A stretch of 64,000 nt of DNA from NCBI RefSeq assembly GCF_004920405.1, contig NZ_RFLV01000005.1:142354-206353 (forward strand), written 5' to 3'. The stretch comes from Pseudomonas leptonychotis (GTDB lineage: Bacteria > Pseudomonadota > Gammaproteobacteria > Pseudomonadales > Pseudomonadaceae). Positions 1 to 64,000 of the stretch are shown here, piece by piece. Position 1 is the stretch's first letter. Each line of letters begins with the position of its first letter. The notes below the pieces were generated by a model. That model searched no databases. It was not told where the DNA came from and was given only the letters and a program-made list of their open reading frames with translations. Position numbers and translations under genes: made by a program.

Positions 1-924
1 TGGCAGGCCGACCTGCAAGAGCTTCGTCATCTGCGACTGTTCAACAACGTCGCGGCCAGCAGCATCAACCAGCTGCTGAAGGAGTTTCGCGCCTGCGATC
101 TGGAACCCGGCGAGGTACTGCTGTCGCCCTTCAACCGCAACCAATACCTCTACCTGCTGCTCAAGGGCCAACTCAAGGTCTACCTCGGCTCGCTCGATAG
201 CCAAGCGGTCAGCACCTTAAAGGTCGGCGATTGCGCCGGTGAAATCAGCTTTATCGACAATGAACATCCGTCTGCCTACGTGGTGGCGACCGATTCCTGC
301 TGCGTGTTGCGCCTGCACCGCGAATCTCTATTCAACTTATTCCAGCAATCACCCGAGTTGATGCAGAACATGCTCGAGTTGCTCTGCGACCGCGTGCGCA
401 AAGGCAACAGAATCATTGTCGACAGCGAACAAACGGCCAATATCGACGCATTGACCGGAGCCTACAATCGCCGCTGGTTGGAGCGCATATTTGAGCGCGA
501 AAGTACCCGCAGCGCCTTCAATGAAAAGCCCCTGTGCATGCTGATGCTGGATGTCGACCACTTCAAAGCCTACAACGACCAACACGGCCACCTCGCCGGC
601 GACTATGCACTGTGTTTGGTGGCCCATACACTGCGTAATCAGCTACGCCCCAAAGACAGCCTGACCCGCTTTGGTGGCGAGGAGTTTGTCATTTTGCTGC
701 CGGAAATTGGCCGTGAAGAAGCGCACAGCATTGGCGAGCGACTACGCCAGGCACTGCACCATGCCAGTTCATTTCACTCCCCTATCGGCGTATTGCCCGG
801 CGTTACCGTTTCCATTGGCCTGGCGCAGATGCAGCCCAAGGACAGCTTGCAGGGTTTAATCGCTCGCGCCGACAGCGCGCTGTACCAAGCCAAGCAGCAA
901 GGTCGCGACTGTATCTGCGGCTAA
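1..924 (+). CDS. Cyclic-nucleotide-binding domain / diguanylate cyclase (GGDEF) protein, 5' truncated
   Basis: The reading frame is open from base 1, so the start lies outside the window. The first ~130 visible codons look like a cyclic-nucleotide-binding beta-roll (YLYLLLKGQLKVYLG, then CAGEISFID), followed by a helical linker and a GGDEF domain. The active-site motif is FGGEEF, and an RPKD motif five residues upstream fits the RxxD inhibitory I-site. The protein is therefore predicted to make cyclic di-GMP from two GTP, with product inhibition, and the N-terminal domain probably senses a nucleotide or another signal. The internal ATG at 280 is not the likely start because it lies inside the binding domain. 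Confidence 0.85.
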   Translation, partial: WQADLQELRHLRLFNNVAASSINQLLKEFRACDLEPGEVLLSPFNRNQYLYLLLKGQLKVYLGSLDSQAVSTLKVGDCAGEISFIDNEHPSAYVVATDSCCVLRLHRESLFNLFQQSPELMQNMLELLCDRVRKGNRIIVDSEQTANIDALTGAYNRRWLERIFERESTRSAFNEKPLCMLMLDVDHFKAYNDQHGHLAGDYALCLVAHTLRNQLRPKDSLTRFGGEEFVILLPEIGREEAHSIGERLRQALHHASSFHSPIGVLPGVTVSIGLAQMQPKDSLQGLIARADSALYQAKQQGRDCICG

Positions 925-1039
925 CCCCTTACGATCTGCTGCGTTTTAACCACCCAGAACGGTCCGCTCGCTATCCATCACATTTTTACTCACTCTTGTT
1001 AGAGTGCTGCGCACAACAACGCCCGGATAGCACTTCTCT

Positions 1040-2203
1040 ATGCGCAAGATTCTGATCACCCTGCTGATAATCCTGTTGATCGCGGCCGGCAGCGTCTTCG
1101 CCCTGCCCTCATTACTCGACCGCAAGATGAACAGCGTCGAGTCCCCCGCCCCCTACCCAGCCAGCGAACCGGCTAAACAGCTGCATCAACAGCTGTTTAT
1201 CGCCGACCTGCATGATGACGTGCTGTTGTGGGAGCGCGACCTGCTCAAGCGCTATGACTTTGGCCACTCCGATCTGCCACGCATGCTCGAAGGTCGCGTC
1301 GGTCTACAGGTATTCTCCACCGTGACCAAGACGCCGCGCGGCATCAACTACGAGCGCAACAGCGGCGAGACCGACAACATCACCCTGCTGGCCATGGCCC
1401 AGCGCTGGCCCAAGGAAACCTGGGGTAGCCTGCTGCAACGCGCCTTGTACCAGGCGCACAAGCTCAATGAAGCCAGCGCCAACAGCGACGGCCGTCTGGT
1501 GCTGATCAAAACACGCAGCGACTTAGCCCGCTTTATCAACGCCTGGCAGGAAGACCCGCAGCGGGTTGCCGCGGTTCTCGCCACCGAAGGCCTGCATCCA
1601 CTCGAAGGCCAGCTGGCCAACGTCGACCGCCTGTATGACGCTGGCTTTCGCATCACCGGCCTGACCCACTTCTTCGATAATGAAGTGGGCGGCTCCGCAC
1701 ACGGCCTGGAAAAAGGCGGCCTCACCCCACTGGGCCGCCAGGTGGTCAAGCGCCTGCAAGAGAAAGCCATGCTGATCGACCTGGCGCATGCCTCACGGCC
1801 GCTGATCGACGATGTCCTGACCATGGCTACGCGCCCGGTATTGGTATCCCACACAGGCGTGCAAGGCACCTGCAAAGGCACGCGCAACCTCAGCGACAAG
1901 CACCTGCAAGGCATCGCCGCCACCGGCGGGGTGATTGGCATCGGCTATTGGGAAACGGCCGTATGCGCCACCTCGGTGGAGGCCATCGTCAAGGCGATCC
2001 GCTACACCGCAGACAAAGTCGGCGTGCAGCACGTGGCCCTGGGCTCGGATTTCAATGGCACCATCCATGCTCCGTTTGACGTCACCGGCTTGCCGCAACT
2101 GACCGAAGGCTTGCTCAACGCAGGCTTCAGCCATAAAGAGATTGCCGCCATCATGGGTGGCAATGTGCAGCGCCTGCTGCTGGCCAGCCTTCCCGAAAAC
2201 TGA
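1040..2203 (+). CDS. Membrane dipeptidase (renal dipeptidase family, peptidase M19)
   Basis: This 387-residue protein begins with a hydrophobic segment (about residues 4-24) that reads as an uncleaved anchor or signal, so the enzyme is probably periplasmic. Metal-site motifs of the M19 metallo-dipeptidases are visible: DLHDD near residue 57, ATEGLHPLEG, a later SHTGV and LGSDFNG near the C-terminus. The family hydrolyses dipeptides, including some D-amino-acid dipeptides, with two zinc ions; the substrate here is unknown. It lies alone between the GGDEF gene and rhlB. The ribosome site upstream of the chosen ATG is weak. Confidence 0.85.
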   Translation: MRKILITLLIILLIAAGSVFALPSLLDRKMNSVESPAPYPASEPAKQLHQQLFIADLHDDVLLWERDLLKRYDFGHSDLPRMLEGRVGLQVFSTVTKTPRGINYERNSGETDNITLLAMAQRWPKETWGSLLQRALYQAHKLNEASANSDGRLVLIKTRSDLARFINAWQEDPQRVAAVLATEGLHPLEGQLANVDRLYDAGFRITGLTHFFDNEVGGSAHGLEKGGLTPLGRQVVKRLQEKAMLIDLAHASRPLIDDVLTMATRPVLVSHTGVQGTCKGTRNLSDKHLQGIAATGGVIGIGYWETAVCATSVEAIVKAIRYTADKVGVQHVALGSDFNGTIHAPFDVTGLPQLTEGLLNAGFSHKEIAAIMGGNVQRLLLASLPEN

Positions 2204-2228
2204 GTAAAAAACAGCCAAACACCGCCAT

Positions 2229-2253
2229 CCGGCGCGGCACTTCGCCGCGCCGG
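2229..2253 (+). terminator. Likely terminator after the dipeptidase gene
   Basis: A perfect 10-bp GC-rich stem with a 5-nt loop starts 25 bases after the dipeptidase stop. The T tract that follows is short and interrupted (CTTCTTGCTTT), so termination may be partial. Confidence 0.5.
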
Positions 2254-2301
2254 CTTCTTGCTTTACACTGGCGGCCGTTCACTCCTTAACCAATTGATGA
2301 G

Positions 2302-3750
2302 ATGACCGTGCTCAAAGCACTCAAGAAAATATTCGGCAAAGCCGAGGGCGAGCAATCCAGCCCAATAACGCCAACTCCTGTAACGCCCAGCGCTCAGCGC
2401 GTCCAGCCAGACGTCAACGCTGAAAAATCCAGCCGCAGCGTCACACCCTCTCCCGCTGAAGCCGCTGAAAAACCGTTACCGAGCAAAGGAAAACCGGCGA
2501 AACCGCGCCGCGAACGCCCTGTTAAGCCGATCGACACTTGGAAACTGGAAGACTTTGCCGTTGCGCCGGCCGAGGGCAAGACCCGTTTTCACGATTTCAA
2601 GCTCGCCCCCGAGTTGATGCATGCCATCCATGACCTGGGGTTCCCTTACTGCACGCCGATCCAGGCGCAGGTATTGGGCTATACCCTCAGCGGCCGTGAC
2701 GCCATCGGCCGCGCCCAAACCGGCACCGGCAAGACGGCTGCGTTCCTGGTCTCGATCATCACCCAACTGCTGCAAACCCCACCGCCAAAAGAGCGCTACA
2801 TGGGTGAGCCGCGGGCGCTGATCATTGCACCGACCCGCGAACTGGTGGTGCAGATCGCCAAGGACGCCGCCGACCTGACCAAATACACCGGCCTCAATGT
2901 GATGAGTTTTGTTGGCGGCATGGACTTCGACAAACAGCTCAAGCTACTCGAATCGCGCTTCTGCGACATTCTGGTGGCCACACCAGGCCGTTTGCTCGAC
3001 TTCAACCAGCGCGGCGAAGTGCACTTGGACATGGTCGAAGTGATGGTACTGGATGAGGCCGACCGCATGCTCGACATGGGCTTTATCCCGCAGGTACGCC
3101 AGATCATCCGCCAGACCCCGATGAAGGGCGAACGCCAGACGCTGCTGTTCTCCGCCACCTTCACAGAAGATGTGATGAACCTGGCTAAGCAGTGGACTAC
3201 CGAGCCGGCCATCGTCGAAATCGAACCCGAAAACGTCGCCAGCGACACAGTCGAGCAGCACGTCTATGCCGTAGCCGGCAGCGACAAGTACAAGCTGCTG
3301 TACAACCTGATCAGCCAGAACGACTGGATCCGCGTGATGGTCTTCGCCAACCGCAAGGATGAAGTGCGGCGCATCGAAGAACGCCTGACCCGCGATGGCA
3401 TCAGCGCCGTGCAGATGTCTGGCGATGTGCCGCAACACAAACGTATTCGCGCGCTGGAAGGCTTCCGCGAAGGCAAGATCCGCGTGATGGTCGCCACCGA
3501 TGTAGCCGGTCGCGGCATCCACGTCGATGCCATCAGCCACGTGATCAACTTCACCCTACCGGAAACGCCGGACGACTACGTGCACCGTATCGGTCGTACG
3601 GGCCGTGCTGGCAGCAGCGGTACATCGATCAGCTTTGCCGGCGAAGACGACGCCTACGCCCTGCCTGCCATCGAAGCGCTGCTGGGCCGCAAGATCGCCT
3701 GCGAAATGCCGCCCGACGAGCTACTCAAGCCCGTACCGCGTAAAAACTGA
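2302..3750 (+). CDS. rhlB: ATP-dependent RNA helicase RhlB (DEAD-box)
   Basis: This 482-residue DEAD-box helicase shows every core motif in order: a Q-motif (PYCTPIQAQ), AQTGTGKT (Walker A), [33 protein letters not shown] and [10 protein letters not shown]. The first ~95 residues are a Pro/Lys-rich disordered extension, common in pseudomonad RhlB. RhlB unwinds structured RNA and in gamma-proteobacteria works with RNase E in the degradosome; rne is also present in this window, about 22 kb away. The gene is followed by a clear terminator. It could be another DEAD-box paralogue such as RhlE, but the IHVD and HVINFTLPE signatures favour RhlB. Confidence 0.85.
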
Positions 3751-3763
3751 TCCGCGCATGACT

Positions 3764-3795
3764 AAAAAGGCGAAGCCCTGCGGCTTCGCCTCTTT
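3764..3795 (+). terminator. Intrinsic terminator of rhlB
   Basis: A stem of AGGCGAAGCC and GGCTTCGCCT closed by a small loop, preceded by an A run and followed by CTTT, begins 13 bases after the rhlB stop. Confidence 0.75.
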
Positions 3796-3856
3796 AATCG
3801 TAGATGTCCCGTCATGAATAAGGGTTACACCTTCTGGCTACTTTCAGGAGGACTCA

Positions 3857-4040
3857 ATGGATACGGGGACAAAGCGCAGCCTGCGTGACTACACCTTAGC
3901 TTTTAACTGTAGATCGTAGATCAAGTCGAAAAAGGTGGGTTGAGTTATAAAGACGCCCAAACCAGCGATGACACTCAAGGCCGGTCCGCGATGCTGGTGT
4001 GGCTACGCAAACATGGTCGACAGGATTGGAGCCAAGGCAT
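3857..4040 (+). pseudogene. Remnant of an IS3-family OrfA transposase subunit
   Basis: After a good ribosome site (AGGAGG) an ATG opens a frame reading MDTGTKRSLRDYTLAF, which then shifts and continues in another frame as VDQVEKGGLSYKDAQ and MLVWLRKHGRQDWSQG. This is the helix-turn-helix region of an IS3-type OrfA, broken by at least one frameshift and cut off at its 3' end. It differs from the element next to it and lies in the opposite orientation, so it is a separate and older insertion. No matching transposase C-terminus is seen. Confidence 0.65.
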
Positions 4041-4114
4041 ATTTATCGGAGCTCATAGGACCCGTTCCGTGCCCGCCCCCTACTGCCTCTGACACCAAAG
4101 CAACGAATCAGAGA

Positions 4115-4141
4115 GTGTTGTGATCAAGAAAATCTGGACAC
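4115..4141. repeat. Left terminal inverted repeat of the IS3-family element
   Basis: It aligns with the reverse complement of 5320-5346 with a one-base gap and a few mismatches. The first nine bases, GTGTTGTGA, are identical. Confidence 0.7.
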
Positions 4142-4151
4142 TGGTTTAGGT

Positions 4152-4977
<826 letters not shown>

Positions 4978-4984
<7 letters not shown>

Positions 4985-5277
4985 TCGAGGGAGTCCGAAA
5001 TTAAGAGAGCGGTAGCTTTTTTTAGGACTTCTTTCTCCCGCCCCAAGCGCCGAACCTGGGCCTCTAGGTCTTGTATGCGCTTTTGCTCGGCAGTTATGGC
5101 CTTGCTACGCGTAGGTGTTGTGCCGCCACGTTCGCTGCGCAGTTGCTCTACCCATCGACGTAACCCCGTCGGGCCTACGCCCATCGGTTTGCAAGCTTTA
5201 GGTATGGAATAGCCTTGACCCAAAACCAGGCCTGCTGCTTCGAGCTTGAAATCTGTACTGAATGATCTTCTGGTCAC
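4978..5277 (-). CDS. IS3-family transposase OrfA (HTH subunit)
   Basis: This intact 99-residue frame has an N-terminal helix-turn-helix (TRRSFSTDFKLEAAGLVLGQ) and a C-terminal leucine-zipper-like coiled coil (IQDLEAQVRRLGREKEVLKK), the standard layout of OrfA. In active elements it is joined to OrfB by a programmed -1 frameshift. Here OrfB is dead, so OrfA alone can at most bind the element's ends. It lies just inside the right inverted repeat. Confidence 0.8.
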
Positions 5278-5319
5278 GTAAACACCTCATTGCTGGGCGA
5301 AGCTTAACGCCTTATTGGG

Positions 5320-5346
5320 GTGCCCAGAATCATTGAGTCACAACAC
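5320..5346. repeat. Right terminal inverted repeat of the IS3-family element
   Basis: It is the reverse-complement partner of 4115-4141. It lies about 40 bases upstream of the OrfA start, the usual position for the end of an IS3 element. Confidence 0.7.
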
Positions 5347-5380
5347 TGGGCAGTTAAGTTCAACCGCAAGCAATAGAGGA

Positions 5381-5950
5381 TCAGTCCGGTTGCGGGGCGA
5401 TGGGGAAAAACACCCCACTACTCCACACACCCAACCACGCTTTACCCTCAAGCTCGCGTGTTACCGCCAACTCGACCAGCTGGTAAAACACGTTGCGGTG
5501 CACCAGCGCCTCAAGGTTACTGCGCACATGCAGGTAGGGCGAAGGCTCCTCGGTTGCAGCGTCCAGCTCCACTCGCAGTGGGTGCTCGGCACCGGCCACC
5601 ACTTCGTCTTCAACATTGGTGACAAAACGCAACACCTGAGACTCGCCCGTGCCGTCCGCCTGCAAGCTGACCGCCACAAAGGGCGCGTCATCCACCTGAA
5701 TACCGACCATCTCGACGGGCGTTACCAGCACATATTTATCGTCGTCACGGCGGATGATGGTGGAGAACAACTTGACCATCGCCTTGCGACCAATGGGCGT
5801 GCCCATGTAATACCAGGTACCGTCACGGGCGATGCGCATGTCGATATCGCCGCAGAAATCCGGATTCCACAGGTGCACCGGCGGCAAGCCTTTGCCCTCA
5901 CCTTTAGGTATCTGCGCCAGCAAATTGCCGGTCTTATCTATGTCAGTCAT
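5381..5950 (-). CDS. DUF1285 family protein
   Basis: This 189-residue soluble protein has no signal peptide or membrane segment. The pattern of an acidic N-terminus, [36 protein letters not shown] and a conserved [13 protein letters not shown] near the end matches the DUF1285 family, which is common in pseudomonads and has no established role. Its ATG is 9 bases after the stop of the upstream lipoprotein gene, so the two are probably co-transcribed. The gene ends about 35 bases from the IS scar, which may have removed its original downstream neighbour. Confidence 0.75.
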
Positions 5951-5959
5951 CAGCCCTCC

Positions 5960-6562
5960 TCAATGCCCCAAGCCCAACAAGCGCCGCGCGTAATCCTGCA
6001 GCGCCGGACCGATCAGGTCTTCTGGCTTGGTATCGTAAAGTGTCAGAAAGCCCCCGCGGCTTCGAATACGTGAAGTATCGACCAAATAGCGGGTATTGGT
6101 TTCGATCAGCATCAGTTGAATCACCCCGCGATCGGTGCCCAGACGATCCAGCGCCTCCTGATCTTCCCATTCCTCGACAGTACCGATGCGATCATCGGCA
6201 TAAGCGAAGCGGCTGTAGAGCAAATAGTGCGCTCCCGCCTCGCGCGCTTCAGCCAGCGACTCCTCGAGACCTAACGGCGACTTGGCGCGACGCACCATGG
6301 GGAAATACTCGACGAACCCTTTGTAGGCCTCTTCAGCTACCACGTTGGGCCGCGGATAAGCCGCGCCCGGCGGAACAAAATGGCCCTGAGCGATGTAAAT
6401 GAACGAGTCAGCCTGTAACCGCCAAGAGCTGGCACGGCGCGTTTGGCTGTGGTCGAGTACACCGACATCGCGAAGTTGATAAATCGCCTCATCCGCCAGG
6501 TCGCTGGCCTTCATACAGCCGCTCAGCAACAGCACACCTACTATCAGCAACACATTACGCAT
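5960..6562 (-). CDS. Lipoprotein of the DUF4823 type
   Basis: This 200-residue protein starts with a lipoprotein signal (MRNVLLIVGVLLLSGC) with the acylated cysteine at residue 16; the following residue is Met, not Asp, which favours outer-membrane sorting. The rest resembles DUF4823 proteins, whose function is unknown. It precedes the DUF1285 gene in a two-gene unit. Assignment to the family rests on remembered similarity; the lipobox is directly visible. Confidence 0.7.
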   Translation of the reverse strand: MRNVLLIVGVLLLSGCMKASDLADEAIYQLRDVGVLDHSQTRRASSWRLQADSFIYIAQGHFVPPGAAYPRPNVVAEEAYKGFVEYFPMVRRAKSPLGLEESLAEAREAGAHYLLYSRFAYADDRIGTVEEWEDQEALDRLGTDRGVIQLMLIETNTRYLVDTSRIRSRGGFLTLYDTKPEDLIGPALQDYARRLLGLGH

Positions 6563-6637
6563 CGTGCTTCTCCCGCAGCCGGTGACAAAAAACCGGCAGA
6601 TAGGGTCTAGATGCAGGTTTCACGCCAGCCACGTCAC

Positions 6638-7528
6638 TTAAAGGCCGCGCTGCCATTCCTGACGTAAATGCGCTTGCTGCGGCGCTTCAATAGCCTGGCG
6701 CACCTGCGCCAGCAAGCGTTGCTTGTCTGCACCCAACGTACCCTTGAGTACCAGGTAGTTGGAGGCATGGTCACTGCGAAATACTGTGTCGCGCAGCTCA
6801 AGCCCCTGTAGCAAACGCTCGACTTCAACAAATAACTGCTGCTGGTTAAGCGCCTGGAAATCGGCAAAGTTCTGCCGAAAACGCGCCTCGCCCTGCGGAA
6901 AGCTGACCACCAATGTCGAGAGAAACTCAGGCTGCGACTCGCTCATCAGGCGCGCAGAATTATCGGCATGCTGTTCACTCAGCAGCGTGCCGCCCAGGCC
7001 ATTGAGGATCATCACTGAGCGGGTGATACCGGCTTGCCCCAGTTTATCCAGCGCGCTCAGGCTGGACGCATAGGTCTCACCCTTATTCACCCGCGCTAGC
7101 ACTTCATCATCCCCCGACTCACAGCCAACATAGGCCATGCCCAGCCCAGCATCGGCCAGCTCCTTGAGCTCAGCCACTGATTTTTTGCGCAGGTTGCGCG
7201 GCAAGCAGTAGCTAGAAACGCGCGTGACTTCAGGCATGTGTTCACGAATTGCGGTAAGGATGGTCAGCAAACGTCGCGTGGGCATGACCAACGCATCACC
7301 ATCGGCCAGAAATACCCGCTGCACAATCATTTGCTCGCCTGTGCGGCGAATTTCCTCAAGCACTTGCGCCTCATCGCGGGCACGAAATTTCTTCTGTTCC
7401 TGAGTGTACATTTCGCAAAACGTACACTGGTTCCACGAGCAACCATTGGTCACTGGCAGAATCAGCGAATGAGCTTCACTGGGCGGGCGGAACACCGGCT
7501 CGATATAGCTGATGGGGAAATTTTGCAT
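6638..7528 (-). CDS. Radical SAM protein
   Basis: This 296-residue protein has a radical-SAM-type cluster motif near residue 30 (NGCSWNQCTFCEMY). The spacing is C-x4-C-x2-C, which differs from the canonical C-x3-C-x2-C. A GDALVMP stretch and GCESGDDEVL follow, as in the Elp3/MiaB-like TIM barrel. It is expected to bind a 4Fe-4S cluster and cleave S-adenosylmethionine; the substrate is unknown. It lies 27 bases downstream of moaA in the same direction, so the pair is likely one operon. Confidence 0.75.
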   Translation of the reverse strand: MQNFPISYIEPVFRPPSEAHSLILPVTNGCSWNQCTFCEMYTQEQKKFRARDEAQVLEEIRRTGEQMIVQRVFLADGDALVMPTRRLLTILTAIREHMPEVTRVSSYCLPRNLRKKSVAELKELADAGLGMAYVGCESGDDEVLARVNKGETYASSLSALDKLGQAGITRSVMILNGLGGTLLSEQHADNSARLMSESQPEFLSTLVVSFPQGEARFRQNFADFQALNQQQLFVEVERLLQGLELRDTVFRSDHASNYLVLKGTLGADKQRLLAQVRQAIEAPQQAHLRQEWQRGL

Positions 7529-7555
7529 GGCGTCTACTCACAGCAGGTGACGGCC

Positions 7556-8524
7556 CTAGCCGCCAATAATCTTCATCACAGTCGCGCCGCCAGAAAAGGC
7601 AACATCCTGTTTATCGCCCAGCGCCTTGACCAACAAGCCCTGCAACGCCGGCAACCCCTGATGGCGCGGTTTGTCGAGCAAGTCGCCAATGTAGTGGCGA
7701 TTGCTCGATGACAGGCAGCCGTGCAGCCAGCCCGTCGAGGACAGGCGCAGCCGCGAACAGGTACGGCAGAACGGCACGCTTTCATTGGCAATCACGCCAA
7801 AAAATCCCTGCCCCGCAATTTCATAACGCAATGCCGTGGCATCCACGGGTGCGGCCGCCTGACTAAAGGCATAGCGTTCGGCAATCATGGCCAACAACTC
7901 GGGCATCCCAACAAACTGACGCTGAAAGCCACCGCCATCACGCGCTAGATGGCCCATGCGCATCAGCTCGATAAAACGCAGCTCAAAACCATTGGCCAGG
8001 CAATAGTCGAGCAACGGCATTACTTGGTCGAGATTCTGCCCGCGCAACGGCACCATGTTGAGTTTGATCTGCAGCCCTGCCGCCCGCGCTTGTTGCAGGC
8101 CATCGAGCACTGTCGCTAAATCACCGCCACGGGCAATTGTGCGAAACGCGGCCACGTCCAGCGTGTCGAGGGAAATATTCAAGCGGCGGATACCGCATTC
8201 CAGCAGCAATGGCAGCTTGCGCGCCAGCAGCTGACCGTTGCTGGTCAGGCTGATGTCAGCCAAGCCAAGCTGGCTAACACCGCGCAACAAGGTCTCCAGC
8301 TTGGGGCTGACCAGTGGCTCACCACCGGTGATGCGCAGCCGTTCGATACCGGCGGCCTCAATCAGATAGGCCACACCACGCAACATGGCATCAGCCGACA
8401 ACTCATCCTGCGCGGCCACCAGACGCTTACCGTCGGGCACACAATAGGTGCAGGCATAGTTGCAAGCGGCAGTCAGGCTGATACGCAAGTTGCGAAAGCG
8501 TCTGCCCTGGCGGTCAACGATCAT
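7556..8524 (-). CDS. moaA: GTP 3',8-cyclase MoaA
   Basis: MoaA starts molybdenum cofactor synthesis by cyclising GTP in a radical SAM reaction. The 322-residue protein has the N-terminal cluster motif CNYACTYC, the second cluster C-x2-C-x13-C (PFCRTCSRLRLSSTGWLHGC) and ends in the Gly-Gly tail needed for activity. The start at 8524 (MIVDRQGRRFRNLRIS) fits the family's usual N-terminus; the frame stays open another 60 codons upstream, but that part overlaps the TetR gene and is not family-like. Pseudomonads often carry two MoaA proteins and this may be the second. Confidence 0.9.
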   Translation of the reverse strand: MIVDRQGRRFRNLRISLTAACNYACTYCVPDGKRLVAAQDELSADAMLRGVAYLIEAAGIERLRITGGEPLVSPKLETLLRGVSQLGLADISLTSNGQLLARKLPLLLECGIRRLNISLDTLDVAAFRTIARGGDLATVLDGLQQARAAGLQIKLNMVPLRGQNLDQVMPLLDYCLANGFELRFIELMRMGHLARDGGGFQRQFVGMPELLAMIAERYAFSQAAAPVDATALRYEIAGQGFFGVIANESVPFCRTCSRLRLSSTGWLHGCLSSSNRHYIGDLLDKPRHQGLPALQGLLVKALGDKQDVAFSGGATVMKIIGG

Positions 8525-8603
8525 GCACGACTCCAACAAATAGAGGGGCCGAGTATAGGGTCGCCGCCCGCGCAGCAGAGTGGTTATCCACCCGCTGAAT
8601 ACC

Positions 8604-9242
8604 TTAGCTAGCCGGCGTGTCGCCTTCGCGCTTACGCTTGTTGCCCATGCGCACGCCAATATCCATGAGGAACTGGAAGAAACCTTCCTGATCTTCCAGC
8701 ACATTGCTCCAGAACGGCGAGTGATACAGCGCCACAGCGCCGTGCACCAGCGCCCAGGCAGCGCAGTAATGGAAATACGGCGGCACGTCTTCCAACTTGC
8801 CTTCGGCGATACGGCCTTTGATCAGCTGGGTCAGGCGCTCGAAGTTGGACGCGCGGATCTTGTGCAGCTGCTCGACCATCTCCGGCACTTGATTGCCCTT
8901 GACCACCTTCTCTTCCAAGCGATCAAACAGACGGTAGCGCTGCGGGTCGCGCATGCGGAACTCAAAATAGGCGCGCGAAAGGGCTTCTTTGTCACGATCA
9001 ACATCGGCCGAATGCAGCAGCTCATTCAAGTCGCGCTCGTAATCGAGCATCAGGCGCAGATAGATTTCTGCCTTGGATTTGAAATGTTTGTAGATGGTGC
9101 CTTTGCCAATACCAACCGTGTCGGCAATCATCTCCACCGTCACGCTGTCTTCGCCCTGATCGAGGAAGAGCTTCAGTGCTGTGTCGAGAATTTCCTGTTC
9201 GCGGCGGCGAAACTCACGGACCTTGCGGGGTTCTTTATGCAT
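8604..9242 (-). CDS. TetR-family transcriptional regulator
   Basis: This 212-residue protein has a TetR helix-turn-helix at about residues 33-62 (VTVEMIADTVGIGKGTIYKHF) followed by a helical ligand domain. It corresponds by position and sequence to the TetR gene that precedes the tatD region in other pseudomonads. It is divergent from the aminotransferase gene, with 76 bases between the starts, and may regulate that gene, itself, or both. The ligand is unknown. Confidence 0.85.
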   Translation of the reverse strand: MHKEPRKVREFRRREQEILDTALKLFLDQGEDSVTVEMIADTVGIGKGTIYKHFKSKAEIYLRLMLDYERDLNELLHSADVDRDKEALSRAYFEFRMRDPQRYRLFDRLEEKVVKGNQVPEMVEQLHKIRASNFERLTQLIKGRIAEGKLEDVPPYFHYCAAWALVHGAVALYHSPFWSNVLEDQEGFFQFLMDIGVRMGNKRKREGDTPAS

Positions 9243-9318
9243 AAAAGGACTAGAGGGTCAAAAAAACGAAGGCGCGTATTATGCCTAACTAACGGCAAAT
9301 TGCACGGATCATCCGACC

Positions 9319-10452
9319 ATGTACGCAGTAGATGACGAGTTTCCGCAACTTCCCGGCCTGCGCTATTTGAATCACGCAGCCGTCTCCCCCTGGCCACAAC
9401 GGTCAGTCGATGCGGTCAGCCAATTCGCCATTGAGAACGCCCGCACCGGCGCTCGAGATTACGCTCGCTGGCTGCAGGTCGAGCGGCGCCTGCGTGAACG
9501 CTTGCAGAGGCTGCTCAATGCTCCGTCTTGCGCGGATCTCGCCTTGGTAAAGAACACCTCCGAAGCGCTGTCATTTGTCGCCTTTGGTCTGGACTGGCGA
9601 GCAGGCGACAACGTGGTGATCAGCGATGAAGAATTCCCCTCCAACCGGATTGTGTGGGAGGCGCTTGCGCCTCTGGGCGTCGAGGTGGTGCAAGTCAACC
9701 TACACAGCGGCGACGCAGAAGCAGCCTTGTTAGCCGCCTGCGGCCCGCGCACGCGATTGATGGCAATCAGCGCGGTGCAGTACACCAGCGGGTTGCGTTT
9801 GGATCTACCACGTTTAGGCCAGGGCTGTCAGGCACGCGGCGTACTGCTGTGCATCGATGCCATCCAGCAGCTCGGTGCCCTGCCCTTTGACGTGCAAGCC
9901 AGCCAATGCGCCTTCGCCATGGCCGACGGGCATAAATGGTTGCTCGGGCCGGAGGGGCTCGGCGTGTTCTATTGCCGCAGCGACCTGCGCCCACAGCTGA
10001 AACTGCATGAGTATGGCTGGCACATGCTCGAACAGGCCGGCGACTACCAGCGCACCACATGGGAGCCCGCCAAGAGCGCCCGGCGCTTTGAATGCGGCAG
10101 CCCGAATATGCTCGGCGCCATGGCATTAGAGGCCAGCTTGTCATTACTGGAAGAGGTCGGCATGTGCACGGTTGAAAGCGCCCTACAGGAGCGCATGCAG
10201 TGGCTGCTGGATGGACTGCGCAGCATCCCAGGCGCGCATCTGCACAGCGCTGTGGCACGCCAACAGCGCGCGGGAATTTTAACGTTCAGCCTAGCGGGCT
10301 GGCAGCATCAGGCCTTGTTTGAGCGCCTGAAAGAACAACAGGTGGTTTGCGCGCAACGCGGGGCCGGTATCCGTCTGTCGCCACACTTCTACACAGACCA
10401 CAAGGTAATTGACGACACATTGAGAGTACTGCGCCAGCTGGCTACTGCTTGA
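9319..10452 (+). CDS. Class V aminotransferase / cysteine-desulfurase-like PLP enzyme
   Basis: This 377-residue fold-type I PLP enzyme has a class V pattern: LNHAAVSPWP at the N-terminus, KNTSEALSFVAFGLDW, DAIQQLGALPFDV and the cofactor lysine in ADGHKWLLGPEG. No cysteine-containing SSGSAC-type loop of desulfurases is seen, so it is more likely an aminotransferase or lyase of unknown substrate. The gene is divergent from the TetR regulator. Downstream lie the probable rgsA sRNA and its terminator. Confidence 0.8.
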   Translation: MYAVDDEFPQLPGLRYLNHAAVSPWPQRSVDAVSQFAIENARTGARDYARWLQVERRLRERLQRLLNAPSCADLALVKNTSEALSFVAFGLDWRAGDNVVISDEEFPSNRIVWEALAPLGVEVVQVNLHSGDAEAALLAACGPRTRLMAISAVQYTSGLRLDLPRLGQGCQARGVLLCIDAIQQLGALPFDVQASQCAFAMADGHKWLLGPEGLGVFYCRSDLRPQLKLHEYGWHMLEQAGDYQRTTWEPAKSARRFECGSPNMLGAMALEASLSLLEEVGMCTVESALQERMQWLLDGLRSIPGAHLHSAVARQQRAGILTFSLAGWQHQALFERLKEQQVVCAQRGAGIRLSPHFYTDHKVIDDTLRVLRQLATA

Positions 10453-10542
10453 GGACTCAGCAGCGCGATGCGTATTCCAAATACGTTTAAGAATGCAGTT
10501 AAACGGCCTGGACGTTCGGCAATCTTCACCAATACTGATGGT

Positions 10543-10660
10543 TACTGGTGTGCGGCGTATCCCCCAAGCGCCCCGCCAGGCAAAGTACCGTGGACCGCGT
10601 GCTTTGATTTACTCCTAATGGTCTTAACCCGGTCTCATCCCCCAGAGGCCGGGTTTTTTT
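10543..10660 (+). ncRNA. rgsA: Probable RgsA (P16) small regulatory RNA
   Basis: This gap between the aminotransferase and tatD is where pseudomonads carry RgsA, an RpoS-dependent, Gac-influenced sRNA of about 120 nt. The sequence shows a -10-like CAATACTG at 10530-10537, which would give a transcript starting near 10543. It ends in a strong terminator at 10628-10661: CCCGG and CCGGG arms followed by eight T residues. The predicted length of about 118 nt fits. A 20-bp palindrome (10489-10508 region, GTTTAA arms) lies upstream. Identity rests on position, size and terminator; I could not align it with a reference. Confidence 0.6.
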
Positions 10661-10703
10661 TGGCTGCAGCTTTTACCGGGCAACCTCTATCAGGCAGTCG
10701 CTA

Positions 10704-11486
10704 TCAAACAACTCGGGCCAGCGGAAAAAGACGTTTGAAGTTGGCCGTGGTCTGTTCCGCCAACTGCTCGAAGCTAACGCCGCGCAGCACTGCCAAGTAC
10801 TCGGCCACATCGCGAACATACTCGGGCAGATTCGGCTTGCCGCGATGCGGGATCGGCGCCAGATAGGGCGAATCGGTTTCCACCAGCAGGCGATCGACCG
10901 GCACCTGACGCGCCACTTCGCGCAGCGCCTCGGCATTGCGGAAAGTCACGATGCCCGACAGCGAAATATAGAAACCGATATCTAACGCCGCCTTGGCCAT
11001 CTCCCAGTCTTCGGTGAAGCAGTGCAGCACGCCCGCTTGTGGTAACGCGGCTTCGCGCAGCAGGGACAAGGTGTCGGCACGCGCTTCGCGGGTATGCACG
11101 ATTACCGGTTTACCGGTAATCCGCGCCGCGTCCAGATGTAGGCGAAAGGATGTTTGCTGCAGCGCCGCGGATTCCGGCTCGTAATGGTAATCCAGCCCGG
11201 TCTCGCCGATGGCCACCACCTGCGGGTGATTCAGCTCACCCAGCAGCCAGTCCAGTGCCGGCGCAGCACCCGGCTCAAGGTCCAGCGGGTGCACGCCGAC
11301 CGAGCAATCGACATCGGCATAACGCTCAGCCAGGCCTTTGACTGCGGCAGCATTATCGGCGCTGACGCCAATGCACAAAAAATGACCAACACCGCGCGCG
11401 CGCGCAGCATCCAGCGCCGCATCAAGTGAACCGCCATGGGCGGCCAGATCAAGGCGGTCAAGGTGACAGTGGGAATCAACCAGCAT
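10704..11486 (-). CDS. tatD: TatD-family metal-dependent hydrolase
   Basis: This 260-residue TIM-barrel hydrolase has metal ligands visible as DSHCHLD at the N-terminus, GETGLDYHY, VHTREA, HCFTEDWEMA and ETDSPYLAP. TatD-type proteins act as 3'-5' exonucleases or DNases on damaged DNA or free ends. The ATG at 11486 is preferred because it gives the family start MLVDSHCHLD; a TTG three codons earlier would extend it. It is the last gene of the holB-pilZ-tatD end of the fatty-acid cluster, as in E. coli ycfH. Confidence 0.88.
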   Translation of the reverse strand: MLVDSHCHLDRLDLAAHGGSLDAALDAARARGVGHFLCIGVSADNAAAVKGLAERYADVDCSVGVHPLDLEPGAAPALDWLLGELNHPQVVAIGETGLDYHYEPESAALQQTSFRLHLDAARITGKPVIVHTREARADTLSLLREAALPQAGVLHCFTEDWEMAKAALDIGFYISLSGIVTFRNAEALREVARQVPVDRLLVETDSPYLAPIPHRGKPNLPEYVRDVAEYLAVLRGVSFEQLAEQTTANFKRLFPLARVV

Positions 11487-11549
11487 GGGGAACAATCACT
11501 TGAGAATCGGTGCCACAGAGCGAGCACCGTGATACGGAGGAAAAACCAC

Positions 11550-11906
11550 TTACATGGTGTGCGTCGGGCGATCCGAGGTCAGCGCACCGGCCAGGTAGGT
11601 TTCGATCTTGTTGCGCGCGGTGTTGTCGCCGTCATTGAACTGTACACCCACACCGGCGGCGCGGTTGCCTTGAGCACCTTTTGGGGTGATCCAGACCACC
11701 TTGCCGGCGACCGGGATCTTCTCTGGCTCATCCATCAGGTTGAGCAACATGAAGACTTCATCACCGAGTTTGTAGCTCTTGTTGGTTGGAATAAACAGGC
11801 CGCCATTTTTGATAAAGGGCATGTAAGCGGCATAAAGCACGGATTTGTCTTTGATTGTCAGCGACAAAATTCCGTTACGCGGGCCCAAGTTAGGAGGCAG
11901 ACTCAT
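11550..11906 (-). CDS. pilZ: Type IV pilus biogenesis protein PilZ
   Basis: This 118-residue single-domain protein carries the sequence of the founding PilZ (RNGILSLTIKDKSVLYAAYM, GAQGNRAAGVGVQF). It lacks the RxxxR and D/NxSxxG motifs needed to bind cyclic di-GMP, as is known for PilZ itself, which instead works with FimX and PilB in pilus extension. It sits between holB and tatD, its usual place in pseudomonads. Confidence 0.92.
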   Translation of the reverse strand: MSLPPNLGPRNGILSLTIKDKSVLYAAYMPFIKNGGLFIPTNKSYKLGDEVFMLLNLMDEPEKIPVAGKVVWITPKGAQGNRAAGVGVQFNDGDNTARNKIETYLAGALTSDRPTHTM

Positions 11907-11942
11907 GCGGCATTCCTGATTTTATTCACTTAATGGCCGATT

Positions 11943-13563
<1,621 letters not shown>

Positions 13564-14616
13564 TTACTGATTATTGGGCACGGCTGGAGCCGGACTTGAA
13601 CGATAGTCTGCCCGGCGCTTGAGCTGATACTCGCGCACTGCGCGATTGTGCTGCTCAAGGCTATTGGAAAACACATGGCTGCCATCGCCGCGCGCAACAA
13701 AATACAGGCTGCTGCCGGCCACAGGATTCAGCGCCGCATGGATCGCTTCACGGCCCACCAACGCAATCGGCGTCGGCGGCATGCCGTCAATGGTGTAGGT
13801 GTTGTAAGCCGTGGGCTCACGCAGATCATTTCGAGTGATGCGGCCGTTGTAGCGCTCACCCATGCCATAAATAACAGTGGGGTCAGTTTGCAGGCGCATG
13901 CCAATGCGCAAACGGCGCACAAACACACCGGCAATCTCGCCACGTTCCTGCGGAACGCCGGTTTCCTTTTCAATCATCGAGGCCATGATCAACGCGTCAT
14001 AGGGATCTTTATAGGGCAGGTCCTTGGCCCGCTGTGCCCACTCTTCAGCCAGCACCTGCTCCAGCCGCGCATGGGCCTGTTTAAGCAATTCCAGATCACT
14101 CATGCCGCGAACAAAGCTGTAGGTATCGGGAAAGAAGCGCCCTTCCGGATTAAGACCAGGCAAACCCAGTTGCTTCATCAACTGCGCATCGCTCAACTCT
14201 GTCAGGGTCAGGTCCAGACGCGTTTCGCGCGCCAGCGCCGCGCGCACCTGGCGAAAGTTCCACCCCTCGACCAGCGTGAGGCTGTACTGCAGCACCTCAC
14301 CACGGCGCCACTGGCCAAGCATGTCGTGCGCTGTAGCGCCGGGCATCAGGCGGTATTCGCCACTGTGCAGCGGTTGATTGCGCAGGTTAAAGCGCCAATA
14401 AAGGCGCAGCCAGAAGGCCTGATCAAGGATGCCATCCGCCTCTAGGCGATTGAGTACGCCACCTGGAGTCGCGCCTGCCGGCACATCCACCAAGTATTCC
14501 TCGGTCAGTTTCAGCGGCTGATGCAGCGCCGTATGCTGTTGCCAGGCGGCAAACGCAACCAGCAAGCCAGCCAGCAACACACCACCTTCCAGCAGCAGCA
14601 AGATTTTTCGTATCAC
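13564..14616 (-). CDS. mltG: Endolytic murein transglycosylase MltG (YceG)
   Basis: This 350-residue protein has one N-terminal membrane segment (about residues 5-25) and a periplasmic YceG domain. The catalytic glutamate motif is in ASMIEKETGVPQERG. MltG cuts new glycan strands near the membrane and is thought to set their length. It starts 3 bases after pabC ends and is followed 9 bases later by tmk, forming one operon. Confidence 0.93.
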   Translation of the reverse strand: MIRKILLLLEGGVLLAGLLVAFAAWQQHTALHQPLKLTEEYLVDVPAGATPGGVLNRLEADGILDQAFWLRLYWRFNLRNQPLHSGEYRLMPGATAHDMLGQWRRGEVLQYSLTLVEGWNFRQVRAALARETRLDLTLTELSDAQLMKQLGLPGLNPEGRFFPDTYSFVRGMSDLELLKQAHARLEQVLAEEWAQRAKDLPYKDPYDALIMASMIEKETGVPQERGEIAGVFVRRLRIGMRLQTDPTVIYGMGERYNGRITRNDLREPTAYNTYTIDGMPPTPIALVGREAIHAALNPVAGSSLYFVARGDGSHVFSNSLEQHNRAVREYQLKRRADYRSSPAPAVPNNQ

Positions 14617-14619
14617 GAA

Positions 14620-15438
14620 TCAGCCGTCCAGTAGATCGCGGGCAATGGCCTGCAGTTTACGGGTGAGCGGGCCGACCGACCAGTGGTGTGCAAGCAAAGC
14701 GCGAACTGGCCACACACCGTAAATGCTGTTGCACAGCATGACCTCATCAGCCGCCAGCAACTCGGCGTAACTGATATCGCGCACCTGACATTCGATACCT
14801 TGCGCAGTCGCCTGGGACAGCAGCTCGGCGCGCATCACGCCAGCAACCCCGCAGCGCGATAGATCAGCTGTCACCAACACACCGGCGCTGACCACGAACA
14901 GATTGCTGTAAACGCCCTCAATCACTCGACCACTGGTATCTAGCATCAACCCTTCGGCATGCTCAGCGTCATGCCACTCACTGCGTGCTAGCACCTGTTC
15001 AAGCCGGTTGAGATGCTTCAAGCCTGCCAGCAGCGGCTGCTCGGCCAAACGCGCTGCACAAGCAAACAGGCGTACCCCCTGCTCGGCATAAGTTGCGGGA
15101 TAACCCGGTTTGGCGGCCGCCTGCAGGATCAATCGCGGTTGAGCAGGTTGTGGCGGTGTATAGCCACGCTGTCCGTCACCCCGAGTAAGGATCAGCTTGG
15201 CAACACCTTCATTGAGCTGCTGACTGAAGGCCAACAATTGGGCACGCACAGCGGCTAGGTCGAGAGGAATCTGCAGCCTCATACAACCTTCGGCCAAACG
15301 CGCCAGGTGACGCTCCAGTAACAGCGGATGCCCGGCATTTACGGCGATGGTCTCAAACAGACCATCGCCGTAGGCCAAGCCGCGATCCTTGACGGACAGC
15401 AACTCGGACGGCTGGCCATCGACCCAGCTCAGCATCAA
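14620..15438 (-). CDS. pabC: Aminodeoxychorismate lyase
   Basis: This 272-residue fold-type IV PLP enzyme converts aminodeoxychorismate to p-aminobenzoate for folate synthesis. The cofactor lysine is in [10 protein letters not shown], with RGDGQRGY upstream and [14 protein letters not shown] near the end. Two adjacent ATG codons (15438 and 15435) overlap the fabF stop, so the start is uncertain by one codon and translation is coupled to fabF. Confidence 0.9.
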
Positions 15439-16679
15439 CCGGCGAACCGGCGGAACACCAGCGAGCCGTTGGTACCACCAAAACCAAAGGAGTTGGACAG
15501 CACTACGTCCAGCGCCATGGCCTTGGCCTGGTGCGCGACGAAGTCCAGATCACAGCCTTCGTCCGGGTTATCCAGATTGATGGTGGGCGGCGCCACCTGA
15601 TCGCGCAGGGCGAGGATGCTGAAGATCGCCTCCACCGCTCCGGCTGCACCAAGCAGGTGACCGGTCATGGACTTGGTCGAGCTGACCGCCAGCTTATGCG
15701 CATGCTCACCGAATACCGACTTCACCGCCGCCACTTCGGCCTTATCACCGGCCGAGGTCGAGGTGCCATGAGCATTGATGTACTGCACCTGCTCAGGGTT
15801 CACGCCAGCATCGCGCAGCGCATTGGTCATGCAACGCGCCGCACCTGCGCCGTCTTCCGGTGGCGAGGTCATATGGAAGGCGTCGCCGCTCATGCCAAAG
15901 CCAATCAACTCAGCATAAATAGTCGCACCACGTGCTTTGGCATGCTCCAACTCTTCCAGCACCAAGGCGCCGGCACCGTCGGAAAGCACGAAGCCATCGC
16001 GGTCCTTGTCCCACGGACGGCTGGCCTTGGTCGGCTCATCATTGCGCGTAGACAACGCCCGCGCGGCACCGAAACCGCCCATACCCAGGCCACAAGCCGC
16101 CATTTCCGCGCCACCGGCGACCATTACGTCGGCTTCGCCATAGACAATATTGCGCGCTGCCATGCCAATACAGTGGGTACCCGTGGTACAGGCCGTGGCA
16201 ATGGCGTAGTTCGGCCCCTGCAACCCCCAATGGATCGACAGGAAGCCAGAAATCATATTGATGATCGAGCCCGGCACAAAAAACGGCGAAATGCGCCTCG
16301 GCCCCTGCTCGTGGAGCGATTTGCAATTGTTCTCGATATTGGTCAGGCCACCGATACCAGAACCCATGGCCACACCGATACGCTCACGATTGGCATCGGT
16401 GACTTCCAGACCCGAGTTACGCATCGCCTGAAAACTGGCAGCGAGACCGTATTGGATAAATAGATCGAGCTTGCGCGCCTCTTTGGCGGACAAGTATTCC
16501 TCGACATTGAAATTCTTTACCGCACCACCAAAACGCGTGGAAAAAGCGGAAAGATCCATGTGCTCAAGCAGGCCAATGCCACTGCGCCCAGCCAAAATGC
16601 CCTGCCAGCTACTCGGCACATCGTTACCCAATGGCGACAACATGCCCATACCGGTAACCACGACGCGTCTACGTGACAC
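15435..16679 (-). CDS. fabF: Beta-ketoacyl-ACP synthase II
   Basis: This 414-residue condensing enzyme elongates acyl chains with malonyl-ACP. The catalytic Cys is in [12 protein letters not shown], and the two His residues are in [11 protein letters not shown] and [12 protein letters not shown]. It lies downstream of acpP, separated by a hairpin that could reduce read-through. The neighbours pabC and mltG follow in the same direction. Confidence 0.95.
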
Positions 16680-16724
16680 AGCAATCTCCTTTTCTAGTTA
16701 TCAACGCTTGGAATGCGCTTAAAG

Positions 16725-16760
16725 AAAAGCCGCACGCCTGATAAAGGGCGTGCGGCTTTT
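16725..16760 (-). terminator. Terminator or attenuator between acpP and fabF
   Basis: A GC-rich stem (GCCGCACGCC paired with GGCGTGCGGC) is flanked by A and T runs and lies about 26 bases after the acpP stop on the minus strand. Because fabF follows in the same direction, it probably ends most acpP transcripts while some read through. Confidence 0.7.
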
Positions 16761-16786
16761 CCGAGTCGGGAACCGACGATTACGTT

Positions 16787-17020
16787 TTACGCGTGAGCGG
16801 TAACGTAGTCGATCGCTTCCTGAACGGTGGTGATCTTCTCGGCTTGTTCGTCCGGGATTTCAGTCTCGAATTCTTCCTCGAGAGCCATCACGAGCTCAAC
16901 GGTGTCAAGAGAGTCAGCACCCAGGTCTTCAACGAAGGAAGCACTGTTGGTTACTTCCTCTTCTTTGACGCCCAGCTGCTCAGCAACGATTTTCTTGACG
17001 CGTTCTTCGATGGTGCTCAT
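16787..17020 (-). CDS. acpP: Acyl carrier protein
   Basis: This acidic 77-residue protein is the carrier of fatty-acid synthesis. Ser37 in [10 protein letters not shown] is the site of 4'-phosphopantetheine attachment. It is followed by a terminator, which together with a separate leader of about 196 bases downstream of fabG suggests that acpP has its own strong, monocistronic transcription. Confidence 0.97.
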
Positions 17021-17216
17021 ACCTTGTTCTCACTCCTAATGGGACAAATCTTGGCCACTGTTCTGCAGCCAAGTGTATAGAAAGGGTTTTTAGCATTTCA
17101 AGCTGAATGCCGGCGTGCTCCACAAACACTTCAACGCTCTGCCTATAAACCTGTTGCAGCTTTATAACGGATTTTAGACAGCATCTATGACAGTTTTCTG
17201 AAGCCATCCGTCACAT

Positions 17217-17960
17217 TCAGCTCATGTACATTCCGCCGTTCACAGGGATAGTAGCGCCTGTGACGTACGCTGCGCCATCAGAAGCGAGGAAAGCGACCAC
17301 TTTCGCGATCTCTTCGGCCTGCCCCAAACGGCCCAATGGAATCTGGGTGAGCAGCGCATCACGCTGCGCTTCCGGTAATTCGCGGGTCATATCGGTGTCG
17401 ATAAACCCAGGCGCAACAGCGTTGACGGTAATCGCTCGAGAACCCACTTCACGCGCCAAAGCACGACCAAAACCCTCAAGCCCCGCCTTGGCGGCCGCAT
17501 AGTTGACCTGCCCGCCATTACCCATAGCACCGACCACCGAACCAATGTTGATGATGCGACCATAACGCGCCTTGGTCATGCCACGCAGCACTGCCTTGGT
17601 CAGCCGGTATAGGCTGCTCAAGTTGGTATTGATGACATCAAACCATTCGTCATCTTTCATCCGCAGCATCAAATTATCACGGGTGATACCAGCGTTATTG
17701 ACCAGAATCAGCGGCTGACCAAGGTGTTGCTGAATATGTTCAAGGGTACTGGCAACCGACTCACTGTCACTGACATCAAGCACCAGGCCGGCGCCTTCGA
17801 TGCCATTGGCCTTCAGGGTTTCAGCGATGCGCTCAGCACCAGACGCGGAAGTCGCGGTACCGATAACCACGGCGCCCTGACGCCCCAACTCCAAGGCGAT
17901 AGCCTGACCAATACCACGGCTCGCACCCGTAACCAGCGCAATTTTACCTTGCAGACTCAT
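17217..17960 (-). CDS. fabG: 3-oxoacyl-ACP reductase
   Basis: This 247-residue short-chain dehydrogenase reduces 3-oxoacyl-ACP with NADPH. It shows the TGASRGIG cofactor loop, NNAG, the catalytic Ser in NIGSVVG and the YAAAK dyad. The start at 17960 (MSLQGKIALVTG) is preceded by a clear GGAG site; an ATG six codons upstream is less likely. It follows fabD by 14 bases. Confidence 0.95.
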   Translation of the reverse strand: MSLQGKIALVTGASRGIGQAIALELGRQGAVVIGTATSASGAERIAETLKANGIEGAGLVLDVSDSESVASTLEHIQQHLGQPLILVNNAGITRDNLMLRMKDDEWFDVINTNLSSLYRLTKAVLRGMTKARYGRIINIGSVVGAMGNGGQVNYAAAKAGLEGFGRALAREVGSRAITVNAVAPGFIDTDMTRELPEAQRDALLTQIPLGRLGQAEEIAKVVAFLASDGAAYVTGATIPVNGGMYMS

Positions 17961-17974
17961 AGAACTCTCCTTCA

Positions 17975-18913
17975 TCAAACCAGTGCCGCGCTTGCAGCGG
18001 CAAAGGCGTCCGGGGTTTCCAAGTTATGAATATTGATGCCTTTAACGCAGCGCTTGTTCAGGCCAGACAAGACCTTACCAGGCCCGCACTCGACCAAATC
18101 AGTCACACCTTGCGTAGACAGACAAACAATCGATTCAACCCAGCGTACAGGGCTGTATAGCTGAGCCAACAAATCACGCTTAAGCGCATCCAGATCAGTC
18201 ACCACAGCAGCACTGACGTTCTGCACCAACGCAATACGTGGGGTCTGCCAGTCAATCGCGGCGACCGCCTCGGCAAAACGTTCCGCAGCCGGACGCATCA
18301 ACGCGCAATGCGACGGAACACTAACCGGCAATGGCATAGCGCGCTTGGCACCACGCGCCTTGCACACCTCAATGGCACGCTCAACGGCTGCTGCGCCGCC
18401 GGCGATTACCACCTGACCGGGGGCATTGAAATTAACCGCACTGACTACTTCACCTTGCGCAGCCTCGGCGCAAGCTGCCAATACATCAGCATCTTCCAAG
18501 CCGAGAATGGCCGCCATGCCGCCCTGCCCAGCCGGCACGGCCTGCTGCATCAATTGGCCACGGTGCTCAACCAGCTTTGCTGCTGCAGCCAGCGATAAGC
18601 TACCGGCAGCAACCAGCGCAGAATACTCACCCAGGCTATGACCGGCGACGAAAGCCGGGCGCGCGCTAGTTTCTGCCAACCAGGCACGCCAAAGCGCCAC
18701 AGAAGCCGTAAGAATTGCCGGCTGAGTTTTATCGGTTTGGTTGAGTTGTTCTTCTGGGCCTTGCTGAGTCAGTGCCCAGAGATCGTAACCGAGGGCTTCG
18801 GAAGCCTCGGCAAAGGTATCGAGGATCAACGACCGTTGCGCACCATGTTCGGCGAGCATGGCCAGCGACTGGGAACCCTGGCCCGGAAAGACGAATGCGA
18901 GAGATGCAGACAT
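17975..18913 (-). CDS. fabD: Malonyl-CoA:ACP transacylase
   Basis: This 312-residue enzyme loads malonate onto ACP. The nucleophile elbow is GHSLGEY, the N-terminus has FPGQGSQ, and the active-site His lies in VSVPSHCALM. It sits directly after plsX. In E. coli fabH would lie between plsX and fabD; here only about 100 bases separate them and no fabH is present, as is usual in pseudomonads. Confidence 0.95.
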   Translation of the reverse strand: MSASLAFVFPGQGSQSLAMLAEHGAQRSLILDTFAEASEALGYDLWALTQQGPEEQLNQTDKTQPAILTASVALWRAWLAETSARPAFVAGHSLGEYSALVAAGSLSLAAAAKLVEHRGQLMQQAVPAGQGGMAAILGLEDADVLAACAEAAQGEVVSAVNFNAPGQVVIAGGAAAVERAIEVCKARGAKRAMPLPVSVPSHCALMRPAAERFAEAVAAIDWQTPRIALVQNVSAAVVTDLDALKRDLLAQLYSPVRWVESIVCLSTQGVTDLVECGPGKVLSGLNKRCVKGINIHNLETPDAFAAASAALV

Positions 18914-19016
18914 GGGAACTTGTTCCTAATGATCATGAACGGCGGTAATACGCGCCCAGCCTCGCCAAGCGCAGAAACTGTCAGTTGGATGGCAAGCTAC
19001 CGGCTGCGGTCACATT

Positions 19017-20027
19017 CTAAGACAGGTGTTCTTCCAGGCGCCCCTGTAAACGCTCAGGCAAATTTTCGTCAATTTCCTGTAACGCCCGGCGAATAGCGCT
19101 CTTAAAACCTTCAGGCCCAGCGGCGCCATGGCTCTTCACCACAATACCCTGCAAGCCGACGAAACTAGCCCCGTTGTGTTTAGCGGGGGCCAATTCACCC
19201 TGCAAACGACGCAGCAATGGTAGCGCCAAGGTGCCCACCATCTTGGCTACAAGGCTGGATTTGAATAACACCTCGATGCGCCCCGCAATCATGGCCGCCA
19301 AACCTTCACTGGATTTGAGCAAAACATTACCGACAAAACCATCGCAAACCACGACGTCAGCCTCTCCTCGATAAAGCCCATCACCTTCGACAAAACCGAT
19401 GTAATTCAACCCTTGCGACTGCTGCAACAAACTGGCCGCCAGCTTGACCTGCTGATTACCCTTGACCTCTTCAGTGCCCACATTGAGCAACGCCACACGC
19501 GGAGACACCGTGCCCAGCGCCTCTGCAGTAACTGAGCCCATCACCGCAAACTGATAAAGATGTTCGGCACTGCAATCAACATTGGCTCCCAAATCAAGTA
19601 GATGGCAGAAACCTGCCTGTGTTGGGATAGCCGTGACCATGGCCGGGCGATCAATGCCGGGCAAGGTTTTCAGTACATGGCGCGACAATGCCATCAGTGC
19701 ACCGGTATTTCCGGCACTGACACAGGCCTGCGCAACGCCATCGCGCACCAACTCCAAGCTAATACGCATCGAAGAGTCGGGTTTGCCGCGCAACGCTTGA
19801 GCAGGTTGATCATCCATGCCAATGACCTCGTCAGCATGCTCAACTCGCAGGCGCGCACGATCAACGCCGGAATGGCGGGCAATCAAGGATTCAATAAGTT
19901 CGGATTGGCCGACAAGGACCAGGTGCAACGAGGGGTATTCAGCCAAGCAAGCTATGCTAGCTGGAACAATGCAGTGGGGACCGAAGTCCCCACCCATTGC
20001 ATCAATCGCGATGATCGGAGCGGACAA
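19017..20027 (-). CDS. plsX: Phosphate acyltransferase PlsX
   Basis: This 336-residue enzyme makes acyl-phosphate from acyl-ACP for phospholipid synthesis. Family motifs include [11 protein letters not shown] at the N-terminus, [12 protein letters not shown] and [15 protein letters not shown]. It starts 3 bases after rpmF, and the yceD-rpmF-plsX-fab order links ribosome and membrane synthesis as in E. coli. Confidence 0.95.
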
Positions 20028-20030
20028 GAT

Positions 20031-20213
20031 TTACTCGTCAGCGCCCTTGTCGATCACTTTACGGCCACGGTAAACGCCTTCTGGCGATACGTGGTGACGC
20101 AGGTGGATTTCACCGGTGGTTTTCTCAACCGACAAGGTGCTTGCGGTGAGAGCATCGTGCGAACGACGCATGTCACGGGCGGAACGGGATTTTTTGTTCT
20201 GCTGAACAGCCAT
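20031..20213 (-). CDS. rpmF: 50S ribosomal protein L32
   Basis: This 60-residue basic protein begins [20 protein letters not shown], the L32 signature. No zinc-binding cysteine pairs are present, so it is the zinc-independent form usual in proteobacteria. It lies between yceD and plsX with very short gaps. Confidence 0.96.
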
Positions 20214-20226
20214 AACTAATTAACTC

Positions 20227-20754
20227 CTAAACGTTTGGGTCACGCTTTAACTGCGCCAATACACTGAACGGGTTGGACCGCGTTACCTCGTCCTCGCTCG
20301 ACTCGGGCTCTTCGAGGCCGGCCGGCTGCTGGCAATCTTTAGGGTCATGAGCCGGGACAATGGGCAAGGCAAGCAGAAGCTCCTCCTCAACCAGCGCCAG
20401 CAGATCCAATGGGTCTTCATCTAACTCAATAACATCATAGCCTTGCGGCACTGACTGGGTATTACCACCTACTTTCACCACAGCGTAATCACACTCGCTG
20501 TAGATCGACAAAGTGACTAGCTCCAGACAACGCTGGCAAACCATCTTGACTTCAACCTCGAGCTCGCTGTGAAAAACTACAGCATTGCGCTCGTCGCGCT
20601 CGAAAAAGAACTTCGTACGCACCATGCCTTGGTTATCGGCAAGCGGGCCGCAGAGACGCTGCAAATCTGCAAGTTGCAGCTTACCTTCGAGGGTAGCGCT
20701 GCGATCAGCTAATTTGCGCGGATCAACGTGAGGTGGAATCGGGTCATTTGACAT
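20227..20754 (-). CDS. yceD: YceD/DUF177 family protein (23S rRNA accumulation protein)
   Basis: This 175-residue acidic protein has the family core with CQRCLE at mid-length and DPLDLLALVEEELLLALP near the C-terminus. YceD is reported to affect 23S rRNA levels in E. coli and plants; the mechanism is not known. It is the first gene of the rpmF-plsX-fab run and is divergent from the maf gene. Confidence 0.88.
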   Translation of the reverse strand: MSNDPIPPHVDPRKLADRSATLEGKLQLADLQRLCGPLADNQGMVRTKFFFERDERNAVVFHSELEVEVKMVCQRCLELVTLSIYSECDYAVVKVGGNTQSVPQGYDVIELDEDPLDLLALVEEELLLALPIVPAHDPKDCQQPAGLEEPESSEDEVTRSNPFSVLAQLKRDPNV

Positions 20755-20870
20755 AGGCGGCGCATTCTAGGGATGCAACCCGCTGCTGTCAAAAGAAATT
20801 CGGCCTGCCCAACATCTAATCCGGCCGTTAGAATCAACCACTTTCCGCAAAGCCTATACAGGAAGTCGCC

Positions 20871-21449
20871 GTGCTGCCCTTGGTGCTCGCCTCAAGCTCG
20901 CCTTACCGACGTGAATTGCTCGCCCGTCTACGCCTGCCATTCACCTGGAACGCTCCTGACATCAACGAATCGCGCCAACCAAATGAAAGCGCCGAAGCAT
21001 TGGTTCGCCGCCTATCCCAGGAAAAAGCCCACGCCCTAAGCAGCACCCACCCACACCACCTGATTATCGGCTCGGATCAAGTGGCCGTGCTTGGCGAGCG
21101 CATCCTTGGCAAACCTCACACGCTGGAGCGCGCCCGCGAACAATTACTCGCCGCCAGCGGTAATAGCGTCACATTCCTAACTGGCCTACATCTACTCAAC
21201 AGCTCAACCGGCAAACAGCAGACCGACTGCATCCCCTTCACCGTACATTTTCGGCCACTGAGCGAAGCGCAGATCATGCGCTACCTGAACGCCGAGCAAC
21301 CCTTCGACTGCGCCGGCAGCTTTAAAGCGGAAGGCCTGGGCATTAGCCTGTTTCGCAGCACCGAAGGTAGCGACAGCAACAGCCTGATTGGCTTACCGCT
21401 GATTCGCCTAGTGGATATGCTGCACGCCAACGGCATTGATATCCCCTAA
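20871..21449 (+). CDS. yceF: Maf/YceF-type nucleotide pyrophosphatase
   Basis: This 192-residue Maf-family protein starts at a GTG (MLPLVLASSSPYRRELL) with AGGAAG upstream. Other family motifs are RRLSQEKA, GSDQVA, LTGL and DCAGSFKAEGLG. Its position beside yceD-rpmF is that of E. coli YceF, which hydrolyses 7-methyl-GTP, so that activity is the best guess. It converges with sppA across a terminator. Confidence 0.85.
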   Translation: MLPLVLASSSPYRRELLARLRLPFTWNAPDINESRQPNESAEALVRRLSQEKAHALSSTHPHHLIIGSDQVAVLGERILGKPHTLERAREQLLAASGNSVTFLTGLHLLNSSTGKQQTDCIPFTVHFRPLSEAQIMRYLNAEQPFDCAGSFKAEGLGISLFRSTEGSDSNSLIGLPLIRLVDMLHANGIDIP

Positions 21450-21452
21450 AGC

Positions 21453-21484
21453 AAAAAGCCCGGTCATTAAACCGGGCTTCGCTT
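21453..21484. terminator. Bidirectional terminator between yceF and sppA
   Basis: The stem AAGCCCGGT/ACCGGGCTT has a short loop between two convergent genes. The A run on one side suits termination of the minus-strand sppA transcript and the T residues on the other suit yceF. Confidence 0.75.
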
Positions 21485-21496
21485 GCAGCACACCAA

Positions 21497-22474
21497 TTAA
21501 CGCAACGCAGGCCCCTGGAAACCCATCCACAGCGCTATGCGTTCAGCCATGCTGGCGCCCAAGGTTTTGGCGAACTTATCAAAAGGTGACTCCTGCACAG
21601 TGAAGTCGACCAACTCCTTCTCGCCAATCACCTCCCGCGCCACGTAACTGGTATTACCCAACGCATCGACCAAGCCCAACTGCAGCGCCTGCTCACCTGA
21701 CCAGATCAACCCAGAAAACAATTCAGGATGCTCGGCATCCTTCAAGCGCTCACCGCGCCCCTGCTTAACACTGGCAATAAACTGACGATGAGTCGTTTCC
21801 AGCACACCTTGCCAGAACTCGGTCTCCTCTGCCTTTTGCGGCTGGAACGGATCCAGAAACGCCTTGTGCTCACCGGAGGTGTATACCCGACGATCAACAC
21901 CTAACTTTTCCATCACCCCCACAAACCCAAACGTGGCCGCCGTGACACCAATAGACCCCACCAAACTGGCTTTATCGGCATAGATTTCATCAGCTGCACT
22001 GGCGATGTAATAAGCCCCTGAAGCACCCAGATCAGTAATAACCGCATACAGCTTGATCGCCGGGTATTCGGTACGCAGGCGGCGCATTTCGTCGTAGATA
22101 TAGCCTGACTGAACTGGACTACCGCCCGGGCTATTGATCCGCAAGATCACGCCCTTGGTATTGGCATCCTCAAAGGCCGCACGCAAGCTGCTGACAATAT
22201 TGTCAGCACTGGCCGACTCCTTGTCCGCAATCATCCCGCGCACTTCGATCACTGCAGTATGACTGCCCGAGGTTGCACTTTTCTTCATCGCCAGCATTGG
22301 TGAAAACAGCGCCAGCGCACCAAAGATATAAATGAAAGTCAGCAGCTTGAAGAAAATCCCCCACCGCCGAGCCCGACGCTGTTCTTGCACGCCGGCCAGC
22401 AGGGTTTTCTCCAGCAGCTTCCAGCTTTTCCCTTCGCCATCAGCTGCTGTCGACGCTTTCCATTCATCTGTCAT
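21497..22474 (-). CDS. sppA: Signal peptide peptidase SppA (S49, short form)
   Basis: This 325-residue inner-membrane protease has one N-terminal membrane segment (about residues 35-60). The catalytic Ser is in LGASGAYYIAS and the catalytic Lys in ADKASLVGSIGV; INSPGGSPVQSG forms the oxyanion region. The chosen ATG at 22474 gives MTDEWKAS and overlaps the HAD gene by 11 bases, which suggests coupled translation. SppA degrades leftover signal peptides. Confidence 0.88.
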   Translation of the reverse strand: MTDEWKASTAADGEGKSWKLLEKTLLAGVQEQRRARRWGIFFKLLTFIYIFGALALFSPMLAMKKSATSGSHTAVIEVRGMIADKESASADNIVSSLRAAFEDANTKGVILRINSPGGSPVQSGYIYDEMRRLRTEYPAIKLYAVITDLGASGAYYIASAADEIYADKASLVGSIGVTAATFGFVGVMEKLGVDRRVYTSGEHKAFLDPFQPQKAEETEFWQGVLETTHRQFIASVKQGRGERLKDAEHPELFSGLIWSGEQALQLGLVDALGNTSYVAREVIGEKELVDFTVQESPFDKFAKTLGASMAERIALWMGFQGPALR

Positions 22475-23159
22475 GCAACACCACCTCAATGGACTGATTA
22501 GACGCACGCCGACCTAGCCAGGCGCGCAACTCGGTAAAACATTCTATTGCCAGCGTTGGCTGACATTCACGCAATGCCTGCAATGGCTGAGCACCGTAAC
22601 CCACCGCCACACAATCCATACCCGCGCGCTGCGCCATTAATAGATCAAAAGATGAGTCACCCACCATGAGCGCCTGACTGGCAGCCATGCCGCTTTGCGC
22701 AAGTATTTCGTGCAGCATCAGCGGGTCGGGCTTGCTCGCTGTCTCATCGGCGCAGCGGCTGTAGTCGAAATAATCCAACCAACCACGATCAGCCAGCACG
22801 CGCTGCAAACCATGGCGACCTTTGCCTGTCGCCACCGCCAAGCGATAACCCTCGGCACGAAACGCCGCCAAGCCCTCAGCCACGCCGTGAAACAGCGCCG
22901 AAGGCTCGGTCTCCAGAGCCAGGTAGTTTTCGCTGTAGCTTTGCCGCAGGCGCTGCGCAACGAACACATCATGCATATCGGGATATAGACAACGAATGGC
23001 CTCAGGCAAGCCCAGGCCGATAATGCCGCGCACCTGCTCATCCGTGCAGCGTGGCAACTCACAGGCATCAGCCGCCAGATGCATTGCCGCGACAATACGA
23101 CCGATGGAATCGACCAGCGTGCCGTCCCAATCGAAGATCAGCAGCTGATAATCACTCAC
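22464..23159 (-). CDS. HAD-superfamily phosphatase (Gph-like)
   Basis: This 231-residue HAD hydrolase has motif [10 protein letters not shown], motif II Thr in VATGKGRHG, the Lys in [10 protein letters not shown] and motif [13 protein letters not shown]. The sequence resembles phosphoglycolate phosphatase-type enzymes, but the substrate cannot be read from it. It overlaps rluC by 8 bases and sppA by 11, so the three form one operon. Confidence 0.85.
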
Positions 23160-24108
23160 TCAGCAGGCGCTCCACGGTTCGCGCCCACATTTCATCGACC
23201 GGAGCCTCCACCTTGAGCTTGCCACCTTCGGGCAAAGGCACGATTAGCTCATACGCATGCAAAAACAGACGCTTGCCGCCCAGGGCACGAATTTCCTTGG
23301 TGAAGTCGTCATCGCCGTACTTGCTATCTCCAGCAATGCAATGCCCGCCATGCTGCGCATGCACGCGAATTTGATGGGTACGCCCAGTGATAGGGCGAGC
23401 CTCAACCAGCGTGGCAAACTCACCAAAGCGGCGCAGCACACGAAACATGGTCAGCGCTTCCTTGCCTTCAGGATTAACTTCAACCATACGCTCACCAGAA
23501 CGCAGATTGCTTTTAAGCAGGGGCGCATTGACCTGCTTCTTGGCGGTAGCCCAATTGCCGCGCACCAACGCCATATAGCGCTTATCCACGCCATCGCCAC
23601 GCAGAGCCTCATGCAAATGCCGCAACATGCTGCGCTTTTTTGCAATCATCAATAAACCGGAGGTATCGCGATCCAGACGGTGCACCAACTCAATATCCTT
23701 GGCATCAGGACGCAACTGGCGAAAAGCCTCGATAACCCCGTAATTAAGACCACTGCCGCCATGCACAGCAATTCCCGCAGGCTTGTTCAGCACAATCAGC
23801 GCTTTATCTTCATAGACGATCGCCGCCTCAAGTCGCTGCAAGAGCCCTTGGGCAAGCGGCTCCGGCTCATCGCGCTCAGCCAGGCGCAGCGGCGGCACAC
23901 GAATAATGTCACCGGCCTGTAGCTTGTACTCAGGCTTGATCCGTCCCTTGTTCACACGCACTTCGCCCTTACGCAAAATCCGGTAAATCAAGGTCTTTGG
24001 CACGCCTTTCAACTGCGTACGGAGGAAGTTATCAATGCGCTGGCCGGCAAGTTCCGGCGCAACCTCGAGCAGCTGGACGCCGGAGGTTGGAGGGGAAGGA
24101 TTTGTCAT
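23152..24108 (-). CDS. rluC: 23S rRNA pseudouridine synthase RluC
   Basis: This 318-residue enzyme has an N-terminal S4 RNA-binding domain (about residues 20-75) and an RluA-type catalytic domain with the key Asp in [11 protein letters not shown]. RluC converts U955, U2504 and U2580 of 23S rRNA in E. coli. The start at 24108 ([10 protein letters not shown]) is the last ATG before the S4 domain. It is divergent from rne, the usual gamma-proteobacterial arrangement. Confidence 0.9.
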
Positions 24109-24136
24109 CGCGCAATCATAACAATTTTTTATGGAA

Positions 24137-24165
24137 TTGAAGCACTTAATCATTACTGCTATAGT
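24137..24165 (+). promoter_or_regulatory. Candidate sigma70 promoter of rne
   Basis: TTGAAG at 24137-24142 and TATAGT at 24160-24165 are separated by 17 bases. Transcription would start near 24172, giving an untranslated leader of about 515 nt. Confidence 0.65.
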
Positions 24166-24171
24166 CGGGAA

Positions 24172-24686
24172 CGCCGCCAAAAGCGGCCTGGTTTGCGGAT
24201 GATCGCCAAAACTGCCATCCCCAACCCATGCAACCCATTTGGGACGTTAGGCCGTCCGACGGGTTATTCAACGAAAGAAAAGCCTCTAGGCTGTGAATAA
24301 CTCGGAAATAAAGCCTTTAAGCCATGATGCGCAACCAGCCCCTTTGGACGGTTGCGTTAATAGTTAACCCGCAGCGGATTTGCGCGAGCGGCACCCGAGT
24401 TTCAGCGATACGTGTAGGGTGGAGATGTACAACTGTTGGTCCGCGTAGCAGCTCGCTTTACCAAGACGCTTCATCTCGTCCGCTACCAACAGTTGATTCC
24501 TCCTCCTGACTTAGTGCTTTCTGTTATTTACAGCGAGCAGGAGACGTCCGTCGCGGCCCAGCAAAACAGGCTGATCCCGCTAGACACTGGAACGCTTTAC
24601 GACCGTTCTTGACGCACCTAACACCGACCCTGAAGTCGTGTGTGCCGAACGCCGCTTCCGCCAGCACCGGAAACCGACGGTATTAC
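24172..24686 (+). promoter_or_regulatory. Long 5' leader of rne
   Basis: No credible gene lies between rluC and rne; the span reads as an untranslated leader with several possible stem-loops, for example GCAACC/GGTTGC around 24331-24355. In E. coli a leader of about 360 nt mediates feedback control of rne by RNase E itself. The same logic is plausible here, although I cannot match the E. coli structures by eye. Confidence 0.55.
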
Positions 24687-27600
24687 ATGAAAAGAATGCT
24701 GATTAACGCAACTCAACCTGAAGAGCTGCGTGTCGCCCTAGTAGATGGGCAAAAACTCTACGACCTGGACATCGAGTCCGGTGCCCGTGAGCAGAAAAAA
24801 TCCAACATCTACAAAGGCAAAATCACCCGCGTAGAGCCTAGCCTCGAAGCCGCTTTTGTTGATTTCGGCTCTGACCGCCACGGCTTCCTCCCGCTTAAAG
24901 AAATCTCCCGCGAATACTTCAGCAAGGCCCCAGAAGGCCGCGTCAACATTAAAGACGTGCTCAAGGAAGGCCAGGAAGTCATCGTTCAGGTCGAGAAAGA
25001 AGAGCGTGGCAACAAGGGCGCAGCCCTGACCACCTTCATCAGCTTGGCCGGTCGTTACCTGGTATTGATGCCAAACAACCCGCGCGCCGGTGGTATCTCG
25101 CGTCGTATTGAAGGTGAAGAGCGCAACGAACTGCGTGAAGCACTGAACGGCCTGATCGCCCCGAGCGACATGGGCTTGATCGTGCGCACCGCCGGCCTGG
25201 GCCGCTCCAGCGAAGAAATGCAGTGGGACCTCGATTACCTGCTGCAACTCTGGACTGCGATCAAAGAAGCCTCACTGGACCGCGCCGCGCCTTTCCTGAT
25301 CTACCAGGAAAGCAACGTGATCATCCGCGCCATCCGCGACTACCTGCGCCAGGACATCGGCGAAGTACTGGTCGATAGCATTGAGGCGCAACAAGAAGCC
25401 CTGAGCTTTATCAATCAGGTGATGCCGCAGTACGCCAGCAAGATCAAGCTGTATGAAGACAGCGTACCGCTGTTCAACCGCTTCCAGATCGAAAGCCAGA
25501 TCGAAACCGCCTTCCAGCGCGAAGTGAAACTGCCATCCGGCGGCTCCATCGTGATCGACCCGACCGAAGCCTTGGTGTCCATCGACATCAACTCGGCGCG
25601 TGCGACCAAAGGCAGCGACATCGAAGAAACCGCCCTGCAAACCAACCTGGAAGCGGCTGAAGAAATCGCCCGCCAGCTGCGTCTGCGTGATATCGGCGGC
25701 CTAATCGTCATCGACTTTATCGACATGACCCCGGCGAAAAATCAGCGCGCCGTCGAAGAAAAAGTCCGCGAAAGCCTCGAAGCTGACCGTGCCCGCGTTC
25801 AAGTGGGCCGAATCTCACGTTTCGGCCTGCTGGAAATGTCGCGTCAGCGCCTGCGTCCATCGCTCGGCGAAAGCAGCGGCATCGTCTGCCCACGCTGCAA
25901 TGGCCAAGGCATCATCCGCGACGTCGAATCGCTGTCGCTGGCGATCCTGCGCCTGATCGAAGAAGAAGCCCTGAAAGACCGCACCGCTGAAGTTCGCGCC
26001 CAAGTGCCAATTCCAGTTGCTGCTTTCCTGCTCAACGAAAAACGCAACTCGATCACCAAGATTGAGCTGCGTAGCCGCGCACGCATTGTAATCATCCCGA
26101 ATGATCATCTGGAAACGCCACACTTCGAAGTGCAGCGTATTCGTGATGACAGCCCAGAAGCTCAATCCACTCAGTCCAGCTATGAAATGGCCGTGGTTGA
26201 AGTGGAAGAAGAAAAGCAGGCTGCCGCGACCCGCACCCTGGTGCGCCAGGAAGCCGCTATCAAGACCGCGCCACAGCGCACCGCGCCAACCCCGGTTGAA
26301 GCCGTTGCCGTTAAGCCTGTAGCTAGCACCGAGCCAAGCCTGTTCAAAGGTCTGGTCAAGTCGCTGGTCAGCTTGTTCGCGGCCAAGGAAGAAGAGAAAC
26401 CGGCCGTCATCGAGAAGAAAACCAGCGAACGCCCTCAGCGTAGCGATGAGCGCCGCAACGGTCGCCAGCAAAATCGCAGCCGTGGCGGCCGCAACAACGA
26501 AGACCGCAAGCCACGCGAAGAACGTGCACCACGTGAAGAACGCGCACCGCGCGAAGAGCGTCAACCTCGCGCTGCCCGTGAAGAACGCGCACCGCGCGAA
26601 GAGCGCGCGCCACGTGAGGAGCGCAGCCCACGTGACGTCGTAGAAGTTCGCGAGCCGCAGGAAGTACGCCAGTCGCGCCCACCGCGCGAAGAGCGTCAGC
26701 CGCGTGACCGTAAGCCACGTGAAGAACGCCAACCGCGCGAACTGCGTGAGCCGCTGGATGCCGCACAGGGTGATAGCCCAGCTGTAGCAACTGAAGAAGT
26801 TCGCGCCGAACGCCCACAACGCGAACCGCGCCAGCCACGTCAGCCACGCGAAGAGCGTCAGCCACGTGCTGAACAGGCCGCTGCTGCAGCCGACGAAGAT
26901 GTACTCAATACTGAAGAAGCGCTGCAGGACGATGAGCAGGACGACAGCGAAGGTGGCGATCGCCCACGTCGCCGCTCCCGTGGTCAGCGTCGTCGCAGCA
27001 ACCGCCGCGAGCGTCAGAGTGACGCGAACGGCAATCCGATCGAAGGCAGCGAAGAAGCCGCAGAAGGGTCAGCAGAAACCAATGACGTGGTAGTCGCAGC
27101 AGCGACCGCCGCTGTTATCAGCAGCGCAGAAGCAGCTAGCCAAGCGCCCGCCAAAGCCGCTCCAGTTGTTTCCGAGCAGCCAAGCGAAACCGTTGCAAGT
27201 GAAGCACCACAAACTGCTGTTGAAACAGTTGCAGTGGAAGCTGCAAGCAACCCGGTAGTCGAAGCCAACGAAGCGCCGGTACAACCCGTTGAAGTGAGTG
27301 AAGCTGCACCAGCGCCTGCTGCTGTAGAAACACCTGCTCCAGTCGCCCAGGTTGTTGAAGCACCTGCCGAGCCCGTCGCTGAGCCAGTTGCCGAAGTTGC
27401 CGTGGTTGAAGCCGCACCTGCGGTAGTCGCCAGCAGCACCGGTCGCGCACCTAACGATCCACGTGAAGTGCGCCGCCGCCAGCGTGAACTCGAGCGCCAG
27501 GCTCGCGAAGCTGCCGAAGCACCCGTTGCCGCTCCACAAGTTGAAGCTGCAGAGCCAGTAGCAGAAGTGGTTGCCGAAGCAGTGGTTGAGACTGCTGCCG

Positions 27601-27749
27601 AAGCGCCTGCCAGCATCGAAGTTGTCGAGCCTAAGGCAGAGACTGGAGTGCAAGCAGAAGACCAAGCAAGCAAGGAGCCGCAAAGCTCGCTGTTTACTGA
27701 AGTAGAAGCTGACGAGCAGGATAAAGAAGCGGTCAAACCGCAAATCTAA
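24687..27749 (+). CDS. rne: Ribonuclease E
   Basis: This 1020-residue endonuclease starts [17 protein letters not shown]. It has an S1 domain at about residues 35-120, the catalytic DNase I-like region with [19 protein letters not shown] and [11 protein letters not shown], and the zinc-link Cys401/Cys404 (CPRCNGQG) that joins two dimers. Residues of about 580-730 are Arg-rich with repeated EERAPR-type units, and the following ~250 residues are Ala/Val/Glu/Pro-rich scaffold. RNase E starts mRNA decay and processes rRNA and tRNA. The ATG at 24687 is used although the frame is open 26 codons upstream. Confidence 0.95.
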
Positions 27750-27764
27750 TCCGCTTCACGCAAT

Positions 27765-27794
27765 AAAAAAGGGGATGCTTCGGCATCCCCTTTT
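27765..27794 (+). terminator. Intrinsic terminator of rne
   Basis: An A run, the stem GGGGATGC/GCATCCCC with a TTCG-type loop and a T run lie just after the rne stop and before the convergent murB gene. Confidence 0.85.
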
Positions 27795-27852
27795 GCGTTC
27801 TAGCGTTTATTACAGCGCGACAATATCGTTTGCAGCCTGCCACCCAAAAGCC

Positions 27853-28872
27853 TTACAGCACGTTTGGCTCAATCTCCAACTCAACCGCAAAACGCTGGGC
27901 GATATCCGCCTGAATACGCTGCGCCAGTGTCAACAACTGCGCCCCCGTGGCGGCGCCGTAATTGACCAGCACCAGCGCCTGCAAACGATGCACACCCGCA
28001 TCACCCTCACGAAAGCCCTTCCAACCCGCGCGCTCGATCAACCAGCCCGCGGCCAGTTTGAACTGCCCGTCGGCCTGGGCATACGCCACTAGATCGACAT
28101 ACTCGACGCGCAAACGTTGCACCAGTTCACTCGATACCAACGGGTTCTTGAAGAAGCTACCGGCATTGCCTAGCTCAACCGGGTCAGGCAATTTTTCGCT
28201 GCGAATGGCGCAGATGGCCTGGCTGACATCCAGCGCCGTCGGGGCACTGATGCCCTGCTCTTGCAGACGCTGACGCACCGGACCGTAGTCCAGATGCAGC
28301 GCAGCAGCGCGACTCAAGGCAAAGCGCACCCGCAGGATGACCCAACGCCCGCTTTCGCGCTTGAACAGGCTGTCGCGGTAGGCAAAGGCGCAGTCCTGCA
28401 GAGAGAACTCGCGCTGCTCGCCACTGTGCCGATCCAAGGCGGTCAAACCGGCAAACAGATCCTTCAGCTCAACGCCGTACGCACCGATATTCTGCACCGG
28501 AGCCGCGCCCACAGTGCCGGGAATCAAGCTGAGGTTTTCCAAACCAGTGAACCCCTGTGCCAGCGTCCACTGTACAAACGGATGCCAGGGCTCCCCCGCC
28601 TCTGCCTCGATCACAACACGCTCGCAGTCATCGCTGAGCACGCGAATACCGCGACTGGCCATGCGCAACACCAGTGCGTCTACGTCGGCAGTCAACAGCA
28701 GATTACTGCCGCCACCGAGCAATAACAGAGGCAACTGCTGCGTTTGCGCATAACTCAGCGCTTCGCGCACCTGCTGATCGTTCTCGGCCTCGGCAAAATG
28801 GCTGGCCTGGGCCTCGACGGCAAAGCTGTTATAGGGTTTCAGCGATACCTGAGTACGCACCTGCAAGCTCAT
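27853..28872 (-). CDS. murB: UDP-N-acetylenolpyruvoylglucosamine reductase
   Basis: This 339-residue FAD enzyme makes UDP-N-acetylmuramate. It shows LLLGGGSNLLL, VQNIGAYGVEL, the active-site Arg in AYRDSLFK and the catalytic Ser in GNAGSFFKNP. The length and insertions match the E. coli-type (type I) enzyme. Its ATG overlaps the end of the phosphatase gene by 4 bases. Confidence 0.95.
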   Translation of the reverse strand: MSLQVRTQVSLKPYNSFAVEAQASHFAEAENDQQVREALSYAQTQQLPLLLLGGGSNLLLTADVDALVLRMASRGIRVLSDDCERVVIEAEAGEPWHPFVQWTLAQGFTGLENLSLIPGTVGAAPVQNIGAYGVELKDLFAGLTALDRHSGEQREFSLQDCAFAYRDSLFKRESGRWVILRVRFALSRAAALHLDYGPVRQRLQEQGISAPTALDVSQAICAIRSEKLPDPVELGNAGSFFKNPLVSSELVQRLRVEYVDLVAYAQADGQFKLAAGWLIERAGWKGFREGDAGVHRLQALVLVNYGAATGAQLLTLAQRIQADIAQRFAVELEIEPNVL

Positions 28873-29333
28873 AAACGCCCCTTGAGTTCGAGCACCAGGG
28901 CATCACAGGCTTGTTCGATCAAATCCAGCACCTGGGCAAAACCGGCGTCACCACCGTAATAAGGGTCTGGCACTTCATCCAGCGCCAGCTGATAACGGCG
29001 CAAGAACAGATCCAACTCGGCCGCACCATTGCCCGGACGCAGCTGCTGCAGGTCATGAAAATTGCTGTTATCCATGGCCAAAATCAGGTCAAAGGCATGG
29101 AAGTCCTCAGGCTTGACCTGCCGACCGCGCAGGGCAGACAGGTCATAACCACGTTGCTGCGCGGCCTGACGTGTGCGGATGTCCGCCGCCTTGCCCACAT
29201 GCCAGTCGCCGGTGCCGGCCGAATCAACCTCGACGCGCCCTTCCAGCCCGGCCTCGCGCAGCTTGTGGCGCAACACGCCTTCGGCCGTGGGCGAGCGGCA
29301 GATATTGCCCAAGCAGACGAACAAAACGCGCAT
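28869..29333 (-). CDS. Low-molecular-weight protein-tyrosine phosphatase
   Basis: This 154-residue phosphatase has its P-loop at the extreme N-terminus (Cys7-LGNIC-Arg13) and the acid DPYYGG loop near residue 120. It lies between kdsB and murB with overlapping codons, as in other pseudomonads. Its physiological targets are unknown here; relatives act on bacterial tyrosine kinases of polysaccharide export. Confidence 0.9.
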   Translation of the reverse strand: MRVLFVCLGNICRSPTAEGVLRHKLREAGLEGRVEVDSAGTGDWHVGKAADIRTRQAAQQRGYDLSALRGRQVKPEDFHAFDLILAMDNSNFHDLQQLRPGNGAAELDLFLRRYQLALDEVPDPYYGGDAGFAQVLDLIEQACDALVLELKGRL

Positions 29334-30097
29334 CAGGCCCCCAGCAGGCGACGAACCCGCTCCAGGTCTTCTGGCGTATCAACGCCGGCAGGCGGCGCTT
29401 GCAGCGCATCGGCGACATGGATACGCACGCCATGCCAGAGCGCGCGTAGCTGCTCCAGGCACTCGGTGTCTTCCAGCCAGCACGGACCCCAGCTGACGAA
29501 GTCATGCAGAAACTGCGCACGGTAGGCGTAGATACCGATATGGCGGCGGTACGGCACGCCAGCAGGCAGCTCGTCACGGCTCTTGGCAAAGGCATCGCGC
29601 GCCCAGGCCAGCGGCGCACGACTGAAGGTCAGGGCCAAGCCCGCTTTATCGCTGACCACCTTGACCACATTGGGATTGAATAGCGCTTGCACATCCTCGA
29701 TCGGTTCAGCCAGGGTGGCGATGGCCGCCTGCGGATTGGCGGCAAGATTGGCGGCTACCTGATCAATGATCGCCGGCGGAATCAGCGGCTCGTCGCCCTG
29801 CACGTTGACCACAATGGCATCAGCCGCCAGACCCAGTGCAGTGGCCACTTCAGCCAGACGGTCAGTGCCCGAGTTATGGTCAATGCGGGTCAGCACCACC
29901 TGCGCACCAAAGCTGCGACAGACCTCAACGATGCGCGCATCGTCAGTAGCGATTACCACCTGCTGCGCGCTGCTTTTGCACGCCTGCTCCCAGACATGCT
30001 GAATCATCGGCTTGCCGGCAATGTCCTGCAGCGGCTTGCCCGGCAGGCGACTGGAGGCGAAGCGCGCCGGAATCACAACGGTAAAGACAATGCTCAT
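29333..30097 (-). CDS. kdsB: CMP-KDO synthetase
   Basis: This 254-residue cytidylyltransferase activates KDO for LPS inner-core synthesis. The nucleotide loop is [14 protein letters not shown], followed by QGDEPLIPP and RHIGIYAYR. It sits one base after the YcaR gene and shares one base with the phosphatase gene, so the lpxK-ycaR-kdsB-ptp-murB block is probably one transcript. Confidence 0.95.
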
Positions 30098-30283
30098 TTA
30101 CTTGTCCAGACGCTCGTCAACATTGAGGGTACGTGCTTCGCTTTCCAGCATCACTGGGATGCCATCGCGAACCGGAAAAGCCAATGCGTCGGCCTTGCAG
30201 ATCAGCTCGCTCTTATCAGCGGCGAGCTTCAGCGGGCCTTTGCACAATGGGCAGGCGAGAATGTCGAGTAGTTTCGGGTCCAT
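30098..30283 (-). CDS. ycaR: Trm112/YcaR family protein
   Basis: This 61-residue protein begins [20 protein letters not shown], with one CxxC pair and a third Cys at [12 protein letters not shown]. Trm112-like proteins are small zinc or partner-binding modules; this one is regularly found between lpxK and kdsB. The start at 30283 is set by the family N-terminus; the upstream extension of the frame is not conserved in character. Confidence 0.85.
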
Positions 30284-30344
30284 GGGAGATCCTTGAGAGG
30301 AAGCAGCTGCTGGGGCGAACGAGACCGCCGAATAATCAGGGCGG

Positions 30345-31346
30345 TCAGGCGCGCGGCACAAGACGCTGTAATTGCTGATCAAACCAGGCAACAAATGCAG
30401 CCGAAGGCTCAGCATCCACCGCCAGGTACCACCAATCATCAGCCGCAAAGGCACGGCACTTGACCGCATCCTTTTCCGTCATCACCAGCGGCAGTGCCGG
30501 GCTGAAGTTCAGTAGCTCGGCGCTGTACGCCGCATGATCGGCAAAGACATGCGTAACAGGGCGCCAGTGTAGCCCTTCGAGGGTGCTGAAGAAACGCTGC
30601 GGATTACCGATACCGGCGACCGCATGCAGGCTCTGGCCTGGGGGGAAGTGGCTTATCGGGCGCTGCTCACCACTGCGCAAGTTAACCAAGGTGCGCGGCC
30701 GCAAGGTAAAGCCATAACCGGCCTGCGGGTCATGGGTTGCGCCGTTATAAAGCAACGCGTCCACGCTCTGTAGACGCTCGAGCGGCTCGCGCAACGGCCC
30801 GGCAGGCAAGCAATGCTGGTTACCCAGGCCGCGAGCAGCATCAATCAATACCAACTCCAGGTCACGGGCCAGACGGTAGTGCTGCAGGCCGTCGTCACTG
30901 AGAATCAGGTCCAGCGGCTCGGCCGCCAACAAAGCCGCCACGGCGCGACCACGATCAGGATCAATCATCAACGGCACGCCACTGCGCTGCACAATCAGCA
31001 AGGGTTCATCGCCGGCCACGCTGGCCGTCTGATCGACCTGTACGCGCCAGGGCAGCTGTGGCGGCTGCGCGCCATAGCCGCGACTGACCACGCCCACGCG
31101 CAAGCCCTGGCGGCGGCAATGCTCAATTAACCAGAGAATCATCGGCGTCTTACCCGTGCCGCCGACGGTGATATTGCCTACCACCACCACCGGCACGGGA
31201 GCACGGTAGATATCGCCTTCACCCGCCAGAAAACGCGCTCGCTTGCGCTGCACCACTGTGCGATAGAGCCACTCCAGTGGACGCAGCAGGCCGAGCGCCG
31301 GATGACCGGCGTACCAGGCAGCAGTAATGCGGGCAGACAGGCTCAT
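30345..31346 (-). CDS. lpxK: Tetraacyldisaccharide 4'-kinase
   Basis: This 333-residue membrane-associated kinase adds the 4'-phosphate of lipid A. The P-loop is [15 protein letters not shown], with [10 protein letters not shown] and MTEKDAVKC downstream. The ATG at 31346 lies 13 bases after exbD. The neighbours kdsB (LPS) and the ExbBD-type transporter form the usual envelope operon. Confidence 0.94.
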
Positions 31347-31359
31347 CAGCAGGCAAGCC

Positions 31360-31788
31360 TCAAGGCGCGGCTTGCGCCTCAATGGTGGTCATACGCAGGT
31401 GGGCAAACCCCAGCTTACCGGCCGCATCCATAGCGGTAATCACCGCCTGATGTTGCGCCTTGGCATCGGCACTGATGATCAGTGGCAGGCTGTTATCGCC
31501 CTCCGATTCTTTCTGCAGCGCCGCCATCAGGCTTGGCAGATCACTTTTCAGCAACTGCTTGGCATTCAGCGAATAACTGCCATCAGCGGCGATTAGAATT
31601 TCCAGCTGTTTCAGTTCTGTCTGTTCCGGCGGCGTGCCACTGGCCGCTTCCGGTAGATCGACCTTGAGCTGGGTCTCCCGGGTAAAGGTTGTGGTGACCA
31701 CAAAGAACAGCAGCAGGATAAATACTACGTCGATCAACGAGGCCAGGTTGATCTCGACGTTCTCCCGCGGTTTGCGCCGGAATTTCAC
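31360..31788 (-). CDS. exbD: ExbD/TolR-family protein
   Basis: This 142-residue protein has one membrane segment at about residues 15-35 ([18 protein letters not shown]) containing the conserved Asp that carries protons, followed by a periplasmic domain. With the adjacent ExbB-like protein it should form a proton-driven motor that energises an outer-membrane process. Its start overlaps the ExbB-like gene by 4 bases. The partner receptor is not shown by context. Confidence 0.85.
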
Positions 31789-32417
31789 GCCTTATCCTCG
31801 CCCATGTCGACATCACGGTCGCCCTGTACCACCTCGACCAAGCGAATGGCTTCCTGCTCCATGCCCACAACCAGCTCATCAACCCGGCGCTGCAGGTAAC
31901 GGTGGAAGAACAGTGTTGGAATAGCCACCATCAAACCCGCTGCGGTGGTGATCAGCGCCTTGGAAATACCGCCCGCCAGCAATGCTGCGTTGGCCATGCC
32001 CGAGCCCATAAAGGAGCTGAAAATCTCGATCATGCCCAGCACAGTGCCGAGCAAACCCAGCAGTGGTGCAATACCAGCGATAGTGCCCAAGGCATTGAGG
32101 TAGCGCTCTAGGTCGTGAATGACCCGGGCGGCGGCCTCCTGAATGCACTCTTTCATGATCTCGCGACCATGCTTGGAGTTGGCCAACCCTGCGGCAAGAA
32201 TCTGCCCCAACGGCGAGTTGGCGCGCAGCTCCTTGAGCTTCTGGTTATTCAGTTTTTTATCTTTGATCCACTTCCATACCTGCCCCAGCAGGTTGGGTGG
32301 GGTGATGCGGCTCGGCCGCAGCGTCCAGAGGCGTTCGGCAATGATGCCGGCCGCAGCGATAGAACACAGAATGATCGGCAGCATCATCCAGCCGCCAGCT
32401 TTTACCAGTTCCCACAC
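31785..32417 (-). CDS. exbB: ExbB/TolQ/MotA-type proton channel protein
   Basis: This 210-residue protein has three membrane segments: an N-terminal one and a pair around GIAPLLGLLGTVLGM and ITTAAGLMVAIPTLFF, the hallmark of MotA/TolQ/ExbB. It precedes exbD and lpxK. In pseudomonads this copy is distinct from the tol and tonB-linked pairs; its role is not settled. Confidence 0.87.
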   Translation of the reverse strand: MWELVKAGGWMMLPIILCSIAAAGIIAERLWTLRPSRITPPNLLGQVWKWIKDKKLNNQKLKELRANSPLGQILAAGLANSKHGREIMKECIQEAAARVIHDLERYLNALGTIAGIAPLLGLLGTVLGMIEIFSSFMGSGMANAALLAGGISKALITTAAGLMVAIPTLFFHRYLQRRVDELVVGMEQEAIRLVEVVQGDRDVDMGEDKA

Positions 32418-32489
32418 GGTGGCAAATCCCCTTCACAAAAGTGGCGCCACTCTAGCATAGGGTCGCGACGTCGCCGACCGCCGCCGTTC

Positions 32490-34712
32490 TCATTTTTCCC
32501 GCCAAAAGCGTGCATGGTCACGCAAACCCTGCGCCTGCTCGAATGCACCTAAGTGAATCCGCACCGCACCGTGCAACGCAGTGTCGTACAGACGCGCGCC
32601 CTGCGCTCGGTAACGGGCGACCACCTCGGCATGAGGATGCCCAAAAGTGTTGTGCGCACCGCGGGAAATCAACACCGACGATGGTTTAACCTGCGCCAGC
32701 AACGAGGTGGACGATGAGCTGCGGCTGCCATGATGGGGGGCCAACAACCAGTGTGCCGGCATCGACAGACCGCTGCTTAACAGGGCCCGCTCAGCCTGGC
32801 TGTCTATATCCCCTGTCAGCCACAAGCGCTCACCATTGGCCTCGACACGCAACACGCAGGACGCCTGATTGCCATTGGTGGCGTCAGTCCATAGCCAGGT
32901 GCTGAAGCGCACGCCTTCCCACCGCCAATGAGTACGACTGCACGACTGAGCCTCTAACGAAGGCGCCAATTTATCAGGCTCGCCACTGAGCACGCGCAGG
33001 GTCGGTAAACCTCGCGAGACTGCGACGCCACCCCCGGCATGATCGTTATCGGCATGGCTCAGCAATAGCAGGTCGAGCCCGCGCACATCTAATGCGCGCA
33101 AGGACGGCAACACGACTCGCTCGCCGGTATCAAACTCGCCAAAGCGTGGACCGGCGTCATACAACAGCTCGTGCCCCTGGGTCCGTACTAGCACTGCCAG
33201 CCCTTGACCCACATCCAGCATCCACACCTCCGCCCGCCCATACTCAGGTCGTAGCTGCGCAGAGAACAACACAGGCAACAGCATCAACACACCCAGACTG
33301 CGCACTGGCAGAGCAGCAGGCAGGAGCAATACCAGCGCCCCAACCGACACCAGCAGCCAGGCCCAAAATGGCAAAGCACTGGGTAACCATGCCGGCAGCC
33401 ACCAGGCCAGTTGCGTGAGTAGCGTGAACAGCAGATGCAACAACCAGCCAGCACCCTCAAGCAACGCAGCACCGACCCCAGCCACGGGCAGCAATAGCGT
33501 ACCGAGCAATGCTAAGGGCACGATCAGCAGACCCACTACAGGTACGGCAACCAAATTAGCCAATGGCCCACTGGCACTTACCGGCAAGCCAAGCGCTAAG
33601 AGTAACGGCAACAAACCAATGGCCATGGCCCATTGCGCGCGCAGCAAGGTTCCCCACCAAGACCAGGCGCCCAACCGGCCACTAAAAATCAGAATCAAAA
33701 GCAGCACAGCGCCAAATGACAACCAGAATCCTGGCTGCAAACTGGCCAGTGGCTCCCACAGCAACACCGCCAGCAATGCCAACAATAAGGGTAACCACAC
33801 GCCAAGATGACGAAAGCGCCAGCGCCAGAGCAATACCAGAGCCACCATCGCGCACGCACGCTGCACAGGCACCTCGAACCCGGCCAACAACCCATAAACC
33901 AGTGCACCCGCACAGGCCAATACGCAAGCACAGGGCAGCCAGGGCCAGCCACGCGGCCACACACCTAGGCGCGCCAGTCCGGCGACAAGGCCATACAAAA
34001 GTGTCGCCAAAAGACCGATATGCTGGCCGGAAATCACCATTAGGTGCACCGTGCCGGTGTTTTGCAGCACCTGCCAGTCCGTTGCCGACAACCCTGAGTC
34101 ATCACCTAGCACCAAAGCGGCCAACGCCCCTGCACGGCCATGCGCAGGGGTTGCCAAAACGCGCTGACGCACGCGGTCACGCCATGCACCGGCACCGCTT
34201 GCAGGTGTAAGCAGCTCGCCACTTTTCACCGTACCCGTCGCGCCAATGCGTTGCGCCAACAGCCAAGCTTCGTAATCAAATGCTTGAGGGTTGACTAAAC
34301 CATGAGGGCGCTTAAGCCTTACCGCTAAACGCCAAGTCTCCCCCGCACGTATAGCAGGCCCGCCATACCAAGACAGGCGCAATCGGTCCGGCAATTTATC
34401 GCGACGTGAAACCGCCTGTTCAATTTGGAAACGCACCACTCCATCAGTCACCTCGGGCAGACCGACCACCTGCCCTTGCAGCCAGAGGGTACGGGCATCT
34501 AGCTGCGGCGCCAGACGATCATCCAGCGCCCACTGTGCGCATACACAGGCCCAAGTGAAACCAAACAGCAACAAGGCGATGGGATAACTGCGAAACGGCA
34601 ATAGCATCACGCCTGCTGCCGACAGAACAGCCAAAAGCCAGAACGGTGGCAGGGCCGGAAGAAAGCGCAGCACCAACAGCCCAATTACCAGCGCCAAAAT
34701 TCCTGTACGCAT
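32490..34712 (-). CDS. comEC: ComEC/Rec2 DNA uptake channel
   Basis: This 740-residue polytopic protein has an N-terminal membrane and OB-like part, a Competence domain (VMISGQHIGL) and a C-terminal metallo-beta-lactamase-like domain with SHADNDHAGG. ComEC moves single-stranded DNA across the inner membrane during natural transformation. The start at 34712 follows a GGAG site; the longer frame begins in what is probably intergenic sequence. Its presence fits the imported DNA near rimO, although competence also needs type IV pili and other genes. Confidence 0.9.
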   Translation of the reverse strand: MRTGILALVIGLLVLRFLPALPPFWLLAVLSAAGVMLLPFRSYPIALLLFGFTWACVCAQWALDDRLAPQLDARTLWLQGQVVGLPEVTDGVVRFQIEQAVSRRDKLPDRLRLSWYGGPAIRAGETWRLAVRLKRPHGLVNPQAFDYEAWLLAQRIGATGTVKSGELLTPASGAGAWRDRVRQRVLATPAHGRAGALAALVLGDDSGLSATDWQVLQNTGTVHLMVISGQHIGLLATLLYGLVAGLARLGVWPRGWPWLPCACVLACAGALVYGLLAGFEVPVQRACAMVALVLLWRWRFRHLGVWLPLLLALLAVLLWEPLASLQPGFWLSFGAVLLLILIFSGRLGAWSWWGTLLRAQWAMAIGLLPLLLALGLPVSASGPLANLVAVPVVGLLIVPLALLGTLLLPVAGVGAALLEGAGWLLHLLFTLLTQLAWWLPAWLPSALPFWAWLLVSVGALVLLLPAALPVRSLGVLMLLPVLFSAQLRPEYGRAEVWMLDVGQGLAVLVRTQGHELLYDAGPRFGEFDTGERVVLPSLRALDVRGLDLLLLSHADNDHAGGGVAVSRGLPTLRVLSGEPDKLAPSLEAQSCSRTHWRWEGVRFSTWLWTDATNGNQASCVLRVEANGERLWLTGDIDSQAERALLSSGLSMPAHWLLAPHHGSRSSSSTSLLAQVKPSSVLISRGAHNTFGHPHAEVVARYRAQGARLYDTALHGAVRIHLGAFEQAQGLRDHARFWREK

Positions 34713-34846
34713 AGACTCGCTCCATGAGTCAGATACAACATTTAGCCTGCCGGGCAGCTTGTGCATATTTGCTGTCACAAAGTGTGAAAGCAGGCTGCCA
34801 TCAATGGGTGCATAATGTCGGCGCTTTTACCCGTCAGAGAGCCTTC

Positions 34847-35380
34847 ATGCCGCGTCGTTTATTCAAGCGCTACATGCCCAACCCAGACCGCATCAAGGGC
34901 AGTAAATCCCTGCGCTTTCTGGGCAGCCTAATTCATGACCCCAATCTCTGGCATCTCAACCGCCATTCTGTTTCCCGAGCCATGGCGATCGGCCTGTTCT
35001 GGGCAATGATTCCTATGCCCATGCAAATGGCAGCCGCCGCTGTGATGGCGATACCACTGCGGGCCAACCTGCCGATCTCGATTGGTTTGGTATGGTTGAC
35101 CAACCCGATCACCATGCCTCCCGTGTTCTATTGCAGTTATAAGTTTGGCGCCTGGTTGATCAACACCCCTACCCTGCAAATGCCTGATCACATCACCCTT
35201 CGCTGGGTCGGCCAAGTTTTGCAAACCCACTGGCAGCCGCTGCTGTTGGGCTCATTTGTACTGGGCATAGCGCTGGCATTGATCGGTTACTTCGCCACTA
35301 ATGCTTATTGGCGCTGGTGGGTACGGCACAACTGGCGCAAACGCCAGGAAAAGCGCCGCCAACACGACGCGCAAAACTGA
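34847..35380 (+). CDS. DUF2062 family membrane protein
   Basis: This 177-residue protein begins MPRRLFKRYMPNPDRI and has two or three membrane segments (AMAIGLFWAMIPMPMQMAAA, a second near ANLPISIGL, a last near LLGSFVLGIALALIG). The DUF2062 family has no firm function. The gene is divergent from comEC and ends at a palindromic terminator shared with lolE. Confidence 0.82.
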   Translation: MPRRLFKRYMPNPDRIKGSKSLRFLGSLIHDPNLWHLNRHSVSRAMAIGLFWAMIPMPMQMAAAAVMAIPLRANLPISIGLVWLTNPITMPPVFYCSYKFGAWLINTPTLQMPDHITLRWVGQVLQTHWQPLLLGSFVLGIALALIGYFATNAYWRWWVRHNWRKRQEKRRQHDAQN

Positions 35381-35420
35381 AATAAAAAAGCCGTTACTGA
35401 GTAACGGCTTTTTTATTTCA
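35381..35420. terminator. Bidirectional terminator between the DUF2062 gene and lolE
   Basis: A near-perfect palindrome, AAAAAAGCCGTTACT and its complement around a GA centre, lies between two convergent genes. It works in both directions. Confidence 0.88.
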
Positions 35421-35431
35421 GGCAGATTAGC

Positions 35432-36676
35432 CTATTCGTAACGCAACGCATCAGCGGGTTGAATCTGCGCGGCACGCCAGGAGGGATAGACAGTGGCGAG
35501 AAAGCTTAGGCTGAAGGCTGCCCCACAGATCAACAGAACATCCGAGAGCAGCAACTGCGATGGCAAATTGCTAATGAAGTAGACATCCGAGCTCATGACC
35601 TGCTGCCCACTCAAACGCTCAATCCAACCCACCAACTGGCTGACATTGAGCGCAGCCAGAATGCCCAGCACCGCACCAATTAACGTGCCGACAACGCCAA
35701 TAACCGTGCCCTGCACCATAAAGATGCCCATGATTTGCCCCGGCGTGGCACCGAGCGTTCGCAGGATGGCAATGTCCGCGCCCTTGTCTGCCACCACCAT
35801 GATCAACGTGGCAATGATGTTAAACGCGGCCACCGCGACGATCAGCAGCAAGAGCAGACCGATCATGGTCTTTTCCATTTTCATCGCGCTGAACAAACTG
35901 CCCTGGGTCAGGGTCCAGTCAGTGGCGTTATAACCCGCGCCCAACTCGCCGATAATCTGCGTGGCCACCTGCGGCGCCTGGTACAGATCCTTCAGCTTCA
36001 GGCGCACACTTTGCACCTGACCCGGCTGCATACGCTGGATATGCGCCGCATCAGCGACGTGAATCAAGGCCAGCGAGCTGTCCAGCTCGGCGCCCACCTT
36101 GAAGATACCCACCACATTCAAGCGCTGCATGCGTGGGCTGATACCGCCCGGCACGCTGCTCAGTTCCGGCACGATCAGCGCGAGTTTGTCGCCCACACGT
36201 AGCTGAAAGCGCCGAGCGGTAATCTCGCCAAGTACCACACCGAACTCACCTTCGCGCAGGTCGCTCAAGCGACCTTGCTGCATATGCTGATCGATGATCG
36301 ACACCTGCGGCTCCAACGCCGGATCAACACCATGCAGCTGCACCGGCTGCATGGCACCGCGCACTGAAAGCATCCCTTCCAGCTCTGCGAACGGCACGGC
36401 AGCCAGTACCTGCGGGTTATTTTTTGCCGCGTCAGCTACCCGCTGCCAATCATCCAGTGGCTTAATACCGGCGATGCTGGCGTGCGGCACCATGCCGAGA
36501 ATGCGCGTGCTCATTTCCTTCTGGAAGCCATTCATCACCGATAGCACCACGATCATGGCCAGCACACCCAGGGCCAGGCCAATCATCGAGGTCATCGAGA
36601 TAAAGGAAATAAAGTGGTTGCGCCGCTTGGCCCCGGTATAGCGGATACCGATAAAAATACTCAGCGGACGAAACAT
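35432..36676 (-). CDS. lolE: Lipoprotein-releasing ABC transporter permease LolE
   Basis: This 414-residue permease has an N-terminal membrane segment ([20 protein letters not shown]), a periplasmic domain and three C-terminal segments, the FtsX/LolCE layout. LolCDE extracts mature lipoproteins from the inner membrane and hands them to LolA. It is a close paralogue of lolC in this cluster; the third position in the operon is the reason for the E name. Its ATG shares one base with the end of lolD. Confidence 0.88.
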   Translation of the reverse strand: MFRPLSIFIGIRYTGAKRRNHFISFISMTSMIGLALGVLAMIVVLSVMNGFQKEMSTRILGMVPHASIAGIKPLDDWQRVADAAKNNPQVLAAVPFAELEGMLSVRGAMQPVQLHGVDPALEPQVSIIDQHMQQGRLSDLREGEFGVVLGEITARRFQLRVGDKLALIVPELSSVPGGISPRMQRLNVVGIFKVGAELDSSLALIHVADAAHIQRMQPGQVQSVRLKLKDLYQAPQVATQIIGELGAGYNATDWTLTQGSLFSAMKMEKTMIGLLLLLIVAVAAFNIIATLIMVVADKGADIAILRTLGATPGQIMGIFMVQGTVIGVVGTLIGAVLGILAALNVSQLVGWIERLSGQQVMSSDVYFISNLPSQLLLSDVLLICGAAFSLSFLATVYPSWRAAQIQPADALRYE

Positions 36677-37389
36677 CAGGCAGCCACCAGCTTGCCGTCT
36701 TCCAGACGCAGGATGCGGTCCATTTGCTGAGCCAGCTGCATGTCGTGAGTGACCACCAGAAAGGCCGTTTGCGACGACGTGCTCAGCTCTTTCATCAGGT
36801 CCTGAATGCCTTGCGCTGTGTGGTGATCGAGGTTGCCGGTGGGCTCATCGAGCAGCACCAGACCCGGCTGATTGACCAGCGCTCGGGCAATCGCCACACG
36901 CTGACGCTCACCACCGGAAAGCTCCGATGGCTTATGCGCCAAGCGATGGTCCAAACCAACCCGCTCCAGCAGTGCGCTGGCGCGCTGGCGCGCCTCACTG
37001 ATCGGCGTACGGCCAATCAGCAATGGCATGCACACGTTCTCCAGTGCGGTGAACTCTGGCAGCAGATGGTGAAACTGATAAACGAAGCCGAGGGCACGGT
37101 TTCGCAGCAGCCCGCGCTGCTTTTCATTTAGCGCAGACAACTCCTCGCCGGCCAGCCAGACACTACCGGTGCTCGGCGTATCCAGCCCACCGAGCATATT
37201 CAGCAAGGTGCTCTTGCCTGAACCAGAGCTGCCGACAATCGCCACACGCTCGCCGGGGTGCAGTTCAAGCTGCAGGTCCTGCAGCACCACCACCGATTGC
37301 GGACCCTCGTCATAGCTTTTACCGAGGTTGCGACAACTCAACACTGCACGATCTTGCATAACCGAATCACTCATAACCTGATCATTCAT
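36676..37389 (-). CDS. lolD: Lipoprotein-releasing ABC transporter ATPase LolD
   Basis: This ABC ATPase of up to 237 residues has Walker [10 protein letters not shown], signature [10 protein letters not shown], Walker [13 protein letters not shown] and a switch His. It powers LolC/LolE. Three in-frame ATG codons (37389, 37374, 37359) lie in a 15-bp unit repeated three times; family alignments from memory favour the third ([16 protein letters not shown]), and the first overlaps the lolC stop. The first is listed as the outer limit. Confidence 0.9.
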
Positions 37390-38632
37390 AACGCAGGGCC
37401 TCCGCAGGCTGGGTGCGCGCTGCGCGCCAGGCCGGATACAGGGTGGCGAAGAAACTTAGAATCAACGCCGCAGCGCAAACCAGCAACACGTCGTTCAGCT
37501 GGAGTTGCGAGGGCAGATAATCGATGAAATACACATCGGCATTAAGAAACTTGATGCCCAACAGATGCTCCAGCCCGGCAATCGCGCTGCTGATGTTCAG
37601 CGCCGCGAGGCAGCCCAGTACGGCACCAATCGCGGTGCCGAACACGCCGATCACCGTGCCTTGCACCATAAAGATCGCCATGATCTGCCGTGGCGTCGCC
37701 CCAAGGGTGCGCAGAATAGCGATGTCACCTTTCTTGTCGGTGACCACCATGACTAGGGTAGAAATAATATTGAAAGCGGCCACTGCAACGATCAGCAGCA
37801 ACAGCAGGCCAATCATGGCTTTCTCCATGCGAATCGCCTGATAGAGATTGCCATGGGTGCGGGTCCAGTCACGGGCGTAGTAATCGCCCTCGCCCAAGGT
37901 TTGCGCCAACGCCCAAGCCGTACGCGGGGCCTGGAACAAATCAGCGAACTTCAGGCGAATGCCTTGCACGTGATCGGGCTGCCAACGCTGCAAGCGCGCC
38001 AGATCCTGCACGTGGGTTAGCGCCAGATGCCCATCGATCTCGCCGGCGCCCACATGAAAAATACCGACCACCGTAAAACGCTTGAGGCGCGGAAACATAC
38101 CCGCAGGGGTGACGGTGACTTCCGGGGCGACAAAGGTGACCTTGTCGCCCATGCTGACTCCAAGTTTGGCGGCAGCTTTGTCACCCAGCACCATGCCGAA
38201 CTCGCCGGGCTGCAACGCCTCAAGGCGGCCTTGCTGAAAGAAATTGCCGATGATCGATACCTTGGCCTCTTCGACCGGGTCGACAGCATTGATCAGCACT
38301 TTCTGCACCTTGCCATCGCTGGTCAGCAAGCCCTGCATCTGGCTAAACGGCGCAACCGCCAGCACTTGCGGGTTGCTCTGCGCCTTGTCGGCCAGGCTGC
38401 GCCAGTCCTTGATCGGCGTGGCGCTCTCGACGGTGGCGTGCGGCACCATGCCGAGCACGCGGGTGCGCATTTCATGATCGAAGCCGTTCATCACTGACAG
38501 CACCAGAATCATCACCAGCACACCAAGCGCCAGCCCGATCATCGAGGTCAGGGAAATAAAGGATACGAAGTGATTGCGACGCTTGGCCCGCGTGTAACGC
38601 GTGCCTATAAATACAAACAGAGGTCTGAACAT
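37382..38632 (-). CDS. lolC: Lipoprotein-releasing ABC transporter permease LolC
   Basis: This 416-residue permease has the same layout as LolE: a membrane segment after residue 20, a periplasmic domain, and three C-terminal segments including [20 protein letters not shown]. It is the first gene of lolCDE. The two permeases are clearly paralogous in sequence (ALRYE C-terminus, [17 protein letters not shown] start), and short identical stretches could allow gene conversion. Confidence 0.88.
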
Positions 38633-38727
38633 GTCGGGGGCTGATTCGAGGGAAAAAGAAACGTCCTTGTGGCGGGGCTAGGCGAGCAGCTTTACACTCT
38701 GACCACTACTGCTGCCATGGGTTCGCC

Positions 38728-39303
38728 ATGCCGACTCAAGATGAAGATGATCGCCGCGAATACTATCGTATCGACGATACGATCGCACTGGAATTCACCC
38801 TGCTCTCGGGCCCAGAAGCCCTTGCCAGTGATGAGCTTCACGACAACTCGCCGTTGTTCAACCTGCTTAGCGATCTACACCTGATGGACTTCGAGTCGCA
38901 GCACTTGCTGCGGCACATAACGGAGCGCGATCGCACATTGGCCAATTACCTTAAGGTAATGAACAAGCGTATCGACTTGCTCGGCCAGGCCGTTGCGCAA
39001 AGCCTGCTGCGCGATATTGGTACACCGCGCAAAGTCAGCCTGTCCGAGGGTGGCGTCAGCTTCAATAACGCCCAGCCTGTCAGCCTCGGTGCGCACCTGG
39101 CTCTGAAGATGGTGCTGATGCCACAAGCCCTAGGCCTGCTGCTGCGGGCCAAAGTGGTGCATTGCCAGCAGCTGCCATCGCAACAATTCGAGATTGGCGC
39201 AGAGTTCGAAGCCCTCACCGACGCACAACGTCAGTTGTTGGCTCGGCATATCCTGCAACGCCAGGCCCTGGAACGCCGCCAGGCCCGCGAACAGCCCCTG
39301 TAA
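38728..39303 (+). CDS. PilZ-domain protein, probable cyclic di-GMP receptor
   Basis: This 191-residue soluble protein has an N-terminal RREYYRIDD motif that supplies the RxxxR element and a later SLSEGGVSF in place of the usual D/NxSxxG. The second motif has Ser at the Asp/Asn position, so cyclic di-GMP affinity is uncertain. The gene is divergent from lolC and lies upstream of a small secreted protein gene and a phosphodiesterase gene. Confidence 0.8.
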   Translation: MPTQDEDDRREYYRIDDTIALEFTLLSGPEALASDELHDNSPLFNLLSDLHLMDFESQHLLRHITERDRTLANYLKVMNKRIDLLGQAVAQSLLRDIGTPRKVSLSEGGVSFNNAQPVSLGAHLALKMVLMPQALGLLLRAKVVHCQQLPSQQFEIGAEFEALTDAQRQLLARHILQRQALERRQAREQPL

Positions 39304-39321
39304 CCCTGATAGTGAGCCGCC

Positions 39322-39624
39322 ATGCCGCGCTTGTTTCTGCTACTCGCCCTACTCCTAACTGTCGGCGCGCATGCCGATACCTTGCAAATCCCTATCGGCC
39401 AGCAAGGTGCCGGCGAGCTGCGCCTGCCACAGCTCGGTGAGTCGCAACGTGCGGTGCTGGAGCGCTTCGGCCTGGCCGATGAAGAGCATCCCAGCGTTGG
39501 TAACCCGCCAATCACCCGCTGGGACTATCGTGAGTTCAGCGTCTACTTCGAGCACACCCATGTGATCAACAGTGTGCGCCATCATCAGCCTGGCGCAGCC
39601 CTGCCGAATAAGGAGCAACAGTGA
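39322..39624 (+). CDS. Small secreted protein of unknown function
   Basis: This 100-residue protein has a clear Sec signal peptide (MPRLFLLLALLLTVGAHA, cleavage near residue 18) and a short acidic/aromatic mature part with ITRWDYREFSVYFEHTHVIN. I do not recognise a named family. Its stop overlaps the GTG start of the next gene (GTGA), so the two are translationally coupled and probably co-transcribed with the PilZ gene. Confidence 0.7.
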   Translation: MPRLFLLLALLLTVGAHADTLQIPIGQQGAGELRLPQLGESQRAVLERFGLADEEHPSVGNPPITRWDYREFSVYFEHTHVINSVRHHQPGAALPNKEQQ

Positions 39625-40337
39625 CAGTCATCTACGGACATCGCGGCGCCAAAGGCGAGGCCCCAGAAAACACCCTAGCCAGCTTCCAGCAATGCCTGCA
39701 GCATGGTGTTCACCGCTGCGAATTGGACCTGCACCTGTCGCGTGATGGCGAGCTGATGGTGATTCACGACCCGACTCTCAAACGCACCACAGGCCGCCGC
39801 GGCAAAGTGGTTGAGCATGTTGCCGCCGAACTGGTGACCCTTGATGCGCGCAAAGGTGGGCCTGGCGCCGTAAACCCCTGCCCAATCCCGCGCCTGGAAG
39901 AGTTATTCCAGCAGTGCGATTTCGAGCACTGGCAACTGGAAGTCAAAAGCGCCTCAAAGGTTCGCTCCGCGCGCATGGTCAAGGCCATTGCCGAACTGGC
40001 CGCGCGCTACAACCTGGCGGAAAAAGTCACCGTTACTTCCAGCTCACGGGAAGTGCTGAGGGCCTTGCAAAACCTGACGCCGCATCTGCAGCGCGGCCTG
40101 GTCGCTGAAAACGCCTGGCTTGACCCACTGAAAGTCGCCAAACATTACGGCTGCCATCTGTTGGCGTTGAACTGGACACTGTGCACCCCGGAGCGCCTGT
40201 TGAAAGCGCAGAAAGCCGGCCTGCATGTATCGGTGTGGACGGTCAACGAACCGGCGCTGATGCGCCGCCTGGCGGACTTCGGTGTGGACAGCATCATCAC
40301 CGACTTTCCGGGGATCGCCGTACAGACACTGAGCTGA
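39621..40337 (+). CDS. Glycerophosphodiester phosphodiesterase
   Basis: This 238-residue GDPD TIM barrel starts at a GTG (TVIYGHRGAKGEAPENTLAS). The catalytic residues are visible: HRG, CELDLHLSRDGE and VIHDPTLKRTTG. No signal peptide is present, so it is the cytoplasmic UgpQ-like type that releases glycerol-3-phosphate. A terminator follows. Confidence 0.88.
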   Translation: MTVIYGHRGAKGEAPENTLASFQQCLQHGVHRCELDLHLSRDGELMVIHDPTLKRTTGRRGKVVEHVAAELVTLDARKGGPGAVNPCPIPRLEELFQQCDFEHWQLEVKSASKVRSARMVKAIAELAARYNLAEKVTVTSSSREVLRALQNLTPHLQRGLVAENAWLDPLKVAKHYGCHLLALNWTLCTPERLLKAQKAGLHVSVWTVNEPALMRRLADFGVDSIITDFPGIAVQTLS

Positions 40338-40361
40338 ATACCTCAGCCCAACCTTCATGCA

Positions 40362-40393
40362 TAAAAAAACCGGCCGCCAGGGCCGGTTTTTCG
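40362..40393 (+). terminator. Terminator after the phosphodiesterase gene
   Basis: An A run, the stem ACCGGCC/GGCCGGT with a small loop, and a T run lie between convergent genes. Confidence 0.85.
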
Positions 40394-40492
40394 TTAAGCC
40401 TGATCAGAAACTTTCGCGATTAGGCCAACGCCAGTCGCAGGAGTCGCTGAACGGGTTCTCCCCGGCCGGCTCAGGCCACCGGCCGGAGCCGC

Positions 40493-41887
40493 TCAAAAAA
40501 GCCGGTTGAGGCCGTCAAACGCCGCTACCCGATAGGCTTCCGCCATGGTCGGGTAGTTGAAGGTGGTATTGACGAAGTACTTGATGCTATTCGCCTCGCC
40601 CTTCTGGTTCATGATCGCCTGGCCGATATGCACGATCTCTGAAGCTTGATAACCAAAGCAGTGCACGCCCAGGACTTCCAGGGTCTCGCGATGGAACAGC
40701 AGCTTGAGCATGCCCACCGGTTCGTGGGAAATCTGCGCCCGCGCCATGCCCTTGAAAAACGCCTTGCCGACTTCGTAGGGAATCTTGGCCTGGGTCAGCT
40801 CGCGCTCGGTTTTACCAATCGAGCTGATCTCGGGAATGGTGTAAATACCGGTCGGCACGTCATCGACGAAACGCCAGCTGCCATTGTCAACAATGCTGCC
40901 GGCAGCCGAACGACCTTGGTCAGCAGCGGCACTGGCCAGGCTCGGCCAGCCGATTACATCGCCCGCGGCATAGACGGTCGGCACCTCAGTACGGTAAGTC
41001 TCGTCGACTTCAACCTGACCACGGCTGTTGACCTTGATGCCGATATTTTCCAAACCCAGCTGGTCGGTGTTACCGGTACGGCCGTTACACCAGAGAAAGG
41101 CGTCAGCCTTGATTTTCTTACCGGACTTGAGGTGCAGAACCACACCGTTCTCCACCCCTTCAACGCGCTCGTATTCTTCGTTGTGGCGGATCAGCACATT
41201 GTTATTGCGCAGGTGATAGCTCAGCGCGTCGGAGATTTCCGCATCGAGGAAGCTCAGCAACTGATCACGGTTATCGATCAGATCGACCAACACGCCTAGG
41301 CCACTGAAAATCGAGGCGTACTCAGAGCCAATCACGCCGGCGCCGTAGATGATGATGCGGCGCGGGGTGTGGCCCAAGCTGAGAATAGTGTCGCTGTCGT
41401 AGACACGCGGGTGCTGGAAGTCCACGTCCACCGGGCGGTAAGGCCGCGAACCGGTGGCAATGACGATCTGCTTGGCCACCAGTTTTTCCACCACGCCATT
41501 GGAGCAGACCACTTCGATGGTGTGCTCATCGGCAAAACTGCCGGTGCCGAAAAACAAGTCGATGCGATTGCGCGCGTAATAGCCAGTACGAGAAGTGACC
41601 TGCTTAGCGATTACCCGTTCGGCGCTTTTCAGCACATCGGGGAAGGAGAACCAGCGTGGCTCGCCGATCTGGCGAAACATCGGGTTGGTGTTGAATTGCA
41701 TGATCTGCCGTACCGAATGGCGCAATGCCTTGGACGGGATGGTGCCCAGGTGCGTGCAGTTGCCGCCGACTTCACGGCGACTGTCGACCACGGCCACCTT
41801 GCGCCCAGCCTTGGCCGCGTTCATTGCCGCGCCTTCTCCTGCAGGGCCAGAACCCAACACCACTACGTCGTAGTTGTAGACCGCCAT
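40493..41887 (-). CDS. sthA: Soluble pyridine nucleotide transhydrogenase
   Basis: This 464-residue flavoprotein interconverts NADH and NADPH. The FAD site is [17 protein letters not shown], the NAD site [15 protein letters not shown], and the C-terminal dimer domain ends in [16 protein letters not shown]. The redox-active disulfide of lipoamide dehydrogenases is replaced ([13 protein letters not shown] has only one Cys), which is the mark of SthA. It lies beside the Na+-NQR operon, which uses NADH. Confidence 0.93.
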
Positions 41888-42009
41888 GTTTACTCCTTTG
41901 GATCACACCGGAGCACTTGTACCGTGCTCTCGGCAGGGTCAGCACTGCACACGCAGCCTGACAATCAATGCATCTGCTGCAGCCTAGCCCTTGGGCGGCC
42001 GCAGGGCGA

Positions 42010-42237
42010 TTAGCGCTTCGTCGCGTCGTAGGCCAAAGCGCTTGTATCAGGGGCCGACTCACTGTTGATTTCTTCGCACTTCTCACGGCTACCGCCGCAG
42101 ATCGAACATTCTTTCTCGATCCCAAGGTTAGCAATACCGCCGCAAGAGCCGGCGATGGGCTTGCCCCCCATGATCACACCGATAGCCATCATGCCGACTA
42201 CCAACAGCATGACTAGAAACACCACTAAAAAGGTCAT
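42010..42237 (-). CDS. nqrM: Na+-NQR maturation protein NqrM
   Basis: This 75-residue protein has one membrane helix (residues 3-23) followed by four conserved cysteines (Cys32, 44, 47, 54; GSCGG and CSICGGSREKC). NqrM is needed to deliver iron to the NqrD/E metal centre. Its ATG overlaps the apbE stop by 4 bases, as expected for the last gene of the nqr operon. Confidence 0.9.
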   Translation of the reverse strand: MTFLVVFLVMLLVVGMMAIGVIMGGKPIAGSCGGIANLGIEKECSICGGSREKCEEINSESAPDTSALAYDATKR

Positions 42238-43259
42238 TGCTCTTCTCCTGCAGCAAATAGCTGCTCGAAAGCCTGCGTTGTCTGTGTGACGAAGGCGTCA
42301 CCTTCACGGGTCACGAAAAATGCCGCAATCCCCATTTGCTCGGCAAATGCCAAGCCACGCTCAGTGCCCATCACCATAAGCACTGTAGACAAGCCATCGG
42401 CGCGTAAGGTCGATTTATCCACCACCGTGACCGCAGCTAACCTGTGGGTAATGGGTGCACCGGTCAATGGATCGAGGGTGTGCGAGTAACGCCGTCCATT
42501 TTCCTCGAAGTAATTACGGTAATCACCCGAGGTAGAAACGCCATAACCATCCAGCGCCAATACCCGCTGGGCAACCCGCTTGCCCTCTTGCGGCGCTTCC
42601 AGACCGATGCGCCACGGCTGACCATCGGGCTTTTTCCCCGCGGCCTTGAGTTCACCGGTAATTTCAACCAGGTAACTACTAACGCCCAACTCCGTCAGAC
42701 GTTGCACCACCCGATCTACGGCATAGCCGGCGGCAATGCTGTTGAAATCCACTTGAAGGTCGACGTCTTTACATAGCTGCTCGCCGACACGTCGCACATG
42801 CTGCATACCAATACGCTCACGAGCGCTCGCGAGTTGTTCAGCCGTGGGGACTTTCTCAGCCCGGGCCTTAGGCCCAAAACCCCAAAGATTCAGCAACGGC
42901 TCCAGGGTCAAATCGAAAGCACCCTGGCTTTGCTCATGAAGCACCCGCCCTGCTTCGATCAATTCCAACACGGCGCTCGGCATGGCCTGACAGCTGCCGA
43001 CCGGCGCCTGATTGAATTGCTCGATAAGGGAATCGTCACGGTAGGTCGACATTTGCTGGTCGATCTCAGCCAGGATGGCGTCAGTCTCACTCTTTAGCAG
43101 GTCGAGGCTTGGCGAATCCGAGCGGTGTACATACTTGATCGAATAGGTGCTGCCCATCGTCGGGCCGCCGAACTCTTCTACCCGCTCTGAAACCAAGCAG
43201 CCCGTTAGGGCTACCAGCAAGCTGATAGCAATAACGGGCCGTAGTACCGCATAGAGCAT
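42234..43259 (-). CDS. apbE: FAD:protein FMN transferase ApbE (lipoprotein)
   Basis: This 341-residue enzyme attaches FMN to Thr residues of NqrB and NqrC. It has a lipoprotein signal with Cys21 (LVALTGC) and family motifs GPTMGSTYSIKY, DFNSIAAGYAVDRV and SGDYRNYFEENG. It begins 3 bases after nqrF ends, and nqrM follows with overlap, so cofactor insertion and subunits are made together. Confidence 0.94.
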   Translation of the reverse strand: MLYAVLRPVIAISLLVALTGCLVSERVEEFGGPTMGSTYSIKYVHRSDSPSLDLLKSETDAILAEIDQQMSTYRDDSLIEQFNQAPVGSCQAMPSAVLELIEAGRVLHEQSQGAFDLTLEPLLNLWGFGPKARAEKVPTAEQLASARERIGMQHVRRVGEQLCKDVDLQVDFNSIAAGYAVDRVVQRLTELGVSSYLVEITGELKAAGKKPDGQPWRIGLEAPQEGKRVAQRVLALDGYGVSTSGDYRNYFEENGRRYSHTLDPLTGAPITHRLAAVTVVDKSTLRADGLSTVLMVMGTERGLAFAEQMGIAAFFVTREGDAFVTQTTQAFEQLFAAGEEQ

Positions 43260-43262
43260 AAA

Positions 43263-44489
43263 TCAGCCGCCGAAGTCGTCGAGCAGGATGTTCTCCTCCT
43301 CCACACCTAAGTCGACCAGCATCTTGATCACTGCCGCGTTCATCATGGGCGGGCCGCACATGTAGAACTCACACTCCTCCGGAGCCGGGTGGTCCTTCAG
43401 GTAGTTTTCATAGAGCACGTTATGGATAAAGCCTTTTAGGCCTGTCCAATTGTCTTCCGGTTGCGGGTCAGACAGTGCCAGATGCCACTTGAAGTTCGGG
43501 TTCTCGGCCTGCAACTGATCATATTCTTCGTTGTAGAAGGCCTCACGCATGGAGCGTGCGCCATACCAGAAGCTGATCTTACGGGTCGACTTCAAACGCT
43601 TGAGCTGGTCGAAGATGTGCGAGCGCATTGGCGCCATACCGGCACCACCACCGATAAACACCATCTCGGCTTCGGTTTCTTTGGCGAAGAACTCACCAAA
43701 CGGGCCGTACACGTCGATTTTGTCGCCCGGCTTGAGGCCGAACACATAGGACGACATCTTGCCCGGCGGCAAATCATCTTTGCCCGGTGGTGGCGAAGCA
43801 ATACGGATATTGAACTTCACCAGGCCGACTTCTTCCGGGTAGTTGGCCATGGAATAAGCGCGGATAACGGTCTCTTCAACCTTGGATACGTACTTCCATT
43901 GGTTGAACTTGTCCCAGTCACCACGATATTCCGGCTGAATGTCGAAGTCCTTGTAATGCACTTCGTGCGGCGGGCACTCCAACTGCACATAACCACCGGC
44001 GCGGAAGTCGACGCTCTCGCCTTCCGGCAATTTCAGCGTCAGCTCCTTGATGAAGGTGGCCACGTTGGGGTTGGACTCAACGGTGCATTCCCACTTCTTC
44101 ACGCCGAAGACTTCTTCCGGCACTTCGATCTTCATGTCCTGCTTGACCGGAGTCTGGCAGGACAAGCGCCAGCCAGCCTTGGCTTCGCGACGGGTGAACG
44201 CGGCCTCTTCGGTCGGCAGCATTTCACCACCGCCGTGCTCGACCACGCACTTGCACTGGGCGCAGGTACCGCCGCCGCCGCAGGCCGAAGACAGAAAGAT
44301 ATTGTTGGCCGCCAGGGTCTGCAGCAACTTGCCGCCAGCCGGTACCACAATGGTTTTTTCGCCGTTGATCTCGATGCTCACGTCGCCACTGGAAACCAGC
44401 TTGGCGCGTGCCGCAAGAATGATCAGCACCAACGCCAGCACAATGCCGGTGAACATGCCGATGGCGATGAAAATCTCTACATTGATCAT
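43263..44489 (-). CDS. nqrF: Na+-NQR subunit F (NADH dehydrogenase)
   Basis: This 408-residue subunit has an N-terminal membrane helix, a 2Fe-2S ferredoxin domain with Cys70, 76, 79 and 111 ([10 protein letters not shown]), and an FAD/NADH reductase module ([31 protein letters not shown]). Electrons enter the complex here from NADH. It is followed by apbE. Confidence 0.96.
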
Positions 44490-44504
44490 TTCGTCATCCC
44501 TTCC

Positions 44505-45113
44505 TTACAACTGCACGCCGGAGAAGGACATGAAGCCCAACGACATCAGACCGATGGTGATAAAGGTGATGCCCAGACCCTGCAAGCCCGCTGGTACATC
44601 GCTGTACTTGAGCTTCTCGCGAATCCCCGCCAGCGCAGCAATCGCCAACGCCCAGGACAAGCCAGAGCCGAAGCCATACACGGTACTTTCCGCCAGGTTG
44701 TAGTCACGCTGCACCATAAACAGGGTGCCGCCCATGATGGCGCAGTTAACCGTGATCAGGGGTAGGAACACGCCAAGTGCGTTGTACAGACTGGGCACGT
44801 ACTTATCCAAGAGCATCTCAAGGATCTGCACGATGGCCGCGATCACACCGATGTAGCTGAGCAGCCCGAGGAAGCTCAGGTCCACTTCCGGCAAACCGGC
44901 CCACGCCAGTGCGCCGTCTTTCAGCAGGTAGGTGTAGATCAGGTTGTTCGCCGGCACCGTGATGACCTGCACCACGATAACTGCGATACCCAGGCCAATT
45001 GCCGTCTCTACTTTCTTCGAGATGGCAATAAAGGTGCACATACCAAGGAAGAACGCCAGGGCCATGTTCTCAACGAACACCGCCTTGGCCAGCAAGCTGA
45101 GATAGTGCTCCAT
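44505..45113 (-). CDS. nqrE: Na+-NQR subunit E
   Basis: This 202-residue protein has six membrane helices and starts [20 protein letters not shown]. With NqrD it binds an iron centre through conserved cysteines ([11 protein letters not shown] and NCAIMGG). It overlaps nqrD by one base. Confidence 0.96.
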
Positions 45114-45781
45114 TAGTAGGCCTCCTTATTCGAGACTTGCGAGGCCATTTTGAAACTTGGCTTCTCGACCTGATCTTTCTTCCAGCTACGGATAGCCCAG
45201 ATAAACAGGCCAATCAGGAAGAACGCTGAAGGCGGCAGCAACAGCATGCCGTTAGGCTGATACCAACCACCGTCGTTGATCACAGGAATGATCTCGTAGC
45301 CCAGCAACTTACCCGCACCGAACAGCTCACGGATGATGCCCAGCGCTACAAGGAAGGCGCTATAGCCCAGACCGTTACCAATACCGTCGAAGAACGACAA
45401 CACCGGCGGGTTCTGCATGGCAAAGGCTTCAGCGCGACCCATCACGATGCAGTTGGTGATGATCAGACCGATAAACACCGACAGCTGTTTGGACAGGCTA
45501 AAGGCATACGCCTTGAGCACCTGATCCACCACGATCACCAAGGATGCGATGATCACCATCTGCACGATCATGCGAATCGAGCTAGGGATCTGGCTGCGGA
45601 TCATCGAGATAAACAGGTTGGAAAACCCGGTTACCAGGGTCAAGGCAATCGACATTACCAAGGCAGTTTGCAGGTTCGAGGTGACCGCCAAGGCGGAACA
45701 GATACCCAGAATCTGCAAACCAATCGGGTTGTTGTTGAAGATTGGGTTGAGCAAGACTTCTTTAATAGTCGGCTGCGACAT
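45113..45781 (-). CDS. nqrD: Na+-NQR subunit D
   Basis: This 222-residue, six-helix membrane subunit starts [15 protein letters not shown] at 45781, preceded by GGGGAGG; an ATG two codons upstream is less well placed. Conserved Cys residues lie in [10 protein letters not shown] and [12 protein letters not shown]. The start follows the nqrC stop by 2 bases. Confidence 0.96.
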
Positions 45782-45783
45782 GA

Positions 45784-46572
45784 TCAAGCCTCCCCTGCGC
45801 GCAATTTAGCGATAAACGGAGCAAAGCCGTCTTCACCCATCCAGAACTTCATCAGCTGGTCGACGCCATTGCTGGTCAGCGTTGCCCCGGCAAGCGCATC
45901 AACTTGATGCACGGCCTTTGGGCTTTTCGGGTCTACGCCACCTTTAACGACGGCGATGGCCACGTTGCCATCCTCGGCAAAGATGGTTTTCCCTGGCCAC
46001 AGGCTCTTCCATTTCGGGTTATCGATTTCACCACCCAGACCCGGTGTTTCGCCGTGCTGGTAGAAGCCAAAACCACTGACGGTGTTGAGATCCGCTTTAA
46101 GCGCAACAAAGCCATACAGCGTTGACCACAGGCCCTGGCCACGAATCGGCAGCACCACTTTATCCAGCTGGCCATCGGCCTGAACCAGATAAACGATGGT
46201 GTAGCGCTCGCGACGCTTGAGCTTGGCCAGATCCTGCTCCACAGTCAGGGCAATCGACTCGCTCGGGTCTTTTGCGCCTTGCAGCGGCTCATATTTGATC
46301 GGGTCTTTGGCGTCACTGAAGGTGCCTGTTTCCAGGTCAACAATCTTTGCCGTGATGCGCTCGTCAAACAGCGCCTTGGCTTCTTTACCGCTCATTTCTG
46401 GGTTGCCCAAGCCGGCAATCGCCAAAATGCTGCGCTGCTTATCGAGCAGACGGTTGTCCGTCTGGGTCGGCTTCAGTGCAATGGCGGCGCCGGCAACAAA
46501 CACCGAGCAGACCAAACACACCAACAGGGCCACAACCAGGGTGCGGGCCGTGGATTCTTTTTGACTAGACAT
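45784..46572 (-). CDS. nqrC: Na+-NQR subunit C
   Basis: This 262-residue protein has one N-terminal helix and a periplasmic domain. The covalent FMN site is the Thr in [10 protein letters not shown]. ApbE, three genes downstream, would attach the flavin. Its start overlaps nqrB by 8 bases. Confidence 0.96.
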
Positions 46573-47776
46573 TGCGTGCCAGCCTCCGCTTGATATTGGC
46601 TTGAACGACGAAGTGGTCGATCAGCGGTGCAAACAGGTTGGCGAACAGAATCGCCAGCATCATGCCTTCTGGGAACGCCGGGTTGATCACGCGGATCAAC
46701 ACCACCATCACCCCGATCAGCGCACCGAAAATCCACTTGCCGGTGTTGGTCATGGACGAAGACACAGGGTCGGTCGCCATAAAGAACATACCAAAGGCAA
46801 AACCGCCCACTACCAGGTGCCAGTACCACGGCATGGCAAACATCGGATTGGTTTCGGAGCCCAGCATATTCAGCAGCAAGCTGAAGCCGATCATGCCCAG
46901 CATCACGCCCGAGACAACACGCCAGGCAGCAATTTTGGTGATCAGCAATACCCCCCCGCCGATCATGATCGCCAAGGTGCTGGTTTCACCGATCGAGCCG
47001 TGAATGGTGCCGACAAAGGCGCTCATCCAGGTAACGCCGTTACCAATGAGGTTTTCCACGCCACCGGCAGCCGCCAGGCTCAACGAGGTTGCACCGGCAA
47101 AGCCGTCAACAGCGGTCCATACCGCATCACCGGACATTTGTGCTGGATAGGCGAAGAACAGGAAAGCACGACCCGCCAACGCTGGGTTGAGGAAGTTCTT
47201 GCCGGTACCGCCAAACACTTCCTTGCCGATCACCACGCCGAAGCTGATGCCCAGCGCGACCTGCCACAGCGGAATGCTGGGCGGCAGAATCAGGGCAAAC
47301 AGCACCGAAGTGACGAAGAAACCTTCGTTGACTTCATGCTTGCGGATGGAAGCAAACAGCACTTCCCAGAAACCGCCAACGATAAAGGCCGTCGCATAAA
47401 TCGGCAGGAAGTACGCCGCGCCCTGGATAAAGTTATCCCACAGGCTACCCGGGTCAAACCCGGCCAGCGAGCCGATCAAGGCGAAGCGCCAGCCTTCCTG
47501 CGCCGCCAGCAGCTCAGGGCTGTTAGCGAAGATCAGGTTGGCCTGATAACCGGTGTTCCACATACCGAAGAACATCACCGGGAAGGTGCACAACCACACC
47601 GTGATCATCATGCGCTTGAGGTCAATGCCGTCACGCACGTGGGCGGTGGTTTTGGTTACGCTGCCAGGACGGTAAAAGAAGGTGTCGACAGCTTCATAGA
47701 GGGCGTACCAATTCTCGTACTTGCCGCCTTTTTCGAAGTTGTGCTCGATTTTATCGAGGAATGCTCGAATACCCAT
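46565..47776 (-). CDS. nqrB: Na+-NQR subunit B
   Basis: This 403-residue, ten-helix membrane subunit carries FMN on the Thr in [10 protein letters not shown] and forms the sodium path and quinone-reduction site. It starts 3 bases after nqrA ends. Confidence 0.96.
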
Positions 47777-47779
47777 GAG

Positions 47780-49277
<1,498 letters not shown>

Positions 49278-49389
49278 ACCCAAGCGCTTGCTTTTATCCG
49301 GTTTAACGTAACAGAAGGCAACAGATGGCGGCTTGACTGCAACCGCTCAGCGCGAGACATAGGACTAATAGACTTACTGGAGCCTTGTC

Positions 49390-49950
49390 ATGCGCCTGTT
49401 ACTGGTGTTCACCACCCTACTGCTGCTGAGCAGCGAGTTATTTGCCAACAACCGCGAACGCCTGCAAGAAGCCAATTTCGCAGCCACCCACACGCTTAAC
49501 CAGAACAATCTGGAGCGCAAGAATCAGAGCGTACTGACTTATTTGTGGGCAGACGTCTACGCCGCGGCCTTCTATGCGCCCGCCCAGGCCAGCGCCAGTC
49601 AAGCGCTGGCCAAACCGCTCACACAACGCTTAGAGCTTTACTACTTTCGCAATATCGACAGCCAAGACGTGATCAAGGCGGCCTGGGTCACGCTCGAACG
49701 CCAGCACGACGCGACCACACTGGCGCCTTTGCGCTCGCAGATCGACGACCTGCACGCCACCTTCCGCGATATTCGCCCGGGTGACCGCTACGCCCTTAAC
49801 CTCACCGCAGGCGCCGGCCTGACTTTAGAGGTAAATGGCAAGGTCGCTTACACCAGCCAGGACCCAGCACTGGCCAAGGCCTACCTGGGCATCTGGCTCG
49901 CGCCCAACGGCCTGTCGGATAAATTGCGCACCAACCTACTGGCTGACTAA
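49390..49950 (+). CDS. Secreted chalcone-isomerase-like protein
   Basis: This 186-residue protein has a Sec signal peptide (MRLLLVFTTLLLLSSELFA). The mature part has the bacterial chalcone-isomerase-like pattern: YLWADVYAAAFYAP, LELYYFRNIDSQDVIKAAW and LAKAYLGIWL. It probably binds a fatty acid or similar small ligand in the periplasm and is not expected to isomerise flavonoids. It is divergent from the nqr operon and ends at a terminator. Confidence 0.78.
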   Translation: MRLLLVFTTLLLLSSELFANNRERLQEANFAATHTLNQNNLERKNQSVLTYLWADVYAAAFYAPAQASASQALAKPLTQRLELYYFRNIDSQDVIKAAWVTLERQHDATTLAPLRSQIDDLHATFRDIRPGDRYALNLTAGAGLTLEVNGKVAYTSQDPALAKAYLGIWLAPNGLSDKLRTNLLAD

Positions 49951-49956
49951 ACAGGC

Positions 49957-49992
49957 AATAAAAAACGGGAGCCGAAGCTCCCGTTTTTTATT
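49957..49992. terminator. Bidirectional terminator between the CHI-like gene and the gap gene
   Basis: An A run, a perfect ACGGGAGC/GCTCCCGT stem and a T run separate two convergent genes. Confidence 0.88.
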
Positions 49993-50003
49993 GAACCCGA
50001 CGC

Positions 50004-51452
50004 TTAGCGCGGGAAAGCAGGCGGGTTAACCCCAGCCATGTCTTCCATCACGCGCACCACCTGGCAGCTGTAACCGAACTCATTGTCGTACCAAACGTAC
50101 AGAATCACCCGGTTGTCATTGCAGATAGTGGCTTCGGCATCGACTACCCCCGCGTGGCGTGAGCCAACGAAGTCAGTGGAGACCACTTCCTGCGACTGCA
50201 CGAAGTCGATCTGCTTTTGCAGATCCGAGTGCATGGCCATCTGGCGCAGGTACTCGTTGACCTCATCACGGCTGGTGGACTTCTCAAGGTTGAGGTTGAG
50301 AATAGCCATCGACACGTTAGGCGTTGGCACGCGAATGGCGTTGCCGGTCAGCTTACCTTTCAACACTGGCAGTGCTTTGGCCGCAGCAGTAGCTGCGCCG
50401 GTTTCACTGATAACCATGTTCAACGGTGCCGAACGACCACGGCGATCGCCTTTGTGGAAGTTGTCGATCAGGTTCTGGTCGTTGGTGTACGAGTGCACCG
50501 TTTCAACGTGACCGTTGGCAATGCCGTACTGATCGTTAATCGCTTTGAGAATCGGCACGATGGCGTTGGTGGTGCAAGATGCCGCAGAGATGATCTGGTC
50601 ATCCGCGGTGATCTCGGCATGGTTCACGCCGTGCACGATGTTCTTCAGCGCGCCCTTACCCGGCGCAGTCAGCACAACGCGGTCAATACCTGGGCAAGCC
50701 AGGTGCTGACCCAAGCCCTCGGCATCACGCCATACACCGGTGTTATCCACCAGCAGTGCGTTCTTGATGCCGTACTGGGTGTAGTCGACTTCTTTCGGGT
50801 CTTTGGCGTAGATCACCTGAATCAGGTTGCCATTGGCGGTAATGGTGTTGTTGGCCTCATCAATAGTGATGGTGCCATCGAACGGGCCGTGTACCGAATC
50901 GCGACGCAGCAGGCTGGCGCGCTTGGACAGGTCGTTGCTAGCACCCTTACGCACAACAATGGCGCGCAGACGCAGGCCATCACCACCGCCGGTTTTCTCG
51001 ATCAGGATGCGCGCCAGCAGACGGCCGATACGGCCAAAGCCGTAGAGCACGACATCAGTGCCTTCGCGGGCGGCGCCGTTCTGGCTACCCGCTACTTCGG
51101 CCAGTTCATCTTTGACGAACTGTTCGATGCTGCGACCTTTGCCATCAGCCTTGAACTTGCTGAGCATCTTGCCCAAATCCACCGACGCCGCACCCAGCTT
51201 GAGCTCGGTCATCGTCTTCAGGATCGGGAAGGTATCGTGTACCGACAGCTCGCTGCCGTCAGCCAGACGGTGACGGGCAAAGCGGTGGGCTTTGAGAATA
51301 TCGATCACCGAACGGTTGATCAAACCACGGCCGTAGATCGAGGTGACCACGTTGTTGTTACGGTAGAGTTGGCCAATCATCGGAATCATCGCTTCCGCAA
51401 GGGCTTCTCGATCGATCCACTCACCGAGACACTGGTCGGGCTTCTGAGTCAC
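50004..51452 (-). CDS. GapB-type glyceraldehyde-3-phosphate dehydrogenase with N-terminal extension
   Basis: This protein of about 482 residues is longer than the usual ~335-residue GAPDH: about 125 extra residues precede the Rossmann motif YGFGRIGR. The catalytic Cys is at about residue 293 (SAASCTTNAIVP) and the end reads WYDNEFGYSCQVV. The GTG at 51452 is chosen for its GGAAGG site 8 bases upstream; an ATG six codons earlier has a poor site. Family members of this kind are thought to act in gluconeogenesis. It is divergent from mfd. Confidence 0.85.
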   Translation of the reverse strand: MTQKPDQCLGEWIDREALAEAMIPMIGQLYRNNNVVTSIYGRGLINRSVIDILKAHRFARHRLADGSELSVHDTFPILKTMTELKLGAASVDLGKMLSKFKADGKGRSIEQFVKDELAEVAGSQNGAAREGTDVVLYGFGRIGRLLARILIEKTGGGDGLRLRAIVVRKGASNDLSKRASLLRRDSVHGPFDGTITIDEANNTITANGNLIQVIYAKDPKEVDYTQYGIKNALLVDNTGVWRDAEGLGQHLACPGIDRVVLTAPGKGALKNIVHGVNHAEITADDQIISAASCTTNAIVPILKAINDQYGIANGHVETVHSYTNDQNLIDNFHKGDRRGRSAPLNMVISETGAATAAAKALPVLKGKLTGNAIRVPTPNVSMAILNLNLEKSTSRDEVNEYLRQMAMHSDLQKQIDFVQSQEVVSTDFVGSRHAGVVDAEATICNDNRVILYVWYDNEFGYSCQVVRVMEDMAGVNPPAFPR

Positions 51453-51539
51453 GGGCAGTACCTTCCACATGTAGGGGCTGAAAAAAGGGGCTACATTATG
51501 ACGGCGCAAGCAAGCATGAGCAATGCACGACTGTCGTAA

Positions 51540-51569
51540 CTGACACCGAGCATCAACGCCCGCTACAAT
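51540..51569 (+). promoter_or_regulatory. Candidate promoter of mfd
   Basis: CTGACA at 51540-51545 and TACAAT at 51564-51569 are spaced by 18 bases, about 32 bases before the chosen mfd start. Confidence 0.5.
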
Positions 51570-51601
51570 CGGCGACCTTGTGCCTTGACCGTGAGCCGCC
51601 T

Positions 51602-54600
51602 GTGCCCGTACTGCGTCTACCGTCCCTGCCCGCCACCGCCGGCAAACAACACTGGGGCAACCTGCCCGGTGCCGCGCTGAGCCTAGCGATTGCCGAAGCC
51701 GCCAGCAACGCCAACCGCTTTACCCTGCTGCTGACCGCCGACAGCCAGAGCGCCGAGCGCCTGCAGGAGGAGCTGAGCTTCTTCGCTCCGGATTTGCCGG
51801 TGCTGCATTTCCCCGACTGGGAAACCCTGCCCTACGACCTGTTTTCGCCACATCAGGACATCATTTCCCAGCGTATTGCCGCGCTGTATCGCCTGCCCGA
51901 GCTAAAACACGGCGTTTTGGTAGTGCCGATCACCACCGCCCTACACCGTTTGGCGCCCAAGCGTTTCTTGCTTGGCAGCAGCCTGATCATGCAGGTCGGT
52001 CAGCAACTCGACGTCAATCAAATGCGCAGCAACCTGGAAGCCGCGGGCTATCGCTGCGTTGACACGGTGTATGAGCATGGCGAATTCGCCGTGCGCGGCG
52101 CGCTGATTGATCTGTTTCCGATGGGCAGCAGCCTGCCGTATCGCATCGACCTGTTCGATGACGAAATCGAAACCCTGCGCACCTTCGACCCGGAAAACCA
52201 GCGCTCCATCGACAAAGTCGAGTCGATCAAGCTGCTGCCGGCGCGCGAGTTCCCGCTGGAAAAGAAAGCCGTTACCGACTTCCGTGGCCGCTTCCGCGAG
52301 CGCTTTGACGTGGATTTCCGCCGCTGCCCGATCTACCAAGACCTCAGTACCGGCATCACCCCCGCCGGTATCGAGTACTACCTGCCGCTGTTTTTTGAAG
52401 AAACCGCCACTCTCTTCGACTATTTACCCAGCGACACCCAAGTGTTCTCTCTGCCTGGCATTGAGAAAGCCGCCGAGCAGTTTTGGGTGGATGCGCGCAG
52501 CCGCTATGAAGATCGCCGCGTCGACCCGGAACGTCCGCTGCTGCCGCCTGCCGATATTTTTCTGCCGGTAGAAGACTGTTTTGCCCGGCTGAAGAACTGG
52601 CCGCGTGTCGTCGTCAGCCAGGACGACATTGAAACCGGCGTCGGCCGCTTACGCTTCGATGCCAAACCGCTACCGGATCTGGCCATCCAGGCCAAAGCTG
52701 GTGAGCCGCTGGCTGCGCTGCGCCGTTTTATCGAGGAATACCCCGGTCGCGTGTTGTTCTGCGCCGAATCCGCCGGCCGCCGCGAAGTGCTGCTGGAGTT
52801 GCTCGCCCGCCTCAAGCTCAAGCCCAACGAATTTGACAGCTGGCCAACGTTCACCGCCAGTAAAGAGCGCCTGGGTATCTGTATCGCGCCGCTGGATGAC
52901 GGTCTGCTGCTGGAAGACTTAGCGCTGGTGGCGGAAAGCCCACTGTTCGGCCAGCGCGTTATGCAGCGCCGCCGCCGCGAGAAATCCCGCGACGGTGGCG
53001 ATAACGTCATCAAAAACCTCACCGAACTGCGCGAAGGCTCGCCGGTGGTGCATATCGACCACGGCGTCGGGCGCTACCTGGGCTTGGTAACCATGGAGTT
53101 CGACGGTCAGGCCGCCGAGTTCCTTGCGCTGATGTATGCCGAAGAAGCCAAGCTCTACGTGCCGGTCGCCAGCCTGCACCTGATTGCGCGCTACACCGGC
53201 AGCGATGACGCCCTAGCCCCTCTGCATCGTCTGGGCTCGGAAATCTGGCAGAAAGCCAAGCGCAAGGCCGCCGAACAGGTGCGCGATGTCGCCGCCGAAC
53301 TGCTCGACGTCTACGCCCGTCGCGCCGCACGCGAAGGCTATGCGTTTGCCGACCCGAAGGCCGACTACAGCACCTTCAGCGCCGGTTTCCCTTTCGAAGA
53401 AACCCCGGACCAACAAGCGGCCATTGAGGCGGTGTACAGCGACATGCTCTCCGCCAAACCAATGGATCGCCTGATCTGTGGCGATGTCGGCTTCGGCAAA
53501 ACCGAAGTGGCGATGCGCGCCGCCTTTATCGCCGTGCATGGCGGCAAGCAGGTAGCCGTATTGGTACCCACCACTCTGCTCGCCCAACAGCACTACAACA
53601 GCTTCCGCGACCGCTTCGCCGACTGGCCAGTCAAGGTTGAGGTGATGAGCCGTTTCAAGAGTGCCAAGGAAGTCAGCGAGGCCATGCAGCAACTGGCCGA
53701 GGGCAAGGTCGACATCGTCATCGGCACCCACAAGCTGCTGCAGGACGACGTCAAGTTCAACAACCTGGGTCTGGTGATCATCGACGAAGAACACCGCTTC
53801 GGTGTGCGTCAGAAAGAACAGCTGAAAACCCTGCGCAGTGAAGTCGACATCCTCACTCTCACCGCCACGCCTATTCCGCGCACCCTGAACATGGCCGTGG
53901 CCGGCATGCGCGACCTGTCGATCATCGCCACGCCGCCGGCACGTCGTCTGTCGGTGCGCACCTTTGTGATGGAGCAGAACAACCCAACCATCAAGGAAGC
54001 GCTGCTGCGTGAACTGCTACGCGGCGGTCAGGTCTATTACCTGCACAACGACGTGAAAACCATCGAGAAATGTGCCGCCGACCTTGCCGAACTGGTACCG
54101 GAAGCACGCATTGGTATTGGTCACGGACAGATGCGCGAGCGCGAGCTGGAACAGGTGATGGGCGACTTCTATCACAAGCGCTTTAACGTGCTGATCGCCT
54201 CGACCATTATCGAGACCGGCATCGACGTGCCGAGCGCCAACACCATCATCATCGAGCGCGCCGACAAGTTCGGCCTGGCCCAACTACACCAATTGCGCGG
54301 CCGCGTTGGTCGTAGTCATCACCAGGCCTATGCCTACCTGCTGACCCCGCCGCGCAAGCAGATGACCGACGATGCGCAAAAACGCCTCGAAGCCATCTCC
54401 AATGCCCAGGACCTGGGCGCAGGCTTTCTGCTAGCCACCCATGACTTGGAAATTCGCGGCGCTGGCGAACTGCTCGGCGATGGCCAGAGCGGACAGATTC
54501 AGGCGGTGGGTTTCACCCTGTATATGGAAATGCTTGAGCGCGCGGTGAAGTCGATCCGCAAGGGCGAGCAACCCAACCTCGACCAACCTCTCGGCGGCGG

Positions 54601-55039
54601 CCCGGAGATCAATCTACGCGTGCCGGCGCTGATTCCCGACGACTACCTGCCCGATGTGCACGCACGCCTAATTATGTACAAGCGCATCGCCAACGCCGCC
54701 GACGAGGAAGGCCTGAAAGACCTGCAAGTGGAAATGATTGACCGCTTCGGCCTGCTGCCCGAGCCGAGCAAGAATCTGGTGCGCATCACCCTGCTTAAAT
54801 TGCAGGCAGAAAAACTCGGCATCAAAAAGGTCGACGCCGGCCCACAAGGCGGGCGCATCGAGTTTGCTGCCGACACCTGCGTCGACCCACTGACCCTGAT
54901 TAAGCTGATCCAGGGCGCGCCAAATCGCTACAAGTTCGAAGGCGCAACGATGTTTAAATTCCAGGTGCCCATGGAGCGTCCGGAAGAACGATTCAACACA
55001 CTCGAAGCGCTGTTCGAGCGCCTGACCCCCTCTACGTAA
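51602..55039 (+). CDS. mfd: Transcription-repair coupling factor Mfd
   Basis: This 1145-residue translocase rescues RNA polymerase stalled at DNA damage and recruits UvrA. In order it has a UvrB-like N-terminal part, an RNA-polymerase-interacting domain ([16 protein letters not shown], about residue 480), a RecG-like motor with Walker [12 protein letters not shown] near residue 627 and DEEH near 728, and the C-terminal TRCF domain. The GTG at 51602 is preferred ([10 protein letters not shown]); a TTG eight codons upstream is also in frame. Confidence 0.95.
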
Positions 55040-55050
55040 AGGACTGACCC

Positions 55051-55590
55051 ATGCGCGCCCTCCGCACCCTGGCCCTGCTGCCACTTATTCTGCTGAGCCT
55101 GCTCGGTAGCACAACCGCCTTGGCTGAAAGTCTGTACCAGGTTGAAGTCATCGTGTTTCGCCAAGCGGGCGAACCGATTTCGGCCGGGCAACTGCCACCC
55201 GACAACTGGGCGCAGAGCGCGCTGCCTGTCGACGGCAGCAATAGCCGAAATACCGCACTGAATGCCGAAGCGGGCAAACTCAACCCTTCGAGCGGCTATC
55301 AGGTGTTGCTGCACCAAGCTTGGTCCCAGAGCCTGGGCGAATCGAGCAGCCGAGTAGCCATCAGCACCGGCGATGAGCAGTTCGGCCATCACCCCGTCGA
55401 AGGCACCATTAGCCTCAAGGCAGGTCGCGTGATCGAACTGGACAGCGACATCTGGGTCAACCAGCTAGACGCCAGCGGCACCATCAGTGACAGCGAACGC
55501 ATCAAGCAGAGCAGTCGCTTGAAAAGCGGCGAACTGACCTTTGTCGACAACGGCAGCCTCGGTTTGCTGATTCGCGTTAGCCCGCTTTAA
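55051..55590 (+). CDS. csiV: CsiV family peptidoglycan-binding protein
   Basis: This 179-residue exported protein has a signal peptide ending near ALAES. The mature part begins LYQVEVIVFRQAGEP, the CsiV pattern; in Vibrio CsiV is needed to activate the lipoprotein-linked penicillin-binding protein system. It starts 11 bases after mfd, a linkage seen across pseudomonads, and converges with dinB with no gap. Confidence 0.8.
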   Translation: MRALRTLALLPLILLSLLGSTTALAESLYQVEVIVFRQAGEPISAGQLPPDNWAQSALPVDGSNSRNTALNAEAGKLNPSSGYQVLLHQAWSQSLGESSSRVAISTGDEQFGHHPVEGTISLKAGRVIELDSDIWVNQLDASGTISDSERIKQSSRLKSGELTFVDNGSLGLLIRVSPL

Positions 55591-56655
55591 TCACTCAGGC
55601 GCAAACAACTCCAACTGCTCATGCCGACCGCGCAGGTCATGCAAGCGCACACCGACCCCCAGTAAGCGAACCGGCTTATTACCGCGAACAAAAGCGGCAC
55701 TCAGCAATCGGCTGTAGCTGTCCAGATCATGGCGCGCGCCGGCTTGCTCCAAGGTGGTCTGACTGAAGTCATGGAATTTGACTTTGACAAAGGGTTTGTC
55801 CGGCCGATAACTGGGGTCGAGCCGCGCCATACGCGTGGTCAATTGCTCCAGCAGCGCGGGGAGTTGCTCCAAACAAGCAGCAAGATCCGGTAAGTCCTTA
55901 TCGAAGGTGTTTTCCACACTGACAGATTGGCGCCGGCTGTCATTGTGTACCGCACGCTCATCAACCCCATGCGCCAACCCCCACAAGCGCTCGCCAAAAC
56001 TGCCGAACGCTTTAACCAACGCCAGCTTGTTCCACTCGCGTAAATCACTGCAGGTGCGAATCCCCAGGCGCCCAAGCTTGTCAGCCGTCACCTTCCCCAC
56101 ACCATGGAGTTTGCTAACCGGCAAGGCTGCCACAAAGTCATCCACCTGGTCGGGAGTGATGACAAACAGCCCGTTCGGCTTCTTCCAATCACTGGCGATT
56201 TTGGCCAGGAATTTGTTAGGGGCCACGCCAGCGGAAACGGTGATGTGCAGCTCCTGCGACACCCGCCGACGAATATCCTGAGCGATGCGGGTGGCACTGC
56301 CGTCAAAGTGTGGGCTCTCGGTGACGTCTAAGTAAGCCTCGTCCAGCGAAAGGGGCTCGATCAGTTCGGTGTAATCGCGAAAAATGGCCTGAATCTCACG
56401 CGATACGGCTTTGTAGACATCAATTCGTGGCTTGACGATCATCAGGTCCGGGCACAGCTTCATTGCCTGTCCCGAGGCCATGGCCGAACGCACGCCATAA
56501 CTGCGCGCCTCATAATTGCAGGTGGCAATCACCCCACGCCGATCGGCCGAACCACCCACGGCCAGCGGCTTATTGGCCAGGCGCGGGTCATCACGCATCT
56601 CGATCGCAGCGTAGAAACAATCGCAGTCCACGTGGATGATCTTGCGGCTGTTCAT
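55591..56655 (-). CDS. dinB: DNA polymerase IV
   Basis: This 354-residue Y-family polymerase has catalytic acidic residues in HVDCDCFYAAIE and SLDEAYLDV. Helix-hairpin-helix and little-finger regions follow, with FVKVKFHDFSQTT. It copies past damaged bases at the cost of fidelity. No beta-clamp-binding QL.LF motif is certain, though the C-terminus QLELFAPE fits one. The start at 56655 has GGAAT upstream; another ATG four codons earlier is possible. No LexA box is clear. Confidence 0.93.
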   Translation of the reverse strand: MNSRKIIHVDCDCFYAAIEMRDDPRLANKPLAVGGSADRRGVIATCNYEARSYGVRSAMASGQAMKLCPDLMIVKPRIDVYKAVSREIQAIFRDYTELIEPLSLDEAYLDVTESPHFDGSATRIAQDIRRRVSQELHITVSAGVAPNKFLAKIASDWKKPNGLFVITPDQVDDFVAALPVSKLHGVGKVTADKLGRLGIRTCSDLREWNKLALVKAFGSFGERLWGLAHGVDERAVHNDSRRQSVSVENTFDKDLPDLAACLEQLPALLEQLTTRMARLDPSYRPDKPFVKVKFHDFSQTTLEQAGARHDLDSYSRLLSAAFVRGNKPVRLLGVGVRLHDLRGRHEQLELFAPE

Positions 56656-56678
56656 CGTCAATTCCATCGAGCCTACAA

Positions 56679-56894
56679 CTATTGCGCGGCTGAATTAACC
56701 GGCGCCACCGGCTTGGCCTCGCCTGGTGCATCGTCCGGCTTACCGAGGTAAGACTGGATAATCAGGATGACAATCAGCATAAACGCCGCCAATGGCAGCA
56801 GCTTGGTCTTCGCCGCAAACGCAGCGCCACAACTCGGGCAGGCCTTAGCGCCGACTGGAACCTGAACACCGCAGGATTTGCATTCACCACTCAT
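56679..56894 (-). CDS. Zinc-ribbon membrane protein
   Basis: This 71-residue protein starts MSGECKSCGVQVPVGAKACP and has two CxxC pairs (a zinc ribbon) followed by one membrane helix (LLPLAAFMLIVILIIQSYL). The start at 56894 has a GGGAG site 7 bases upstream. Its function is unknown; many such proteins are small regulators or adaptors. dinB follows after 23 bases. Confidence 0.75.
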   Translation of the reverse strand: MSGECKSCGVQVPVGAKACPSCGAAFAAKTKLLPLAAFMLIVILIIQSYLGKPDDAPGEAKPVAPVNSAAQ

Positions 56895-57099
56895 AACACT
56901 GCTCCCATTCAATGGGCACGGACTCTAGCCCAACAGCCTGGCAACAGGCTATGACGAAAGCATGAGCGCCAACCCAATCAGGCTTTTGCCTACAGCTGAG
57001 GCGCCGTGAGCCGCACCAAATCTGGCTAAATGACTGAATAAACACAACTTACCCTCACCTTTGGGTTGACAGGCCTCAATAAAACGCTAGAATTGGCGC

Positions 57100-57176
<77 letters not shown>

Positions 57177-57183
57177 GATACTC

Positions 57184-57213
57184 AAAAAGGCCACTCAATC
57201 GAGTGGCCTTTTT
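57184..57213 (+). terminator. Terminator of tRNA-fMet copy 1
   Basis: A 12-bp-class hairpin with A and T runs, 7 bases after the tRNA. The same hairpin follows copies 2 and 3. Confidence 0.9.
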
Positions 57214-57262
57214 GCTTTTCCGCTATACCGATTTAAGCTATTGATTAAAAACCACTAATCAA

Positions 57263-57290
57263 TTGACAAAAGATCGTTTCTGTATAGAAT
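57263..57290 (+). promoter_or_regulatory. Promoter of tRNA-fMet copy 2
   Basis: TTGACA at 57263-57268 and TAGAAT at 57285-57290 are spaced by 16 bases. The tRNA starts 7 bases further on. Confidence 0.85.
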
Positions 57291-57296
57291 TGCCGG

Positions 57297-57373
<77 letters not shown>

Positions 57374-57380
57374 GATACTC

Positions 57381-57412
57381 AAAAAAGGCCACTCAATCGA
57401 GTGGCCTTTTTT
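57381..57412 (+). terminator. Terminator of tRNA-fMet copy 2
   Basis: The same stem-loop as after copy 1, with A and T runs one base longer. Confidence 0.9.
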
Positions 57413-57461
57413 GTTTCCTGCAGCTAACAAACCTAAGCATTTGATTAAAAACACTATTTTG

Positions 57462-57489
57462 TTGACAGCAGTCGATTTCTATATAGAAT
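57462..57489 (+). promoter_or_regulatory. Promoter of tRNA-fMet copy 3
   Basis: TTGACA at 57462-57467 and TAGAAT at 57484-57489 are 16 bases apart, matching the other two units. Confidence 0.85.
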
Positions 57490-57495
57490 AGCCGG

Positions 57496-57572
<77 letters not shown>

Positions 57573-57579
57573 GATACTC

Positions 57580-57609
57580 AAAAAGGCCACTCAATCGAGT
57601 GGCCTTTTT
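57580..57609 (+). terminator. Terminator of tRNA-fMet copy 3
   Basis: The same stem-loop as after copies 1 and 2. Confidence 0.9.
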
Positions 57610-57708
57610 GTTTGTGCGCGAATTAAGTGAGCAAGCTCAGGAAAGCGTAAGGTTTGCCTGCCTAAACTAGAGGCGAATGTCACTTACAGCCTTGGAGCCC
57701 GCACCACC

Positions 57709-58260
57709 ATGCCCTGGAAAAATACTGAATTACGTTATGGCAGCCTGTCCATTACGCTGCATTGGCTGATGTTAATCCTGATTGCCGGCGTGTATGCCTG
57801 CATCGAACTCAAGGGCAACTTCCCAAAAGGCAGCGATACCCGTGAGCTGCTCAAGCAATGGCACTTTATGCTCGGCCTCACAGTATTCACCTTGGTCTGG
57901 CTACGCCTGCTGGCACGCATAATCGCACCAACGCCTGCAATAGCGCCCGCCCTGCCCCGCTGGCAAGCTATCCCCGCAAAATTTATGCACGTCGCCCTTT
58001 ACGGCCTGATGATCGGCGCACCACTGGCCGGCTGGCTGATCTTGAGCGCGGCCGGCAAGCCTATTCCTTTCTTCGGATTGGAGCTGCCAGCACTGCTAGC
58101 ACCGAACAAGGAACTGGCAGGACAGATCAAGGAATGGCACGAACTGGCCGGCACCGCGGGTTACTGGTTAATCGGCCTGCATGCTGCTGCCGGCTTACTT
58201 CATCACTTTGTTGCGCGGGATAACACGCTCACGCGCATCCTGCCCAACAAGCACCGCTGA
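57709..58260 (+). CDS. Cytochrome b561 / superoxide oxidase family protein (CybB/YodB)
   Basis: This 183-residue protein has four membrane helices and paired histidines: His in LHWLM (about residue 18), WHFMLG, KFMHVALYG and LHAAAGLLHH. These fit the two b-type hemes of the family. E. coli CybB passes electrons from superoxide to ubiquinone; the same role is possible here. It lies upstream of the disrupted rimO start. Confidence 0.82.
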   Translation: MPWKNTELRYGSLSITLHWLMLILIAGVYACIELKGNFPKGSDTRELLKQWHFMLGLTVFTLVWLRLLARIIAPTPAIAPALPRWQAIPAKFMHVALYGLMIGAPLAGWLILSAAGKPIPFFGLELPALLAPNKELAGQIKEWHELAGTAGYWLIGLHAAAGLLHHFVARDNTLTRILPNKHR

Positions 58261-58317
58261 AACAGCGAACGTCACAACCAATCGGGGCGACGTTCAGTGC
58301 TGGTCAATTGGCAGCGC

Positions 58318-58347
58318 CACCGCTAGAATTGCGCACTTTTTGATCAG
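58318..58347 (+). repeat. Left copy of a 30-bp direct repeat (original rimO promoter region)
   Basis: These 30 bases are identical to 60732-60761. They hold the -10-like TAGAAT that precedes rimO, so this is the promoter region that originally served the rimO start at 58398. Confidence 0.9.
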
Positions 58348-58397
58348 AGGCGCAGCAAGCGCCCAGCATCCGTCCGTACACGCCTGAGGTTAACGCC

Positions 58398-58460
58398 ATG
58401 TCCACCCCCGCCACGCCAAAAGTCGGCTTCGTTTCACTCGGATGCCCTAGCGTTAGTTGA
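58398..58460 (+). pseudogene. Orphan 5' end of rimO
   Basis: An ATG preceded by GAGGT opens [17 protein letters not shown], the RimO N-terminus, then leaves homology after the proline and stops within four codons (SVS, TGA at 58458). It is the original gene start, cut off by the inserted segment. Its codons differ at many silent positions from those of the intact copy at 60797, so it is not a recent duplication. Confidence 0.88.
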
Positions 58461-58483
58461 TCTATACAAGATCCTCAGGCACC

Positions 58484-58530
58484 AAAAAGGCCCGATACCG
58501 CAGGCAACACCTGCGGTACCGGGCCTTTTT
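58484..58530. terminator. Strong palindromic hairpin after the orphan rimO start
   Basis: This 47-nt inverted repeat, with AAAAAGGCCCG and CGGGCCTTTTT at its ends and a CCGCAGG/CCTGCGG inner stem, can terminate in both directions. It would stop transcription that starts at the orphan rimO promoter. Confidence 0.8.
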
Positions 58531-58803
58531 GGTGGCATGACACCTGACGAGTTATTAACTCGCGTAAGCGGCAACGACCGGCCAATAGCAGCCAGTCGCG
58601 TCGGGCAGAAAACGACCCGAAGTGGCCTTTGAAAACAGGCAAGTATAGGCACAACAATCGCCATATCTCGCTCGACTAGCTGCCATTTTTTCTGTGAAAG
58701 CAAAATGGTTTGCTCGCGCCAGCATCGGTATGCTGATGCCTCATCCTGCCCCAAAAGAACCTAAGAAATACATTTCCAGCCCACAACTACGGAAGGAACC
58801 GAT
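58531..58803. other. Intergenic leader of the ankyrin gene
   Basis: No gene is seen. The 18 bases at 58577-58594 match 60539-60556, on the other side of the ankyrin gene, with two mismatches in the same orientation. The remaining sequence shows no clear promoter; an AAGGA ribosome site lies just before the ankyrin ATG. Confidence 0.4.
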
Positions 58804-60486
58804 ATGTCTGAAGTGCGCCTTGTCTATCAACTGCATTTTTCCACCCGAGCCGAAGCCAGGGAGCTACACCGGGTGCTTTTAGAGGCAAACGCCCAAGTCT
58901 CTGATGAGGCCAGAGCACAACAGCTAATTGCAGTGCTGGGAATAGAGTCACAGAGCGCAAACCCCGCCCTCTGGCTGGAAGACAGCAGCTTCGATCAGAT
59001 TAAGGTGGAGGCGTTAATTGGTGGAGATTCGGCACAGTTTCCTTCTCCCACGATTTCTTCACAGCTACTGAAGCTGGGATGCAAGCTAATGGCCTGTAAG
59101 TACGGCCTCGACGGGAATCCCAACCAAGGCGTATGGGCCAGCGCTACCCGCTCAATTACTCGTAAGCAGTATGAGGCTGCGCTTCGCAAGATTGATCCGA
59201 TGGAGGAAGTCTGGCAGTTGCTCAAAAAGAAGCGGTTTGAGTTGGTGGGTGAAATGGTGACTCTACATGGAATGGACCCAAACGCGATGGTAGGCCCCAT
59301 ACCATTACTGATTCAGATGTTGCGCACGGCGCAGCGTACTAATAGCGACCCTATGCCAACGGATGTAATTATCGATCTGCTCAAGGCAGGTGCGATTGTT
59401 AATCCAGTAACCCTGGTAAGTGGCCCCCTTCCAAGCTATGACATGCCCTACTTTCCCCTCCAGATGGCGGCATATACCTTCGATCTGAGACTGATCCAAG
59501 CTCTGTTGGACGCAGGGGCCGATGTGAATGAACAAGCCCCAAGTGGTCGTACGCCGCTCCATGTGCTTGCGGATTCATCATGCAACCTGAGATCGCACCC
59601 CGAGCGCGCCACCTTGGCTGCCGAACTATTATTGGCCAATGGTGCGGACCTGAATCGCTATTCGCCAGAGCAAGGCACTCCTCTGGCAAGCGTTAGGCAT
59701 GCCCAACTGCGCGAGTTGATGCTAGCCCACGGCGCGACCCTGGAATTGCCCGAATCGGCGCGCTCAGACAACATACTAGAACAGCAGTCTGGGGCTGTTC
59801 GCGTTCACGACCACCAACGTTTCAACGAGTTATTGGTTGCAAGCCCACCGACAGAGCTCGAACGCCATAAGTTACTGACTATAGCGTTGAGAGAAGGTAA
59901 TCATGTGGCCTTAGACCAACTCTGGCGCCTCGGCGATCATGCTTTTATGCCTTGCATAGGGAGTGGCACTGAGGCCGATGGAGAGCAACTTCTGGCCTAT
60001 TACATTACCGATCAGGCCGGCATGAATGAAGCCATGCTGCAAGACTTGGCCGAACGCAGCCGATCTACAGCATGCCCTGCCTTTGAAGGCCCGCTGCTGC
60101 AAGCCGCTTTCGAATGTCTAACGCAGCAAATTAACAAAGAGGCACCGCCAGCAATGGCCAGTAGGCTAATTGAAATGGGCCTGCCATTTGATGCACCGAC
60201 AAACTCTAGGTACCACCCGTTTAGACGAGCCGTAAGTAACAATAACTTGGAGATAGTTCTTTTGTTGCTCGCAAAGGGGGTTGATCCAAACAAGCCCATC
60301 ATCGATTCAGCTAACTCACTGGACTTCGCATTGCACGAAGCCGTGATATACAGAGCAAACAGCTGTATTGCCCCACTTTTAGCAGCCGGGGCCGACCGTG
60401 AAGTGCGCAACCGCAGAGGCCTAACGCCACTTGAACTGGCTATAGAAAGCAAGAACAAACCGGCTCAAAAAATATTGTTGAGCTAG
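58804..60486 (+). CDS. Ankyrin-repeat protein, cargo of the rimO insertion
   Basis: This 560-residue protein has no signal peptide or membrane segment. Ankyrin repeats are visible at about residues 217-243 (PLQMAAYTFDLRLIQALLDAGAD), 248-284 (GRTPLHVLAD, LLLANGADLN), 290-312, and again at about 470-497 and 508-558 (LLAAGADREVRNRRGLTPLE). The first ~200 residues and a middle part (about 320-450) are not recognised. Ankyrin repeats bind other proteins; the partner and role are unknown. It is the only gene on the inserted segment and has an AAGGA site 7 bases before the ATG. Confidence 0.82.
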   Translation: MSEVRLVYQLHFSTRAEARELHRVLLEANAQVSDEARAQQLIAVLGIESQSANPALWLEDSSFDQIKVEALIGGDSAQFPSPTISSQLLKLGCKLMACKYGLDGNPNQGVWASATRSITRKQYEAALRKIDPMEEVWQLLKKKRFELVGEMVTLHGMDPNAMVGPIPLLIQMLRTAQRTNSDPMPTDVIIDLLKAGAIVNPVTLVSGPLPSYDMPYFPLQMAAYTFDLRLIQALLDAGADVNEQAPSGRTPLHVLADSSCNLRSHPERATLAAELLLANGADLNRYSPEQGTPLASVRHAQLRELMLAHGATLELPESARSDNILEQQSGAVRVHDHQRFNELLVASPPTELERHKLLTIALREGNHVALDQLWRLGDHAFMPCIGSGTEADGEQLLAYYITDQAGMNEAMLQDLAERSRSTACPAFEGPLLQAAFECLTQQINKEAPPAMASRLIEMGLPFDAPTNSRYHPFRRAVSNNNLEIVLLLLAKGVDPNKPIIDSANSLDFALHEAVIYRANSCIAPLLAAGADREVRNRRGLTPLELAIESKNKPAQKILLS

Positions 60487-60796
60487 CGCCGACAAGATTC
60501 AGTGAATGTCTGCACCTGGCCGACTGCTGCCGACTGAGACCCGCCAATATCAGCCAAAAGTGCCCGTTGAGCGATAGCCCAACATCGGGAGTACGTCATC
60601 CTTCACAGTATTCACGACGCAGATTCATTTAACGGGACCAAGGTGCATGTACTGCAGGTAATCCACCCCAAAAAGTTTACTGTCACGCTAGGCACACCAA
60701 GCTATCGACGGTGCTGGATAATCTCACCAAGCACCGCTAGAATTGCGCACTTTTTGATCAGCGGTGCCACCCAGAGCGCCCGATGAGGTAAGCCCA
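60487..60796. other. Right arm of the insertion: non-coding, with the replacement rimO promoter
   Basis: No gene is seen in 60487-60731. The span then contains the second copy of the 30-bp repeat (60732-60761) and a new ribosome site, GAGGT, before the rimO ATG at 60797. The bases between the repeat and the ATG differ from those at the left copy. Confidence 0.5.
60732..60761 (+). repeat. Right copy of the 30-bp direct repeat (current rimO promoter region)
   Basis: It is identical to 58318-58347. The distance between the two copies is 2,414 bases. Confidence 0.9.
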
Positions 60797-62116
60797 ATGT
60801 CAACTACTACACCCAAAGTTGGGTTTGTGAGTCTCGGATGCCCCAAAGCACTGGTGGACTCCGAGCGCATCCTGACCCAGCTGCGCATGGAAGGTTATGA
60901 AGTGGTGTCGACCTATCAGGACGCCGATGTGGTGGTGGTCAACACTTGCGGCTTTATCGACAGCGCCAAAGCCGAATCCCTGGAAGTGATCGGCGAAGCG
61001 ATTAAGGAAAACGGTAAGGTCATCGTCACCGGTTGCATGGGCGTGGAAGAAGGCGCAATTCGTGACGTACACCCCAGCGTGCTCTCAGTCACCGGCCCGC
61101 AACAATATGAGCAAGTGCTCAACGCTGTGCATGAAGTGGTTCCACCGTCCACTTCGCACAACCCACTGATCGACCTGGTGCCGCCACAAGGTATCAAGCT
61201 CACCCCACGCCACTATGCCTACCTGAAGATTTCCGAAGGCTGTAACCACAGCTGCAGCTTCTGCATCATCCCCTCAATGCGCGGCAAGCTGGTCAGCCGC
61301 CCAGTGGGTGACGTGCTGAGCGAAGCCGAGCGCCTAGTCAAAGCCGGCGTCAAAGAGCTGCTGGTGATCTCTCAAGACACCAGCGCCTATGGCGTCGACA
61401 TGAAGTACAAGACCGACTTCTGGAATGGCCAGCCAGTGAAAACCCGCATGACGGAAATGTGTGAGGCGCTTTCGAGCATGGGTGTATGGGTGCGCCTGCA
61501 CTACGTCTACCCCTATCCACACGTCGACGAGCTGATCCCCTTGATGGCCGCCGGCAAGATCCTGCCGTACCTGGATATCCCCTTCCAACACGCCAGCCCG
61601 AAAGTGCTGAAAGCCATGAAGCGCCCGGCCTTCGAAGACAAGACCCTGGCGCGGATCAAGAACTGGCGCGAAATCTGCCCCGAACTTACGATCCGCTCGA
61701 CCTTTATCGTGGGCTTCCCCGGCGAAACTGAAGAAGACTTCCAATACCTGCTCAACTGGCTGACCGAAGCGCAACTCGACCGCGTGGGCTGCTTCCAATA
61801 CTCACCGGTAGAAGGCGCACCCGCCAATCTGCTCGACAACCACGTACCGGATGACGTTAAACAGGACCGCTGGGACCGCTTTATGGCCCACCAGCAAGCC
61901 ATCAGCACTGCCCGCCTACAGCTGAAGGTCGGTCAAGAAATGGACGTGCTGATCGACGAAGTCGACGATCAAGGCGCCGTCGCTCGCTGCTACGCTGACG
62001 CGCCAGAAATTGACGGCAGCGTATTTATCGCTAGCACTGGCGTGAAGCCAGGTGACAAAGTTCGCGTGCGCATCGTCGATGCTGATGAATACGACATGTG
62101 GGCAGAAGTGATCTAA
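60797..62116 (+). CDS. rimO: Ribosomal protein S12 methylthiotransferase RimO
   Basis: This 439-residue radical SAM enzyme adds a methylthio group to Asp88 of ribosomal protein S12 (E. coli numbering). It has an N-terminal UPF0004 domain with NTCGF and TGCMG, the cluster motif [17 protein letters not shown], and a C-terminal TRAM domain. The ATG at 60797 has GAGGT 8 bases upstream. Its first 15 codons come from the inserted segment and encode [15 protein letters not shown]; the protein is one residue shorter than the original start would give. It appears fully functional. Confidence 0.95.
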
Positions 62117-62147
62117 GACGCAAACGCTGACCGATCCCGTCCGCTAC

Positions 62148-62176
62148 AAAAAAGCCCTGCATATGCAGGGCTTTTT
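62148..62176. terminator. Terminator between rimO and intI
   Basis: An AAAAAAGCCCTGC palindrome with a T run separates rimO from the convergent integrase gene, whose unshifted stop lies 2 bases away. Confidence 0.88.
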
Positions 62177-62177
62177 C

Positions 62178-63145
62178 TTATCCGCGATCCAAGGGGCTTA
62201 GTACACCTAAGCCACCCCTATTCAGCACGTGGGTATAAATCATCGTAGTTTTCACATCCGCATGCCCCAGCAACTCCTGCACCGTACGAATATCCTGGCC
62301 ACTCCCAGCAAATGAGTTGCAAACGAATGACGCAACGTATGCGGCGTAGCCGGCTTAATCACACCCGCACTACGAACCGCCTCACGTATGGCGCGCTGAA
62401 TGGTTTTCTCATGTACATGATGACGAAAGACACCCTTTGAACGCGGATCAACAGAACGGTTGCCGGACGGAAATACAAACTGCCAAGCCCAGTCCGCTGC
62501 CGCATTCGGGTATTTGCGCGCCAACGCGAACGGCAAATTTGCCCGCCCAAACCCTTCAGCCAAATCCTGCTGATGTAACGCCTCCACCAACTCTAAATGC
62601 TCACGCAAAGGCACAACCAAAGTTCGCGGCAACATCGTCACCCGATCTTTCTGGCCCTTGCCATCGCGCACCACAACTTCGCCCCGAGCAAACTCAACAT
62701 CTTTGACCCGCAAACGCAGCGCCTCCAGGAGTCGCAACCCAGAGCCATACAGCAGCGTTGCCACCATCCACTTAACTCCAGACATCTGCACCAAGACACG
62801 GCTCACCTCATCCCGCGTCAACACTACCGGCAAATGCTTGGGCTTTTTGGCTCGAACAATCCCGTTCAACCAAGGCAGATCGACCTTTAATACTTCTTTA
62901 TAAAGGAACAACAACGCCGCCAACGCCTGATTCTGCGTCGCGCCGGCCACATTGCGCTTAACCGCCAAATGCGTAAGAAACGCTTCAATCTCAGCGCCAC
63001 CCATTTCAAGCGGATGACGGTAATGATGAAAGCGGATATAACGCTTAACCCATTCTGCGTAGACAGCCTCTGTGCGGATGGAATAATTTCTAACTCGAAT
63101 CTGCTGACGCACCTGATCCAGCAGCCTAGGCTTGCCGTCATCCAT
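62178..63145 (-). pseudogene. intI: Chromosomal integron integrase IntI, frameshifted before the catalytic tyrosine
   Basis: The gene starts at 63145 (MDDGKPRLLDQVRQ) with a GGGAG site. It has tyrosine-recombinase box I (ATLLYGSGLRLLEALRLRV), the IntI-specific insert (NLPFALARKYPNAAADWAWQ, then FVFPS) and box [14 protein letters not shown]. Within 62301-62310 one base is missing from an expected LLESGQ codon run. The frame then ends at 62252 after 297 residues, and the rest ([24 protein letters not shown] with the nucleophile Tyr) is found in the next frame down to 62178. Full length would be about 322 residues. The product lacks its catalytic Tyr. A sequencing error could cause the same picture. 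Confidence 0.88.
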
Positions 63146-63205
63146 GTCGCTTTTCTCCCTGAGTTCTGCCGCGTTACAGGCGACAAAAACCAGAGTAGGC
63201 AAGGA

Positions 63206-63271
63206 ACCGAAGCCCTACAAGGCGGATTATGCGACACAAAAACGCGACATCACATGTCGTACAATTAATAG
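63206..63271. other. attI region of the integron
   Basis: The span between the integrase start and the first cassette ends at the recombination point G63271^T63272. It contains the 15-bp palindrome CGACATCACATGTCG (63244-63258) and one of two copies of ATTAATAG that straddle the junction (63264-63271 and 63277-63284). The left limit is approximate. Confidence 0.6.
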
Positions 63272-63877
63272 TTAGCATTAATAGGAAATAACTATGAAAC
63301 CAGCAGTATTTTTGCTTGCACTTCTTTTGTCCGGGTGCGCGACTTATCAATACCAACCCAAAGAATATGAAATTAAAAGCGGTAGAATCGATGAATTATC
63401 TGTTTCAGGCCCAACCACTGTAACCAACTCCGAAAATAGTGACGAAATTAAAATAATCTATGATGACGTCATGAAGTGGCAAGCATCCTACAAAGAGATA
63501 TCCCGAGCACTGGCAGAGCAATTAGATAATGAAATCACTAAAAATGGAAAAGTGACCGGCAATAAGAACAAGAAATTAAATATAACAATCTCCAGATTCT
63601 ACGTTGATCACAGCACCTTTGTATTTAAGGCATACAGCGATTTTACAATTACGGGTGACAACGGTTTTGAGAAGAAATTCCAAGTAACAGACATAACCAA
63701 CTCGAGTGTTGGTGGAAACATAGAAAGAACATTTAACAGTGCCATAGCGGTTTCCGTACTTCACATCCTAAAAGATGAAAGCGTCTTGGAGTACCTTGCT
63801 AATTAACGCTAACAAGCGGTTCAAGTCGCTCGCTTCGCTCACTTGGGACGGGCTAAAGCCCGCCCCTTAACCTATCG
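63272..63877 (+). mobile_element. Integron gene cassette 1
   Basis: The 606-bp cassette runs from TTAGCA after the attI junction to the G of GTTAGGC. In circular form its ends give GTTAGC, which pairs perfectly with GCTAAC at 63808-63813, as a true cassette must. It holds one gene followed directly by the attC site. Confidence 0.8.
63294..63806 (+). CDS. Cassette-encoded lipoprotein of unknown function
   Basis: This 170-residue protein has a lipobox LLSGC with Cys15 (MKPAVFLLALLLSGC). The mature part is Lys/Asn/Glu-rich with SRFYVDHSTFVFKAYSDFTI and no named family that I recognise. The base composition is clearly more AT-rich than the neighbouring chromosome, which points to an outside source. 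A GGAAATAAC site precedes the ATG. The stop codon lies directly against the attC. Confidence 0.8.
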   Translation: MKPAVFLLALLLSGCATYQYQPKEYEIKSGRIDELSVSGPTTVTNSENSDEIKIIYDDVMKWQASYKEISRALAEQLDNEITKNGKVTGNKNKKLNITISRFYVDHSTFVFKAYSDFTITGDNGFEKKFQVTDITNSSVGGNIERTFNSAIAVSVLHILKDESVLEYLAN

Positions 63878-63883
63878 TTAGGC
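63807..63883. repeat. attC recombination site of cassette 1
   Basis: This 77-bp site starts with the inverse core CGCTAAC and ends with GTTAGGC. Between them are the paired arms CGGTTCAAG/CTTAACC with one unpaired base and a CGGGCT/AGCCCG inner hairpin. The layout matches Pseudomonas chromosomal-integron attC sites. Confidence 0.85.
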
Positions 63884-63915
63884 GGCACAGCAAAGCTCGG
63901 GATAACAAGGAAGTT

Positions 63916-64000
63916 ATGCGTACAAATAACAATGTTCGGATGCAGTCTGTAAGCCCTCAGCGGTCGTTCAAATCCGGCCCGAAACACTCGCATTCGATAA
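63916..64000 (+). CDS. Start of a possible gene in cassette 2, cut by the window end
   Basis: An ATG with AAGGA upstream opens a frame reading MRTNNNVRMQSVSPQRSF and stays open to base 1,000 of the last kilobase (28 codons). It begins 38 bases into cassette 2, whose first bases are TTAGGC. It is too short to identify and may not be a gene. Confidence 0.35.
   Translation, partial: MRTNNNVRMQSVSPQRSFKSGPKHSHSI

Follow-up and report, generated by a model that had tools for sequence, protein, structure and literature searches.

What does it mean that one rimO gene has two beginnings? The window, by which we mean the whole stretch of 64,000 nucleotides of Pseudomonas leptonychotis DNA that was analysed, contains two rimO starts: an ATG at 58398, with the 11-bp core CTCGGATGCCC at 58437–58447, and an ATG at 60797, with the core at 60833–60843. 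The two cores are 2396 bp apart. From left to right, the locus consists of the native start, a 2.4-kb insert with one ankyrin-repeat gene, and a second promoter and start fused to the rimO body. An earlier note on this DNA described an orphan promoter and start about 2.4 kb upstream of an intact rimO. This was confirmed, as the left copy (58318–58447) matches the empty rimO loci of four relatives and represents the native promoter and start. The features of the locus are as follows:

58301–58329, forward strand: native rimO promoter, putative, sigma-70-like (TGGTCA-17-TAGAAT), a consensus match; relatives have the same block conserved ahead of their rimO, and here it now precedes the orphan start only
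58398–58447, forward strand: orphan native rimO start, the B half of attL; relatives match up to 58447 and not beyond
58443–58444, forward strand: TG dinucleotide, predicted left crossover; centre of the JC1 attP symmetry, at an equal position in other attL loci
58448–58467, forward strand: phage P′ arm of attL, TAGCGTTAGTTGATCTATAC (19.4 bits)
58480–58534, no strand assigned: hairpin with 25-bp arms at the element's left end, perhaps a bidirectional terminator; part of it lies within the stretch similar to other attL regions
58804–60486, forward strand: cargo gene for a 560-aa ankyrin-repeat protein (GC3 0.55)
60487–60731, no strand assigned: spacer with no gene recognised
60715–60743, forward strand: second putative promoter (TGGATA-17-TAGAAT), upstream of the intact rimO, a consensus match
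60731–60795, forward strand: promoter and leader resembling another Pseudomonas lineage (95.4% identity to locus L008 over 65 nt)
60797–60840, forward strand: replacement rimO start, a host-type (B) half (−29.4 bits, P versus B)
60839–60840, forward strand: TG dinucleotide, predicted right crossover and centre of the re-formed attB
60841–62116, forward strand: native rimO body (TIGR01125, 583.8 bits), with native-type bases from the first diagnostic column, 11 nt past the TG

Both promoters are consensus calls from a scan that found 3 sites where 1.7 were expected. The earlier note is right that the leader differs, downstream of the promoter, but it needs correcting for the promoter itself, which is common to both copies within a 36-bp block of 94% identity (58318–58353 and 60732–60767). 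The opening codons of the two copies have diverged mostly silently: 10 of the 15 aligned codons differ, 9 of those 10 without changing the amino acid, and there is a one-codon gap. Simple tandem duplication was ruled out, because the left copy stops at a phage arm, whereas the closest resemblance of the right one is to a different lineage.

The left junction is sharply defined. Empty rimO loci are present in L007, L009, L016 and L030, as the earlier note had anticipated. Positions 58318–58447 align with the empty loci of four relatives at 92.4, 93.8, 93.8 and 92.3% identity, and every match stops at 58447, the last base of GCCC. Such agreement is not a matter of chance. The evidence supports insertion at one fixed position, the Cys codon of L-G-C-P. 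Immediately beyond it, the P′ arm ranks first among the 127,962 20-mers of the window (the runner-up reaches 12.4 bits), and the stretch 58422–58529, 85 nt of which lie beyond the crossover, is 80–81% identical to the attL regions of L104 and L180. In a related metagenome-assembled genome (G435) this site is likewise occupied by an attL, with 94.7% identity to the window over 150 nt (58320–58469). When the orphan start was compared with phage DNA in search of an attP, no match was found.

Burkholderia phage JC1 is described, in the part of the source available, as integrating into the rimO 5′ end (PMC9144972). Judged by its sequence, the left junction of the window is an attL of the kind left by JC1-type large serine integrases, a rimO start joined at the TG of L-G-C-P to a P′ arm. 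Reading the symmetry of the JC1 attP, we infer that the exact crossover is the TG within the 11-bp block (58443–58444 and 60839–60840). The core, at which the earlier note had placed the insertion, does not on its own make up the recombination site. The recombinase family and the phage arm are what the present analysis adds to the earlier note.

Two near-identical promoters flank the insert, which would suit homologous or illegitimate recombination that inserted or duplicated DNA with no integrase involved. We consider this very unlikely, given that the left arm holds a conserved phage P′ sequence at conserved spacing and that the identical junction recurs in viral contigs: the same attL was present in 39 of 39 IMG/VR contigs retrieved by the start motif alone. 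An assembly artefact, which might be suspected about 3 kb from a contig end, is extremely improbable, as a single contig spans both junctions and independent genomes share the architecture.

The association between this attL and the integrase was also evident in other genomes. All 44 genome loci retrieved by the attL pattern are orphan starts, although this pattern includes some of the arm, whose presence in these loci therefore adds no separate evidence. A JC1-type integrase is present in 34 of the 43 genomes with attL versus 8 of the 398 genomes of the genus sample, in the latter at 56–62% identity. Integrase loci adjoin rimO in 36 of 38 cases (35 of 37 distinct loci, since L138 and L223 are one locus), and 35 of the 36 rimO-adjoining loci contain the P half [CA]GTRTAGG, which doubles as coding sequence for the new start. 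Contrary to this usual pattern, an open integrase frame stands beside a B-type start in L209/L279. In Pararobbsia (L187/L282) the left half resembles a P half on visual inspection, and its score of −2.1 bits was the top value among genome-locus left halves in a rerun with those halves alone as the B class. For the window itself, the earlier note's statement that the segment has no integrase extends to the genome, as no match was found at E ≤ 1e-20 anywhere in G000 (29 contigs, completeness 100). A broken integron integrase downstream of rimO brings to mind integron gene cassettes, which recombine at attC sites, but on its left the insert has an end of the serine-integrase type.

As a rule, a phage that integrates at the beginning of a gene provides that gene with a start of phage origin, and the prophage can excise. 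Here, in place of an attR whose P half codes the new start, the window has a B-type start: 60797–60840 scored −29.4 bits on the P-versus-B scale, on which leave-one-out values had a P minimum of 3.1 and a B maximum of 4.8 bits, the tails of the classes overlapping slightly. On this score a genuine P half was rejected. The origin of the right start is different, as had been supposed, since its promoter and leader are close to those of L008. A search of viral contigs for its source with one exact pattern found none. Of 16 diagnostic columns in the rimO body the first 10 are native-type; two are of the donor-group type and two of neither, all four lying beyond 310 nt, and these weigh against the reading favoured below. 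The idea of an inserted segment carrying its own rimO start therefore holds for the defined insertion and for a start of other origin, but what stands at the right end is not a P half belonging to the integrase. The alternative offered by the earlier note, recombination with a foreign allele, may explain how this start arrived. Because the right end is not a P half, ordinary excision is not expected. An attB-type site would be re-formed around 60839–60840 (about 60815–60864 if the arms are 24 nt) for new integrations.

We consider it likely, as far as sequence can tell, that the insert is an integrase-less cassette from temperate phages or islands that enter the rimO 5′ end via a JC1-type large serine integrase. 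On entry, such an integrase would have opened rimO within its L-G-C-P codons, at the TG, leaving as its left product a standard attL of native start and phage P′ arm. The right junction would then have lost the phage P half and gained a host-type promoter and start, akin to another Pseudomonas lineage, fused to the native body. As a result, RimO would still be encoded in frame behind a promoter and probably expressed from the replacement start, and the ankyrin cargo would be retained. The element, having no attR, is predicted to be unable to excise in the ordinary way, and with an attB-type site restored, cassettes may land again. What connects this element to phages is the P′ arm together with some 85 nt at its left end.

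This state could have been reached in two alternative ways. In the first, which we regard as possible, if somewhat short of probable, a prophage integrated and was repaired in place: another strain's rimO allele recombined, homologously within rimO and illegitimately within the prophage, which deleted the integrase and most phage genes and restored a host-type start. Remnants of a gpV-like phage tail gene between attL and rimO in G196, G188, G031, G142 and G175, and upstream of rimO in G349 with attL on another contig, argue for this route, the call being a Pfam Phage_base_V match of 20.6 bits, under the cut-off of 23.8. The neighbouring gene is labelled gpD. Additionally, in G196, G188 and G031 the sequence before the right start is a repeat of the native upstream region that extends over about 200 to 400 nt or more, as repair tracts would, and L280 retains an integrase fragment beside a host-type start. 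However, in three cases with a foreign start (the window, Achromobacter UMC46 and A. pulmonis) native-type sequence seems to resume within about 10–30 nt of the TG, by estimate; crossovers spread across a 1.3-kb gene would rarely fall that close. Neither does the window's own insert hold any recognised remnant of phage genes.

Alternatively, an element already ending in a former host's rimO promoter and start may have entered site-specifically at the TG, with the integrase acting in trans, a course that we regard as just as possible as the first. In Achromobacter UMC46, the right start resembles the one native to Cupriavidus (78% over 74 nt), but A. pulmonis is the match both for the orphan start and for the rimO body, the latter at 80–93% identity per 30 nt. 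In Cupriavidus, the right end combines a host-like leader with a P-like half (+15.9 bits). Against this route, B-type halves are not expected to act as attP, and a free cassette was not seen. The large serine integrases established so far are known to require a P half. Site-specific entry of a B-type right end would be at odds with this requirement, which counts against the integrase-less cassette that we favour.

Similar integrase-less inserts occur at the same rimO site in other Pseudomonas, Achromobacter and Burkholderiaceae, where, as the earlier note foresaw, different cargo lies between the same two points. Some carry defence-like cargo, and one genome has two such inserts in tandem. G200, whose rimO is spread over three contigs, and G349, whose attL and rimO are on separate contigs, were left out of the complete cases; G065, flagged by extra matches, has a single motif on closer look. 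No other copy of the whole cassette was found in the 57 genomes searched, the window's own included. Its ankyrin gene has the lowest GC3 among the 46 ORFs of at least 200 aa in the window. At E ≤ 1e-15, homologues were found only in its own genome among 398 genomes of the genus (0 of the 397 others), no close relative was found in viral contigs, and there was no match in phage and plasmid collections (tblastn, 1e-5). Matches to Dot/Icm ankyrin effectors (NCBIfam) reached 27.9–37.9 bits against cut-offs of 500–600; we read them as repeat similarity only and rejected this identity.

We compared the locus with known systems as described in the available portions of the sources. It shares with JC1 the rimO target, the crossover point, a P′ arm whose TATAC ends 20 nt past GCCC, and an insert-supplied start that keeps rimO in frame; JC1, however, has an integrase and a P half, whereas neither was found in the window, where the start is host-type (PMC9144972). 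In Acidithiobacillus ferrooxidans, a genomic island or partial ICE also lies in rimO, and att-site PCR was reported for the CCM 4253 elements, but these measure 53–165 kb and have conjugation genes, and a recombinase or start exchange is not described in the text examined (PMC10322971). The dusA-specific islands and prophages likewise target a conserved modification gene and replace its promoter and 5′ end, although the gene and the integrase family are others; that paper, in the portion seen, names rimO once, as a target in Polaromonas (PMC4482086). A further precedent is given in PMC9658991, and PMC11551772 deals with rimO expression. Literature on integrase-less rimO cassettes or start exchange was not found, in a search missing most subscription journals.

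SCC and pseudo-SCC elements at orfX also use a recombinase site in an RNA or ribosome modification gene that is left intact, and include recombinase-less forms and tandem composites; they differ in occupying the 3′ end of the gene, in their Ccr recombinases and in their staphylococcal hosts (PMC6243372). The element studied here has neither a ccr recombinase nor the orfX site, lying in rimO with one recognised gene, and the JC1 integrase matched CcrB weakly (27 bits, cut-off 900). It is conceivable, though we would not yet lean that way, that rimO is a Gram-negative counterpart of the SCC site: integrase-less cassettes ending in a captured host promoter and start, several with defence-like cargo, would be mobilised in trans by phage integrases, swap starts across species and families, re-make attB and stack.

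Unlike in ordinary phage integration, the gene here has a host-type start resembling another lineage, the cargo has been kept and the site appears to have been re-opened. The P, P′ and B halves offer a sequence rule for finding such sites in other genomes. If the arrangement is general, a conserved gene would act as a reusable landing pad that gains cargo and yet keeps working, and a housekeeping gene's promoter and opening codons may have a history separate from that of the gene body.

The window holds two rimO starts, one of them upstream of the intact gene, and several neighbouring features:

57100-57572: three consecutive tRNA-Met(cat) genes, with starts 197 and 199 nt apart
58398-58447: repeat of the first codons of rimO behind a copy of the rimO promoter, upstream of intact rimO
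60797-62116: intact rimO (TIGR01125, 583.8 bits)
62252-63202 (-): integron integrase with its C-terminal part missing (TIGR02249, 408.7 bits, 274 of 315 profile positions)

The truncated integron integrase lies directly downstream of rimO, close to the contig end.

Two CTCGGATGCCC blocks are located 2396 bp apart, and 10 of the 15 aligned start codons differ between the two starts, 9 of them silently. The left copy is native, since it aligns to four empty rimO loci (L007, L009, L016 and L030, with 92.4, 93.8, 93.8 and 92.3% identity) and each match ends at 58447. The genomes with these empty loci carry one exact start motif each. The promoter and leader of the right start share 95.4% identity over 65 nt with another locus, L008, and this start resembles a different lineage. 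Within the first 600 nt of the rimO body, 16 columns distinguish a native group (L009, L016, L030; L007 was removed by a filter) from another group (L008, L036-L039): 12 are native-type in the window, 2 are of the L008-group type and 2 are neither. The first 10 are all native-type, and so is the body.

The left junction was compared with Burkholderia phage JC1, whose large serine integrase probably crosses over at the TG of the rimO codons L-G-C-P. The JC1 attP, taken from the phage record, has its centre of symmetry at the TG in CTCGGGTGCCCGAG, and its outer arms are GTATA/TATAC; in the window and in JC1 alike, TATAC ends 20 nt past GCCC. The 39 viral contigs found by the start motif only have 36 distinct arms, and a weight matrix was built from these. 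It gave 19.4 bits to 58448-58467, the top score among the 127,962 20-mers of the window (runner-up, 12.4).

Orphan starts were present in all 39 IMG/VR contigs with the start motif. An attL pattern run over 84,980 species, each represented by one genome, recovered 44 loci, all with orphan starts; as part of the P' arm was built into this pattern, it misses divergent arms and is unable to test the arm. The loci come from Pseudomonas, Azotobacter, Burkholderia, Paraburkholderia, Achromobacter, Cupriavidus, Xanthomonas, Acidithiobacillus and others. A JC1-type integrase match was found in 34 of the 43 genomes with these loci, always at 51% identity or more, and a few matches were partial or contained stops. 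Of the 398 genomes in the genus sample, 54 gave a match (E<=1e-20), but only 8 at 56-62% identity and the others at 41% or less. Some genomes belong to both sets; L138 and L223, for example, are one locus. Among the 38 close integrase loci (8 from the genus sample, 30 from attL-pattern genomes), 36 adjoin rimO. In L140 and L222, rimO was not beside the integrase within the extent of the locus examined. The P half [CA]GTRTAGG, which is also coding sequence of the new rimO start, occurs in 35 of the 36; the exception, L209, has a B-type start. Two prophage loci encode a further protein:

L136 3133-4209 (-), L139 3207-4271 (-): protein of 354-358 aa between integrase and rimO

Pfam gave no match for the L136 protein.

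By the P-versus-B score, the right half in the window reaches -29.4 bits and the orphan start -30.0, as against +23.3 bits for the remnant in G175, which has a true P half. The genome of the window gave no integrase match at E<=1e-20. The window thus has attL but not attR, and an attB-type site is complete again. Its insert is not classed as an intact member of the JC1-type rimO elements.

At least two exact start motifs were found in 6 of the 398 genomes of the genus (G000, that of the window, G031, G188, G196, G200 and G349); G142 and G175 joined the list via extra sequence matches, after which the loci were read. G188 has three rimO starts in a row, which correspond to two tandem inserts of 2.2 and 6.1 kb. 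In G200, rimO with an identical start lies on three contigs (L084, L085, L086), which reflects assembly redundancy or real copies. Outside Pseudomonas, inserts of this kind were found in a Burkholderiaceae MAG (L286), Achromobacter UMC46 (L281), A. pulmonis (L285), Burkholderia LMG 13014 (L280, with an integrase fragment), Cupriavidus (L287, with a P-like half of +15.9 bits) and Pararobbsia (L282, where by eye the left half instead of the right looks P-like). A related MAG (G435, locus L284) shares this integration site in rimO: behind its attL come some 18 kb of ORFs whose sizes and order, the only features judged, resemble those of a tailed-phage cluster. No rimO was found in this MAG.

Proteins for the cargo test were hand-picked, so counts of defence matches are not rates. 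PADLOC gave clear matches to PDC-S39 (G031), ThsB (the Burkholderiaceae MAG), PDC-S31 (G142), and Lamassu LmuA/B/C and PDC-S64 (UMC46). Weak matches were PDC-S51 (a DUF3800 protein of G196), PbeC (a G031 protein) and IetA (a protein of locus L279), and nothing was returned for 9 of the 20 proteins tested, including the G196 PIN protein and the Pararobbsia protein. Pfam recognized the DUF3800 and PIN proteins in G196 and, in G188, a TacA1-like antitoxin next to a GNAT-like protein, the latter under the cut-off. For the ankyrin protein of the window, the match to the PDC-M72A and Ankyrin models is confined to the repeats.

Two routes to a host-type right start are about equally probable, and both lead to the same end state. 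Repair in place may have restored it. Under this route, remnants of phage are expected next to the start, together with repair tracts that differ in length; the Pseudomonas cases show both, but no phage gene remnant was recognized in the window. Alternatively, an element already bearing the start of a former host may have entered site-specifically, which predicts foreign sequence stopping at TG. In the window, the first diagnostic column, 11 nt past TG, is native. In UMC46, native Cupriavidus is matched by the right start (78% over 74 nt), and A. pulmonis by the orphan start and the body (90% over the first 30 nt of the body). The right starts of UMC46 and A. pulmonis are 70% identical over the 30 nt that precede the core and 53% further upstream; positions of the foreign-to-native change are estimates made with putative donors.

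Read backwards, the native rimO leader is similar to the N-terminus of the JC1 integrase (e.g., VAAKARVYSDL versus VAGKARVYSYL). The likeness is seen in all three named Burkholderia flanks (L177, L188, L198) and in four of five viral contigs with similar starts (L112, L113, L121 and L123, not L122), with weak single E-values (0.002-0.35). The native start looks as if it had descended from an old phage start.

Integration at rimO is already in print. It is published for JC1 (PMC9144972) and for an Acidithiobacillus island (PMC10322971), tabulated for a Variovorax prophage with a serine integrase (PMC9658991) and mentioned for Polaromonas (PMC4482086). The literature searched on rimO as an integration site held no description of integrase-less inserts with host-type starts, and this form is apparently new.

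Large serine integrases need both attL and attR for excision. The insert in the window should therefore be locked in place, yet its site should be open to new integration.
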